From a virus, in the IMG/VR virus record IMGVR_UViG_3300046328_000255, positions 1 through 41,307 of that record: a DNA stretch of 41,307 bases; one strand, 5' to 3'. A program made the translations under genes and the position numbers. Numbering within the stretch: the first letter of the stretch is position 1; every line of letters begins with the position of its first letter. Shown here one piece after another: positions 1-41,307 of this stretch. Below the pieces are notes generated by a model, which saw nothing but the letters and a program-made list of their open reading frames with translations, did no database searches and was not told where the DNA came from.

Positions 1-208
1 GTATATGCTGGCGGTGAAGTTGCGGGTGCTAAATTCCGTTACAATATGGATGAGCAGGCTGGGTTTACTGTTTTTGATTCAGCTAGGCAAGGCATTAATG
101 CCGTTGCTACAAACATCACAACATCTACATTCCACAGCACACAAAACACTATCAGCTTTCAAAATAACAATGGTTATTGCAATTACATGGATTTTGACGG
201 CGTAAACG
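1..208. repeat. Terminal redundancy, left copy
   Basis: Bases 1-208 match 41100-41307 with a constant offset of 41099 and one mismatch: A at 85 against G at 41184, which changes Arg (AGG) to Gly (GGG) in the LamG protein. The overlap joins an open reading frame perfectly. It is best read as assembly closure of a circular or circularly permuted genome of about 41,099 bp. Confidence 0.93.
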
Positions 209-1665
209 ATAGAGTTACGTTGCCGATAACTGTGGCTGGTATCACAAATGCAACATTTAGATGTAAGGTAAGCACTGTTGACATAGCTGGTTGCCTTATT
301 TCAGACGGAACACGTTGGTTGATGTTATGGCAGGAAGGAAATGCTGGGAGCATCAACAATGCTGTTGGCAGCCCTACAATGACAATCAATGGCGTACCAT
401 TTTCAGGCACTCGTGGTGATTTATACACCGCTTTAAGAAATGGCGGAACAAAAGAAATTGTTGTGACTGGACTTGATATATCTGCATATACATCAGTTAA
501 TTTAATGTGGTTTGGCGATGGCTCAGGGTTCACAACAGCAGGCACAATGTGGGATGTAAGTTTTGACTTAACCTCAAATGGTAGTATTGACCATTCGTAT
601 CTTGGCTATGGCAACACAAACGCAAATTGGCTTGACCAAGTTGGTTCGGCTAATGGTACTGTAGTTGGTTCGCCTTCATTGCTATATGTGCCACGCAACG
701 AGGCTATTCCAACACAAAACGTGCTAGGGAATACTTTGCAATTCTCAGGTCGTGTGCCTTATAATGCTTTATTGAAGCAATCCAATTGCTTGGATTTTGA
801 CGGTGTAAACGATGAGATTATTTGCGGTAACGTTGGAACTGTAACCACCTTTAAAGGTTGGGTAAAACTTGATGCTATAAACCAAAATATATGGTCGCTT
901 ACCAATAACACAAATACTCGCATCCATGTAACTGGAGCTACTTTGACTGCTGGTGCGTCTTTGACGCTTTCAGCTATTTCTACAAATGGTACAGTAACAA
1001 CCGCAGCAGCAGCAGGTGCTTTGCTGAACACTCTAGCATGGACATACCTTGAGGTTACGTTTACATCAACATCTGCAACTGATTTGCGTTTCGGGGCAAG
1101 CGGTGCAGGCAATTTTGGCAACATCCAAGCGGCTGGCTGGCAGTTCTTAAATGGTACGACTGTTGTTGCTGATTATGAAATGGCAGAGGGCGCAGGGTTA
1201 ATAGTCTATGACTCAGCGATAGGCGCAAAGCACGGTACACTTATAAACGGTGTAGCTTGGGCAAAGCAAGATTTTTATCATGCAAATATTACGCTAGGTT
1301 ATTCACGTTACGACCATGCTTCTAGTGCAGATATTCTAGTGCCTTATAGCTTGGCTGGTGTTCCTTTGGTTATCACACCGCCTGCTGGTTATACAAAAAT
1401 TTCTGACAACCCCGCTGGCAAATTCCATAATGGCTGCGAAACCCTGATTGATTTCACAGGTGGCGTTGCATCTCCACAAGCGGTTATCAATTCATGGGAA
1501 ACTGCATGGGCGTTCAACACAGCTAGGGTAAATCCTGAGTTTGACCGCACACGCACAAGCGGAGTTACAGAAGTGGCAATGGATAGAGCGTTGGCTTATT
1601 CAACTGCTTTATCAGGAAACGATTTAACCAAAGTACAAAACTTTACAGCAACGAGGGCATTATGA
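1..1665 (+). CDS. LamG-type fibre/adhesin protein, C-terminal part (continues from the right edge)
   Basis: This is the 3' part of a gene that starts at 40431. The frame at base 1 is the frame open at 41307 once the duplicated ends are overlaid, giving one protein of about 777 residues. The motif DFDGVND occurs three times in the whole protein (twice here, near 190 and 795), each opening a beta-rich stretch ending in a W-x-F or similar pattern. That repeated architecture is what concanavalin/LamG-like jelly-roll domains look like, so sugar or surface binding is likely. It sits between portal and MuF-type head genes rather than in the tail module, so a head-attached fibre is possible. Domain class is fairly sure; the ligand and the site on the virion are inference. 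Confidence 0.8.
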   Translation, partial: VYAGGEVAGAKFRYNMDEQAGFTVFDSARQGINAVATNITTSTFHSTQNTISFQNNNGYCNYMDFDGVNDRVTLPITVAGITNATFRCKVSTVDIAGCLISDGTRWLMLWQEGNAGSINNAVGSPTMTINGVPFSGTRGDLYTALRNGGTKEIVVTGLDISAYTSVNLMWFGDGSGFTTAGTMWDVSFDLTSNGSIDHSYLGYGNTNANWLDQVGSANGTVVGSPSLLYVPRNEAIPTQNVLGNTLQFSGRVPYNALLKQSNCLDFDGVNDEIICGNVGTVTTFKGWVKLDAINQNIWSLTNNTNTRIHVTGATLTAGASLTLSAISTNGTVTTAAAAGALLNTLAWTYLEVTFTSTSATDLRFGASGAGNFGNIQAAGWQFLNGTTVVADYEMAEGAGLIVYDSAIGAKHGTLINGVAWAKQDFYHANITLGYSRYDHASSADILVPYSLAGVPLVITPPAGYTKISDNPAGKFHNGCETLIDFTGGVASPQAVINSWETAWAFNTARVNPEFDRTRTSGVTEVAMDRALAYSTALSGNDLTKVQNFTATRAL

Positions 1666-2093
1666 TTAAAGTTACAGCGCCAATAGCGTTAACAGAAGTA
1701 AACCAGCCATTATTTCCATTAGCTTGGAAAGCAAAGAATTTAGGAGCAGATAGTTATATTTATTCCGATACTCATGTTGCTTACGACATAAAGCCACAAC
1801 ATTCAGGAATGATTGATAAAGCAACGCTTGAGGGTATTGTTGCAGCGGGTGGTGACTTACTCAACTATCCATTGTTTCTTGAAATCGTACCAGATGAAAC
1901 TTGCTTATTTAATGAAGAGCTAACTTGGGCAGAATATGCGGCATCTATATCACACGTACCTACTCAGGTTACAGATAAGTTTTATCTTGAAGCAACGAAT
2001 GGGCAAATTAACCTGCCAGCAAGCGAGGTGTTAGCTTTGGGATTGCCATATTTAACAAGTGCTGAGTTGATTGCTTTGCATGGTAATATATGA
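1662..2093 (+). CDS. Small structural protein following the LamG fibre
   Basis: Protein of 143 residues whose ATG overlaps the stop of the LamG gene (ATGA) and whose stop overlaps the next start. It is mainly beta with a mid-region rich in acidic and aromatic residues; no catalytic motif, signal peptide or membrane segment is visible. I do not recognise the family. Translational coupling to the fibre gene suggests a fibre accessory, chaperone or connector, which is inference from position only. Confidence 0.7.
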   Translation: MIKVTAPIALTEVNQPLFPLAWKAKNLGADSYIYSDTHVAYDIKPQHSGMIDKATLEGIVAAGGDLLNYPLFLEIVPDETCLFNEELTWAEYAASISHVPTQVTDKFYLEATNGQINLPASEVLALGLPYLTSAELIALHGNI

Positions 2094-2434
2094 CCGCTGG
2101 AATTTATAATGGTTGGATAATTTACGAGGGTGCGACCTTTCAAGAAATTTTGCGCTTTAAATCAGGTTGCGAGCTGCTTGATATTTCTGATTGGACTTTC
2201 ACAATGACAATTGCCTCAAGAAAAGACGTTGATGGAGTGCTTTTTACTTTGACTTTAGGTAACGGAATAGAATTAATTGAAAGCGGAACTGCAATTGAAA
2301 TTACTTTGACCGATACACAAACTGCAACTATTGCGCCCGCAAGCCTTGTTTATCAGCTTGATGTTGAGCTTCCAAGCGGTGAAATCCAACGTAGATTAAT
2401 TGGTGATATTTCAATAGTGAGAGATTTAGCATGA
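2090..2434 (+). CDS. Small beta-sandwich protein of the fibre block
   Basis: Protein of 114 residues, coupled by ATGA overlaps on both sides. The sequence alternates hydrophobic and polar residues over its full length, with a pattern (F-x-x-x-L-R-F near the N-terminus, Y-x-L-D-V-E-L near the C-terminus) like the small Ig-like proteins that often sit beside phage fibre or baseplate proteins. No enzyme motif is seen. Role as a fibre attachment or decoration module is inference. Confidence 0.7.
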   Translation: MTAGIYNGWIIYEGATFQEILRFKSGCELLDISDWTFTMTIASRKDVDGVLFTLTLGNGIELIESGTAIEITLTDTQTATIAPASLVYQLDVELPSGEIQRRLIGDISIVRDLA

Positions 2435-2976
2435 CAGTTGAAGTAATAAAAACAGATACGAATGTAATTGAAATTGTGCAGCAAGGCGCACAAGGTATTG
2501 CTGGGCATCGTGGCAATGGCTGGGCAAATTATGTTGATACTCAATATACTAGCGGCTCACCTTTAATCGTAAACAATGCACGTGTGCAATTGACCTGCAA
2601 CGGATTAGGCGCAGCAACAAATAAAGAATATTTACCCGCTGGCGTTGAGGATTTTTGGACAGATAATAAAATATATCTTGGCGGCGTTGGCGACTCAGGC
2701 GATCTGCGAATAAATTTTACTGCTTTGCCGCAAGCAAATGCTTTTTTTGATATTGAACTAGATATTGGAACTGATACACCAAACATCATTGCAGTTGAAA
2801 CGGAAAACGTACCAAAAGGCAATGTAGAAACTAAATTTACAATCGCTTTTCCTATTTTCAGCTTAGACACATTTATTGCAAATGGGTGTAAAATTTACAT
2901 CAATACAACCGACTCAGATAAAAGAGTGGATATTTACAATATATCAATATTTATTAAAAGAGATTACAAGGCATGA
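2431..2976 (+). CDS. Putative head-fibre protein with a collagen-like start and a C-terminal beta head
   Basis: Protein of 181 residues. After a short beta start there is a collagen-like triplet stretch (GAQGIAGHRGNG, about residues 19-30), then a beta-rich C-terminal domain that could form a trimeric knob. The pattern VIEIVQQGAQGIAG is typical of the N-terminal part of phage fibre proteins. It overlaps both neighbours by 4 bases and directly precedes the MuF-like head gene, so a fibre on the capsid is a reasonable inference. The family was not identified with certainty. Confidence 0.65.
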   Translation: MTVEVIKTDTNVIEIVQQGAQGIAGHRGNGWANYVDTQYTSGSPLIVNNARVQLTCNGLGAATNKEYLPAGVEDFWTDNKIYLGGVGDSGDLRINFTALPQANAFFDIELDIGTDTPNIIAVETENVPKGNVETKFTIAFPIFSLDTFIANGCKIYINTTDSDKRVDIYNISIFIKRDYKA

Positions 2977-3902
2977 AGCAACTTTCACCGCTAATTGTAA
3001 AAGATGAATATGTTAAGCTGGTGGAAAGAGATATCAATCAGATACTTTGGGCTGCGATTTATAAGCCAATATTTGAGATTTTGCAAAATACAGCTTTAGA
3101 ATTTCAAAACGCAAATGACCCTTTAAGCCATGCGCTGCAATCAGGAAAAATCTATTATCAAGACGGAAAATTCATAGGCAAATTTAATGCTGCAATCAGT
3201 AAAGAATTGCGGGCTATGGGTGCTAAATTCAAAAATGGCGAATGGTATTTAGCAACATTGCCGCCTCAAATTAGCATGGCAGTTGCTGGTGCAGGATTAA
3301 AATTTGAAGCTTTATCGCAGAAAATTATTCAAGCTTTAGATAGTGCGGATTATGAAACGCTAATTGCTGATGCAAAATTAAGCGGCACTTATGCGAAAGT
3401 TACTGACCAGATGGAAGCCGCATTTCAGAAAACAGTAAAAAGCGTTTCTGTTGCTCCAAAATTAACCGATGACATGAAAGCCAATATTGCGGAAGCATGG
3501 GGCGAAAACTTGGAAGTCTATATTAAAGATTGGGCTGATAATAATGTTTTGGAATTAAGGCAGCTAGTTTCGCAAAACACCTTTGCTGGACAGCGGACTG
3601 GAAATCTGACTAAAATAATACAGAAGAACTACGGCGTTTCAAAAAACAAGGCAAAATTTCTAGCAAGGCAAGAAACGAGTCTATTGATGTCAAAGTTCAG
3701 AGAGGAACGTTATAAAAGCATAGGTGTGTTGAAATACCGCTGGAGCAGTTCAAATGATGAACGTGTAAGGGATAGGCATAGAGAATTGAATGGAAAGATA
3801 TTTGAGTGGACAAACCCGCCTATATCGGGAGCAAATGGGGAGCGACAACACGCTGGCGAGCCTTTCGGTTGCCGCTGCGTTGCGGTCGCTATAGTTGATT
3901 AA
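2973..3902 (+). CDS. Phage head morphogenesis protein, MuF / SPP1 gp7-like
   Basis: Protein of 309 residues. The C-terminal part carries the family signature: ARQETS near residue 230, a conserved YRWSSSNDERVRDRH block, then a cysteine/histidine-bearing end (HAGEPFGCRC). Family members are minor head proteins that bind the portal or enter the procapsid in small numbers and act in early capsid assembly or DNA ejection. They usually follow the portal gene directly; here a fibre block of five genes lies between the two. The start overlaps the preceding stop (ATGA). Confidence 0.88.
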   Translation: MKQLSPLIVKDEYVKLVERDINQILWAAIYKPIFEILQNTALEFQNANDPLSHALQSGKIYYQDGKFIGKFNAAISKELRAMGAKFKNGEWYLATLPPQISMAVAGAGLKFEALSQKIIQALDSADYETLIADAKLSGTYAKVTDQMEAAFQKTVKSVSVAPKLTDDMKANIAEAWGENLEVYIKDWADNNVLELRQLVSQNTFAGQRTGNLTKIIQKNYGVSKNKAKFLARQETSLLMSKFREERYKSIGVLKYRWSSSNDERVRDRHRELNGKIFEWTNPPISGANGERQHAGEPFGCRCVAVAIVD

Positions 3903-3942
3903 TGCGCTAAAAAAGTCACAATATTAAAAGGAATGAAAAAAA

Positions 3943-4965
3943 ATGACAAATATTAAAAACAAAATTGAGAAAATACAAAACGCCTCGCAAAAACCGCAAG
4001 TTTTTTATTGCCGCCATATGCAAATAGGTGTTGCAGCCTATGAGAATGAAACAATTTTAGTTGAGATTGATGCGATGAAGCGCATGATGCCTAGCTTTAT
4101 GGGTTGCCCTTTATATGTCTTTCATGTTGATGATATTGATTTTGAAAACCTACAAGAAACTGCTGACGGATATGTAACTGATTGCTTTTATAATGAAAAA
4201 GATGGCTGGGTTTGGGCTAAATTTGTTGCAGTAAGTGATGCGGCTCATGTGGCAATAAATAGCGGCTGGAGCGTTTCAAATGCTTATATTCCGCTGGAGT
4301 GGGGTTCAGGCGGAACGTGGCATAATGTAGAGTTTAACCGCAAAATCGTTAATGGCGAGTTCACTCACTTGGCTATAGTACCTAATCCACGCTATGAAGA
4401 TGCACGCATTTATACACCAGAGCAATTTAAGCAATATCAAGAAACTTTGACAAACGAATTGAATGTGCTGCATAATAGCAAAGAAGAAACAAAAACCGAG
4501 GTTAAAAAAATGTTCAAACTTTTCAAAAACACAAAACAAGAAGTTTCAACTGTTGACGAAGATACAATGATTGAGCTTCAAAATGGTGAATCAATTACAG
4601 TTGCTCAAATGATTGAGGCAGTTGCTAACGCAAAAAAGAACGAAGTTGAAGAAGAAAAAGAAAAAATGAATATGGACGCTGAAATTGAAGTTGGCGATGA
4701 AAAGATGCCACTTAAAGAGTTGGTAAATCGCTATAGCAATATGTGCAAGAAAAATGCTGAAATGGAAGTTGAAACTGAAGATGAAGTAGAAAATGCCGAC
4801 GAAGAAGAAAAGGCAAATGAAGCGGAAAAAGAAGAAGACGAAAAGCAACAAAAGAAAAATGATAAACATTTTGATAGCTTAATGAACGCTCATAAAAACC
4901 CAGTTCAAACTAAAAAAAGAGTTAATGGCGAAAAGCTTGGTGCTGAACGCTACGGCAAAAAATAA
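3943..4965 (+). CDS. DUF2213 head protein (probable scaffold and/or maturation protease)
   Basis: Protein of 340 residues. The N-terminal half (about 1-170) matches the DUF2213 layout: an FYCRHMQIGVAAYE start, G-x-P-L-Y and DGYVTDCFYNEKDG, then VSNAYIPLEW and ending around FTHLAIVPNPRYEDARIY. The C-terminal half is strongly acidic and rich in Lys/Glu, predicted coiled, like a scaffold domain. In phages with DUF1073 portals and DUF2184 capsids this gene sits upstream of cement and capsid genes, as here. A ribosome binding site AAAAGGA lies about 10 bases before the ATG. Protease activity is not shown by a clear catalytic motif. Confidence 0.82.
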   Translation: MTNIKNKIEKIQNASQKPQVFYCRHMQIGVAAYENETILVEIDAMKRMMPSFMGCPLYVFHVDDIDFENLQETADGYVTDCFYNEKDGWVWAKFVAVSDAAHVAINSGWSVSNAYIPLEWGSGGTWHNVEFNRKIVNGEFTHLAIVPNPRYEDARIYTPEQFKQYQETLTNELNVLHNSKEETKTEVKKMFKLFKNTKQEVSTVDEDTMIELQNGESITVAQMIEAVANAKKNEVEEEKEKMNMDAEIEVGDEKMPLKELVNRYSNMCKKNAEMEVETEDEVENADEEEKANEAEKEEDEKQQKKNDKHFDSLMNAHKNPVQTKKRVNGEKLGAERYGKK

Positions 4966-4984
4966 CAAATAAGGAGTTCTAAAA

Positions 4985-5809
4985 ATGACATTTGATGTAA
5001 ACCAATTTGAAATTGCACAAACACAAGGCGCACTAGATTTATCGCTTGGTGTTGATAACAGCATTATTTGCCAAGTTTCAGCAAGCCAAGCGACTGCTTT
5101 GACTGCTGGGCAAGCGGTAAAAGTTGAAGATAGTGCCGGTGGCATTATTAAGGTTTTGGCTTGTACTGCTAACTCAGATGCAGTTTTTGGCTTTGTGGTA
5201 CGTGATACTAAAAAATCAGAATGGGCAGCCAATGAGCCAGTTCGTATTGCTCTTGAGGGTGTAGTTTTAACAATGACAGCGGGTGCAGCGATTGCAAAAG
5301 GCGCGCGTTTGGAAATTGTAGCATCAACGAAAAAAGTAATCACAAACGCTGGTGTAAACCCTATTATCGGTTTGTCACTAGACAAAATCACAGCCGACGG
5401 ACAGCTAGTACGTGTTTATATCAAAACCCTTGATGTAAACCAAACGGCTCAACCATTTATTCAAGTTGCACGTGTAACTGCTACGCTTGCAGAAATTAAT
5501 GCTGGTAAAGTGATTGTGCCAGCAGTGACAGGAAAGCAAATTCAAGTGCAGAATTTTGCATATCGTATGTCAGGAACATTTACAACTACGACAAGCGTGG
5601 ATTTGCAAGATACGGCAGCTCAAAAAGTTGCGGTTGTACCTGTTGCATCTTTAGTAAACAATACGACTGTTTTGCCACTTGCAGCTAACGTAGGAGCATT
5701 ATTTGCTGCGCCTTTAACAGTAAGTCAGCCTTTATCGGTTGCGAATGTTGGAACGGCAGCGGCGGGCGGTACTTCAATCACTTTCACAGTTTCATATACA
5801 CTAATTTAA
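4985..5809 (+). CDS. Capsid cement/decoration protein (DUF2190-like plus extra C-terminal domain)
   Basis: Protein of 274 residues. Residues about 20-150 follow the phage cement-protein pattern: QALTAGQAVKVED, FGFVVRDTKKSEW, then PVRIALEGVVLTM and GAAIAKGARLEI, ending PIIGLSLDK. The remaining 120 or so residues are a Ser/Thr/Val-rich beta domain that smaller members lack; it may be a surface-exposed addition. It has a good GGAG site before the start and directly precedes the major capsid gene, the usual place for a protein that clamps capsomers. Confidence 0.8.
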   Translation: MTFDVNQFEIAQTQGALDLSLGVDNSIICQVSASQATALTAGQAVKVEDSAGGIIKVLACTANSDAVFGFVVRDTKKSEWAANEPVRIALEGVVLTMTAGAAIAKGARLEIVASTKKVITNAGVNPIIGLSLDKITADGQLVRVYIKTLDVNQTAQPFIQVARVTATLAEINAGKVIVPAVTGKQIQVQNFAYRMSGTFTTTTSVDLQDTAAQKVAVVPVASLVNNTTVLPLAANVGALFAAPLTVSQPLSVANVGTAAAGGTSITFTVSYTLI

Positions 5810-5827
5810 TAATCGGGAGAATATAAA

Positions 5828-6865
5828 ATGCCAGAACTTATCTTAAACTCAGCTTACGGCGATGTTGTACTAGACAATGAGCTTGCCATTCGTAACCATC
5901 GCAACACAGAGCGTATGATTAAAAACGCTGGTTATCAGGTGGATATCAACACTTTAACAGCTATTTCACAAGAAGTTGTGCAGCAAACATTTTATGAAAT
6001 TCCGATTGCTGATTATGTGCCAGTTATTGTGGGGCAAAACTCATTCTCAACCGATATTCTGACTTATAAAGTTGGTAACGCATCAGGTGATTTTGAAGCA
6101 AAAACCTTTGAAACTGGATCAGGTTCAGCACGCCAAACGCTTTCTGATACTGACATTGACTCAGTTAGCTTGAAAGTTCGTAACTATCGTGATGGTATTT
6201 CATGGAATATCTTTGAGCTTGAGCAAGCTTCACGTTCTCAGCGTTGGGATTTGGTGACGCTAAAAGAAACTTCACGCAAAACAGCGTGGGATTTGGGTAT
6301 TCAAAAAATCGCATTTTTGGGCATGAAAGCGGATAGCTCAAACTATCGTGGTTTGTTGACTCTTGCAGATGTTAATGCAAATACCACAACAATCACAAAA
6401 TATATCAGCGAGATGACAACTACAGAGCTTAATGCTTTTGTACGTGATTTGATTGCTGATTATCAAGTAAATTGCGATTACAATACATATCCTGATACGT
6501 TTGTAATTCCAGTTACAGATTGGAATGGATTGGCTTCACCTTCAAGTGAAAACTTCCCAATTAATTCAAAGCTAGAGCAATTGTTGAAAGCTTTTCGCTT
6601 GATTACAATGAATCCAGCGTTTGAAATTAAGCCAGTTGCTTATGCTGATAAAGTGAACAATGCTGGTTATGCTGGTTTGAATAAAAACCGCTATACGTTG
6701 TACAAAAAACGCAGCCAAACATTGCGTATGGAAATTCCACTTGACTACACAACCACATTGCAGAATACTATTAATGGTTTTGAGTTCCAAAACACAGCAT
6801 ATGGACAATATACTGGTGTTATTGCGACAAAACCAAAAGAAGTATTGTATTTTGATTGGACATAA
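5828..6865 (+). CDS. Major capsid protein, DUF2184 family
   Basis: Protein of 345 residues, the usual length for DUF2184 capsid proteins with an HK97-type fold. Recognisable blocks are TAISQEVVQQTFYEIPIADYVPV near residue 45, RNYRDGISWNIFELEQASRS near residue 120, then TAWDLGIQKIAFLG and a C-terminal LRMEIPLDYTTTLQN. Context is standard: cement protein before, neck genes after. The start has a GGGAG site at 5815-5819. No N-terminal delta domain is obvious, consistent with the separate acidic scaffold candidate upstream. Confidence 0.9.
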   Translation: MPELILNSAYGDVVLDNELAIRNHRNTERMIKNAGYQVDINTLTAISQEVVQQTFYEIPIADYVPVIVGQNSFSTDILTYKVGNASGDFEAKTFETGSGSARQTLSDTDIDSVSLKVRNYRDGISWNIFELEQASRSQRWDLVTLKETSRKTAWDLGIQKIAFLGMKADSSNYRGLLTLADVNANTTTITKYISEMTTTELNAFVRDLIADYQVNCDYNTYPDTFVIPVTDWNGLASPSSENFPINSKLEQLLKAFRLITMNPAFEIKPVAYADKVNNAGYAGLNKNRYTLYKKRSQTLRMEIPLDYTTTLQNTINGFEFQNTAYGQYTGVIATKPKEVLYFDWT

Positions 6866-6881
6866 AACATAAGGGATTTTT

Positions 6882-7262
6882 ATGAAAAGTATTTTTAATA
6901 AAGGCTTGCGTACCATTAAATTTAAAAATGGCTCAATTTCACCGCAACAAAATTTATCTGTTGAGAATGAAATTGCTGAATTGTTGCTTAAACTTTACGA
7001 AGGTGAAGTGGTAGTTGCTGGAACGACTGATGACGCTTTGGCGGCTGAATTAGCTGCGGTTAAAGCTGAATTGGCGGAAGTGAAATCAGGCAAGAAAAAA
7101 GCGGTTAAAGAGGAAGTTGAAGTGACTGAAACTGAAACTACAGGCGAAGTGGCTCTTGCTGATATGAAACTTGCTGATTTGAAAGTAATCGCAACGGAAA
7201 AAGGCATTGATTTTCCTGCTGGAATTTCAAAGCCAAACTTGCTTGAGCTTATCGGCAACTAA
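6882..7262 (+). CDS. Small head protein with a C-terminal SAP/HeH-like domain
   Basis: Protein of 126 residues in three parts: a short N-terminal domain (1-45), an Ala/Glu/Lys-rich coiled linker (50-90), and a C-terminal helix-extended loop-helix stretch (LADMKLADLKVIATEKGI...KPNLLELIGN). That last pattern resembles the HeH/LEM or Rho-N class found at the end of phage head-module proteins, a likely nucleic-acid or protein contact. It lies between major capsid and the DUF4054 adaptor. Function unknown. Confidence 0.72.
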   Translation: MKSIFNKGLRTIKFKNGSISPQQNLSVENEIAELLLKLYEGEVVVAGTTDDALAAELAAVKAELAEVKSGKKKAVKEEVEVTETETTGEVALADMKLADLKVIATEKGIDFPAGISKPNLLELIGN

Positions 7263-7273
7263 AAGGTTGCATC

Positions 7274-7843
7274 ATGGATTTGAACACAATTACAGTTCAA
7301 TACTTTAAGGATAACTTCTTTAGAGATTTTGCATATCTCAATACGTGGGTGGCTGACACAACTTATTATTCATGCGATATTGTTTATTACGATGTCACAA
7401 GAAAGTTTTATAAGTGCGTGGCAGCCTCCACAACTGCATTGCCAACAGTTACCACAGCATGGCAAATATTTGCAGATGATATTTACAATTACATTTTAGA
7501 CGCTGATATAAACAAGGCTTTTAAAGAAGCTCAAATTATATTCAATCAAGGTTTATTTGCCAGCGATGAGCAATTGACGCTTGGTTATTTGTATTTGACA
7601 GCGCATTATCTTGTATTGGATTTAAAAACCGCACAGCAAGGTATAACTGGTGCTGGCAGCTTTGCAGTAAGTTCACGCAGCGTTGGCAATGTTTCAGAGT
7701 CTTATTCTATTCCTGAGGCATTTACGGCTGACCCAGTACTGTCATATTTCACCAAAACCCAATACGGACAGAAATATATGAGCATGATATTGCCTAATTT
7801 GGTGGGGAATGTGCAAGCAATTACAGGTGCAACGCAGCCATGA
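7274..7843 (+). CDS. DUF4054 head-tail adaptor with an inserted carbohydrate-binding-like segment
   Basis: Protein of 189 residues. The outer parts match DUF4054 neck proteins: YFKDNFFRDF at the start, QLTLGYLYLTAHYLV in the middle, and SVGNVSESYS followed by LSYFTKTQYGQKYMSMI near the end. Residues about 20-65 look like an insertion: a W-x-x-x-T-x-Y...Y-K-C...P...W pattern as in small CBM5/12-like modules. An equivalent stretch is present in the tail fibre. Placement after the capsid gene fits a protein of the portal-tail neck ring. Confidence 0.8.
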   Translation: MDLNTITVQYFKDNFFRDFAYLNTWVADTTYYSCDIVYYDVTRKFYKCVAASTTALPTVTTAWQIFADDIYNYILDADINKAFKEAQIIFNQGLFASDEQLTLGYLYLTAHYLVLDLKTAQQGITGAGSFAVSSRSVGNVSESYSIPEAFTADPVLSYFTKTQYGQKYMSMILPNLVGNVQAITGATQP

Positions 7844-8310
7844 CAAACAACGTAACCATAAATCTTGATGGATTGAATAAGCTGCGAGATGCTTTATCAG
7901 GTAGTAAAGTTGTAAAAGTTGGAATTTTAGCAGATACAAACAGCCGCCAATCTGAGGAGGGTGAGGATATTAGCAATGCTGAACTTGGCGTGATACACGA
8001 ATTTGGCAGCATGAGCCGCAATATTCCAGCACGTTCTTTTTTGAAAATGCCGCTTGAAAGACCAGAATTAAAGGCGTTTATCATGAGTAAAAAAATTACA
8101 GATTTAGTTGCAGAAGGCAAAATTGAAACTGCTTTGACATTGATAGGGTTAAAAGCGGAAGAAATTATTGATAAGGCTTTCCAAACAAGGGGTTTTGGCA
8201 AATGGCAGCCGCTAAAACAAGCAACGATACGCAGGAAAGGCTCAACTGCACCTTTGATTGACACCAGACAATTGCAACGCTCAATCACAAGCGAGGTGGT
8301 AAATGCCTAA
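7840..8310 (+). CDS. Neck/tail completion protein (HK97 gp10 / Mu gpG type)
   Basis: Protein of 156 residues beginning 4 bases before the end of the adaptor gene. Signature stretches: VVKVGILAD, AELGVIHEFGSMSRNIPARSF, and near the C-terminus APLIDTRQLQRSIT. This combination (GI...A-x-x-H-E-F-G...I-P-x-R-x-F...L-x-D-T-G/R-x-L-x-x-S) is the hallmark of tail-completion or minor head-tail connector proteins in contractile and siphophages. Its role is to prepare the neck for tail joining. Confidence 0.82.
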   Translation: MTNNVTINLDGLNKLRDALSGSKVVKVGILADTNSRQSEEGEDISNAELGVIHEFGSMSRNIPARSFLKMPLERPELKAFIMSKKITDLVAEGKIETALTLIGLKAEEIIDKAFQTRGFGKWQPLKQATIRRKGSTAPLIDTRQLQRSITSEVVNA

Positions 8311-8674
8311 AAAGTTGAATGAAATAAATTCTATGCCGCAAATGGAAGCCGCTTTTTCAGGTTGGTTTTCAACAATCACGCTCACTAGAATAACTCAGGT
8401 GGTAAATGGCGATGGCTATATTCAGGAAAATGAGGAAAATATTAATTTTCAAGGTACTATCCAGCCATTAAGCCCAGAGGAATTGATGCTAAAACCAGAT
8501 GGGCAGCGTTCTTTTGAATGGCTGCAAATTCATTGCTTGGCGGGTTCACTAAATTTGAAAACAAATGACCAGATAGTGTATAATACCAGAATTTATAAAG
8601 TCATGTCAGTTAAGGATTATTCGCTCAATAATTACATTCAATACGATATTTTGGAAGATTATCAAAATGCTTAA
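8303..8674 (+). CDS. Head closure-like neck protein
   Basis: Protein of 123 residues overlapping the previous gene by 8 bases, with GAGGTGG just upstream of the ATG. The middle part (FQGTIQPLSPEELMLKPDGQR...W) matches the small beta-barrel neck proteins encoded between the tail-completion and tail-terminator genes in DUF3383-sheath phages. It ends with KVMSVKDYSLNNYIQYDILE, the usual closing strand pattern. Assignment rests on pattern and gene order. Confidence 0.68.
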   Translation: MPKKLNEINSMPQMEAAFSGWFSTITLTRITQVVNGDGYIQENEENINFQGTIQPLSPEELMLKPDGQRSFEWLQIHCLAGSLNLKTNDQIVYNTRIYKVMSVKDYSLNNYIQYDILEDYQNA

Positions 8675-9230
8675 AAGCACAGAGTCATATTTGGTTAATA
8701 TTATCCGTTCAGAAATGGCTTTGGACGAGCAGCAAATTTGGGTGCGAAATCAGGATAGAAAATTCCCAAACACTAAAGGGCTTTTTATCGTAGTTGGAAT
8801 GTCAGATGCTCAAACAATCAGTAATAAATCGGAGTGTATACCGACCGATGAGGGCATGACTGAAATCCAGCAAGTGCAAGTTAGAGAAATAATCCAAATT
8901 GATTTGATGAGCGAAAATAACGATGCTCTTGAAAGACGCTGGGAAGTTTTGGCTGCAATTCAATCTGTTTATTCGGAGCAAGTGCAAGAAACTAACAATT
9001 TCAAAATATTTAAAGCAAGTCAGGGCTTCATAAATACGTCCAGCGCAGAGGGTGGAAGTCAGATAAATAGATTTACTCTTTCAATTGCTTGTCATGTGTG
9101 GTATCGTAAAGAAAAGCCGTTGGACTCAATCAATGGCGATTATTACAATGATTTTGACACTAGGGTTGATGACGAAAAAACCATAGGCGAAGAAAACGGA
9201 ATTATAGAATTTAACATAGCAGAGGCGTAA
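8667..9230 (+). CDS. Tail terminator / neck protein
   Basis: Protein of 187 residues, overlapping its upstream neighbour by 8 bases and preceding the tail sheath. Patterns such as QIWVRNQDRKFPNTKGLFIVVGM, the QVQVREIIQIDLMSEN strand and a late FTLSIACHVWYRKEKP strand are characteristic of neck/terminator proteins that cap the tail tube at the head-proximal end. The last 35 residues are acidic and probably flexible. Family placement is from sequence pattern plus synteny. Confidence 0.72.
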   Translation: MLKSTESYLVNIIRSEMALDEQQIWVRNQDRKFPNTKGLFIVVGMSDAQTISNKSECIPTDEGMTEIQQVQVREIIQIDLMSENNDALERRWEVLAAIQSVYSEQVQETNNFKIFKASQGFINTSSAEGGSQINRFTLSIACHVWYRKEKPLDSINGDYYNDFDTRVDDEKTIGEENGIIEFNIAEA

Positions 9231-9231
9231 A

Positions 9232-10701
9232 ATGTCAATTATACCAATTTCAAATATTATCAATGTAACCATTCAGAATACGCCAAGTGGCATATCAGAG
9301 GTGAATGTAAACAGCTTAGGGCTTTTCACAAACGAAACTCCAGATAATCTAGACCCTTATCGTGTTTATATTTCTGCTGCTCAAGTTGCAGAGGATTATG
9401 GTACGTCATCAGTTACGGCAGAAATGGCGAATGCGATTTTTGCTCAATCTCCAAACATCTTGAGTGGAGATGGACGTTTGGTAATTATCCCGATGATTGG
9501 TGCAGTAAGTGCAACATCAGGTACATTTACCACAGCAAATTTGAGCGCAAACCTCGCTGGCATTATTTTAGTTGATGATGGTGACATAAAAGTGACAATA
9601 GACAGCGTAGCATATAATTTGACTGGCTTAAATTTCACAGGTGCGTCAACTTGGGCAGATGTTGCAACGATTTTGCAATCTAATTTGACTAATGGAATTG
9701 TAACAGCAGAGGCTAACGGCTTCAAAATCACAAGCAAAAAAGCTGGTGCGACTTCAACAGTTGCGCTTGCAGCCGTATCAGGTGGAACTGGTACAGTCTT
9801 AAATGGCTCAGGTTATTTCAATTCATCTGCTGGTACTGCGGTTGGTGGTGCAAATAGCTCAGGTGAAACAATCTTGGCTGCAATCGCACGCACTAGTGAA
9901 GCCGTTTCATATACTGGTGTTATTACAAATATCAATCTTGAAGATGCTGCAATTTCAACAATCGCAAATGGTATTCAAGCACAAGATAGAATTTTCTTGC
10001 ATCACGTTTCATCAACAGCAGATATTGCTGGAATTGCGACAACAGTTAAAAATGCTGGAAACTTCCAAACTCGCATTTTGCTTTATACAGACGGATTGGC
10101 AACAGCAAATTTGATGAAGGCTGCATATGCTGGACGTGGTTTTAGCGTTAATTTCAGCGGTTCAAATACATCATCAACCATGAACTTGAAACAGCTTGCA
10201 ACTGTAACTCCAGATGAAAACATCAATCAAACACTTTACACGCAAGCTGACACTGCTGGTGCTGATTTGTATGTGAGCTGGGGCGTTGCTGGTGTTTATT
10301 CAACTGGTGGCAATGATTACTTTGATAATCCATATATGAATTTGGCTTTGAAATTTGCATTGCAAGCTGCTGGATTTAATTATTTGCGTCAAACAAATAC
10401 GAAAGTACCACAAACAGAAGCTGGCATGGACGGATTGAAAAATGCTTATGCTCAAGTTTTGGAGCGTTTCATAACAAATGGCTGCATCGCTGCTGGTTCA
10501 TGGACAAGCTCAGAAACTTTCGGCAATCCTGAAATTTTCCGTCAGAATATTCTAGATAGAGGCTATTATGTTTATAGCTTGCCAATTACGCAGCAATCAT
10601 CAATAGAGCGTGAAGCACGTGAAGCTCCCTTATGCCAGATAGCCGTAAAAAGAAGCGGGGCAATTCACCAATCTGATGTTATTGTTGTTATAGAAGATTG
10701 A
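9232..10701 (+). CDS. Tail sheath protein, DUF3383 family
   Basis: Protein of 489 residues, the length of DUF3383 sheath proteins. Features: N-terminal IPISNIINVTIQNTPSGISEV, a central insertion domain rich in Ala/Gly/Thr (about 100-200), and a C-terminal part with VYSTGGNDYFDNPYMNLAL, GLKNAYAQVLERFITNGCIAAG, RGYYVYS and a C-terminal IHQSDVIVVIED strand. The sheath contracts around the tube to drive DNA delivery, so this gene identifies a myovirus morphology. The expected tail tube gene follows, displaced by an HNH endonuclease gene. Confidence 0.9.
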   Translation: MSIIPISNIINVTIQNTPSGISEVNVNSLGLFTNETPDNLDPYRVYISAAQVAEDYGTSSVTAEMANAIFAQSPNILSGDGRLVIIPMIGAVSATSGTFTTANLSANLAGIILVDDGDIKVTIDSVAYNLTGLNFTGASTWADVATILQSNLTNGIVTAEANGFKITSKKAGATSTVALAAVSGGTGTVLNGSGYFNSSAGTAVGGANSSGETILAAIARTSEAVSYTGVITNINLEDAAISTIANGIQAQDRIFLHHVSSTADIAGIATTVKNAGNFQTRILLYTDGLATANLMKAAYAGRGFSVNFSGSNTSSTMNLKQLATVTPDENINQTLYTQADTAGADLYVSWGVAGVYSTGGNDYFDNPYMNLALKFALQAAGFNYLRQTNTKVPQTEAGMDGLKNAYAQVLERFITNGCIAAGSWTSSETFGNPEIFRQNILDRGYYVYSLPITQQSSIEREAREAPLCQIAVKRSGAIHQSDVIVVIED

Positions 10702-10702
10702 T

Positions 10703-11485
10703 ATGGAAAAAGTTGGATTTATTAAATACAAGAATGATGCTGGCGCAAAAACTTGCGACCAATGTAATTCTGTGTTTTATAGCCATATTCACAATGCAAA
10801 AAGATGCTCAAAAAGGTGTAAAGATAAATACAGAGCAAATTTTGAAAAGCTAAAAAGAGGCGTTGTAGAAGTTAAAGCTAGATTTTCTAATTGTGTTATT
10901 TGCAACACACATTATGAGCTGCCCCTTAAAAGCACAGCAAAAACTTGTTCAAAGGCTTGCTCAAAAGAACAATCCCGATTGCGTCATGCTAATTACAAGA
11001 ATATTCCTGAACACGTAGAGCGCATAAAAGGTTATCAAGCTAAATATCGCAATACTGATAAGAGAAAAGAATGGCTTGAAAATAACAAAGAAAGCATTGC
11101 CGAAAAAAAGAATGATTATATTAAGAAAAAAAGAAAAGAAGATTTGAATTATAGACTTTTGTGTGTGTTAAGAGCCACTATAGGGCGTATCTTGAAAAAG
11201 AAGAAAAAAGACCAGAATAGAAGCTCATATTGCAGCTATACACCTGAACAGCTTAGATTGCATCTTGAGTCAAAATTCCGTGACGGCATGACTTGGGATA
11301 ATTATGGAAGGTTAGGCTGGCACATAGACCACATCAAGCCACTTACTGCATTTACATTCTTTGATGATAATGGTAATATGATTTTAGACCAATTCAAAGA
11401 ATGTATGGCATTAGAAAATTTACAGCCTTTGTGGTATGATGAAAATATCCGTAAAGGCGGATTGCGTAGAATGAGAATAAAATAA
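10703..11485 (+). CDS. Free-standing HNH (homing-type) endonuclease
   Basis: Protein of 260 residues. The N-terminal third has two zinc-ribbon-like Cys clusters (CDQC...CSKRC and CVIC...CSKAC), the middle is a very basic linker, and the C-terminus has the HNH core GWHIDHIKPL with NLQPLWYDENIRKG. These are typical of mobile HNH endonucleases in phage genomes, which cut alleles lacking the insertion. It lies between sheath and tube genes that are normally adjacent, with a 1-base gap upstream and no clear Shine-Dalgarno site. It is Lys-rich unlike its structural neighbours, supporting later insertion. Confidence 0.88.
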   Translation: MEKVGFIKYKNDAGAKTCDQCNSVFYSHIHNAKRCSKRCKDKYRANFEKLKRGVVEVKARFSNCVICNTHYELPLKSTAKTCSKACSKEQSRLRHANYKNIPEHVERIKGYQAKYRNTDKRKEWLENNKESIAEKKNDYIKKKRKEDLNYRLLCVLRATIGRILKKKKKDQNRSSYCSYTPEQLRLHLESKFRDGMTWDNYGRLGWHIDHIKPLTAFTFFDDNGNMILDQFKECMALENLQPLWYDENIRKGGLRRMRIK

Positions 11486-11499
11486 CGAGGGTATAAAAA

Positions 11500-11955
11500 A
11501 TGACAACATATACAATTACAGGCGAAGATACTTTGACACTTGATAATCGGGTGTTTACTGATTTAGCTGATGCTGACAATTCAACAGTTACATTTCCGAA
11601 TAATATTGTTGAAATGAAAACAGGCAAAAACAAAAATACAATTTATGCTCGCAATGCGACTGGTGATAATGCGGATATGATTTTGCGACTTATTCGTGGT
11701 TCAAGCGATGATAGATTTATGCAGGGCAAGATTTCAAGTACACAAGCTGATTTTGCCAGCACAAACCTTATTGCAGGGGAGTTTGTAAAGCGTTTGGGTG
11801 ATGGACAAGGCAATATCATTCGTGATGTTTATACGCTTGCTGGTGGCATGATTGTAAAGAAAGTGGACGGCAAAGAAAATTCTGATGGTGATATTGAGCA
11901 GGGTGTTGCAGTTTACAATTTGAAATTCGCTAACGCAATTAGGAGCGCACAATAA
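11500..11955 (+). CDS. Tail tube protein (DUF3277-like)
   Basis: Protein of 151 residues, right size for a tail tube subunit. It starts with TYTITGEDTLTLDNRVFTDLADAD, has NADMILRLIRGSSDDRFMQGK in the middle and ends with a hydrophobic strand pattern. In DUF3383-sheath phages this family forms the inner tube. A GAGGG site precedes the ATG. It abuts the chaperone gene (stop and start overlap by one base), the standard order tube, chaperone, tape measure. Confidence 0.83.
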   Translation: MTTYTITGEDTLTLDNRVFTDLADADNSTVTFPNNIVEMKTGKNKNTIYARNATGDNADMILRLIRGSSDDRFMQGKISSTQADFASTNLIAGEFVKRLGDGQGNIIRDVYTLAGGMIVKKVDGKENSDGDIEQGVAVYNLKFANAIRSAQ

Positions 11956-12377
11956 TGGAAGTTTCAAGCGGAGCTAAGGTTAGTATCAATGTTGCTGATT
12001 TTGATGATGCGCTTGCACTCAAAAATGCAGTTGCAAAGGAATTTGCACAAAGCGGATTAGAATTGAGTAATTTAAAAGCTAGTGATTTGCAGAATTTTAC
12101 TGAAATGGATGTTAATGTTTTGATGCCATTTCTTAAAGCGGTGGCGCAATTTGACAGTTCACCAAGTGTAAATGCGGCAATTTTTGCGTGTTTGAGCCGC
12201 AGCACATATAATTCAGAAAGAATCACGAAAGAAACTTTTGAAAATGTAGAGGCAAGGGCAGATTACTATGAGATAGTTTTCGAGTGCTTGAAGGTAAACT
12301 TATCCCCTTTTTTCAAAGGGCTAGTTTCAAAGTTAAATCTAGCGGGATTTCTGACAAAAGAAAAAGCCCCAGAATAG
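11955..12377 (+). CDS. Tail assembly chaperone, zero-frame product
   Basis: Protein of 140 residues lying between tail tube and tape measure, the position of lambda G/GT-type chaperones. It is mostly helical with no catalytic motif. A second open frame overlaps its 3' end in the -1 frame and carries the sequence onward, so most ribosomes would make this short form and a minority a longer fusion. Such chaperones bind the tape measure and recruit tube subunits. Function is assigned by position and the frameshift arrangement. Confidence 0.78.
   Translation: MEVSSGAKVSINVADFDDALALKNAVAKEFAQSGLELSNLKASDLQNFTEMDVNVLMPFLKAVAQFDSSPSVNAAIFACLSRSTYNSERITKETFENVEARADYYEIVFECLKVNLSPFFKGLVSKLNLAGFLTKEKAPE
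12305..12314 (+). promoter_or_regulatory. Slippery sequence for a programmed -1 frameshift
   Basis: In the zero frame the codons read TCC CCT TTT TTC, giving two overlapping X-XXY-YYZ heptamers: C CCT TTT (12305-12311) and T TTT TTC (12308-12314). Slipping back one base on either enters the frame that is open to 12562. This is the only strong slippery site I see in the overlap of the two open frames. Confidence 0.8.
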
Positions 12378-12562
12378 AAGTTGAGAATGAGGCTCTATTC
12401 ATAGCTTTGAGATTAGCAAAGGCTGGTTACTTTCAAGGCAATCCGCAAAATATCCTAAAAGCTCCTGCTGATATAATTTTAAACATTCTTCATTATGAGG
12501 CGTTTGAAAACGACTATTTTGAAGCTAGTAGAAAAATGAGCGAGGAAAGAGATGGGAATTAA
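12314..12562 (+). CDS. Tail assembly chaperone, -1 frame extension (GT-like part)
   Basis: This frame continues the chaperone after a -1 slip, adding 82 residues (beginning QRASFKVKS) to the first 120, for a fusion of about 202 residues. The extension is helical (ENEALFIALRLAKAGYFQGN...). A separate start at GTG 12284 is possible in principle but has no ribosome binding site and lies inside the overlap, so the fusion is preferred. It ends 11 bases into the tape measure gene. Confidence 0.75.
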   Translation, partial: QRASFKVKSSGISDKRKSPRIEVENEALFIALRLAKAGYFQGNPQNILKAPADIILNILHYEAFENDYFEASRKMSEERDGN

Positions 12563-13910
12563 AATTGGCGAATTTTTTGCACAGTTGGGCTTCAAAGTTA
12601 ATGAAGATGGAATAAATAGCTTTCAAGATAAAATGGAAAGCTTGCCTAGAAAATTTGCAGTTGTTGCAGCGGCAGCGACTGGTGCGGTGTATGCATTAGA
12701 TAGGTTTGTGGATAGTGCGGTGCGTGGTGCGGTTGCGCTTTCTAATTTCAGTATGCAAACTGGATTATCAGCGCAAGAGTTGCAGAAATGGCAGACAGCG
12801 GCTCAGTTATCAAATATGGCTTTAGATGCCGATAGCGTAGCAAAATCTATTGAAACTTTGCAGAAAAATATTGTGCAATTGCAGCTAACTGGTGAAGGGG
12901 CTGCGCCTTTTGCATTGTTGAATATTGACCCCAATGGCGGGGCTTTTTCTGTTTTAGAGCAATTAAGAGGCAGAATACAAGAACTGGTAGATGCTGGAAA
13001 AACTGGCATAGCAGTAAATATGCTTGAGCAGCTTGGGCTTGGCGGTGATTTTATCAATGTATTGCAACTTTCACGTAAAGAATTTGATGCGCTTGCGGGT
13101 TCAATTTCACGTAGCCAAAAAAACCAAAACATAATTATGCAACTTGGCGCACAAGTCCGTAAAGCAAAGCTAGAATTTTCACTATGGAAAGATAATCTTG
13201 TAGCAAAGGTTGAGCCTGCGCTTAGTGCATTATTGCGGGTGATTGTTGGAATTGCCGATGCAATAGGATTGGTGATTGATAGCATTATTGAAGTCATAAA
13301 ATATATGGGTAGCATGGAATTAGCCATGAAAGCCTTGATTGGTATTGCAGCGATTTTAGCTATTGCCTTTGCGCCTATAACTGCAGCCATTGTTGGAATT
13401 ATTCTATTGCTGGAAGATATGGCGGTGTATCTGCGAGGCGGTGATAGTTTGATTGGTAGATTGGTTAAAAACATGGAAAAAATAGGCAAAGAGCTTTCAA
13501 ATAATGTATGGCAGCCATTTCTTGACCAGATGCAGAAAGTTAGCGATTTCATGAATAATGAAATACTTGAGCCAATAAATGCAGTTTTACGTGCTTTAGG
13601 ATTGTTACCAGAATTTGCAGAAAACGCCTCCGAAGCTGCAAAAAACTTTCAGAAAGATAATGAAAAAAGAAGTGCTAAAGGAATATATGATTTTGAAATG
13701 CTTTGGATGCTTGAAAAATATATTCTGCAAAGTTTAACAGGGCAATTTTCAGCGGCGACACCAGCAGCAAGTCAAGCAACCGCTTTCAATAATAATTTCT
13801 ATATCAACTCAAATGGCAATCCAGAGGACGTTGCGACTAGCGTTTCAAGCAAGTTGCAAGACCAATATAGCTATTCATATGACAGATTTAACAAGGGGCT
13901 GCAATCATGA
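12552..13910 (+). CDS. Tail tape measure protein
   Basis: Protein of 452 residues. The N-terminal FAQLGFKVNEDGINSFQDKM, a hydrophobic AAAATGAVYALDRF segment, an internal domain with NFSMQTGLSAQELQKWQTAA, and two strongly hydrophobic segments (about 225-250 and 255-285) are typical of tape measure proteins of DUF3383-sheath phages. Tape measures set tail length at roughly 0.15 nm per residue, so this short protein predicts a tail near 70 nm. It follows the frameshifted chaperone as expected. Confidence 0.87.
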   Translation: MGIKIGEFFAQLGFKVNEDGINSFQDKMESLPRKFAVVAAAATGAVYALDRFVDSAVRGAVALSNFSMQTGLSAQELQKWQTAAQLSNMALDADSVAKSIETLQKNIVQLQLTGEGAAPFALLNIDPNGGAFSVLEQLRGRIQELVDAGKTGIAVNMLEQLGLGGDFINVLQLSRKEFDALAGSISRSQKNQNIIMQLGAQVRKAKLEFSLWKDNLVAKVEPALSALLRVIVGIADAIGLVIDSIIEVIKYMGSMELAMKALIGIAAILAIAFAPITAAIVGIILLLEDMAVYLRGGDSLIGRLVKNMEKIGKELSNNVWQPFLDQMQKVSDFMNNEILEPINAVLRALGLLPEFAENASEAAKNFQKDNEKRSAKGIYDFEMLWMLEKYILQSLTGQFSAATPAASQATAFNNNFYINSNGNPEDVATSVSSKLQDQYSYSYDRFNKGLQS

Positions 13911-14905
13911 CAATAGGAATTGCATCAGGAAGTTTTGGAAAAGCCGTTCAAGTTGCCAATGCTCGCAACACGGCAAATACTGAATTTCAAACTAGCATAG
14001 GCTTGATTAAAAACAGCTTTGCAAAGTATATCGTACGTCCGCTTAATGCTTTTGGGCTTGGTGGTTTTGTATTTGATATTGAAGATGAAACCACAGTAAA
14101 TTTGAGTGCAGATATTACAGACCATTACACGGAAAGTAACAGCTCAATTCAAGACCATATCGCAATTAAGCCTAAAAAAGTTACGCTCAAAAACTTTGTA
14201 GGTGAGTTGGTTTTCCGCAGAGATGCAAGCACCGACACAGCAACGCAAAATCTAGTACGGAAGCTTACAATTTTGAATAGCTATTTGCCAGTTTTGAGTT
14301 CTGCCGCTACGCAAGCCCGTAACGCATATCTTGATGGTTCAAGCACCCTAGATGCTAACTCAATCAGTTTTGATGCCAGCGTACGTAAAGCTGCTGATTT
14401 ATACGGCATTGTAAAAAATCTTACACCGCCAATTAAAAGACAAGAGCAAGCATATCAATATTTCAAAGCGTTAATGGAGCAGAAAATTCTCGTTTCAGTT
14501 CAAACGCCTTTTGAGTTTATGACCAGCATGGCTATTGAGTCCGTTTCAGCGAAACAAAGTGCTGATACGCAGGATATGAGCGATTTTACTATCACGTTGA
14601 AAGAAATGCGCTTTGCTCAAACACAAACAGCAAAATTTGACCCTGATAGATTTCAATCGCGCACGCAAGAGCAAGCGCAAGACGTTTCAGAAAAAGGCAA
14701 AACTGGTGGAAAAGATGAATCGTTAGCTGTTAAAGTTACAGACTTTTTAAGTGGTGATAGCTCTAAAAAGGTTAATGACCCTGATTTGGGTGGATTTGGC
14801 AATGATGGAGATTTTATTGATGCGCCTTTGCCAAAGGTTGAGCCTATGTTAGAGATACTCCACCCAGAGCTAGATTTTTCAAACGATATAACTTTTGGGG
14901 GCTAG
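13907..14905 (+). CDS. Dit-like baseplate/tail protein
   Basis: Protein of 332 residues overlapping the tape measure gene by 4 bases. Residues about 60-120 contain the pattern DHYTESNSSIQDHIAIKP followed by KVTLKNFVGEL, the hallmark of the distal-tail-like N-terminal domain in contractile phages. A helical region follows, then KILVSVQTPFEF, then SDFTITLKEMRF. The last 100 residues are polar and low-complexity. The protein likely forms the ring joining tube and baseplate. Location is right: between tape measure and the baseplate plug/hub genes. Confidence 0.77.
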   Translation: MTIGIASGSFGKAVQVANARNTANTEFQTSIGLIKNSFAKYIVRPLNAFGLGGFVFDIEDETTVNLSADITDHYTESNSSIQDHIAIKPKKVTLKNFVGELVFRRDASTDTATQNLVRKLTILNSYLPVLSSAATQARNAYLDGSSTLDANSISFDASVRKAADLYGIVKNLTPPIKRQEQAYQYFKALMEQKILVSVQTPFEFMTSMAIESVSAKQSADTQDMSDFTITLKEMRFAQTQTAKFDPDRFQSRTQEQAQDVSEKGKTGGKDESLAVKVTDFLSGDSSKKVNDPDLGGFGNDGDFIDAPLPKVEPMLEILHPELDFSNDITFGG

Positions 14906-15244
14906 ATGCAATTAATCACAAAACTAACCGATGAATCAAAACAAAATTTTAGAATGGTTGCGCTGGACGGCAGTTTGATTGATTTCTATTTCTATTACAG
15001 CTCAACGCAAGAGTGCTGGAATGTTGACGTGGCATGGAATGATTTTGTTTTAAGAGGCTCACAGCTTTGTAACTCCCCTAATTTATTGAGAAATTATAAA
15101 AACATCATTCCGTTTGGGTTACTTTGTAATTCACTTGATAGGTTTGACCCTGCATATATAAATGATTTTATTAGTGGACGTGTGAGTGTGTTTTTATTAA
15201 GCCAAGTTGAAGTTGAAGCTATTGAGGCGGGTTATTATTCATGA
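14906..15244 (+). CDS. Baseplate plug protein (cyanophage Pam3 gp18-like)
   Basis: Protein of 112 residues that starts immediately after the Dit-like stop. Patterns FRMVALDGSLIDFYFYYSSTQECWNVDV and the closing strand before the C-terminus match the small plug family known from the Pam3 baseplate. It lies in the expected order before the hub. It would close the tube lumen at the baseplate. Confidence 0.7.
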   Translation: MQLITKLTDESKQNFRMVALDGSLIDFYFYYSSTQECWNVDVAWNDFVLRGSQLCNSPNLLRNYKNIIPFGLLCNSLDRFDPAYINDFISGRVSVFLLSQVEVEAIEAGYYS

Positions 15245-16125
15245 AATTTGGGCGCAAATATAGACTGACAATACAAGCCTCAGAGGGTGGCGAGGATATC
15301 ATTATTGAGTCACCTTTCACTATGAAGTTTAACGTGCAGCGCAGTTCTTTTGCTTCCATAAATTCTGCAAGTATTCAGGTTAATAATTTATCGCTGGAAA
15401 CCCGCAATTTGATTTTTAAGGATAGATTTAATTACGATGTTTATCGGCAAGTCACTCTTGAAGCTGGATATGACGAATTAGCAACGATTTTTAGAGGCAA
15501 TCTTTACGTGGCAAATTCTGAAAGAAGCGGGGCGGATATTATTACAAATATTGTTGCTCGTGATGGTATGCATGACATTTTGAACACAAACACCTATAAA
15601 ACCTATGCGGCTGGTACGACAGTAAAAGACGTTGTGGAAGATTTAATCGGGGCTTTTCCTAATTTGACAAAGGGCGAAATTGGCGTGATTGATGGCGATT
15701 TCAAGCGGGGTGTGGTGGTAAATGGCAACACCTTTGACGCTTTGGGGACATATACCAATAATCAAGTTTTTGTTGATAATGAGCTTGTATATGCTTTGAA
15801 TGGCGATGAAGTGGTGCAAGCTGATTTGCTGGTTTTGAACGCTGAAACTGGTTTATTATCAACACCTAGACGTGATGACGCTTTTGTGCAAATTGATACT
15901 TTGTTTGAGCCTAGAATTACAATCGGACAGCTTATTGAAATACAAAGCGGAATTGAGCCAGTTTATGACGGACAATACAAAGTCATAGGGGTTCAGCATC
16001 AAGGCGTGATTTCAGAGGCAATCGGTGGAAATTGCACCAGCACTTTCAATCTTTTGCTTGAAGGGCAATTATATGGTACATTTAAGCCAGTAGGAACAAT
16101 AACAGCGCAATCAAGAAACCAATGA
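15241..16125 (+). CDS. Baseplate hub protein (gpD-like)
   Basis: Protein of 294 residues overlapping its neighbours by 4 bases on both sides. It begins with YRLTIQASEGGEDIIIESPF and FNVQRSSFASINSASIQVNNLS, and contains VTLEAGYDELATIFRGNL, the repeated-beta pattern of hub proteins related to phage P2 gpD and T4 gp27. Hub proteins trimerise on the tail tube end and hold the spike, which is the next gene. Assignment is by pattern and synteny. Confidence 0.77.
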   Translation: MKFGRKYRLTIQASEGGEDIIIESPFTMKFNVQRSSFASINSASIQVNNLSLETRNLIFKDRFNYDVYRQVTLEAGYDELATIFRGNLYVANSERSGADIITNIVARDGMHDILNTNTYKTYAAGTTVKDVVEDLIGAFPNLTKGEIGVIDGDFKRGVVVNGNTFDALGTYTNNQVFVDNELVYALNGDEVVQADLLVLNAETGLLSTPRRDDAFVQIDTLFEPRITIGQLIEIQSGIEPVYDGQYKVIGVQHQGVISEAIGGNCTSTFNLLLEGQLYGTFKPVGTITAQSRNQ

Positions 16126-16850
16126 CAAAAACCGCACAACAAAACCCGCCAGATTTAGCAGATTTGCTGCAAAGGACGCAGCTTGACACGAAGCTTACCA
16201 TGAATTGTTGCCAGATAGGAATTATTGAAGAGTTTAATGCGGCTGAACAAACTGCAAGCGTGCGGGTGGCAATCAAGCAAGTTGAGAAGGTTCAAGATGA
16301 CGGAGTGCGGATTTTGAAAGAATATCCGTTGCTGATTAAATGCCCAGTATTCCATTTATATGGCGGTTCAGCTTATATGACGTTTCCGATTGTTGCAGGT
16401 GATAATTGCATTTTGCTTTTTAACGATAGAGAAATTGATAACTGGTTTGTTGCTGGAGGGGTTCAAGCTCCAACAGCATTAAGGGCGCATGATATAAGTG
16501 ATGCCATTGCTTTAGTTGGTATTCGCAATTTACAAAATTCTATTGTGAATTATCTCACAAATGGCGTGCGTATTCAGTATGACGAAAGCTCAAATATAGA
16601 ATTTACAAGCGATTTGATTGAAACTGTTGCGGAGCTTTTTTTGCATAATGGCGACATGGAAGTTGACGGCAATGTGACTGTGAATGAGAATTTGACCATT
16701 AAAGGGGTTGCTCGTGGCAATGGTGGCACTATCACGCTAGATGCAAATTTAGTACAATCAGGCTCACAATATATTGAGGCTGGCAATGGCGCAACTGGTA
16801 CGTTCAACGTGGTTACAGTAGTTAAGGGAATTGTAACGGGGGGTTCATGA
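16122..16850 (+). CDS. Baseplate spike / membrane-piercing protein (Gp138/gpV-like)
   Basis: Protein of 242 residues. The N-terminal OB-fold region has IGIIEEFNAAEQTASVRVAI, followed by PLLIKCPVFHLYGG, then MTFPIVAGDNCILLFNDREID, as in Gp138-type puncturing spikes. From about residue 150 on, short beta repeats (NVTVNENLTIKG and similar) suggest a triple beta-helix needle. It should sit below the hub and pierce the outer membrane. No lysozyme domain is fused. Confidence 0.82.
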   Translation: MTKTAQQNPPDLADLLQRTQLDTKLTMNCCQIGIIEEFNAAEQTASVRVAIKQVEKVQDDGVRILKEYPLLIKCPVFHLYGGSAYMTFPIVAGDNCILLFNDREIDNWFVAGGVQAPTALRAHDISDAIALVGIRNLQNSIVNYLTNGVRIQYDESSNIEFTSDLIETVAELFLHNGDMEVDGNVTVNENLTIKGVARGNGGTITLDANLVQSGSQYIEAGNGATGTFNVVTVVKGIVTGGS

Positions 16851-17200
16851 TATTTCGCAATTTAGATGAGAATTCGGACTGGAGGTTCGGCAAAGGGCGC
16901 AATGATTTCACGCAACGCAATCAAGCAATCGGTTTGAATATCCGCACTCGTTTGTTGAGCTGGTTTGGTGATTGTTTTTTTGCACAAAATGAAGGTGTGG
17001 ACTGGTATAATCGGCTAGGTTCAAAAAACCAACAAACATTGCTTGAGGCTGATATTCGCAGGATTATTTTGCAAAGCGAAGGTGTAACTGGTATTTTAAC
17101 CTTTGACACAATTTTAGAAGGTAGAAGCTTTACTGCAAATTATAGCGTAAGCACAATATTTTCAGAGTCATATCGTGATTCAATTATTTTAGGGAGCTAA
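16847..17200 (+). CDS. Baseplate wedge protein (gp25/gpW-like)
   Basis: Protein of 117 residues overlapping the spike gene by 4 bases. Pattern TRLLSWFGDCFFAQNEGVDWYNRLGS, then EADIRRIILQSEGVTGI, is that of small wedge proteins of the T4 gp25/P2 gpW group. It precedes the J-type wedge gene, the standard order. These proteins connect the wedge to the sheath and start sheath polymerisation. Confidence 0.8.
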   Translation: MIFRNLDENSDWRFGKGRNDFTQRNQAIGLNIRTRLLSWFGDCFFAQNEGVDWYNRLGSKNQQTLLEADIRRIILQSEGVTGILTFDTILEGRSFTANYSVSTIFSESYRDSIILGS

Positions 17201-17203
17201 AAA

Positions 17204-18400
17204 ATGGTAGATTTAATTGATGCAAATGGATTGACGCTGAAAACCCGCAACGAGATTGTGGCAGAGCTTGAGGCTGGATTGCAGGGCATTTATGGTGCAG
17301 ATATTAACCTTGACCAGAACTCACCCGATGGACAAGTTGTAGGAATTGTGGCGCAGCAAGCGATTGATATTCGTGAAATAGCACAAAGCATTTATAACAG
17401 TTTTGACCCTGATAAAGCGGTAGGTAGACAGCTTGACGAAAGAGTTGTGATAAACAATATTCAAAGGCAGGGCGGTACTTTCACAATCACGCCTATTACA
17501 ATGGTTATTGACCGCACAATTAGCTTGCAAGGGCTTGATGCGAATTTTAATAGCATTAATGGAACTGGTTTTACAATCCAAGATGACTCAGGCAATCAAT
17601 ATATTTTAATGGACTCAGAAACTTTCACCGCTGGCACATATTCAAGAAATTTTCGTGCAAGAAATATCGGCTTAGTTGAAACGACTGTAAACACAATCAC
17701 TAATCCAGTTAGCATTGTTTTGGGTGTTGTGAGCGTGAATAATCCAAGCGCAGCACTTGAAATAGGACAAGCGGAGGAAACGGACTCAGCCTTGCGGGTG
17801 CGTAGGCAGCGTTCGGTTGCTATTGCAGCAAATGGATATTTGAATGGCTTGCTTGCCGTTGTGCTAAATCTTGATGGCGTAACCGATGCAAAGCTGTATG
17901 AAAATGATACCAACGCAACCGATGCTAACGGAATACCAGCACATTCAACATGGCTTATTGTTGAGGGAGGCGCAAATACTGACATTGCAAATGCGTATTA
18001 TGCAAAAAAATCATTCGGTTCAGGTATGCGTGGAATTGTTGAGGTAGATATTGAAACGGCAAGTGGCGATATATTTGTGGTGAAATTTGACCGCCCGACT
18101 GCTGCTGATTTATATATCCGTTTTGACATCCAACCGACTGTTGCAGTACCGACTTATGATATTGCCGATATTAAATCTTATATTGTGGCAAATTTATCAT
18201 ATAACATAGGCGACTATGCAGAAACGTCCAGTATTACAGCGATTGCAAGAGATGCGATTGCGGTAAATGGTGGCGGTGGCGTGGCGGTTAATGTTGAGAT
18301 TTCGGACGATGATTTGACTTGGGTGGATTATTTAGAAACTGCTGATTTAGATGAGCAATGGACTTTATCAACAACAAGAATAGATATTACGGAACTGTAA
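17204..18400 (+). CDS. Baseplate J-like wedge protein
   Basis: Protein of 398 residues. N-terminal TLKTRNEIVAELEAGLQGIYG, DQNSPDGQVVGIVAQQAIDI and QLDERVVINNIQRQGGT are clear baseplate-J signatures, and RRQRSVAIAANGYLNGLLAVVLNLDGV marks the second conserved block. J-like proteins (P2 gpJ, T4 gp6) form the wedge core. A GGGAG site at 17191-17195 precedes the ATG. Neighbouring wedge and DUF2612 genes complete the module. Confidence 0.9.
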   Translation: MVDLIDANGLTLKTRNEIVAELEAGLQGIYGADINLDQNSPDGQVVGIVAQQAIDIREIAQSIYNSFDPDKAVGRQLDERVVINNIQRQGGTFTITPITMVIDRTISLQGLDANFNSINGTGFTIQDDSGNQYILMDSETFTAGTYSRNFRARNIGLVETTVNTITNPVSIVLGVVSVNNPSAALEIGQAEETDSALRVRRQRSVAIAANGYLNGLLAVVLNLDGVTDAKLYENDTNATDANGIPAHSTWLIVEGGANTDIANAYYAKKSFGSGMRGIVEVDIETASGDIFVVKFDRPTAADLYIRFDIQPTVAVPTYDIADIKSYIVANLSYNIGDYAETSSITAIARDAIAVNGGGGVAVNVEISDDDLTWVDYLETADLDEQWTLSTTRIDITEL

Positions 18401-18401
18401 A

Positions 18402-19154
18402 ATGGCTGACGTTTCAAGCATCATAAATTACTACGTTGATTTGCTAATTATTCAATATGCGGATAAGCCAAAGGCAAGAGCAACGATTGCGCTTTATATT
18501 GAGGAATTAATGGCGACTGGCATTTTGTTTGATGTGCGAGATGCTTTTAATCTTGAAACTGCTATTGGCGTTCAACTAGATATTATCGGAAAGTATGTTG
18601 ACCTTGACCGCTTTTATTCAAGTTCAGATTTATCAGGTGATTATTTTGGATTTGCCGATGCGGCTGATATTGGTGGAACTTCCGCTAATATAGTTGGTTT
18701 TGATGATGCGGCTGCGCCCGATAAAACTGGATTTTTCCTTGATGCAAGCGAGGTGATTTCAAACAATATGCGCTTGAATGATGATGCTTTTCGCACGCTA
18801 ATCAAGTTTAGAATTGTGCAGAATAATTCTGACCATTCAGTAAAAAGTATAACCGACTCAATCTTTGCGTTTTTCAATACTTCCGTTTTGGTGAAGGACA
18901 ATTTAGATATGACAATGACCTATTTTGTTGGTGATTATTCAAATTCCTTAATCAGGGCGGCATTGCAGAAAAAAGTATTACCGAAGCCTATGGGAGTGAG
19001 GCTGGAAGCGTTAAATGGCAATCAATTTTTTGGATTTGCTGATGCTGCAAATTTAGATATTGAGCGCAGTTATTTATCGGGTTTTAATGATGCTGCGGTG
19101 GGATTTACACAAGAGGGTAGATTTCTCAGTTCAACTTATGATATTATCACTTAA
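18402..19154 (+). CDS. DUF2612 baseplate/tail-fibre connector
   Basis: Protein of 250 residues. The block FNLETAIGVQLDIIGKYVDLDR is the DUF2612 signature, followed by FRTLIKFRIVQNNSDHSVKSI. An internal repeat is visible: FGFADAADIGG...GFDDAA near residue 82 and FGFADAANLDI...GFNDAA near residue 204. These proteins take the place of P2 gpI and link wedge to fibre. It follows the J gene and precedes the tail fibre. Confidence 0.8.
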   Translation: MADVSSIINYYVDLLIIQYADKPKARATIALYIEELMATGILFDVRDAFNLETAIGVQLDIIGKYVDLDRFYSSSDLSGDYFGFADAADIGGTSANIVGFDDAAAPDKTGFFLDASEVISNNMRLNDDAFRTLIKFRIVQNNSDHSVKSITDSIFAFFNTSVLVKDNLDMTMTYFVGDYSNSLIRAALQKKVLPKPMGVRLEALNGNQFFGFADAANLDIERSYLSGFNDAAVGFTQEGRFLSSTYDIIT

Positions 19155-19168
19155 CACAAGGATTTGAC

Positions 19169-20791
19169 ATGGCAAAGATTACTAGAAAAACGCAAAAAAT
19201 ATTCGCTTCAACGGCTGGCGCAACTGGTATTACTGAATATGGAAGCCCTGCTGCTGGATTGCCAGTTTATACTACAGATGTGGCGCAAGTTCAAACAGCG
19301 GAATGGTTAGATGGCTGGGCTGCGGCTGCGCTTGCTGGCAGTGAAATTCCAACATTCCAAGATTTCAATGGCATTCATTACGTGATGTCTAGCCAAGTTG
19401 GATATTTGCTTCAAGAAGGTATACCAGAATATGACGTTGCAACGACTTATTATGCAAATTCTATAGTTAAAAAAGCTGGTACTTATGAGCTTTACGGCTC
19501 AATTATAAATAACAATTTAGGCAATGCCCTTCCAAGCGCAGTTTCAAATGCTAATTGGGAATATTTAGGCGCACTTGGCGAAACTGCTAATCCTATTTCA
19601 TGGGGCGGAACTGCTGGCGGTACTGCAAATGCTTTGACTTTGACACCTTCAACAGCTTTAACAGCCTATACGGCTGGACAAGTTATTGCATTTCTTCCTG
19701 CATCAAATAACACAGGGGCGGTGACTGTAAATATTTCAGCTTTGGGTACAAAAGATATTACAAAAAATGGTACTATTGCTTTGACCGCAAATGAGTTGGT
19801 AGCTGGAAAAGTTCAATTTGCCATTTATGACGGCACGCAATTTCAGCTTATTAATACAAATGCCTTTGCGAAAGGTGCTGACGTGGCATCTGCTTCAACG
19901 ATCAATCTGACTTCCACAACTGGTAATATTATTGATGTTACAGGTACGACCACAATTACAGCGGTTACATTGCCAGAGGGGCAAGTGCGTTATGTGCGGT
20001 TTACAGGAATTTTGACGCTTACTCATGGTGCAAGTTTGGTATTGCCAAGCGGTGCGAATATCACAACAGCGGCTGGCGATTATGCAATATTTATCGGATA
20101 TGCAAGCGGTGTGGTACGTACTATTTATCAACGCCAAAGCGGATTGCCTATAGTTGCAAAAGCTCCAGTTAAAATAGATTTTACATCATCAGGAACTTAC
20201 ACGCCAACAGCGGGTATGACTTCTTGCTTTGTGCGGGTTCAAGCTGGCGGTGCTGGTGGTGGCGGGGTTGGTACAGCTAACCCTTCAATCGGTGCGGCTG
20301 GCGGTGCTGGTGGTTATGCGGAAGGTGTTTTTACTGCTGCAACTATTGGCGCATCTCAGGTAGTTACTGTTGGAGCTGCTGGTGCGGCTGGTGCATCAGG
20401 CTCATTAAGTGCTGGCGGAACTGGTGGCACAAGCTCGCTTGGCTCTTTAGTTGCGGCAAATGGTGGCGTAGGTGCAAGTGGAAGCTCAGGAAACGCTCAA
20501 GTTGGGAGTGGTTTAGGTGGTACTGCAACAGCAGGAAGCACGCAAATTGCTGGTGGTGCGGGGTATAATGGAATGTCAAATGGCGGCACAGCCTCGTTAA
20601 ATTATTCTGGGCAAGGTGGCACAGCAGTAATGGGTGCTGGTGGACGTGGAGTAACTTCTGCGGGTACTGCTGGTAGTGCTGCGCCCGCTGGATATGGTGG
20701 TGGCGGCTCAGGTGCTTACGGCAACGGCTCAGGGCTTGCGGGTGGTGCTGGCGGTGCAGGGTTTATAACAATTATTGAATATTTTAATTAA
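19169..20791 (+). CDS. Tail fibre / receptor-binding protein with a glycine-rich tip
   Basis: Protein of 540 residues with an AAGGA site upstream. The N-terminal region (1-75) is the attachment part; residues about 88-135 have a YDVATTYYANSIV...Y-G-S...P...W pattern of a small carbohydrate-binding module; the middle is beta-rich with many Thr/Val repeats; the last 190 residues are extremely Gly/Ala-rich and end in GAGFITIIEYFN. Gly-rich tips of this sort fold as stacked glycine helices or beta sandwiches in some phage adhesins and are probably the receptor contact. Host receptor cannot be read from the sequence. Confidence 0.83.
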   Translation: MAKITRKTQKIFASTAGATGITEYGSPAAGLPVYTTDVAQVQTAEWLDGWAAAALAGSEIPTFQDFNGIHYVMSSQVGYLLQEGIPEYDVATTYYANSIVKKAGTYELYGSIINNNLGNALPSAVSNANWEYLGALGETANPISWGGTAGGTANALTLTPSTALTAYTAGQVIAFLPASNNTGAVTVNISALGTKDITKNGTIALTANELVAGKVQFAIYDGTQFQLINTNAFAKGADVASASTINLTSTTGNIIDVTGTTTITAVTLPEGQVRYVRFTGILTLTHGASLVLPSGANITTAAGDYAIFIGYASGVVRTIYQRQSGLPIVAKAPVKIDFTSSGTYTPTAGMTSCFVRVQAGGAGGGGVGTANPSIGAAGGAGGYAEGVFTAATIGASQVVTVGAAGAAGASGSLSAGGTGGTSSLGSLVAANGGVGASGSSGNAQVGSGLGGTATAGSTQIAGGAGYNGMSNGGTASLNYSGQGGTAVMGAGGRGVTSAGTAGSAAPAGYGGGGSGAYGNGSGLAGGAGGAGFITIIEYFN

Positions 20792-20800
20792 GAGGGAAAT

Positions 20801-21007
20801 ATGAATTTAGCAATTATAAATAGCGAAACTAATATTGTTGAAAATGTTATCATTCCTCCAAAAGAGGGCGATACATATACAGTTGCATCAGGTTTTTATA
20901 GCGTATTATCTGATATTGCTAGCATTGGCGATACCTATGAAAATGATGAATTTATTAAACCAGAATTGCCAGAGCAAGATTTACCAGAGGAAGAATTGCC
21001 AGAATGA
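20801..21007 (+). CDS. Small protein with acidic Pro-Glu repeat tail
   Basis: Protein of 68 residues with a GAGGG site before the ATG. The N-terminus (MNLAIINSETNIVENVI) has the form of short phage proteins found just after fibre genes; the C-terminus is a PELPEQDLPEEELPE repeat. It overlaps the next gene by 4 bases. A fibre assembly role is possible; nothing in the sequence proves it. Confidence 0.65.
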   Translation: MNLAIINSETNIVENVIIPPKEGDTYTVASGFYSVLSDIASIGDTYENDEFIKPELPEQDLPEEELPE

Positions 21008-21567
21008 TTTTTTTAATTGCGATTTTAGGGGCTTTTTTTAATGGTTGCCGTGGCGGCTTACTCAATGTTTTGTTTTCACCAAAGCAAGATAGCATCATTT
21101 TAAAGAGAGTTGGTAAATTCGGCAATGCTCTTGTTTTTGGCTTGGTAACTGCATTTTGCGTAAATTCATTGCTTGGATTGTTATTCGGATTTGCTGCAAT
21201 GTTGATTGGTGCATCTTTTGGCTGGGGAAAATATATCACGGGTATTGTTAAAAAGACTTTTGACCCTAACGAAAAAGAAATTGTTTGGATTGATAATTTA
21301 GTTATGCGCTCAACTGACCATGCCGTATTGCGTTCAGTTGCTGCATTATCGCTGCGTGGTTTAATATGGACTTCAATTATTGCAGGTTTTTTCTCATTTT
21401 TCAGCTTGTCATATTTGTTTTATGCGCCAGTTGGTTTATTAATGGGATTGGTTTATTGGGCTTCAATTGAAATATGCGGATTGTTTAAAAATAGGGGTTA
21501 TGGTTGGAGTTTAGGAGAGTTTTTCTTTGGTGCAATTCTTTGGGCGGCTTTTGTTTTAATAGGGTAA
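21004..21567 (+). CDS. Multi-pass membrane protein of the lysis region
   Basis: Protein of 187 residues with four or more hydrophobic segments (about 1-18, 45-75, 118-150 and 165-186) separated by short charged loops. No family is recognised. Its place just before the holin/spanin/endolysin group suggests a role in lysis timing, superinfection exclusion or envelope targeting; this is inference. It is coupled to the upstream small gene by an ATGA overlap. Confidence 0.7.
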   Translation: MIFLIAILGAFFNGCRGGLLNVLFSPKQDSIILKRVGKFGNALVFGLVTAFCVNSLLGLLFGFAAMLIGASFGWGKYITGIVKKTFDPNEKEIVWIDNLVMRSTDHAVLRSVAALSLRGLIWTSIIAGFFSFFSLSYLFYAPVGLLMGLVYWASIEICGLFKNRGYGWSLGEFFFGAILWAAFVLIG

Positions 21568-21570
21568 ATT

Positions 21571-21927
21571 ATGCTTTTTGGGCTTTCAATATCGCTAAAT
21601 ATTTGTGCTATAATTGCTGGTTTAGTGGTTATAGGCAAGCACGCTGATAAATTCCAAAACAGTTGCATCACGCATTTTTTTCAATCACGAATTGAGCGCA
21701 TTTATTTTATGGTGGCAATTTCTATGCTATTGAATTTAGGCATTATTATTTGTGTTGTTTGGTATTATTACGCAAAGTGGGTTTACAATTTACCACTTCC
21801 GCTAGAACAGATGCTAGGGCTTTGTCATATTGGTGTAGCCATTCTTTCAAATTTATGGCATTATAACACATTGGAAGAACTTAAAGAAATGGACTCATCA
21901 TGTGGCATCGCATTACGGAAGGAATAG
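21571..21927 (+). CDS. Small membrane protein of the lysis region
   Basis: Protein of 118 residues with three hydrophobic segments (about 2-21, 46-68 and 82-98). Its last 28 bases overlap the holin candidate in another frame. It could be an alternative holin or antiholin, or an unrelated membrane protein. No family identified. Confidence 0.65.
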   Translation: MLFGLSISLNICAIIAGLVVIGKHADKFQNSCITHFFQSRIERIYFMVAISMLLNLGIIICVVWYYYAKWVYNLPLPLEQMLGLCHIGVAILSNLWHYNTLEELKEMDSSCGIALRKE

Positions 21928-22229
21928 CTGACATTCTAGTTTTAGTTGCAGTTAGCTTGACCGCAGGGATAATGCGTACTCTAGTTTCACCAACAAATAG
22001 AACTTTAAAAGATTATTTGATTACATTCTTTTTTAGCGTACCAGTTGGTGTAGTTGCAGGTAATATCATGGTTGAATATGGAGCTGGTGATTGGCTTGCA
22101 ATTACAGCGGCATCAGTTGCCGCATTATTAGGACGTGATTTGATTGTTGCGATTGTAACTCAAAAGGCATATCTTGGAAAAGCGTTTCAAAGGGCATCGG
22201 ATAATCTCATAGACAAATTTACAAAGTAG
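21900..22229 (+). CDS. Holin candidate
   Basis: Protein of 109 residues with two or three transmembrane segments (about 9-28, 38-58, 65-85) and a basic C-terminal tail (KAFQRASDNLIDKFTK). Size, topology and position directly before the spanin and endolysin genes fit a small phage holin that opens the inner membrane and releases the endolysin, which has no signal sequence. The start is weakly supported by a Shine-Dalgarno site. Either upstream membrane protein could be the true holin. Confidence 0.62.
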   Translation: MWHRITEGIADILVLVAVSLTAGIMRTLVSPTNRTLKDYLITFFFSVPVGVVAGNIMVEYGAGDWLAITAASVAALLGRDLIVAIVTQKAYLGKAFQRASDNLIDKFTK

Positions 22230-22235
22230 GATTTT

Positions 22236-22595
22236 ATGTTCAATTTTATATCTAATTTTTACGCTAATTATAAAATTTATATCATAGTGATTGCCATATC
22301 AGGATTGCTAACAAGTGCGTTTTTCTTTGGATATCGCTACGCTGGCGCACAATGCGAAGCTGAAAAACTGGAAGCATTGGAAGATGCGATAAAAGCGCAG
22401 CAAGAAACGGAAAAGCTATTGCATGAGCAATCAAGGCAATTTGAGCAATTTAGAGTGGAAAACGAAACCAAAAACAGAAACCTAATAAAAAGGCTGGAAA
22501 ATGAAATTAAAACAGATGATAGTTATAAACGTGCTATTCCTAGCGGCGGGCTGCGCCTCCTCAGTGAAGCCGTTGCCAGTGCAAATGCAAGCTAA
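22236..22595 (+). CDS. i-spanin (Rz-like inner membrane spanin subunit)
   Basis: Protein of 119 residues. One N-terminal transmembrane helix (about 13-32) is followed by a long charged coiled coil (about 40-100), rich in Glu, Lys and Gln, exactly the Rz architecture. The o-spanin gene begins inside its 3' end in another frame, which is a hallmark of Rz/Rz1 pairs. The pair spans the periplasm and fuses the membranes at the last step of lysis. Confidence 0.82.
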   Translation: MFNFISNFYANYKIYIIVIAISGLLTSAFFFGYRYAGAQCEAEKLEALEDAIKAQQETEKLLHEQSRQFEQFRVENETKNRNLIKRLENEIKTDDSYKRAIPSGGLRLLSEAVASANAS

Positions 22596-22746
22596 CTTAA
22601 TTCAACCTTGCGCTGACCTTGCGCCAGTTGAAACGTCATTTACCATTGCAGATTTGCTTGAATGGAGCATAGAAACCACTAATCAATATGCAGAGTGCAG
22701 AAATAAACATAAAACGCTCAGCGAGGCTATAAATGGCAGTATTTAG
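22501..22746 (+). CDS. o-spanin lipoprotein (Rz1-like)
   Basis: Protein of 81 residues starting inside the i-spanin gene in a different frame. A short signal peptide ends in the lipobox LAAGC (residues 14-18, Cys18 lipidated), then a Pro-containing periplasmic segment. It is somewhat longer than lambda Rz1 and extends about 150 bases past the i-spanin stop, so the arrangement is overlapping rather than embedded. It shows that the host has an outer membrane. Confidence 0.84.
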   Translation: MKLKQMIVINVLFLAAGCASSVKPLPVQMQANLIQPCADLAPVETSFTIADLLEWSIETTNQYAECRNKHKTLSEAINGSI

Positions 22747-23125
22747 TAAAGCATCAGCGGCAAAGTTGAAAACCTGCCATATTAACCTGCAAGTTATTTT
22801 ACTTGAGGCAATCAAAGAGATTGATTTTGTGGTTTTATGCGGTGAACGCACAATAGCAGAGCAACAGAAATTATACGCACAAGGGCGCACAACTGCTGGC
22901 AATATCGTAACTCACATCGATGGCATCACTAAAAAAAGCAATCATAACTATACACCTTCGCTTGCTGTAGATATTGCGCCTTATCCGATTGATTGGAATA
23001 ATTTAGATAGATTTAGAGATTTAGCAAAAGTCATAAAACGCATTGCAATGGAAAATAGCATTGAGTTGCGATGGGGCGGTGATTTTTCAAAGCTCAAAGA
23101 TTTCCCCCATTTTGAGCTTGCTTAA
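22733..23125 (+). CDS. Endolysin, L-alanyl-D-glutamate peptidase (M15 family)
   Basis: Protein of 130 residues, the size of the T5-like M15 peptidases. The zinc site is visible: SNHNYTPSLAVDI (H and D ligands in the S-x-H-x(6)-A-V-D pattern) and the late PHFEL histidine; GERTIAEQQKLYAQGRT precedes it as in the family. It cuts the L-Ala-D-Glu peptide bond of peptidoglycan. No signal peptide, so it depends on the holin. It overlaps the o-spanin by 14 bases; spanins before endolysin is an uncommon order. Confidence 0.9.
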   Translation: MAVFSKASAAKLKTCHINLQVILLEAIKEIDFVVLCGERTIAEQQKLYAQGRTTAGNIVTHIDGITKKSNHNYTPSLAVDIAPYPIDWNNLDRFRDLAKVIKRIAMENSIELRWGGDFSKLKDFPHFELA

Positions 23126-23152
23126 CCATATTGGTGAGTTCAACAAAATGGG
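23106..23152. repeat. Inverted repeat at the end of the lysis operon
   Basis: CCCATTTTG (23106-23114) and CAAAATGGG (23144-23152) are perfect complements, 29 bases apart, the left arm lying in the last codons of the endolysin gene. Neither strand has a T-run directly after it, so a simple intrinsic terminator is not shown. Its right arm overlaps the 3' CCA end of the tRNA-like element. Confidence 0.5.
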
Positions 23153-23223
23153 TGCGGTGATTGGTACTGCCCCAACTTTCTCCAGCGTATGAAGCTGGCG
23201 GCTTACTTTTTGCCCTCTCCGCT
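23149..23223 (-). ncRNA. tRNA-like element with CAT anticodon loop and encoded CCA
   Basis: Read on the minus strand this 75-base stretch folds by eye as a cloverleaf. Acceptor AGCGGAG pairs with CACCGCA (5 of 7 pairs, A-A at 1:72 and 6:67). D stem is GGC/GCC, anticodon stem CCAGC/GCTGG with the loop TTCATAC, then a 5-base variable loop, a T stem GTTGG/CCAAT (one G-U), a discriminator C and CCA. The T loop (GGCAGTA) and D loop lack the usual TTCRA and GG, so it is either a degenerate tRNA, a tRNA-like regulatory RNA, or chance. It lies in the non-coding gap between the convergent lysis and leftward operons. Confidence 0.42.
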
Positions 23224-23235
23224 TCCAAAGTATAT

Positions 23236-23424
23236 TTATTTTTTCTGATTTATCAAATAGAAAAAGCAGCATGACATAATCGGAATAGCCATATAACAAA
23301 TTGCAGTAGTCGCCATAACGATTATAGCGGGATTTTCCATAAACATAGTTAAAAGGAAAAAGACGATTGCAGTTAAAGTATATCCGATAGCCAAAAAACG
23401 TAGTGTGTTTAATACAAATTTCAT
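23236..23424 (-). CDS. Small membrane protein
   Basis: Protein of 62 residues with two transmembrane segments (about 8-29 and 33-56). It has AAGGA 7 bases before its ATG, and that ATG overlaps the stop of the upstream gene (ATGA). Last gene of a four-gene leftward operon. Function unknown. Confidence 0.68.
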   Translation of the reverse strand: MKFVLNTLRFLAIGYTLTAIVFFLLTMFMENPAIIVMATTAICYMAIPIMSCCFFYLINQKK

Positions 23425-23600
23425 AATAATCCTTGTTGTTTGAGTTCTTCCTTTACCTTTGCGATTGATTGCAAGGCATTACTTGCCAACATACCAAACC
23501 TAGTTGCCAGCTCATAAACGTATATATCAGGGTGTTTTTTGTGCAAATTATAGAGTTTTAAGTCACGCTCATAGTTTTTGCGTTTTGGTTTTTCAGTCAT
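23421..23600 (-). CDS. Small basic protein, possible DNA-binding
   Basis: Protein of 59 residues starting MTEKPKRKNYERDLKLYNLH. The start at 23600 is chosen over an upstream in-frame Met at 23645 because GGAG lies 8 bases before it. The middle (PDIYVYELATRFGMLASNALQSIAKVKEEL) resembles a helix-turn-helix. Its start overlaps the stop of a 25-codon ORF upstream. Function unknown. Confidence 0.65.
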   Translation of the reverse strand: MTEKPKRKNYERDLKLYNLHKKHPDIYVYELATRFGMLASNALQSIAKVKEELKQQGLL

Positions 23601-23670
23601 AATCACTCCATCTAAATACTTCATCAACGCTTGCAAATTGTTCACGAAGCCAGATTTTAATTTTCATCAT
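23593..23670 (-). CDS. Very small protein (25 residues) of the leftward operon
   Basis: ATGATG at 23670 opens a 25-residue ORF (MMKIKIWLREQF...) that ends in TGA at 23593. GGAG lies 8 bases upstream, inside the preceding gene; the ATGATG overlaps that gene's stop; and its own stop lies inside the next gene (ATGACTGA). The tight coupling on both sides supports real translation. Confidence 0.55.
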   Translation of the reverse strand: MMKIKIWLREQFASVDEVFRWSDYD

Positions 23671-23831
23671 TTTTTCAACTCCTCCAGTTCAGTTACTGCC
23701 CATGATATAGACCATGCCAGCAATTTTGTTTCTGACTTGGTGTATTTATCTTGAATTGAATCAGCAAGCGCATTCATAACGATTGCGGCTTTTTTCAATG
23801 CGGTTATTCTGACTTTGTCTTCTAATTCCAT
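23667..23831 (-). CDS. Small helical protein, first gene of the leftward operon
   Basis: Protein of 54 residues (MELEDKVRITALKKAAIVMN...). The start at 23831 has AGGAAAATT directly upstream; the open frame extends further 5' but that extension runs through the promoter region and looks non-coding. Largely alpha-helical, no recognised family. Confidence 0.65.
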   Translation of the reverse strand: MELEDKVRITALKKAAIVMNALADSIQDKYTKSETKLLAWSISWAVTELEELKK

Positions 23832-23979
23832 AATTTTCCTATGTTGGTTATTTTTGCAACATATTGCATAAAATCGGACATTGCAAGATAAATATTTACT
23901 AGATGCAAAAATAAATGCTTGCATTTTGTTTTTGCGTATGGTAAAGATAGGACACCAAAAACAACAAACAGGAGGCAAA
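23832..23979. promoter_or_regulatory. Divergent promoter region between leftward and rightward operons
   Basis: This 148-base gap holds many TTGCAA/TTGCAT/ATGCAA hexamers, which may be operator half-sites. Rightward, TTGCAT (23919-23924) is followed after 17 bases by TAAAGA, inside the shared 16-base motif TTTTGCGTATGGTAAA (23930-23945). Leftward, a TTGCAA is followed after 17 bases by TATGTT. The rightward gene has GGAGG before its ATG. Promoter calls are by eye. Confidence 0.55.
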
Positions 23980-24303
23980 ATGTACGAATCACACCAAACA
24001 GACCAACATAAAACAATCCATTTACAAGAGCGTAAATGGGAGCAATTCGGAGAAATTCAGATCACAGGATATAACAGGGTTGATTTTACTTATGATATTT
24101 ACATGAATGAAGTTGACGGAGTGGAATTTTGGGAGCTGGAAAACTGCAAAGTTAATTTTGCTTTTGGCATTGGTAATCCAGCCTATGTTACAATCTGGAC
24201 AACTGATAACAAAATGCTGCAAAAAATGGGCTTTCCATTTGAGGAAGTTTTAGAAAAAACCCGCCACGAATTAGGCGCAGTAAAACAAGTGAGGGCAAAA
24301 TGA
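23980..24303 (+). CDS. Hypothetical protein, first early rightward gene
   Basis: Protein of 107 residues with a strong AGGAGG site ending 5 bases before the ATG. Content is polar with many aromatics (RKWEQFGEIQITGYNRVDFTYDIY...FWELENCKVNFAFG), probably a compact beta fold. No family is recognised. It is the first gene behind the 16-base motif, so likely expressed early. Overlaps the next ORF by ATGA. Confidence 0.72.
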   Translation: MYESHQTDQHKTIHLQERKWEQFGEIQITGYNRVDFTYDIYMNEVDGVEFWELENCKVNFAFGIGNPAYVTIWTTDNKMLQKMGFPFEEVLEKTRHELGAVKQVRAK

Positions 24304-24472
24304 AAGCACAAGATTATTTAGACGATTTATTAGAAATCCAAGAAATGCACGAAAATTTAGGCGATACTGTAGCGATGAAGCAAATTATTTGATTGCCGAG
24401 CTTATGACTAGCGTCATTGGAATGTGTGAAAAACTAAAAGAATATGAAAAAAAAGAAGCGAGGAAAAAATGA
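24300..24472 (+). pseudogene. Small gene split by a one-base shift
   Basis: The zero frame gives 30 residues (MKAQDYLDDLLEIQEMHENL...) and stops at 24392. The -1 frame is open over the whole stretch and carries a coding-like continuation (CSDEANYLIAELMTSVIGMC) to the TGA at 24472, which overlaps the next start (ATGA). One extra T in GATAC near 24367 would join them smoothly. A slippery A AAT TTA (24353-24359) also exists in the right frame, so -1 recoding is an alternative to a deletion or a sequencing error. Confidence 0.6.
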
Positions 24473-24630
24473 CTGTAATCAACATGAAACATTTTAAGGA
24501 TTTGCAAGAAGCTGAAAAAATAGCAGCCGAGCATTTTCCTGAAAACCTAGTGCAATTTCAAAAAATCAAAAACAAGATTTTGCACAATGGATATCAACCT
24601 GACTATCAATATTACAAACCAACAAAATAG
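24469..24630 (+). CDS. Small hypothetical protein
   Basis: Protein of 53 residues (MTVINMKHFKDLQEAEKIAA...), helical in the first half and Tyr/Lys-rich at the end (DYQYYKPTK). The ATG overlaps the preceding TGA. GAGG is present upstream at 24460-24463. No family recognised. Confidence 0.65.
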   Translation: MTVINMKHFKDLQEAEKIAAEHFPENLVQFQKIKNKILHNGYQPDYQYYKPTK

Positions 24631-24638
24631 GATATAAA

Positions 24639-24878
24639 ATGACAAAACAAACATCAGTATTTCAGATAAAATATACCACGATTGCGCTAATTGCTTTTAG
24701 CATGGCATCTGGTGCAATTCCAGCGCATTATGCAACAAAATATCATGCCGAATATAAAGAACTAAAATTTGCAGCGCAAAAACAAGATGATATTGAGGGC
24801 AAGAAAACACTTGCAAGTTTGGGCTACGATGCGCCTTTTTACGTTGATTCAACCGAAGCGACACGTTGGGGGCAATAA
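24639..24878 (+). CDS. Small single-pass membrane or exported protein
   Basis: Protein of 79 residues. One hydrophobic segment (about 12-28, TTIALIAFSMASGAIPAHYA) near the N-terminus is followed by a charged tail, so it is either exported or anchored with the C-terminus outside. AGGA precedes the ATG. Its stop overlaps the helicase-methyltransferase start by one base. Function unknown. Confidence 0.68.
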   Translation: MTKQTSVFQIKYTTIALIAFSMASGAIPAHYATKYHAEYKELKFAAQKQDDIEGKKTLASLGYDAPFYVDSTEATRWGQ

Positions 24879-27097
24879 TGGATTATTCAGAATTTCTAGG
24901 AGCTAAAGAATTGGTATTTGATGCAAGCGGTATTGATACTGATTTATCACATGAAAAATTGCTAAATTATCAAAAAGCTATCGGCGAGTGGGCGATCCAA
25001 AAAGGCAAGAGTGCAATATTTGCGGATTGCGGATTGGGTAAGTCTTTTATGTCTATGGCAATATTAGATGCAATTTCAAAGCATATTAATAAACCTGCTT
25101 TACTTATAACTCCATTGCAGATTTTAGGACAGTTTATAGATGAAGAAGCTCCGAAGTGGGGATATACAATAAACAATCTACGTACTAACCCAGTTGATGC
25201 GGGGATTAACATTATCAACTATGAGCAATTAGAAAAACTCAATCCTGATGATTTTGGAGTGGTTTTCCTTGATGAAAGCTCAGTATTGAAATCTTTAAGC
25301 GGCAAATACAAAACTCTGCTTATTGAGTCATTTAAGAACGTGCATTATCGTTTTTGCGGTACTGCAACACCTTCACCAAACGACTTTATGGAACTTGGCA
25401 ATCATTCTGAATTTCTAGGCATTATGACTAGGGTTGAAATGCTTGCTATGTTTTTCACACATGACGGAGGGGATACTGCCAAATGGAAGCTCAAAGGACA
25501 CGCTAAAAAGAAGTTTTGGCAATGGCTATCTACTTGGTGCGTTGTGGTTACTGAGCCGAAAGATATAGGTTTTGATGAGCATAATTTTGTTAAGCCTCCT
25601 ATGTTTGAAACTCACCGCCATTTATTGGATATTCAGAAAAACAATTTTGATGACGGATATTTGATTAATTTGCCAGCTCAAGGATTAACTGAAAGGCTAA
25701 AAGAGCGCAGAAATACAATTCAAGATAGATGTCAATATACGGCTGATTTAGTCAATAACTCAAACGAGAAGTGGGTTATATGGTGCGAGCTGAATGATGA
25801 GGCTGATTTACTTGTGAAATTGATTGAGGGCGGTGTTAATCTATCGGGAAGCGATAAAGATGATGCGAAGCTCAAAAAGCTGCGGGATTTTAAGCATGGT
25901 GATACTAAATGCCTAATTAGTAAACCAAAAATCGCTGCATTTGGCTTAAATTGGCAACATTGTCATAATATGGTTTTCTGCTCACTTTCAGATAGTTATG
26001 AGCAATTTTATCAAGCAGTAAGACGATGCTATCGTTTTGGGCAAGATAAGATTGTAAATGTTCACTTGGTTTTATCTGAAACGCAAATGGAAGTTTATAA
26101 CAATATCCAGCGCAAACACGCTAACGCCGAAGAAATGAAAAAATCATTAATTGTAGAATTTAATGAATCTGGATTTAACATCAACTCAACCAAAAGGGAT
26201 TCTATGACTTATTTCGAAAGCCACGACAAAACAGAAAACTACGATATTTATAATGCTGATTGCTGTGAAGTGATTAAAAGATTGCCAGATAATAGCCTGC
26301 ATTATTCAATATTTAGTCCACCATTCGCAAGCCTTTACACTTACTCAAACTCCGAAAGAGATATGGGCAACTGCAAAAGCCATTCTGAATTTTATGCTCA
26401 CTTCAAATATCTTGTTGATGAATTGCACAAAAAAATGATGAATGGGCGTTTAGTTAGCTTCCATTGCATGAATTTACCAACATCAAAGCAAAATGACGGA
26501 TATATCGGCATAACTGATTTTAGAGGTTTGTTGATTAAGATATTCCAAGATGCAGGTTTTGTTTATCATTCTGAGGTTTGTATCTGGAAAGACCCTGTAA
26601 TTGCTATGCAGCGCACTAAGGCACTTGGATTGCTTCATAAGCAGATTAAAAAGAATAGTGCAATGAGCCGCCAAGGCATACCTGATTACTTGGTTACAAT
26701 GCGGAAACTAGGCGATAATCCTGAGCCTGTAAGTCATACGGCTGCGGAGTTTCCTGTTGATGTTTGGCAACAATACGCAAGCCCTATTTGGATGGATATT
26801 AACCCTTCCAAAACGCTACAATATAGCGAGGCGAGGGCGGAAGATGACGAACGCCATATTTGCCCTTTGCAACTTCAAGTTATTGAACGTGCGCTAGATT
26901 TGTGGACGAATATAGGCGATACTGTTTTTAGCCCTTTCATGGGGATAGGTTCAGAGGGTTATGTTTCACTTCAAAAGGGGCGCAAGTTTATCGGAACTGA
27001 GTTAAAACCTAGCTATTATGCAGTTGCTAAAAAGAACTTGGACTGGATAGAAAATAATCAACAACTTGATTTATTCAAAGTGGCATCGGGGGAATAA
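24878..27097 (+). CDS. SNF2-type helicase fused to a DNA methyltransferase
   Basis: Protein of 739 residues from the ATG at 24878. The N-terminal ATPase has Walker A DCGLGKS (50-56), a DE motif FLDESS (130-135), GTATPSPND (161-169) and a motif VI QAVRRCYRFGQ near 390, as in SNF2-like helicases. The C-terminal half is a beta-class amino-methyltransferase: catalytic SPPF (480-483) comes before the SAM-binding FSPFMGIG (684-691), so it modifies N6-adenine or N4-cytosine. No endonuclease domain is seen. Such fusions are found in phages and may protect DNA from host restriction or act in DNA processing. An upstream Met at 24866 is less likely because it lies inside the previous gene. Confidence 0.9.
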   Translation: MDYSEFLGAKELVFDASGIDTDLSHEKLLNYQKAIGEWAIQKGKSAIFADCGLGKSFMSMAILDAISKHINKPALLITPLQILGQFIDEEAPKWGYTINNLRTNPVDAGINIINYEQLEKLNPDDFGVVFLDESSVLKSLSGKYKTLLIESFKNVHYRFCGTATPSPNDFMELGNHSEFLGIMTRVEMLAMFFTHDGGDTAKWKLKGHAKKKFWQWLSTWCVVVTEPKDIGFDEHNFVKPPMFETHRHLLDIQKNNFDDGYLINLPAQGLTERLKERRNTIQDRCQYTADLVNNSNEKWVIWCELNDEADLLVKLIEGGVNLSGSDKDDAKLKKLRDFKHGDTKCLISKPKIAAFGLNWQHCHNMVFCSLSDSYEQFYQAVRRCYRFGQDKIVNVHLVLSETQMEVYNNIQRKHANAEEMKKSLIVEFNESGFNINSTKRDSMTYFESHDKTENYDIYNADCCEVIKRLPDNSLHYSIFSPPFASLYTYSNSERDMGNCKSHSEFYAHFKYLVDELHKKMMNGRLVSFHCMNLPTSKQNDGYIGITDFRGLLIKIFQDAGFVYHSEVCIWKDPVIAMQRTKALGLLHKQIKKNSAMSRQGIPDYLVTMRKLGDNPEPVSHTAAEFPVDVWQQYASPIWMDINPSKTLQYSEARAEDDERHICPLQLQVIERALDLWTNIGDTVFSPFMGIGSEGYVSLQKGRKFIGTELKPSYYAVAKKNLDWIENNQQLDLFKVASGE

Positions 27098-27588
27098 TGC
27101 AGCAAATTGATATGGACTTGACTAAATTTCATGGCGAAACTTTCGATGATGAGCGTGATAAAAAGCGACTTATAAGCTCACTTGATAGAATATCAAAGGT
27201 TTTTCAGCATCATGAGAATGAATGGATTGATGCAAATAAACTTTGTGAACTTGCGGAAGTTTCGCAAAATTCATATCGCAACCGCATTTCTGATTTGCGG
27301 GTTTATCATAAAATGAAAATAGCCGCTGCAAATATTAAAGACGGATTATGGAAATATAAATTTGTTGGATTTATGACTGATTTGGAGCATAAGCAATATT
27401 TATTTGATTTGAGAATGAAACGCACTAAGCCAATCGGAAACGAGGCTTTGTGGAATGATATGTGGCATCGTATGCGGGTTTATGGCGCAGCTCCAACGCA
27501 AGAAAACAATGGTTTATTATCTCATGCGGCTACAAAGTGGGCAATGGCTTTAGCGGGCGAGATTGCTGAGTTGAAATACATTGTTTAG
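27097..27588 (+). CDS. Hypothetical protein with a winged-helix-like middle, partner of the methyltransferase
   Basis: Protein of 163 residues whose ATG overlaps the stop of the helicase-methyltransferase (TAATG). Residues about 40-75 (EWIDANKLCELAEVSQNSYRNRISDLRVYH) look like a winged helix. The coupling suggests a DNA-binding partner or modulator of the methyltransferase; that is inference. No nuclease motif is visible. Confidence 0.72.
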   Translation: MQQIDMDLTKFHGETFDDERDKKRLISSLDRISKVFQHHENEWIDANKLCELAEVSQNSYRNRISDLRVYHKMKIAAANIKDGLWKYKFVGFMTDLEHKQYLFDLRMKRTKPIGNEALWNDMWHRMRVYGAAPTQENNGLLSHAATKWAMALAGEIAELKYIV

Positions 27589-27781
27589 ATAATATCCGCT
27601 TTTCCCACGATTTAACCATCATATCTGCGCCAAGCCAGCGCAAGCAATGATTTATGGCTTCAACATCTCTATTTTGAATAGGCAGCTTTTTATCCTCAAT
27701 ATTATGACTGGCTTTTAACACACGCCGCATGATGCGTATTCTGCTACATTCTGGCAATCGTAAAAATTCCGCATATGTCAT
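27530..27781 (-). CDS. Possible small leftward gene overlapping the end of its convergent neighbour
   Basis: ORF of 83 residues beginning MTYAEFLRLPECSRIRIMRR, with a coding-like helical composition. Its 3' end overlaps the rightward gene's 3' end by 59 bases. There is no clear ribosome binding site. It would explain the otherwise empty stretch 27589-27781, but I hold it as tentative. Confidence 0.45.
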   Translation of the reverse strand: MTYAEFLRLPECSRIRIMRRVLKASHNIEDKKLPIQNRDVEAINHCLRWLGADMMVKSWEKRILSKQCISTQQSRPLKPLPTL

Positions 27782-27845
27782 TTTGCAATGATTTGCTTTT
27801 TAATCACAAATTGCAACTGTAATATTTCTGCGACATAATTATTTA

Positions 27846-27861
27846 TTTTGCGTGTTGTAAA
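27846..27861 (+). promoter_or_regulatory. Copy 2 of the shared 16-base early motif
   Basis: TTTTGCGTGTTGTAAA, matching the copies at 23930, 29663 and 33556 (consensus YTTTGCRWRTDGTAAA). It stands 166 bases before the replication gene, giving a long leader that contains a stable stem-loop. Upstream, 27783-27823 holds two TTGCAA hexamers that could be operator sites. Confidence 0.5.
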
Positions 27862-27940
27862 AATATATCTTGCATAAGGCTAAAATGTCTTTATCGTGGG
27901 GTTATGTATCACAAAACCAATCAATCTTTTAATTATATTT

Positions 27941-28014
27941 CTTTTGTGCAGCAAGGTAGCGCAGCTCAGTAATGACTGCCTTCATGGTGATACATCTGCC
28001 TTGTTGCACAAAGG
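27941..28014 (+). ncRNA. Structured 5' leader of the replication gene
   Basis: CTTTTGTGCAGCAAGG (27941-27956) pairs along all 16 bases with CCTTGTTGCACAAAGG (27999-28014), 14 Watson-Crick and 2 G-U pairs. Inside, CAGT-AATG-ACTG (27967-27978) forms a tetraloop hairpin and CTGCCTT occurs twice. The right arm runs into the Shine-Dalgarno stretch AAGGGAG 5' of the ATG at 28028, so the stem could mask part of it. No known riboswitch class is recognised. Confidence 0.6.
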
Positions 28015-28027
28015 GAGTGGAGTGCTT

Positions 28028-28795
28028 ATGTCCGAAAAAGTTGATATTTTTATGCCTATAATTTGGGCAGATTATGAGAAAAAAACCAGCGGCTTATCAA
28101 TGCTTGAGCATGGAGCTTATTTACTTTTATTGAAAGAATACTGGAATAATGGAGGGGCTATTGAATGCGAACGCAATGCGGACGCATCAATTATGCATAT
28201 GCGGTTTTATCGCTCTTGCAGGGCATTAGCATTAGAGGAGCAAGTAGCAATAGATTTTGTGCTAAGTAAGTTTTTTGTATACGAAAGCGGAAAATATCAT
28301 CAATCAAGGGCAGATGAGGAGTTAGAAAAAGCTCGTGAAAAGCGCAGAAAAGCTAAGGAAGCAGCAGAAAAAAGATGGAAAAAAGAGGTAGAAAAACCTG
28401 ATGCTAAACCGATGCAGGCGGATATGCAACCGCATATGCAGATGGATATGCTAAACCGATGCTCTACACCTACACCTACACTTTCACCTATAGATAAAAT
28501 AAGTAAGGAAGGTAGTATGTTTAACGATAAATATTTTTTGATCGATGAATTTGTTTTATCTGAGCCTGACGTGCAAGAAATAATCTTTGCAGAGCAAGTT
28601 TTACACCCTAAGGGGATAGACTACCTACCTGACTGTTTTTTGAATTTTTGTGATGAAAAAGAAGAGATGAAGTTGTGGAGTAGTTTTTACAAATATCATC
28701 AAAACAAACAATCCAAAAAAACAAAAGGATTTTGGATTTTATCATGGAAAGAGCATATCCAAAGGCAACAACAAAACGAGGTAGAAAATGGCTAA
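28028..28795 (+). CDS. DUF1376 replication initiation-type protein
   Basis: Protein of 255 residues. The start at 28028 is chosen for its GGGAGTGGAG site; the open frame further upstream lies in the leader RNA. Residues 6-45 (DIFMPIIWADYEKKTSGLSMLEHGAYLLLLKEYW) are the DUF1376 signature seen in phage O-like replication proteins. A charged Lys/Glu/Ala coil (about 105-125) and a Met/Pro/Thr-rich linker separate it from a C-terminal domain ending GFWILSWKEHIQ. Its likely role is origin binding and helicase loading; the origin has not been located. Confidence 0.8.
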   Translation: MSEKVDIFMPIIWADYEKKTSGLSMLEHGAYLLLLKEYWNNGGAIECERNADASIMHMRFYRSCRALALEEQVAIDFVLSKFFVYESGKYHQSRADEELEKAREKRRKAKEAAEKRWKKEVEKPDAKPMQADMQPHMQMDMLNRCSTPTPTLSPIDKISKEGSMFNDKYFLIDEFVLSEPDVQEIIFAEQVLHPKGIDYLPDCFLNFCDEKEEMKLWSSFYKYHQNKQSKKTKGFWILSWKEHIQRQQQNEVENG

Positions 28796-29075
28796 AAAGA
28801 ATTACAACGATTATGAAGAAGATAAATTGACCTTTCCGAACGTAACTGTTTACAATGGAAGTTTGATAGTGCCAGTTGGATATGAAAAATATTATGCTTC
28901 AATCTGGCGGTGGAAATTAAACATGGGGATAAGTATTGAAAGTCCTAAATTTGTTTATTTGAAAGAATATGAAAACGAGCATGGAGTTATTACGCATAGG
29001 GAAAGATTGAATAGAACGCTTGCGCCTATGCCTACTCCGCTTAGAAGTAACAACAGAAAATTGCTTGAGGCGTGA
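28788..29075 (+). CDS. Hypothetical protein downstream of the replication gene
   Basis: Protein of 95 residues overlapping the replication gene by 8 bases and coupled to the next (TGATGAA). Sequence is rich in Tyr, Trp and Lys (YYASIWRWKLNMG), without recognised motif. Position suggests a role in replication or recombination, not shown by sequence. Confidence 0.68.
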   Translation: MAKKNYNDYEEDKLTFPNVTVYNGSLIVPVGYEKYYASIWRWKLNMGISIESPKFVYLKEYENEHGVITHRERLNRTLAPMPTPLRSNNRKLLEA

Positions 29076-29386
29076 TGAATAAAGCTGAAAAAGAATTTAT
29101 ATTAAAAATTAAGAATATGCCTTGTTGTATCTGCAACGCATCCGCACCAAGCGAAGCAGACCACGTTACGGATAGAGGCAGGCGGCTAGGGCATGAATGG
29201 TTAATCCCTCTTTGCGTTTCTTGTCATAGAGGGCAAAACGGATATACAAGCCATAAATGTACTTGGGATAAATCAAGCGCAAATCAGTTTAAGTTATGCA
29301 AGAAAACCTATGAAAAATTAGGGCTTGTTATGCCTATGCCATATAGCAAATTGCCTAATTATTACGAACGTATGCTGGAAGAATAA
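29072..29386 (+). CDS. HNH-type recombination/replication nuclease
   Basis: Protein of 104 residues. Zinc and metal ligands are visible: CCIC near residue 17, a central ADHV, PLCVSCHRGQNGYTSH near residues 46-61. The pattern matches small HNH proteins of lambdoid-type early regions (Ref- or NinG-like). It probably cuts DNA intermediates in recombination. It is short and lies in a normal early operon, so it looks domesticated rather than a homing enzyme. Confidence 0.78.
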   Translation: MMNKAEKEFILKIKNMPCCICNASAPSEADHVTDRGRRLGHEWLIPLCVSCHRGQNGYTSHKCTWDKSSANQFKLCKKTYEKLGLVMPMPYSKLPNYYERMLEE

Positions 29387-29388
29387 TT

Positions 29389-29637
29389 TTAATCTAACCA
29401 ATCCGAAATAGACAATCCGAAAACTTCTTCAATTTTTGATGCCGTATGAAGCGAAGGGCGGCGGCGGCCAGTCAACAAATGGTGGATTGTGGTTTGATGT
29501 GTTTTAATAATCACACTTAATTCGTCCAGTGTGTAACCATTGGCTTTTATAGCTATCGCAAATAACTCGCGGTTTTTACTGTTGTAACGATTTTTTCTAT
29601 TATTAAAATCTGCTTTTTTTGTTTTTTTCGCTTGCAT
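29389..29637 (-). CDS. HTH transcriptional regulator, leftward
   Basis: Protein of 82 residues from the Met at 29637, chosen over upstream ones because AAGGTG precedes it and further codons run into the shared promoter region. A very basic N-terminus (about 1-22) is followed by a Cro/CI-type helix-turn-helix: YTLDELSVIIKTHQTTIHHLLTGRRRPS. It is divergent from the recombination operon across a 63-base gap that contains one copy of the 16-base motif, so it may regulate that promoter and its own. Confidence 0.8.
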   Translation of the reverse strand: MQAKKTKKADFNNRKNRYNSKNRELFAIAIKANGYTLDELSVIIKTHQTTIHHLLTGRRRPSLHTASKIEEVFGLSISDWLD

Positions 29638-29662
29638 AATATCTTTGCACCTTGTAAATTGA

Positions 29663-29678
29663 TTTTGCATATAGTAAA
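29663..29678 (+). promoter_or_regulatory. Copy 3 of the shared 16-base early motif
   Basis: TTTTGCATATAGTAAA, 22 bases before the exonuclease ATG. TTGTAA (29652-29657) lies 17 bases before TAAAAC (29675-29680), the same geometry as at 23919-23947. The gap also contains TTTGCA and TTGCAT hexamers that may be operator sites for the divergent HTH regulator. Confidence 0.55.
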
Positions 29679-29700
29679 ACATAACAACAAAGGAGGCAAT

Positions 29701-30762
29701 ATGCAAGAAGGAATTTATTTTAATTTATCGGAGTCAGAATATCACGCAGCGCACGCTATTTCAACAAGCGGCATTAAGACGCTATTTATTTCAGGAATGG
29801 AATATTGGGAAAATTATCTAAACCCAGAACGTGAAAAAACTACAACGCCAGCAATGGAATTTGGCAAGGCAGCGCACAAATATTTTTTAGAAAACGACAA
29901 GTTTTTTGATGAATATGCGTTTGAGCCTTCAAAAAGTGATTTTGACATGGTTTTGGATACGCAAAAAGATATGCAAGAATATTGCATTGCGAACGGAATA
30001 AACTTTGCGCCTAGCCATAATAAGGCGAAGCTGGCGGAGGCAATTAGACAAAGCGGCTCAACTGCGACAATCTGGTTTGAAGTGCTGGAGGCGTTTGAAA
30101 AAAAGAATGAGGGTAAAAATATCCTTGATGCGAAAGATGCTAAGAAGCTGATCAAAATGCGTGATACATTTTTGATGTACGATAATTTGAAAACCACTTT
30201 TGAGGCCGGATATTCCGAAGTTTCAATTTTTATCAAAGTTCACGATATTACGTTCAAGTGCCGCATTGATTACATGAAAGCTGGCGAGGATATTGATTAC
30301 AAAACTTTTAGCAACAGCAAAGGCAAGAAGCTAGAAAAATGTATTTTTGAGGCAATCCAATATGAGATGTATAATGTGCAATATTTCTTGTATTCTCAGA
30401 TTATGAAAGAAGTTGCTAATAGATTGCAGAAAAACACTTTGCCTATTCATGGAAACGTAACGCCAGATTTTATTGAAAGCTTGAAAAACCCAGAGGCAAG
30501 GCAATTTTCGCTATTATTTCAAGGCAGCGCAGCACCGCATGAGTGTTTGAAGGTTAATCTTGTGAAAGCGATGCACGAGGGCGCAACAACGAATGAATAT
30601 CACAATTCTGCACGTCATATCTATTCGGAGGGCTTCAATCTTTATAAATCAAAAATTGATGCGGAGCTGGATATTTACGATAAAAAAACTTGGATTTCAT
30701 CATGTCAGGAATTAACATTGATGGACGAGAACGTGCCAAATATAATTTATCAAGCGTATTAA
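29701..30762 (+). CDS. RecE-like PD-(D/E)XK exonuclease (DUF3799 type)
   Basis: Protein of 353 residues from the ATG at 29701, which has AAAGGAGGC directly upstream; an earlier in-frame Met lies in the divergent promoter and is rejected. Signature parts: GIYFNLSESEYHAAHAISTSGIKTL at the N-terminus, MEFGKAAHKYFLE, and the catalytic FKCRIDYM...DIDYKTFS (D and D-x-K). It degrades one strand of double-stranded ends for the RecT-like partner encoded next. Such pairs serve phage recombination and concatemer formation. Confidence 0.87.
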   Translation: MQEGIYFNLSESEYHAAHAISTSGIKTLFISGMEYWENYLNPEREKTTTPAMEFGKAAHKYFLENDKFFDEYAFEPSKSDFDMVLDTQKDMQEYCIANGINFAPSHNKAKLAEAIRQSGSTATIWFEVLEAFEKKNEGKNILDAKDAKKLIKMRDTFLMYDNLKTTFEAGYSEVSIFIKVHDITFKCRIDYMKAGEDIDYKTFSNSKGKKLEKCIFEAIQYEMYNVQYFLYSQIMKEVANRLQKNTLPIHGNVTPDFIESLKNPEARQFSLLFQGSAAPHECLKVNLVKAMHEGATTNEYHNSARHIYSEGFNLYKSKIDAELDIYDKKTWISSCQELTLMDENVPNIIYQAY

Positions 30763-30786
30763 TTAAACAACTAGGAGGAAAATAAA

Positions 30787-31581
30787 ATGGAAAATACAAA
30801 AAAAGACTTTGCGGATATTTTAGAAGAAGAAAATCAAATTGAACTGAAAGAAATAATTGAGGGAACTGCTGAAGTTGTAATTGAGAAAATTTGCGAGGCG
30901 GAGGCAAAATTAGCCGAGCCAGCAAAGGTGGAAGTTGATAATCCTGTGCCAGCGGTGAAAGAAACGCAAAAAGCGATGGTGCAAGATAATTCAGCATACT
31001 CAATTTATTTTGATACTAACCGCTTTGAACAAGCGCAACGTGCAGCAAATTTACTTTCAAAATCAACTATTGTACCAGCGCATTATCGTGGTAATGTAAG
31101 CAACTGCTTAATAGCTTTGGATATGTCAGCAAATTTGGGCTTAAACCCGCTTTTATTTATGCAAAAATCAGCAATTATCCATGACAAAATGGCTTTTGAG
31201 GGGCAGCTTGTAATTTCACTTGTCAATAAAATTAAGCCTTTCAGCACTCCGATTGAGTTTGAATATGAGGGCGAAACTTCAGATTTGAAAAATTATGCTT
31301 GTACGGCTTGGGCTATTTCAAAGGCAGGGCAAAAAGTAAGTTATAAGCTGAAATATTCCGATGCAATTAAAATTGGCAATGCTGGGAAAAATGCTAACTG
31401 GCAAAACGCAACGCAGCTTATGATTTCATATCGTGCAGCAACGTATTTAGTGCGGTTATATGCACCTGAAATTCTTTTGGGTTGTTATACAAAAGAGGAA
31501 TTAGAGGATATTCCGCAAAAATCTAACAAACACATGAAAATGGTTTTTGATGAGTCAAACAACGAAGTGAGTGAGCTATGA
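30787..31581 (+). CDS. RecT-like single-strand annealing protein
   Basis: Protein of 264 residues with a strong AGGAGG site. The first 75 residues are acidic and probably disordered; the core has FEQAQRAANLLSKSTIVPAHYRG, NCLIALDMSANLGLNPLLFMQ and FEGQLVISLVN as in RecT-family annealers, followed by the conserved YRAATYLVRLYAPEILLG. It pairs complementary single strands made by the exonuclease. The long acidic N-terminal extension is unusual for the family. Confidence 0.84.
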   Translation: MENTKKDFADILEEENQIELKEIIEGTAEVVIEKICEAEAKLAEPAKVEVDNPVPAVKETQKAMVQDNSAYSIYFDTNRFEQAQRAANLLSKSTIVPAHYRGNVSNCLIALDMSANLGLNPLLFMQKSAIIHDKMAFEGQLVISLVNKIKPFSTPIEFEYEGETSDLKNYACTAWAISKAGQKVSYKLKYSDAIKIGNAGKNANWQNATQLMISYRAATYLVRLYAPEILLGCYTKEELEDIPQKSNKHMKMVFDESNNEVSEL

Positions 31582-31748
31582 AAGAGGACGAATGGATAAG
31601 ATATAATTGCTTGATATTGGCTTTAGCGCATACAAAACCTATGAAAATTAAAGAGGTTTTATATAACGCAAAAGAAATGAGCGATTATATTTTCAGCCGA
31701 CCAAGTGCAGAAATTCATCAATTCACAAAAGGGAAAACAAATTTATAA
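31578..31748 (+). CDS. Small protein, possibly truncated by a one-base shift
   Basis: Protein of 56 residues (MKEDEWIRYNCLILALAH...) coupled to the RecT gene by ATGA. Near its end, dropping one A from GGGAAAAC (31731-31738) would open another frame with a coding-like tail (IYKVTRAGRVPKGISR) that stops at 31791. Whether the short or the longer form is real cannot be told here; homopolymer error is a simple explanation. Confidence 0.6.
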   Translation: MKEDEWIRYNCLILALAHTKPMKIKEVLYNAKEMSDYIFSRPSAEIHQFTKGKTNL

Positions 31749-31789
31749 AGTTACACGAGCTGGACGTGTCCCAAAAGGAATATCCAGAT

Positions 31790-31889
31790 AAAGACAAGCT
31801 GTGAGTGTCTTTAATCAGCAAAAACCGCAGCAGGGTGTGATGAGTGTAAAACCGACCGCATAAGTCCGCCTCCTAGCTCAGGCGCACCC
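31790..31889 (+). ncRNA. Structured intergenic element before the GapR-like gene
   Basis: Two folded parts are visible. AAAGACA (31790-31796) pairs perfectly with TGTCTTT (31806-31812) over a 9-base loop. Then GGGTG (31833-31837) pairs with CACCC (31885-31889), directly stacked on a CGCCT/AGGCG hairpin (31867-31884). No coding frame covers 31792-31914. It may be a regulatory leader of the next gene or a small RNA; no known class is recognised. Confidence 0.45.
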
Positions 31890-31914
31890 ACTAACCATTA
31901 ACAACAAGGAGAAT

Positions 31915-32268
31915 ATGTTAAAACAAATGAAAATGGATAATCCACATTTAGCGGATTACATAGATGAGGCAGCCGCATCTTTAACTGGCGAAGGGCATAA
32001 TTCAGGCGGTATAACTGGCGCACATTTACGTCAATACGTTGAAAGGATTGAACGCCTTGAGGACGATAAAAAAGCCATTGCGGAAGACATGAAGGAGGTT
32101 TTTTGCGAAGCTAAAAGCAATGGTTTTGATGTTAAAATCATGCGGAAAGTTATAGCAATGCGAAAAAAGCCAAAAAATGAACTTGATGAAGAATTGGCAT
32201 TGATTGATTTATACTGCCACGCATTAGGAATGACACCGCTAGAAGAAGCAATTAACAAAACAATATAA
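31915..32268 (+). CDS. GapR-like DNA-binding protein (DUF2312)
   Basis: Protein of 117 residues with AAGGAG upstream. Residues 38-112 show the family core: LRQYVERIERLEDDKKAIAED, then MKEVFCEAKSNGFDVK and ALIDLYCHALGM. GapR in alphaproteobacteria binds overtwisted AT-rich DNA and helps chromosome replication. A phage copy may aid replication of its own AT-rich genome or modify host chromosome structure. The extra 35 N-terminal residues include GEGHNSGG, commonly seen before this domain. Confidence 0.88.
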   Translation: MLKQMKMDNPHLADYIDEAAASLTGEGHNSGGITGAHLRQYVERIERLEDDKKAIAEDMKEVFCEAKSNGFDVKIMRKVIAMRKKPKNELDEELALIDLYCHALGMTPLEEAINKTI

Positions 32269-32278
32269 GGATATGAAA

Positions 32279-33040
32279 ATGACTGAAATTACAATTATTG
32301 AAAAAATACAAAACGCACCAGAAATCTCTTTAGAGCTACTGGAAAATCTAAATGCCAGCGAGCTTTACAAAGATGCTTTGCCGCACGTAGTAAAGAAAAT
32401 TGAGGAAAATTACGGATTGTTGGTTTTTGATGTGAATACAAAAAAAGGGCGTGAGGATATTAAATCAACCGCTTATCAAGTTTCACGCTCAAAAACTGCG
32501 TTAATCAAATTGGCAGATAATTTAGTGGCTGATTGGGTTGAAGAAACAAAGGCAGTAAAAGTCAAAAAAGCTGATATGGAAACGAAGCTGGACGCATTGA
32601 GGGATAAAATCCGCAAGCCAGTTGATGATTGGGAAGCGGCAGAGGAGCTTGCAAAGCAGAAAGCAGAGCAAGATGAAAAAGACCGCATTGCAAAAGAATT
32701 GCTGGATAAGCAAGCTGCGGAATTGGAGGCTTTGCGAGCTGAAAAAGTAGAAACGATAACAATCCGAAAAGAGCCTGAAATCCATCAAGTAGAAATTACT
32801 GTGGAAGTACCGCAAGAAAGTAAACCAGAGCATTGGCTTGATGAAAAAACCGCTATTGTGGAGGGTAAAGATTACGGATTAAACAACGTAACTGCAAGCA
32901 ACGTGGTTATACCTAGATATTCTCAAGAGCATCTAATCAGCTTAATTCGTGAGATGAAAAACGTCATGCCAGTTTTAGAGTGGCAATTACTAGATGATGC
33001 AGTTCAACAATCAATTTTAGAGGTATTAAATGAAAAATAA
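32279..33040 (+). CDS. Coiled-coil protein of the recombination region
   Basis: Protein of 253 residues from the Met at 32279; the alternative Met at 32273 is too close to the AAGG site. A long helical middle (about 70-165) is rich in Ala, Glu and Lys with KADMETKLDALRDKIRKPVDDWE, followed by a beta part (EIHQVEITVEVP) and a C-terminal helix bundle. Proteins of this build accompany RecE/RecT-type genes in phages, but their function is not known to me. Confidence 0.75.
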   Translation: MTEITIIEKIQNAPEISLELLENLNASELYKDALPHVVKKIEENYGLLVFDVNTKKGREDIKSTAYQVSRSKTALIKLADNLVADWVEETKAVKVKKADMETKLDALRDKIRKPVDDWEAAEELAKQKAEQDEKDRIAKELLDKQAAELEALRAEKVETITIRKEPEIHQVEITVEVPQESKPEHWLDEKTAIVEGKDYGLNNVTASNVVIPRYSQEHLISLIREMKNVMPVLEWQLLDDAVQQSILEVLNEK

Positions 33041-33296
33041 ATCAGAAAACCCACTAGCGTTTCCGCACGTAGCCGAATTTATAGAAACTGGCATGAGCCT
33101 TAGAGATTATTTTGCAGGGCAATGTTTAGCTGGAATGTTAGCTAATCCAGAATTTGTAAAATCTGCAATTAAATCTAAGAAGTATTTAGAAAAAGAATAT
33201 GGCGAATCAATAGGTTTTGCGGCAAGTAATCAAGATTTGCACGCTGTGGCTTGTTATGGTTTTGCCGATGCAATGCTAAAAAAACGTGAGGAGTAA
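33030..33296 (+). CDS. Small conserved phage protein (G-M-x-L-R-D-x-F-A-x-x-L type)
   Basis: Protein of 88 residues overlapping its neighbour by 11 bases. The pattern ETGMSLRDYFAGQCLAGMLANP and the late CYGFADAMLKKREE are shared by many short early-phage proteins of unknown function. No catalytic motif. Confidence 0.75.
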   Translation: MKNKSENPLAFPHVAEFIETGMSLRDYFAGQCLAGMLANPEFVKSAIKSKKYLEKEYGESIGFAASNQDLHAVACYGFADAMLKKREE

Positions 33297-33297
33297 A

Positions 33298-33546
33298 ATG
33301 GAAAATAATATTACAGAATATTGGCAGCTTCAAGAACTGAAACCAGATGATAAACCTGAACAGTTTTATCTTGTGTGGACGCCATCAGGGCATAATCCAA
33401 CAAAGCAGCACTTAACGGAAGCGGAGGCTAAAACAGAAGCTTTACGGCTTTTGAGCAAAAATCCAAAACAAAAATATTATGTTATGTGTTGCGTTGGCGC
33501 AGCAGAGACAGAAATAAATCATAAATACAAAGATTTTACATTTTAG
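33298..33546 (+). CDS. Small hypothetical protein
   Basis: Protein of 82 residues from the ATG at 33298, with GAGGAG immediately upstream; an in-frame GTG at 33286 is less likely. WTPSGHNPTKQHLTEAEAKTEA followed by a beta strand ending YYVMCCVGAAE suggests a small alpha/beta fold. Function unknown. Confidence 0.7.
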   Translation: MENNITEYWQLQELKPDDKPEQFYLVWTPSGHNPTKQHLTEAEAKTEALRLLSKNPKQKYYVMCCVGAAETEINHKYKDFTF

Positions 33547-33555
33547 GCTTGCAAT

Positions 33556-33571
33556 CTTTGCAAATAGTAAA
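33556..33571 (+). promoter_or_regulatory. Copy 4 of the shared 16-base early motif
   Basis: CTTTGCAAATAGTAAA, 35 bases before the next ATG. TTGCAA (33549-33554) and TATAGT 17 bases after it make a near-consensus promoter overlapping the motif. This gap separates the recombination operon from a run of small genes. Confidence 0.55.
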
Positions 33572-33606
33572 TATAGTCAAATTCTAACCAACAAATAGGA
33601 TATTAT

Positions 33607-33756
33607 ATGACTGAATTTAGAATTAGAGATGCGAGCCAAAATAACAAAATTATTGGCTTTGTGAAATCAGAAACTCTTTTATTAGCTTTGCAGAAAACTG
33701 CATGGGCAACTGGACTAGACATTACTCAGCTATTTGCAGATCCGATAAAAGCATAA
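33607..33756 (+). CDS. Small hypothetical protein (49 residues)
   Basis: MTEFRIRDASQNNKIIGFVK...LFADPIKA; a clean ORF from ATG 33607 with TAGGA upstream. First gene after the fourth motif copy. It fills an otherwise empty stretch between larger genes. Function unknown. Confidence 0.6.
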   Translation: MTEFRIRDASQNNKIIGFVKSETLLLALQKTAWATGLDITQLFADPIKA

Positions 33757-33781
33757 ATTATTAAATAACCAACGGAGGCAC

Positions 33782-34129
33782 ATGAAAACATATTACAAAA
33801 ACCAATACGCAAAATTTATTATAAAGGCGTTAAAAAACAATAACGAGTCAAATTTAGATTTTTGCAAGGCAGCTAAATTGCCGCTGGCAACTTTCTACGA
33901 TGCAATCAGAAATCGTTCAAAACGGATTGAAAAAAGAACTTTAATCAAAATAGCGCAGGGTTTTGGATATTGGAATTTGAAAGAATTTGTAGAAGCTTTT
34001 GAGCAATTTGAGCGATACGGAATTATTGTAAAGCCAAAGATTGAGGAAGAATTTACTCCGCTTGAGGTAACTGGATTTTGCCTAACTGCTCTGGCAATTA
34101 TGATTGGTTTATATTTTGTAAGTTTATAG
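33782..34129 (+). CDS. HTH protein with a C-terminal membrane helix
   Basis: Protein of 115 residues with GGAGG upstream. Residues about 22-60 form a helix-turn-helix (DFCKAAKLPLATFYDAIRNRSKRIEKRTLIKIAQGFG). The last 20 residues (FCLTALAIMIGLYFVSL) are a transmembrane segment. A membrane-tethered DNA-binding protein is unusual; it may couple regulation to the envelope or position phage DNA. No known family. Confidence 0.75.
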   Translation: MKTYYKNQYAKFIIKALKNNNESNLDFCKAAKLPLATFYDAIRNRSKRIEKRTLIKIAQGFGYWNLKEFVEAFEQFERYGIIVKPKIEEEFTPLEVTGFCLTALAIMIGLYFVSL

Positions 34130-34136
34130 GGAGAAT

Positions 34137-34268
34137 ATGAGTAAAATTCACACAATACTAACAATGCCGTTTTTTATATGCGGATTTCTAATCTCATTTG
34201 TATTCACTTCGCTTATGGGTGGATTTCTAGCGTACTTAGATACAATAAAAGATAACAGCGAGGCTTAA
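34137..34268 (+). CDS. Very small membrane protein (43 residues)
   Basis: ATG at 34137 with GGGAG upstream; one transmembrane segment (about 10-32, MPFFICGFLISFVFTSLMGG). The stop touches the next start. The context of neatly packed small genes supports it. Confidence 0.6.
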   Translation: MSKIHTILTMPFFICGFLISFVFTSLMGGFLAYLDTIKDNSEA

Positions 34269-34448
34269 ATGACTAACCAAATGACAGAAGAAAGCTACGT
34301 AGAACAATGTAAAGAAGCTATTGAAACTGCTAAAATGCTTGGAAGTAAAAACCCAATATTTAATGTAGTTGCCGATATGTTGGAAAAAGATTTAGATTTA
34401 TCAGGTGCATTAAGAGCAATTAAACAAAACAAGGAAATCGAGAAATGA
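34269..34448 (+). CDS. Small helical protein (59 residues)
   Basis: ORF from ATG 34269, immediately after the preceding stop; MTEESYVEQCKEAIETAKML...LDLSGALRAIKQNKEIEK. Helical, acidic. Its stop overlaps the next start by ATGA. Function unknown. Confidence 0.62.
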   Translation: MTNQMTEESYVEQCKEAIETAKMLGSKNPIFNVVADMLEKDLDLSGALRAIKQNKEIEK

Positions 34449-34552
34449 TAACAAAAGATATTGAGAATAAGAAATTTGCTAGACGTGGCTTAAGTTTAGT
34501 TTTTGCTGCGCTCTGCTATTGGGGAACTGATAGCTTAGAACAGCGTTATTAA
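34445..34552 (+). CDS. Very small protein (35 residues)
   Basis: ATG at 34445 overlapping the preceding TGA; MITKDIENKKFARRGLSLVF...TDSLEQRY. Possibly one short membrane stretch (about 15-27). Its TAA overlaps the next ATG by one base. Plausible by coupling, otherwise unsupported. Confidence 0.5.
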   Translation: MITKDIENKKFARRGLSLVFAALCYWGTDSLEQRY

Positions 34553-34620
34553 TGGATTGCGGAAAGATAGCGCAAGCAGCGTTAGCACAACTAGCAGAAT
34601 ACAAAGCGGGGCGGGAATGA
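34552..34620 (+). CDS. Very small protein (22 residues)
   Basis: ATG 34552 to TGA 34620 (MDCGKIAQAALAQLAEYKAG). Overlaps on both sides (TAATG and ATGA) favour translation; it may chiefly serve to couple translation to the next gene. Confidence 0.42.
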   Translation: MDCGKIAQAALAQLAEYKAGRE

Positions 34621-34901
34621 GTGAATTTGAATCAGAAGGCGAAAAGCGCATTAAACAGCTTGAGAAAGAATATATCCACAAAGAAGTGAAAATAACTCGT
34701 GGGAAATTCAAAGGCAGGGAAGGTTATATTTCAAACCTTTGCGCTACATATCCTTTCACACCTCCATTTGTAAACGCTCATGTTGAAATTTATTATAAGA
34801 AAGATAAGAGCAAAGTTATTTTAGATTACGCTTACTCCCAACATTGGCATACATTAGACACTTTAGAATTAAAAACAAAGGAGCATCATAAACAAAGATA
34901 A
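34617..34901 (+). CDS. Small KOW-motif-like protein
   Basis: Protein of 94 residues from ATG 34617, with GGGGCGGGA upstream; the open frame extends further 5' but overlaps the previous small gene. Residues 20-40 (EVKITRGKFKGREGYISNL) match a KOW motif, as in NusG/Spt5 and some ribosomal proteins that contact RNA or polymerase. A role in transcription or translation control is possible. Confidence 0.68.
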   Translation: MSEFESEGEKRIKQLEKEYIHKEVKITRGKFKGREGYISNLCATYPFTPPFVNAHVEIYYKKDKSKVILDYAYSQHWHTLDTLELKTKEHHKQR

Positions 34902-35046
34902 TAGAATTTTAGCCGAGGTTATCGGCGAGGGCTTTATTACGATATTGAACGCTGTGCCTTATTACCAGCAATACAGCGAAGAAGAAAACGTGCAGCTCAA
35001 AGCAGATAAGAAAATACTAATTGATTTTGAGGGAATAGAGAAATGA
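34888..35046 (+). CDS. Small protein (52 residues) with a non-ATG start
   Basis: The frame reads NKDNRILAEVIGEGFITILNA... and ends in TGA at 35046, which overlaps the next ATG. AAGGAG (34878-34883) lies just upstream, but the codons in start position are ATC (34885) and ATA (34888); no ATG, GTG or TTG is in place. Either an AUA/AUC start is used or an ATG has been lost. The stretch is otherwise unexplained. Confidence 0.5.
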   Translation: MNKDNRILAEVIGEGFITILNAVPYYQQYSEEENVQLKADKKILIDFEGIEK

Positions 35047-35258
35047 CAGACGAGCTTGAACACAAATATACACAACCAATTTATGAGCGCATAATTTGCA
35101 ACAAAGCACCTGAGAATTTCAATCACGAAATCCTTCAAGAAATATACGTTGATGAGCGAAAAATACATACCAGCGATAAACGCCTCACAAAAGATGATGT
35201 GATAAAAATGGAAGCCTATAAGGACGAGGGCAAAATAATCGCTTCTTGGAATGGCTAA
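35043..35258 (+). CDS. Small hypothetical protein (71 residues)
   Basis: ATG overlaps the preceding TGA; MTDELEHKYTQPIYERIICN...IKMEAYKDEGKIIASWNG. GAGGGAATAG lies upstream. Charged and helical; no family recognised. Confidence 0.65.
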   Translation: MTDELEHKYTQPIYERIICNKAPENFNHEILQEIYVDERKIHTSDKRLTKDDVIKMEAYKDEGKIIASWNG

Positions 35259-35275
35259 ATAGTCATAATCACTAT

Positions 35276-35329
35276 TTGAGTATTGCTAAAAGCGTAGTTC
35301 TATGGCAGAATACACTCATTATGCATAAT
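35276..35329 (+). promoter_or_regulatory. Candidate promoter and operator before the HTH/terminase genes
   Basis: TTGCTA (35283-35288) is followed after 17 bases by CAGAAT (35306-35311). A perfect 12-base palindrome ATTATGCATAAT (35318-35329) covers the start codon of the HTH gene, as expected for an autoregulatory operator. This could be the late promoter driving the packaging and structural genes; that is inference. Confidence 0.4.
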
Positions 35330-35539
35330 AAAGTGCTAATTTACCTCTTAAAAAGACTTGGATTAAAGCAATCCGATTTGGCAAAAATGTGCCAAACACA
35401 ACGCAAAACTGTGAATTGCTGGGTTAAAGGACATACTCGCACTCCAGCTATAGTTCTGCTACACTTAAAACTGTTGCTTGATATTAAAACTTTCAGCGAT
35501 GACTTGATAAAATTCAAAGAGGTGAAAGATGCATCATAA
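35321..35539 (+). CDS. HTH regulator (Cro/CI-like) before the packaging genes
   Basis: Protein of 72 residues from ATG 35321; an upstream in-frame Met would run through the promoter gap. Residues 10-45 (KRLGLKQSDLAKMCQTQRKTVNCWVKGHTRTP) are a clear helix-turn-helix. It overlaps the small terminase by 11 bases. Candidate switch for late genes, with a palindrome at its own start. Confidence 0.72.
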   Translation: MHNKVLIYLLKRLGLKQSDLAKMCQTQRKTVNCWVKGHTRTPAIVLLHLKLLLDIKTFSDDLIKFKEVKDAS

Positions 35540-36062
35540 CGGCAACAAAGGAAAGCGGGGCAAAAATCCAAACGTGCCTATAAACCAAGTCATAGTAATT
35601 GATAACGACACAGGCGAGAAAGCCAAAACAAAAACATGGTGGACTCATAGACGTGTATTTGATGATGCACAGCAACTTGAAACGCTTGGACGTGAGTACA
35701 TAGAAGCTTGGGAAGCCGAGCGTAGACCTTTGACTATGATAGGCTTAATACTCTATCTTGGTGTAAACCGTTCAACTTTTGCTAAATATCTTAATGGTGA
35801 TTATGATGAAATTGACCCTAACTTCTCCAACACGTGTGCAACATTAAAAGGTTATATTGAGATGCAGAAATTTGAGAAAGCATTGAGGGGTGAATACGTT
35901 GCACAAGTAGCTATGTTTGATTTGAGATTTAATCATGGATATAAAGATGAAGCCGAAAAAGAAAAGCCAGTTAAAAGCCTCGCTGATATTGATGACTCAG
36001 ATTTGACCGCAGAGCAAGCGTTTTTAATTTGGAAAGAGGAGTTAAAGAAAATTGAAAAGTAA
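35529..36062 (+). CDS. Terminase small subunit
   Basis: Protein of 177 residues. PLTMIGLILYLGVNRSTFAKYLNG (about 58-81) is the N-terminal DNA-recognition helix-turn-helix of gp3-type small terminases, and EKALRGEYVAQVAMFDLRFNHGYKD (about 115-139) is the family's oligomerisation block. It recognises the packaging site and activates the large subunit encoded next, whose TTG start overlaps this gene's end. Confidence 0.88.
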   Translation: MHHNGNKGKRGKNPNVPINQVIVIDNDTGEKAKTKTWWTHRRVFDDAQQLETLGREYIEAWEAERRPLTMIGLILYLGVNRSTFAKYLNGDYDEIDPNFSNTCATLKGYIEMQKFEKALRGEYVAQVAMFDLRFNHGYKDEAEKEKPVKSLADIDDSDLTAEQAFLIWKEELKKIEK

Positions 36063-38715
36063 CCTTCCGCCTGATTATAAAGTTGAGAATTTGAGGCGGA
36101 TAAAATTATGCCGTTCAATTCGTGAAAATCCAAACTTTGCGAAAGCGTGCAAGAAATTCTATAGCGAAAATCCGATTGAATGGATTAATGATTTTTGCGT
36201 GACTTATAATCCAAGAGCAAAAAAGCCGCTGCCTAGATTAATGCCGTTTGTGCTATTCCCAAAACAAATTGATATGGTTTTATGGCTGCAAGATTGTATC
36301 CGTGATGGTGAGGGCGGGTTATGTGAAAAAACTCGTGATATGGGTGCAACGTGGTTATGCTGTGCTTTCTCTATCTGGTTATGGCTTTTTTATGATGGTG
36401 CAAGTATAGGCTGGGGAAGCCGCAAGGAAAGTTTAGTTGATAGGATTGGCGACCCTGACTCTATTTTTGAGAAAATGCGAATGATTTTGCGCTATTTGCC
36501 AGATTTTATGTTGCCGAATGGATTTGAGATTGCCAAGCACGCAACCTATATGAAAATCGTTAATCCAGTTACAGGTGCAACAATAACAGGCGAGTCAGGC
36601 GATAATATCGGGAGGGGTGGGCGTAGCCTTATGTATTTCAAAGATGAGGCATTGACATTAAACTCTAAAATCCTTACAGTAGAGGGCTGGAAGCTTATGG
36701 GGGATTTGAATATGAAAGATAAGGTTATAGGGTTGAATGGTAAAAGCCAAAATATCACAGGCATAAACGATGCGGGTGAATATGAGATATATCGGGTGGG
36801 TTTTAGTGATGGAACTTTTGTAGAGTGCAGTCCTAATCATTTGTGGACATTAAACAAAGTTTTGGGAAAAAAAGAGCAAGTCACTTTAAGAACAAACGAA
36901 TTAAGCGAAACTTACAAATACATCACACCTGAAAAAAAGATAATGTATAAATTCCGCTTGCCCCTTGCCGATGCAATAGAATTTCCAAAAGAAGAACTTC
37001 CTTTACACCCTTACGTGGTGGGTGCTTTAATTGGCGATGGTGGAGTTTCACAAGTACCACACAATAGTCCCAAATTCACAAGTATGGACGATGAAGTGAT
37101 TGATTATCTTGCTAAATGCTTACCTGATTATTGCGTTATGAAAAAAGCCGCAAGATATGATTATAGGTTGAATGATGTGCGTGGCAGAATGGGCTGGAAG
37201 CATAAAAGCCGCATTAGGCAAGCGATACTTGACATTGGGTTAGCTGGAAAGCGTGCATGGGAAAAGTTTATACCAGATATGTATAAATATTCCACAATAG
37301 AGGAAAGAATAGAGTTATTGCAGGGTTTAATGGATACCGATGGAAGTGCAGGAAAAAGTGGCGGCTCATGTGCATACTATACAAGTTCAGAAAAATTGGC
37401 TTTGGACGTAAGATTTTTGGCGGAGTCATTAGGCGGTTATGCCACTATGAAAATTAAAAAGGATAAAAGGGGTTACAGAGACCAATATGTTTTATTTATA
37501 ATTTTACCGACTCATATAAAGCCTTTTCGACTATCAAGAAAATTAGAATTGTACAAAAAAAGAAAGCAAAGCATAGAAAGGGCTGTGACCAGCGTGGAAA
37601 AAACAGGTAGAGTTGAGCCTGTGAGATGTATATCTGTAGACTCAAAAGAAAGTTTATATCTCACTAATAATTGCATACCTACGCATAATTGCGCTCATTA
37701 CGAAAGACCAGAATTAATTGAGGCGGCTTTATCTGATAATACAGATGTTCAGATAGATATTTCCAGCGTGAGGGGAACTAACAACGTATTTTATCGGAGG
37801 CGCATAGCTGGCGAGATGTGGCAAGCTGGCGAGGCAATGGAAGCAGGGCGCACAAAGGTTTTTATTATGGATTGGCGTGACCATCCGCTCAAAACGCAAG
37901 AATGGTATGATTTAAGGCGGAAAAAAGCGGAGGCGGAGGGGCTTTTGCATGTATTCGCTCAAGAGGTGGATAGGGATTATTCAGCTTCCGTTGATAGAAT
38001 TATTATTCCAGCGCAATGGGTTAAAGCTGCGATCGATGCTCATGAAAGGCTCAAAATATCTGATAGTGGTGATAAAATGCTGGCAATGGACGTTGCAGAC
38101 GAGGGCGGGGATAAAAACGCAGTTGGTATTCGTCATGGCGTTATTCTCAAATATGCGGAGGCATGGGGCGAGGGTGATACTGGATATTCCGCAAAACGAG
38201 CTATTGCGCTGGCGCAAGAATGGGGCGTACATGAGTTTTACTATGACTCAATCGGAGTTGGTGCGGGTGTAAAATCTGAAACTAACCGCTTGCGTGATGC
38301 TGGCGCACTTCCGCCCTCAATGCTTATCTTGCCTTGGAACGCAGCGCATAGCCCGCTAAATCCAGATGATAATGTGATACCAGATGACTTTTATAGCCCA
38401 ACAAATGCGGATTTTTTCTCAAATATCAAAGCGCAAGCGTGGTGGAATTTAAGAACTCGCTTTTATAAAACATGGCGCATGATTGAGCATGGCGATGCAT
38501 ATCCGCATGAGGATTTAATTAGCCTTGACTCCTCTATGGCTTGTATTCATGAATTGGTTATGGAGCTTTCACAGCCGACACAAAATTACAACGGCGCAGG
38601 AAAATTGGTGGTAGATAAAAAGCCTGATGGTGGTAAATCTCCGAATCTTGCAGATTGTGTTGCAATGGTTTATACTCCAGTTAGAGAAGTTTCAATCCTT
38701 GATGTTTTATATTAA
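36052..38715 (+). CDS. Terminase large subunit interrupted by an intein
   Basis: 887-residue precursor with a TTG start preceded by GGAG; it should splice to about 540 residues. The ATPase has a Walker-A-like KTRDMGATW (93-101) and Walker B LMYFKDE (193-199); the RNase H-like nuclease shows MLAMDVADEGG (D680), YDSIGVGAG and a late NLADCVAM. Residues 200-546 are an in-frame intein. Removing it joins FKDE to CAHYERP, restoring the DE-x-AH stretch of the family. The enzyme powers DNA packaging through the portal and cuts the concatemer. Packaging would be dead without splicing. Confidence 0.93.
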   Translation: MKSNLPPDYKVENLRRIKLCRSIRENPNFAKACKKFYSENPIEWINDFCVTYNPRAKKPLPRLMPFVLFPKQIDMVLWLQDCIRDGEGGLCEKTRDMGATWLCCAFSIWLWLFYDGASIGWGSRKESLVDRIGDPDSIFEKMRMILRYLPDFMLPNGFEIAKHATYMKIVNPVTGATITGESGDNIGRGGRSLMYFKDEALTLNSKILTVEGWKLMGDLNMKDKVIGLNGKSQNITGINDAGEYEIYRVGFSDGTFVECSPNHLWTLNKVLGKKEQVTLRTNELSETYKYITPEKKIMYKFRLPLADAIEFPKEELPLHPYVVGALIGDGGVSQVPHNSPKFTSMDDEVIDYLAKCLPDYCVMKKAARYDYRLNDVRGRMGWKHKSRIRQAILDIGLAGKRAWEKFIPDMYKYSTIEERIELLQGLMDTDGSAGKSGGSCAYYTSSEKLALDVRFLAESLGGYATMKIKKDKRGYRDQYVLFIILPTHIKPFRLSRKLELYKKRKQSIERAVTSVEKTGRVEPVRCISVDSKESLYLTNNCIPTHNCAHYERPELIEAALSDNTDVQIDISSVRGTNNVFYRRRIAGEMWQAGEAMEAGRTKVFIMDWRDHPLKTQEWYDLRRKKAEAEGLLHVFAQEVDRDYSASVDRIIIPAQWVKAAIDAHERLKISDSGDKMLAMDVADEGGDKNAVGIRHGVILKYAEAWGEGDTGYSAKRAIALAQEWGVHEFYYDSIGVGAGVKSETNRLRDAGALPPSMLILPWNAAHSPLNPDDNVIPDDFYSPTNADFFSNIKAQAWWNLRTRFYKTWRMIEHGDAYPHEDLISLDSSMACIHELVMELSQPTQNYNGAGKLVVDKKPDGGKSPNLADCVAMVYTPVREVSILDVLY
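36649..37689 (+). mobile_element. Intein with LAGLIDADG homing endonuclease inside the terminase
   Basis: 347 residues. Splice block A is ALTLNSKIL with Ala at position 1; block B is CSPNH (His263 of the precursor); the endonuclease has two LAGLIDADG helices, VGALIGDGG (323-331) and QGLMDTDG (424-431); the end is NCIPTHN followed by Cys as first residue of the C-extein. Ala in place of Cys1/Ser1 is known from KlbA-type inteins that begin splicing by direct attack from the +1 Cys. The domain inserts just after the Walker B acidic pair. Confidence 0.92.
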
Positions 38716-38717
38716 TT

Positions 38718-40085
38718 ATGAAAAAAGCCAAAACCACAACCGCTTTGACTGAGATTAACAATTCTATGGAGTCGGTTAATCAGCTTTTGAATTTGGGCGG
38801 GGCTTTCGCTCAACTATCCAAAAAAGATACGCTTTACCTGAATAATCGCTGGAATTTCATATCCAACGATAGGCAGCTTTTATCGCAGATTTATGTTGAG
38901 CATGGCATTGTACAAACGCTAATTGACCAGCCAGTAGAAGATGCTTTCAGAACTGGATTAGAAGTAAAATCAGGAGAACTTGATGCAGAGGATTTAGAGA
39001 AATTAGAAATCTATATTGAAAATAACAACGTGATAAAAACGCTCATGCAAGCTATGAAATGGGCAAGGCTTTATGGCGGCGGTGCGGTTATGGTGGTTAC
39101 AAACCAAGACCCTGCAAGCCCTTTTGAGATTGATAAAATCACGGAAAAAACCCGCATTGCTTATAAAGCGGTGGATATGTGGGAGCTATATACGACCACA
39201 TTTAGCACCGAGCAAGGCTATATTTTTGACGAAGGGCAAGAATATTATATGTATTATGGGCGCAGAGTTCATAAGAGCCGTGTTTATCGTGTTGAGGGGA
39301 AAGAAGCCCCTTCATTCTTGCGTCCACAGTTGCGAGGCTGGGGCATGAGCGTTGTAGAAAGGCTCGTGCGTTCACTCAATCAATATCTGAAAAATCAAGA
39401 TGTTATATTTGAATTACTTGATGAGGCAAAAGTTGATGTTTACAAGATGAAAGGCTTTAACACGTCATTAATGACCAGTCAAGGCAGCGCAGGTGTGGCA
39501 AGAAGGATACAAAATGCCAATATGGTGAAAAATTATAATAATGCGATTGTAATGGACACAGGCGATGAATACGAGCAAAAAACCATGACATTTACAGGAT
39601 TGGCAGAAATGCTAATTCAGATTAGGCAAGGCATTGCGGCTGATTTGCGTATGCCAGTTACAAAATTATTCGGAATTTCAAGCGCAGGATTTAGTTCAGG
39701 CGAAGATGAAATTGAGAATTACAATGCAATGGTGGAAAGCGAAATTCGCTCAAAATGCAAGGGTGTGATAGTTGATTTACTTGGTATTGCTTGCCAGAAA
39801 GAGTTTGGATTTATCCCCGATGATTTGCAGCTTGAGTTTGAGTCATTACGGATTATGTCATCAAAAGAAGAGGAAGAAGTTAAAACTTCACAATTCAATC
39901 GTGTAATGGCAGCATATACAGCAGGGCTTATTGAAGATGTGGACGCAAAGGCAGCGTTAAATCGTGACTCGTTGTTGCCAGTTGAGATTGACGAGGATAC
40001 ACCAGCGAATGAGCCGCTTGGTGCAGAATATAGCATTAAAAACCCGCCTAATTTTGAGGCAAAAACTAACCAAAAAGGAAAATAA
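38718..40085 (+). CDS. Portal protein, DUF1073 family
   Basis: Protein of 455 residues. NDRQLLSQIYVEHGIVQTLIDQPVEDAFRTG, AMKWARLYGGGAVMVV, then VYRVEGKEAP and ADLRMPVTKLFGISSAGFSSGEDEIENY are DUF1073 portal signatures. It forms the dodecameric DNA gate at the capsid vertex. It directly follows the terminase; the usual next gene (MuF) is displaced by the fibre block. Some databases name this family after Acb1; nothing here suggests that activity. Confidence 0.9.
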   Translation: MKKAKTTTALTEINNSMESVNQLLNLGGAFAQLSKKDTLYLNNRWNFISNDRQLLSQIYVEHGIVQTLIDQPVEDAFRTGLEVKSGELDAEDLEKLEIYIENNNVIKTLMQAMKWARLYGGGAVMVVTNQDPASPFEIDKITEKTRIAYKAVDMWELYTTTFSTEQGYIFDEGQEYYMYYGRRVHKSRVYRVEGKEAPSFLRPQLRGWGMSVVERLVRSLNQYLKNQDVIFELLDEAKVDVYKMKGFNTSLMTSQGSAGVARRIQNANMVKNYNNAIVMDTGDEYEQKTMTFTGLAEMLIQIRQGIAADLRMPVTKLFGISSAGFSSGEDEIENYNAMVESEIRSKCKGVIVDLLGIACQKEFGFIPDDLQLEFESLRIMSSKEEEEVKTSQFNRVMAAYTAGLIEDVDAKAALNRDSLLPVEIDEDTPANEPLGAEYSIKNPPNFEAKTNQKGK

Positions 40086-40086
40086 A

Positions 40087-40431
40087 ATGGGCGCACCAAA
40101 AGAACAAGTAGTAAACTTTATTGAAACGCAGACAAGCGAGGCTTTCACTTTAGGTAATTTCACAATTCAAACGATTGTAGTGCCTGCGAGCTTTGGAGCT
40201 ACATCATTGGCTTTGTATGGTTCAAGCACAGAAGGCGGAGTTTATACGCAAATATCTTTAGTAGATGCATCAATGACCGTGACTGATTTTGTTTTCACAA
40301 TAAATGCATCAACTTCAAAGCGATATTCTGTAACTGGTTCATTTCCTGCTGGTACTGAATGGCTGAAATTAGTAGCCGCTGGAGCAGTAGTTGTTGGAAA
40401 ATCAGTAATAGTTGAATCAAAGGAAGTGTAA
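40087..40431 (+). CDS. Small beta-rich structural protein
   Basis: Protein of 114 residues from ATG 40087, with AAAAGGAAAATAAA upstream; the open frame extends 5' into the portal gene but that part is a shadow. The sequence (FTLGNFTIQTIVVPASFGATSLALYGSS...YSVTGSFPAGTEWLKLVAA) is a beta sandwich. Its stop overlaps the start of the LamG gene. Probably a base or partner of the fibre; family not identified. Confidence 0.72.
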   Translation: MGAPKEQVVNFIETQTSEAFTLGNFTIQTIVVPASFGATSLALYGSSTEGGVYTQISLVDASMTVTDFVFTINASTSKRYSVTGSFPAGTEWLKLVAAGAVVVGKSVIVESKEV

Positions 40432-41307
40432 TGGCTTTTGGCTCACCAATTTGGCGCAGACGTAGACGAGGTGGCGAGTTTAACCCCGCATCCGTAGGCA
40501 ACCTACAGCAATTCCTATTTGGTAAAACCGCTTTAAGTGGTGGATCGGTCATTCCTGACGAAAGCTCAAACAAGGGAACTGCTAGACCTATTCAACTTGG
40601 TAGACAATGCGATTTTGATGGTGTGAATGACGAAATTCGTTACACCGGAGCTGGCTTAAATATTGACATCTCGCTTGGCTTCTCTTGCTCGTTCTGGTGC
40701 AATCCTGATACGTTAGCGGCTGGCGATAGGGTAATGTTCCGCCTTGATAATTCATCTGGCACAGAGCAGCTTTTAATTTATTCTGTTAATCTTACTGGTC
40801 AGCTAGGTGTATTTGGTACAAACTTTCGTGGCGGCGTGCCAGTTATCACAACGACCACTGGTGCGTTTCAAGTTGGCGTTTTGAAACATTATTTTGTTAC
40901 GTTTAATAATTCAACTGGCGTATTAAATGTTTATGTAAATGGTGCTTTATTTTTTACTATTAGTGGCATCACAACCACATTAACGGCTCAAACTAACAAT
41001 CAAATAACTATTGGTTCACGCAAAGCAACTCAAAATTTTGACGGCAAGATGTTTGATTTCCGTTTTTGGAACTCTGACCAATCTGCAAACTTGGCAACTG
41101 TATATGCTGGCGGTGAAGTTGCGGGTGCTAAATTCCGTTACAATATGGATGAGCAGGCTGGGTTTACTGTTTTTGATTCAGCTGGGCAAGGCATTAATGC
41201 CGTTGCTACAAACATCACAACATCTACATTCCACAGCACACAAAACACTATCAGCTTTCAAAATAACAATGGTTATTGCAATTACATGGATTTTGACGGC
41301 GTAAACG
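40431..41307 (+). CDS. LamG-type fibre/adhesin protein, N-terminal part (continues at base 1)
   Basis: Starts at ATG 40431, which shares its first base with the upstream TAA, and stays open to the end of the window with no stop codon. It joins in frame to 1-1665. A basic N-terminus (FGSPIWRRRRRGGEF) is followed by CDFDGVNDEI and a LamG-like domain (SLGFSCSFWCNPD...FRLDNSSGTEQLLIY...GKMFDFRFWNSDQ). The basic first 20 residues may be the virion anchor. Together the two parts make a protein of about 777 residues. Confidence 0.85.
   Translation, partial: MAFGSPIWRRRRRGGEFNPASVGNLQQFLFGKTALSGGSVIPDESSNKGTARPIQLGRQCDFDGVNDEIRYTGAGLNIDISLGFSCSFWCNPDTLAAGDRVMFRLDNSSGTEQLLIYSVNLTGQLGVFGTNFRGGVPVITTTTGAFQVGVLKHYFVTFNNSTGVLNVYVNGALFFTISGITTTLTAQTNNQITIGSRKATQNFDGKMFDFRFWNSDQSANLATVYAGGEVAGAKFRYNMDEQAGFTVFDSAGQGINAVATNITTSTFHSTQNTISFQNNNGYCNYMDFDGVN
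41100..41307. repeat. Terminal redundancy, right copy
   Basis: Repeats bases 1-208 with one difference (G at 41184 versus A at 85). With it, the genome closes as a circle of about 41,099 bp through the LamG gene. Confidence 0.93.

Follow-up and report, generated by a model that had tools for sequence, protein, structure and literature searches.

A predicted class 3 homing intein with Cys+1, placed directly after the Walker B glutamate of a phage large terminase

Introduction

What interrupts the ATPase of a phage large terminase (TerL) immediately after the acidic pair of its Walker B motif, and by which chemistry would such an insert leave the protein? The question is raised by IMG/VR record IMGVR_UViG_3300046328_000255, a 41.3-kb virus contig with contractile-tail genes, which was analysed as one stretch of 41,307 nucleotides (the window). 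A preliminary description of this DNA had proposed an Ala1 LAGLIDADG intein that splices like the KlbA intein. Here we examine the borders of the insert, its splicing class, the residue that follows it and its mobility.

Results

The terminase gene is open across the insert and its relatives lack it

The terminase gene and its setting comprise the following features:
35529..36062, + strand: small terminase-like gene (GP3_package), upstream of the TerL gene
36052..38715, + strand: gene for the 887-aa TerL precursor, which starts at TTG and reads through the intein
36052..36648, + strand: N-extein, N-terminal part of the ATPase, 199 aa, ending in LMYFKDE; matched by terminase PHROGs
36325..36351, + strand: Walker A-like stretch EKTRDMGAT, from reading of the sequence
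36628..36648, + strand: Walker B stretch LMYFKDE, whose Asp-Glu pair forms the final two residues of the N-extein
36649..37689, + strand: predicted class 3 intein, 347 aa, Ala1 to Asn347
37690..38712, + strand: C-extein, remaining ATPase and nuclease domain, 341 aa, starting CAHYERP
38718..40085, + strand: portal gene, Phage_portal_3 (formerly DUF1073), downstream of the TerL gene

The TerL frame is a single clean open frame across its 887 codons, and at the junctions the precursor reads ...GRSLMYFKDE / ALTLNSK...CIPTHN / CAHYERP..., so that residues 1-199 and 547-887 are the terminase halves and residues 200-546 the insert. The N-extein matched 128 phage records (top identity 58%) and was recognised by PHROGs, and the C-extein matched the solved TerL nuclease structures 8dkr and 4idh in the PDB; taken singly, neither extein was recognised by Pfam. 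We take EKTRDMGAT to be the Walker A motif and LMYFKDE to be the Walker B motif, assignments that come from general knowledge of terminases; the KDE of the latter was unchanged across 12 aligned alleles. No tRNA and no second LAGLIDADG_3 domain were found within the window. Elsewhere in the window, a single 743-aa frame (24866-27097) fuses a SNF2-type helicase to an N6/N4 DNA methylase.

Intein and LAGLIDADG profiles hit the insert and not its flanks (Pfam LAGLIDADG_3, E=1.3e-10), which upholds the proposal of an Ala1 LAGLIDADG intein at 36649-37689, and class 3 DnaB inteins from the PDB aligned over insert residues 1 to 347. The general Pfam Intein_splicing model scored the insert under its cut-off; a model based on class 1 inteins might behave in this way on a class 3 intein.

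The flanks (the N-terminal one to residue 199, the C-terminal one from its residue 1 or 2) matched adjacent stretches of intein-free phage terminases, and in Rhizobium phage RHph_TM26 the end of one match and the start of the other lay one codon apart, a clean joining. YFKDE-S-AHYE was read in three intein-free phage terminases, and the DNA of Rhizobium phage P106B showed Ser at its empty site. A pattern scan of IMG/VR for YFKDE-x-AHY[DE] returned at least 120 intein-free sites; among the matches listed, x was Ser in 104, Ala in 16 and Cys in none. Likewise, a search of viral sequences for Cys at an uninterrupted junction, KDE-C-AH[YF][DE], found none. Given these empty sites with Ser or Ala, excising exactly 36649-37689 restores the terminase, with Cys replacing the Ser or Ala of its relatives. 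The borders first read from the open frame (residues 199, 546 and 547) thus proved exact, and the insertion point directly after the Walker B Asp-Glu pair is borne out by intein-free relatives that read DE-(Ser/Ala)-AH without interruption.

Ala is unable to act as a branch nucleophile, and empty alleles with Ala+1 may be hard to invade functionally, unless conversion extends into the flank. In Enterobacter phage Mulvp2 (L165:2405-2899), an annotated homing endonuclease gene lies directly before an intein-free terminase gene.

The insert carries the class 3 signature

The residues that bear on the splicing class are these:
36838..36846, + strand: His64-Leu65-Trp66 of block B, with the catalytic His (B:10) and the Trp typical of class 3 (B:12), invariant in siblings
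37627..37629, + strand: Cys327 at position 4 of block F, which is predicted to act first as nucleophile and to hold the first branch point
37681..37689, + strand: Thr345-His346-Asn347, class 3 Thr G:5, penultimate His and terminal Asn

The window intein holds the full Trp-Cys-Thr (WCT) triplet by which class 3 is defined (PMC5222942): W66 (B:12) within NHLW, two residues past His64; C327 (F:4) within PVRCISVD, which aligns with PVRCVEVD in the class 3 DnaB inteins; and T345 (G:5) within PTHN. Position 1 is Ala, which offers no Cys, Ser or Thr nucleophile and was invariant among the sibling alleles compared. The nearest solved relatives were the mycobacterial class 3 DnaB inteins 6rix/6riy/6bs8, in register from Ala1 to THN, and an AlphaFold model of the intein (pLDDT 85.5, pTM 0.85) matched, in the PDB, inteins combining HINT and LAGLIDADG domains, class 3 DnaB inteins, I-DmoI and PI-SceI. 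The SPNH of block B, singled out earlier as a departure from the usual motif, is present in the sequence; it is not unusual, as Ser B:7 is nearly invariant in the siblings.

Relatives at the same junction were found in 12 viral contigs and one bacterial contig from a Glaciecola MAG (L001, L002, L005-L009, L011-L015 and L140, respectively), and the inteins compared were 39-70% identical to that of the window. With a search pattern that fixed the terminal Thr, His and Asn and left Ala1, Trp and Cys free, the siblings had Ser+1 in 13 of 13, Ala1 wherever the start was present, and Trp and Cys wherever those blocks were spanned. The Glaciecola contig (Ser+1) was the one true allele in a scan of a genome collection; three other hits there lay in short frames and were discarded as chance, as was a further candidate, L010.

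A wider scan based on the endonuclease motifs gave 80 related viral inteins, located mostly in the Walker A motif (GK/T) of helicases, terminases and other ATPases. His, Trp and Cys were present in 80 of 80, Thr G:5 in 79, and position 1 was Ala in 65. Three inteins (L191, L233, L235) pair the WCT triplet with Cys or Ser as first residue, which may give them the nucleophiles of class 1 and of class 3 alike. One relative (L226:1501-2649) has Pro1 and ends in LKN in place of THN, with both Thr G:5 and the penultimate His substituted. Many intein-bearing phage terminases and helicases carry the annotation 'DarB-like antirestriction', a label probably transferred via the intein.

These data make it very probable that the insert belongs to class 3 and carries an endonuclease with two LAGLIDADG motifs, lying between the Walker B Glu and the next TerL residue. 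The residue that decides the class is C327 of the intein, which is C526 of the precursor.

The residue after the insert is Cys

The residue that follows the insert is the following:
37690..37692, + strand: Cys+1 (TGC), predicted second branch point; 13/13 sibling alleles have Ser here

Class 3 inteins usually, though not obligatorily, have Ser or Thr at +1, and the window intein deviates from this; Cys+1 is its sole unusual feature. Among 129 distinct class 3 inteins from two scans, the +1 residue was Thr in 105, Ser in 22 and Cys in two (L180 and L247). These two share a junction different from that of the window; in L180 it falls ~60 residues past Walker B, within the window's terminase family. 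Reading 21 phage records one by one added the terminase of Mycobacterium phage Phrappuccino, again with Cys+1. The window, in which the Cys+1 codon is known from a single assembly, is thus one of few independent Cys+1 cases.

Class 3 inteins at this second junction of the window's terminase family occur in L180:1501-2601, L181:1501-2604 and L247:601-1698, where the stretch reads HW / D(P/H)RKD, downstream of Walker B. The Phrappuccino intein (L142:1501-2559) is class 3 and reads GK/AQPL...VTHN/CYG; none of the papers searched names this phage together with an intein.

The intein of Bvi IcmO was the single Cys+1 class 3 example known to the authors of PMC5222942, and its Cys+1 was unable to substitute for Cys F:4. 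On this precedent the window intein should follow the class 3 order, with splicing beginning at internal Cys327 and not by direct attack of Cys+1. In the proposed pathway, Cys327, aided by His64, Trp66 and Thr345, would attack the bond between Glu(-1) and Ala1 and so form the first branched thioester. The N-extein would next pass to Cys+1 as a second branched thioester, cyclisation of Asn347 would release the intein, and an S-to-N shift would leave a terminase reading YFKDE-C-AHYE. We infer that the window intein splices. The insert cuts the catalytic Glu off from what follows in the ATPase, and from this position packaging is likely to depend on splicing, as had been supposed.

Three other explanations of the insert

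The KlbA assignment of the preliminary description turned out to be wrong. The M. jannaschii KlbA intein (class 2) shares both Ala1 and Cys+1 with the window, a combination that class 3 seldom offers, and in a class 2 pathway Cys+1 would attack the N-terminal junction directly without an internal Cys. However, class 2 is defined by the lack of the block F Cys and of the WCT triplet, and the window has both; its sequence neighbours are class 3, and its 13 siblings share the active site but have Ser+1. On the block F Cys, the complete triplet and the class 3 neighbours we rejected KlbA identity, which we now regard as very improbable.

That the 347 residues are an ordinary terminase domain and no intein has next to no probability. 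Homologues carrying them as such were looked for, and instead the site is uninterrupted in at least 120 intein-free homologues, which refutes this reading; moreover, the insert matches inteins of unrelated genes such as helicases. More credible, though still unlikely, is a class 3 intein in which Cys+1 either was misread in sequencing, the true residue being Ser, or is a defect that impairs splicing. The codon comes from one assembly, Cys was absent from the other alleles and from the empty sites, and TGC differs by a single base from AGC, the commonest codon; against this stand 887 codons of clean frame. A class 3 intein with Cys+1 remains the preferred reading.

The intein has moved between terminases

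The endonuclease comprises three features:
36991..37563, + strand: LAGLIDADG homing endonuclease domain with an I-DmoI-like fold, about intein residues 115-305 (limits approximate)
37015..37041, + strand: first LAGLIDADG motif VVGALIGDG, catalytic acid D130
37318..37344, + strand: second LAGLIDADG motif LQGLMDTDG, catalytic acid D231

The earlier remark that two motifs are complete stands, and with D130 and D231 in place the endonuclease looks intact at the level of its sequence; both acids were unchanged in 10 alleles (alignment A2). In the single allele pair that could be measured, because synonymous sites were saturated in the others, the endonuclease domain had a low dN/dS and a low dN, whereas dN was higher in the N-terminal splicing part. 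We infer that the endonuclease still cuts DNA. One sibling (L011:175-1170) has lost both LAGLIDADG acids (VGVLLGAGT, LQGLSDAVSG) and has a shortened endonuclease but retains every splicing residue; by its sequence it reads as a natural endonuclease-dead allele, a decayed state that contrasts with the window.

The intein tree joined the window with L001, L002 and L012 (support 100/99), and the terminase flanks rejected this clade (log-likelihood drop 95.7, p-AU 0.0002 in the AU test). When long-branched L001 was removed, the same test gave a drop of 94.3 and a far smaller p. L009 and L012 were sisters in the terminase tree but not in the intein tree (p 3e-7), and between the window and the clade members the inteins were 67-70% identical, the flanks 45-53%. 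The intein and terminase trees strongly conflict, so the intein has moved between terminases. The insert is probably mobile, and the endonuclease would spread it through cleavage of empty terminase genes at DE-S-AH.

Discussion

Class 3 inteins in mycobacteriophage terminases were described by Kelley et al. (2016), including the Walker B intein TerL1-e of Gaia, which splices, and two further TerL inteins that cut DNA (PMC5050341). We read the Gaia terminase (gp2) as ...SFIILNE/ALALD...VTHN/SHH, with the junction after the Walker B Glu. Like the window intein, TerL1-e is class 3, has Ala1 and LAGLIDADG motifs and sits directly after that Glu (NE/SHH versus DE/CAH); unlike it, TerL1-e has Ser+1 and lies in another terminase family, with an intein identity of 28%. 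The class, position and mobility of the window intein are therefore all of known kinds. The 13 siblings share the terminase family and the codon junction of the window and differ by Ser+1. The mycobacterial DnaB inteins (6rix, 6bs8) share the splicing domain and the WCT triad from Ala1 to Asn, whereas they lack an endonuclease domain, have Ser+1 and reside in a helicase. The Bvi IcmO intein (PMC5222942) is class 3 with Cys+1, so that in both it and the window the two branch points would be thioesters; in contrast to the window intein, it has no endonuclease, being a mini-intein in an IcmO gene carried by a plasmid. What is new here is an intein in this terminase family and a Cys+1 allele inside a Ser+1 clade.

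It is a distant prospect that the change from Ser+1 to Cys+1, by making thioesters of both intermediates, alters splicing control such that the release of active terminase, and hence packaging, could respond to redox state or metals, unlike in the Ser+1 siblings.

With this locus, two terminase families are known in which a class 3 intein has settled at Walker B, a recurrent landing site. It also provides a natural allelic series at a single codon junction, in which one intein clade offers Ser+1 (three alleles, 67-70% identical) versus Cys+1. This series allows a test of why Cys+1 is almost always avoided by class 3 inteins; in the 2016 literature the question had a single example, Bvi IcmO.
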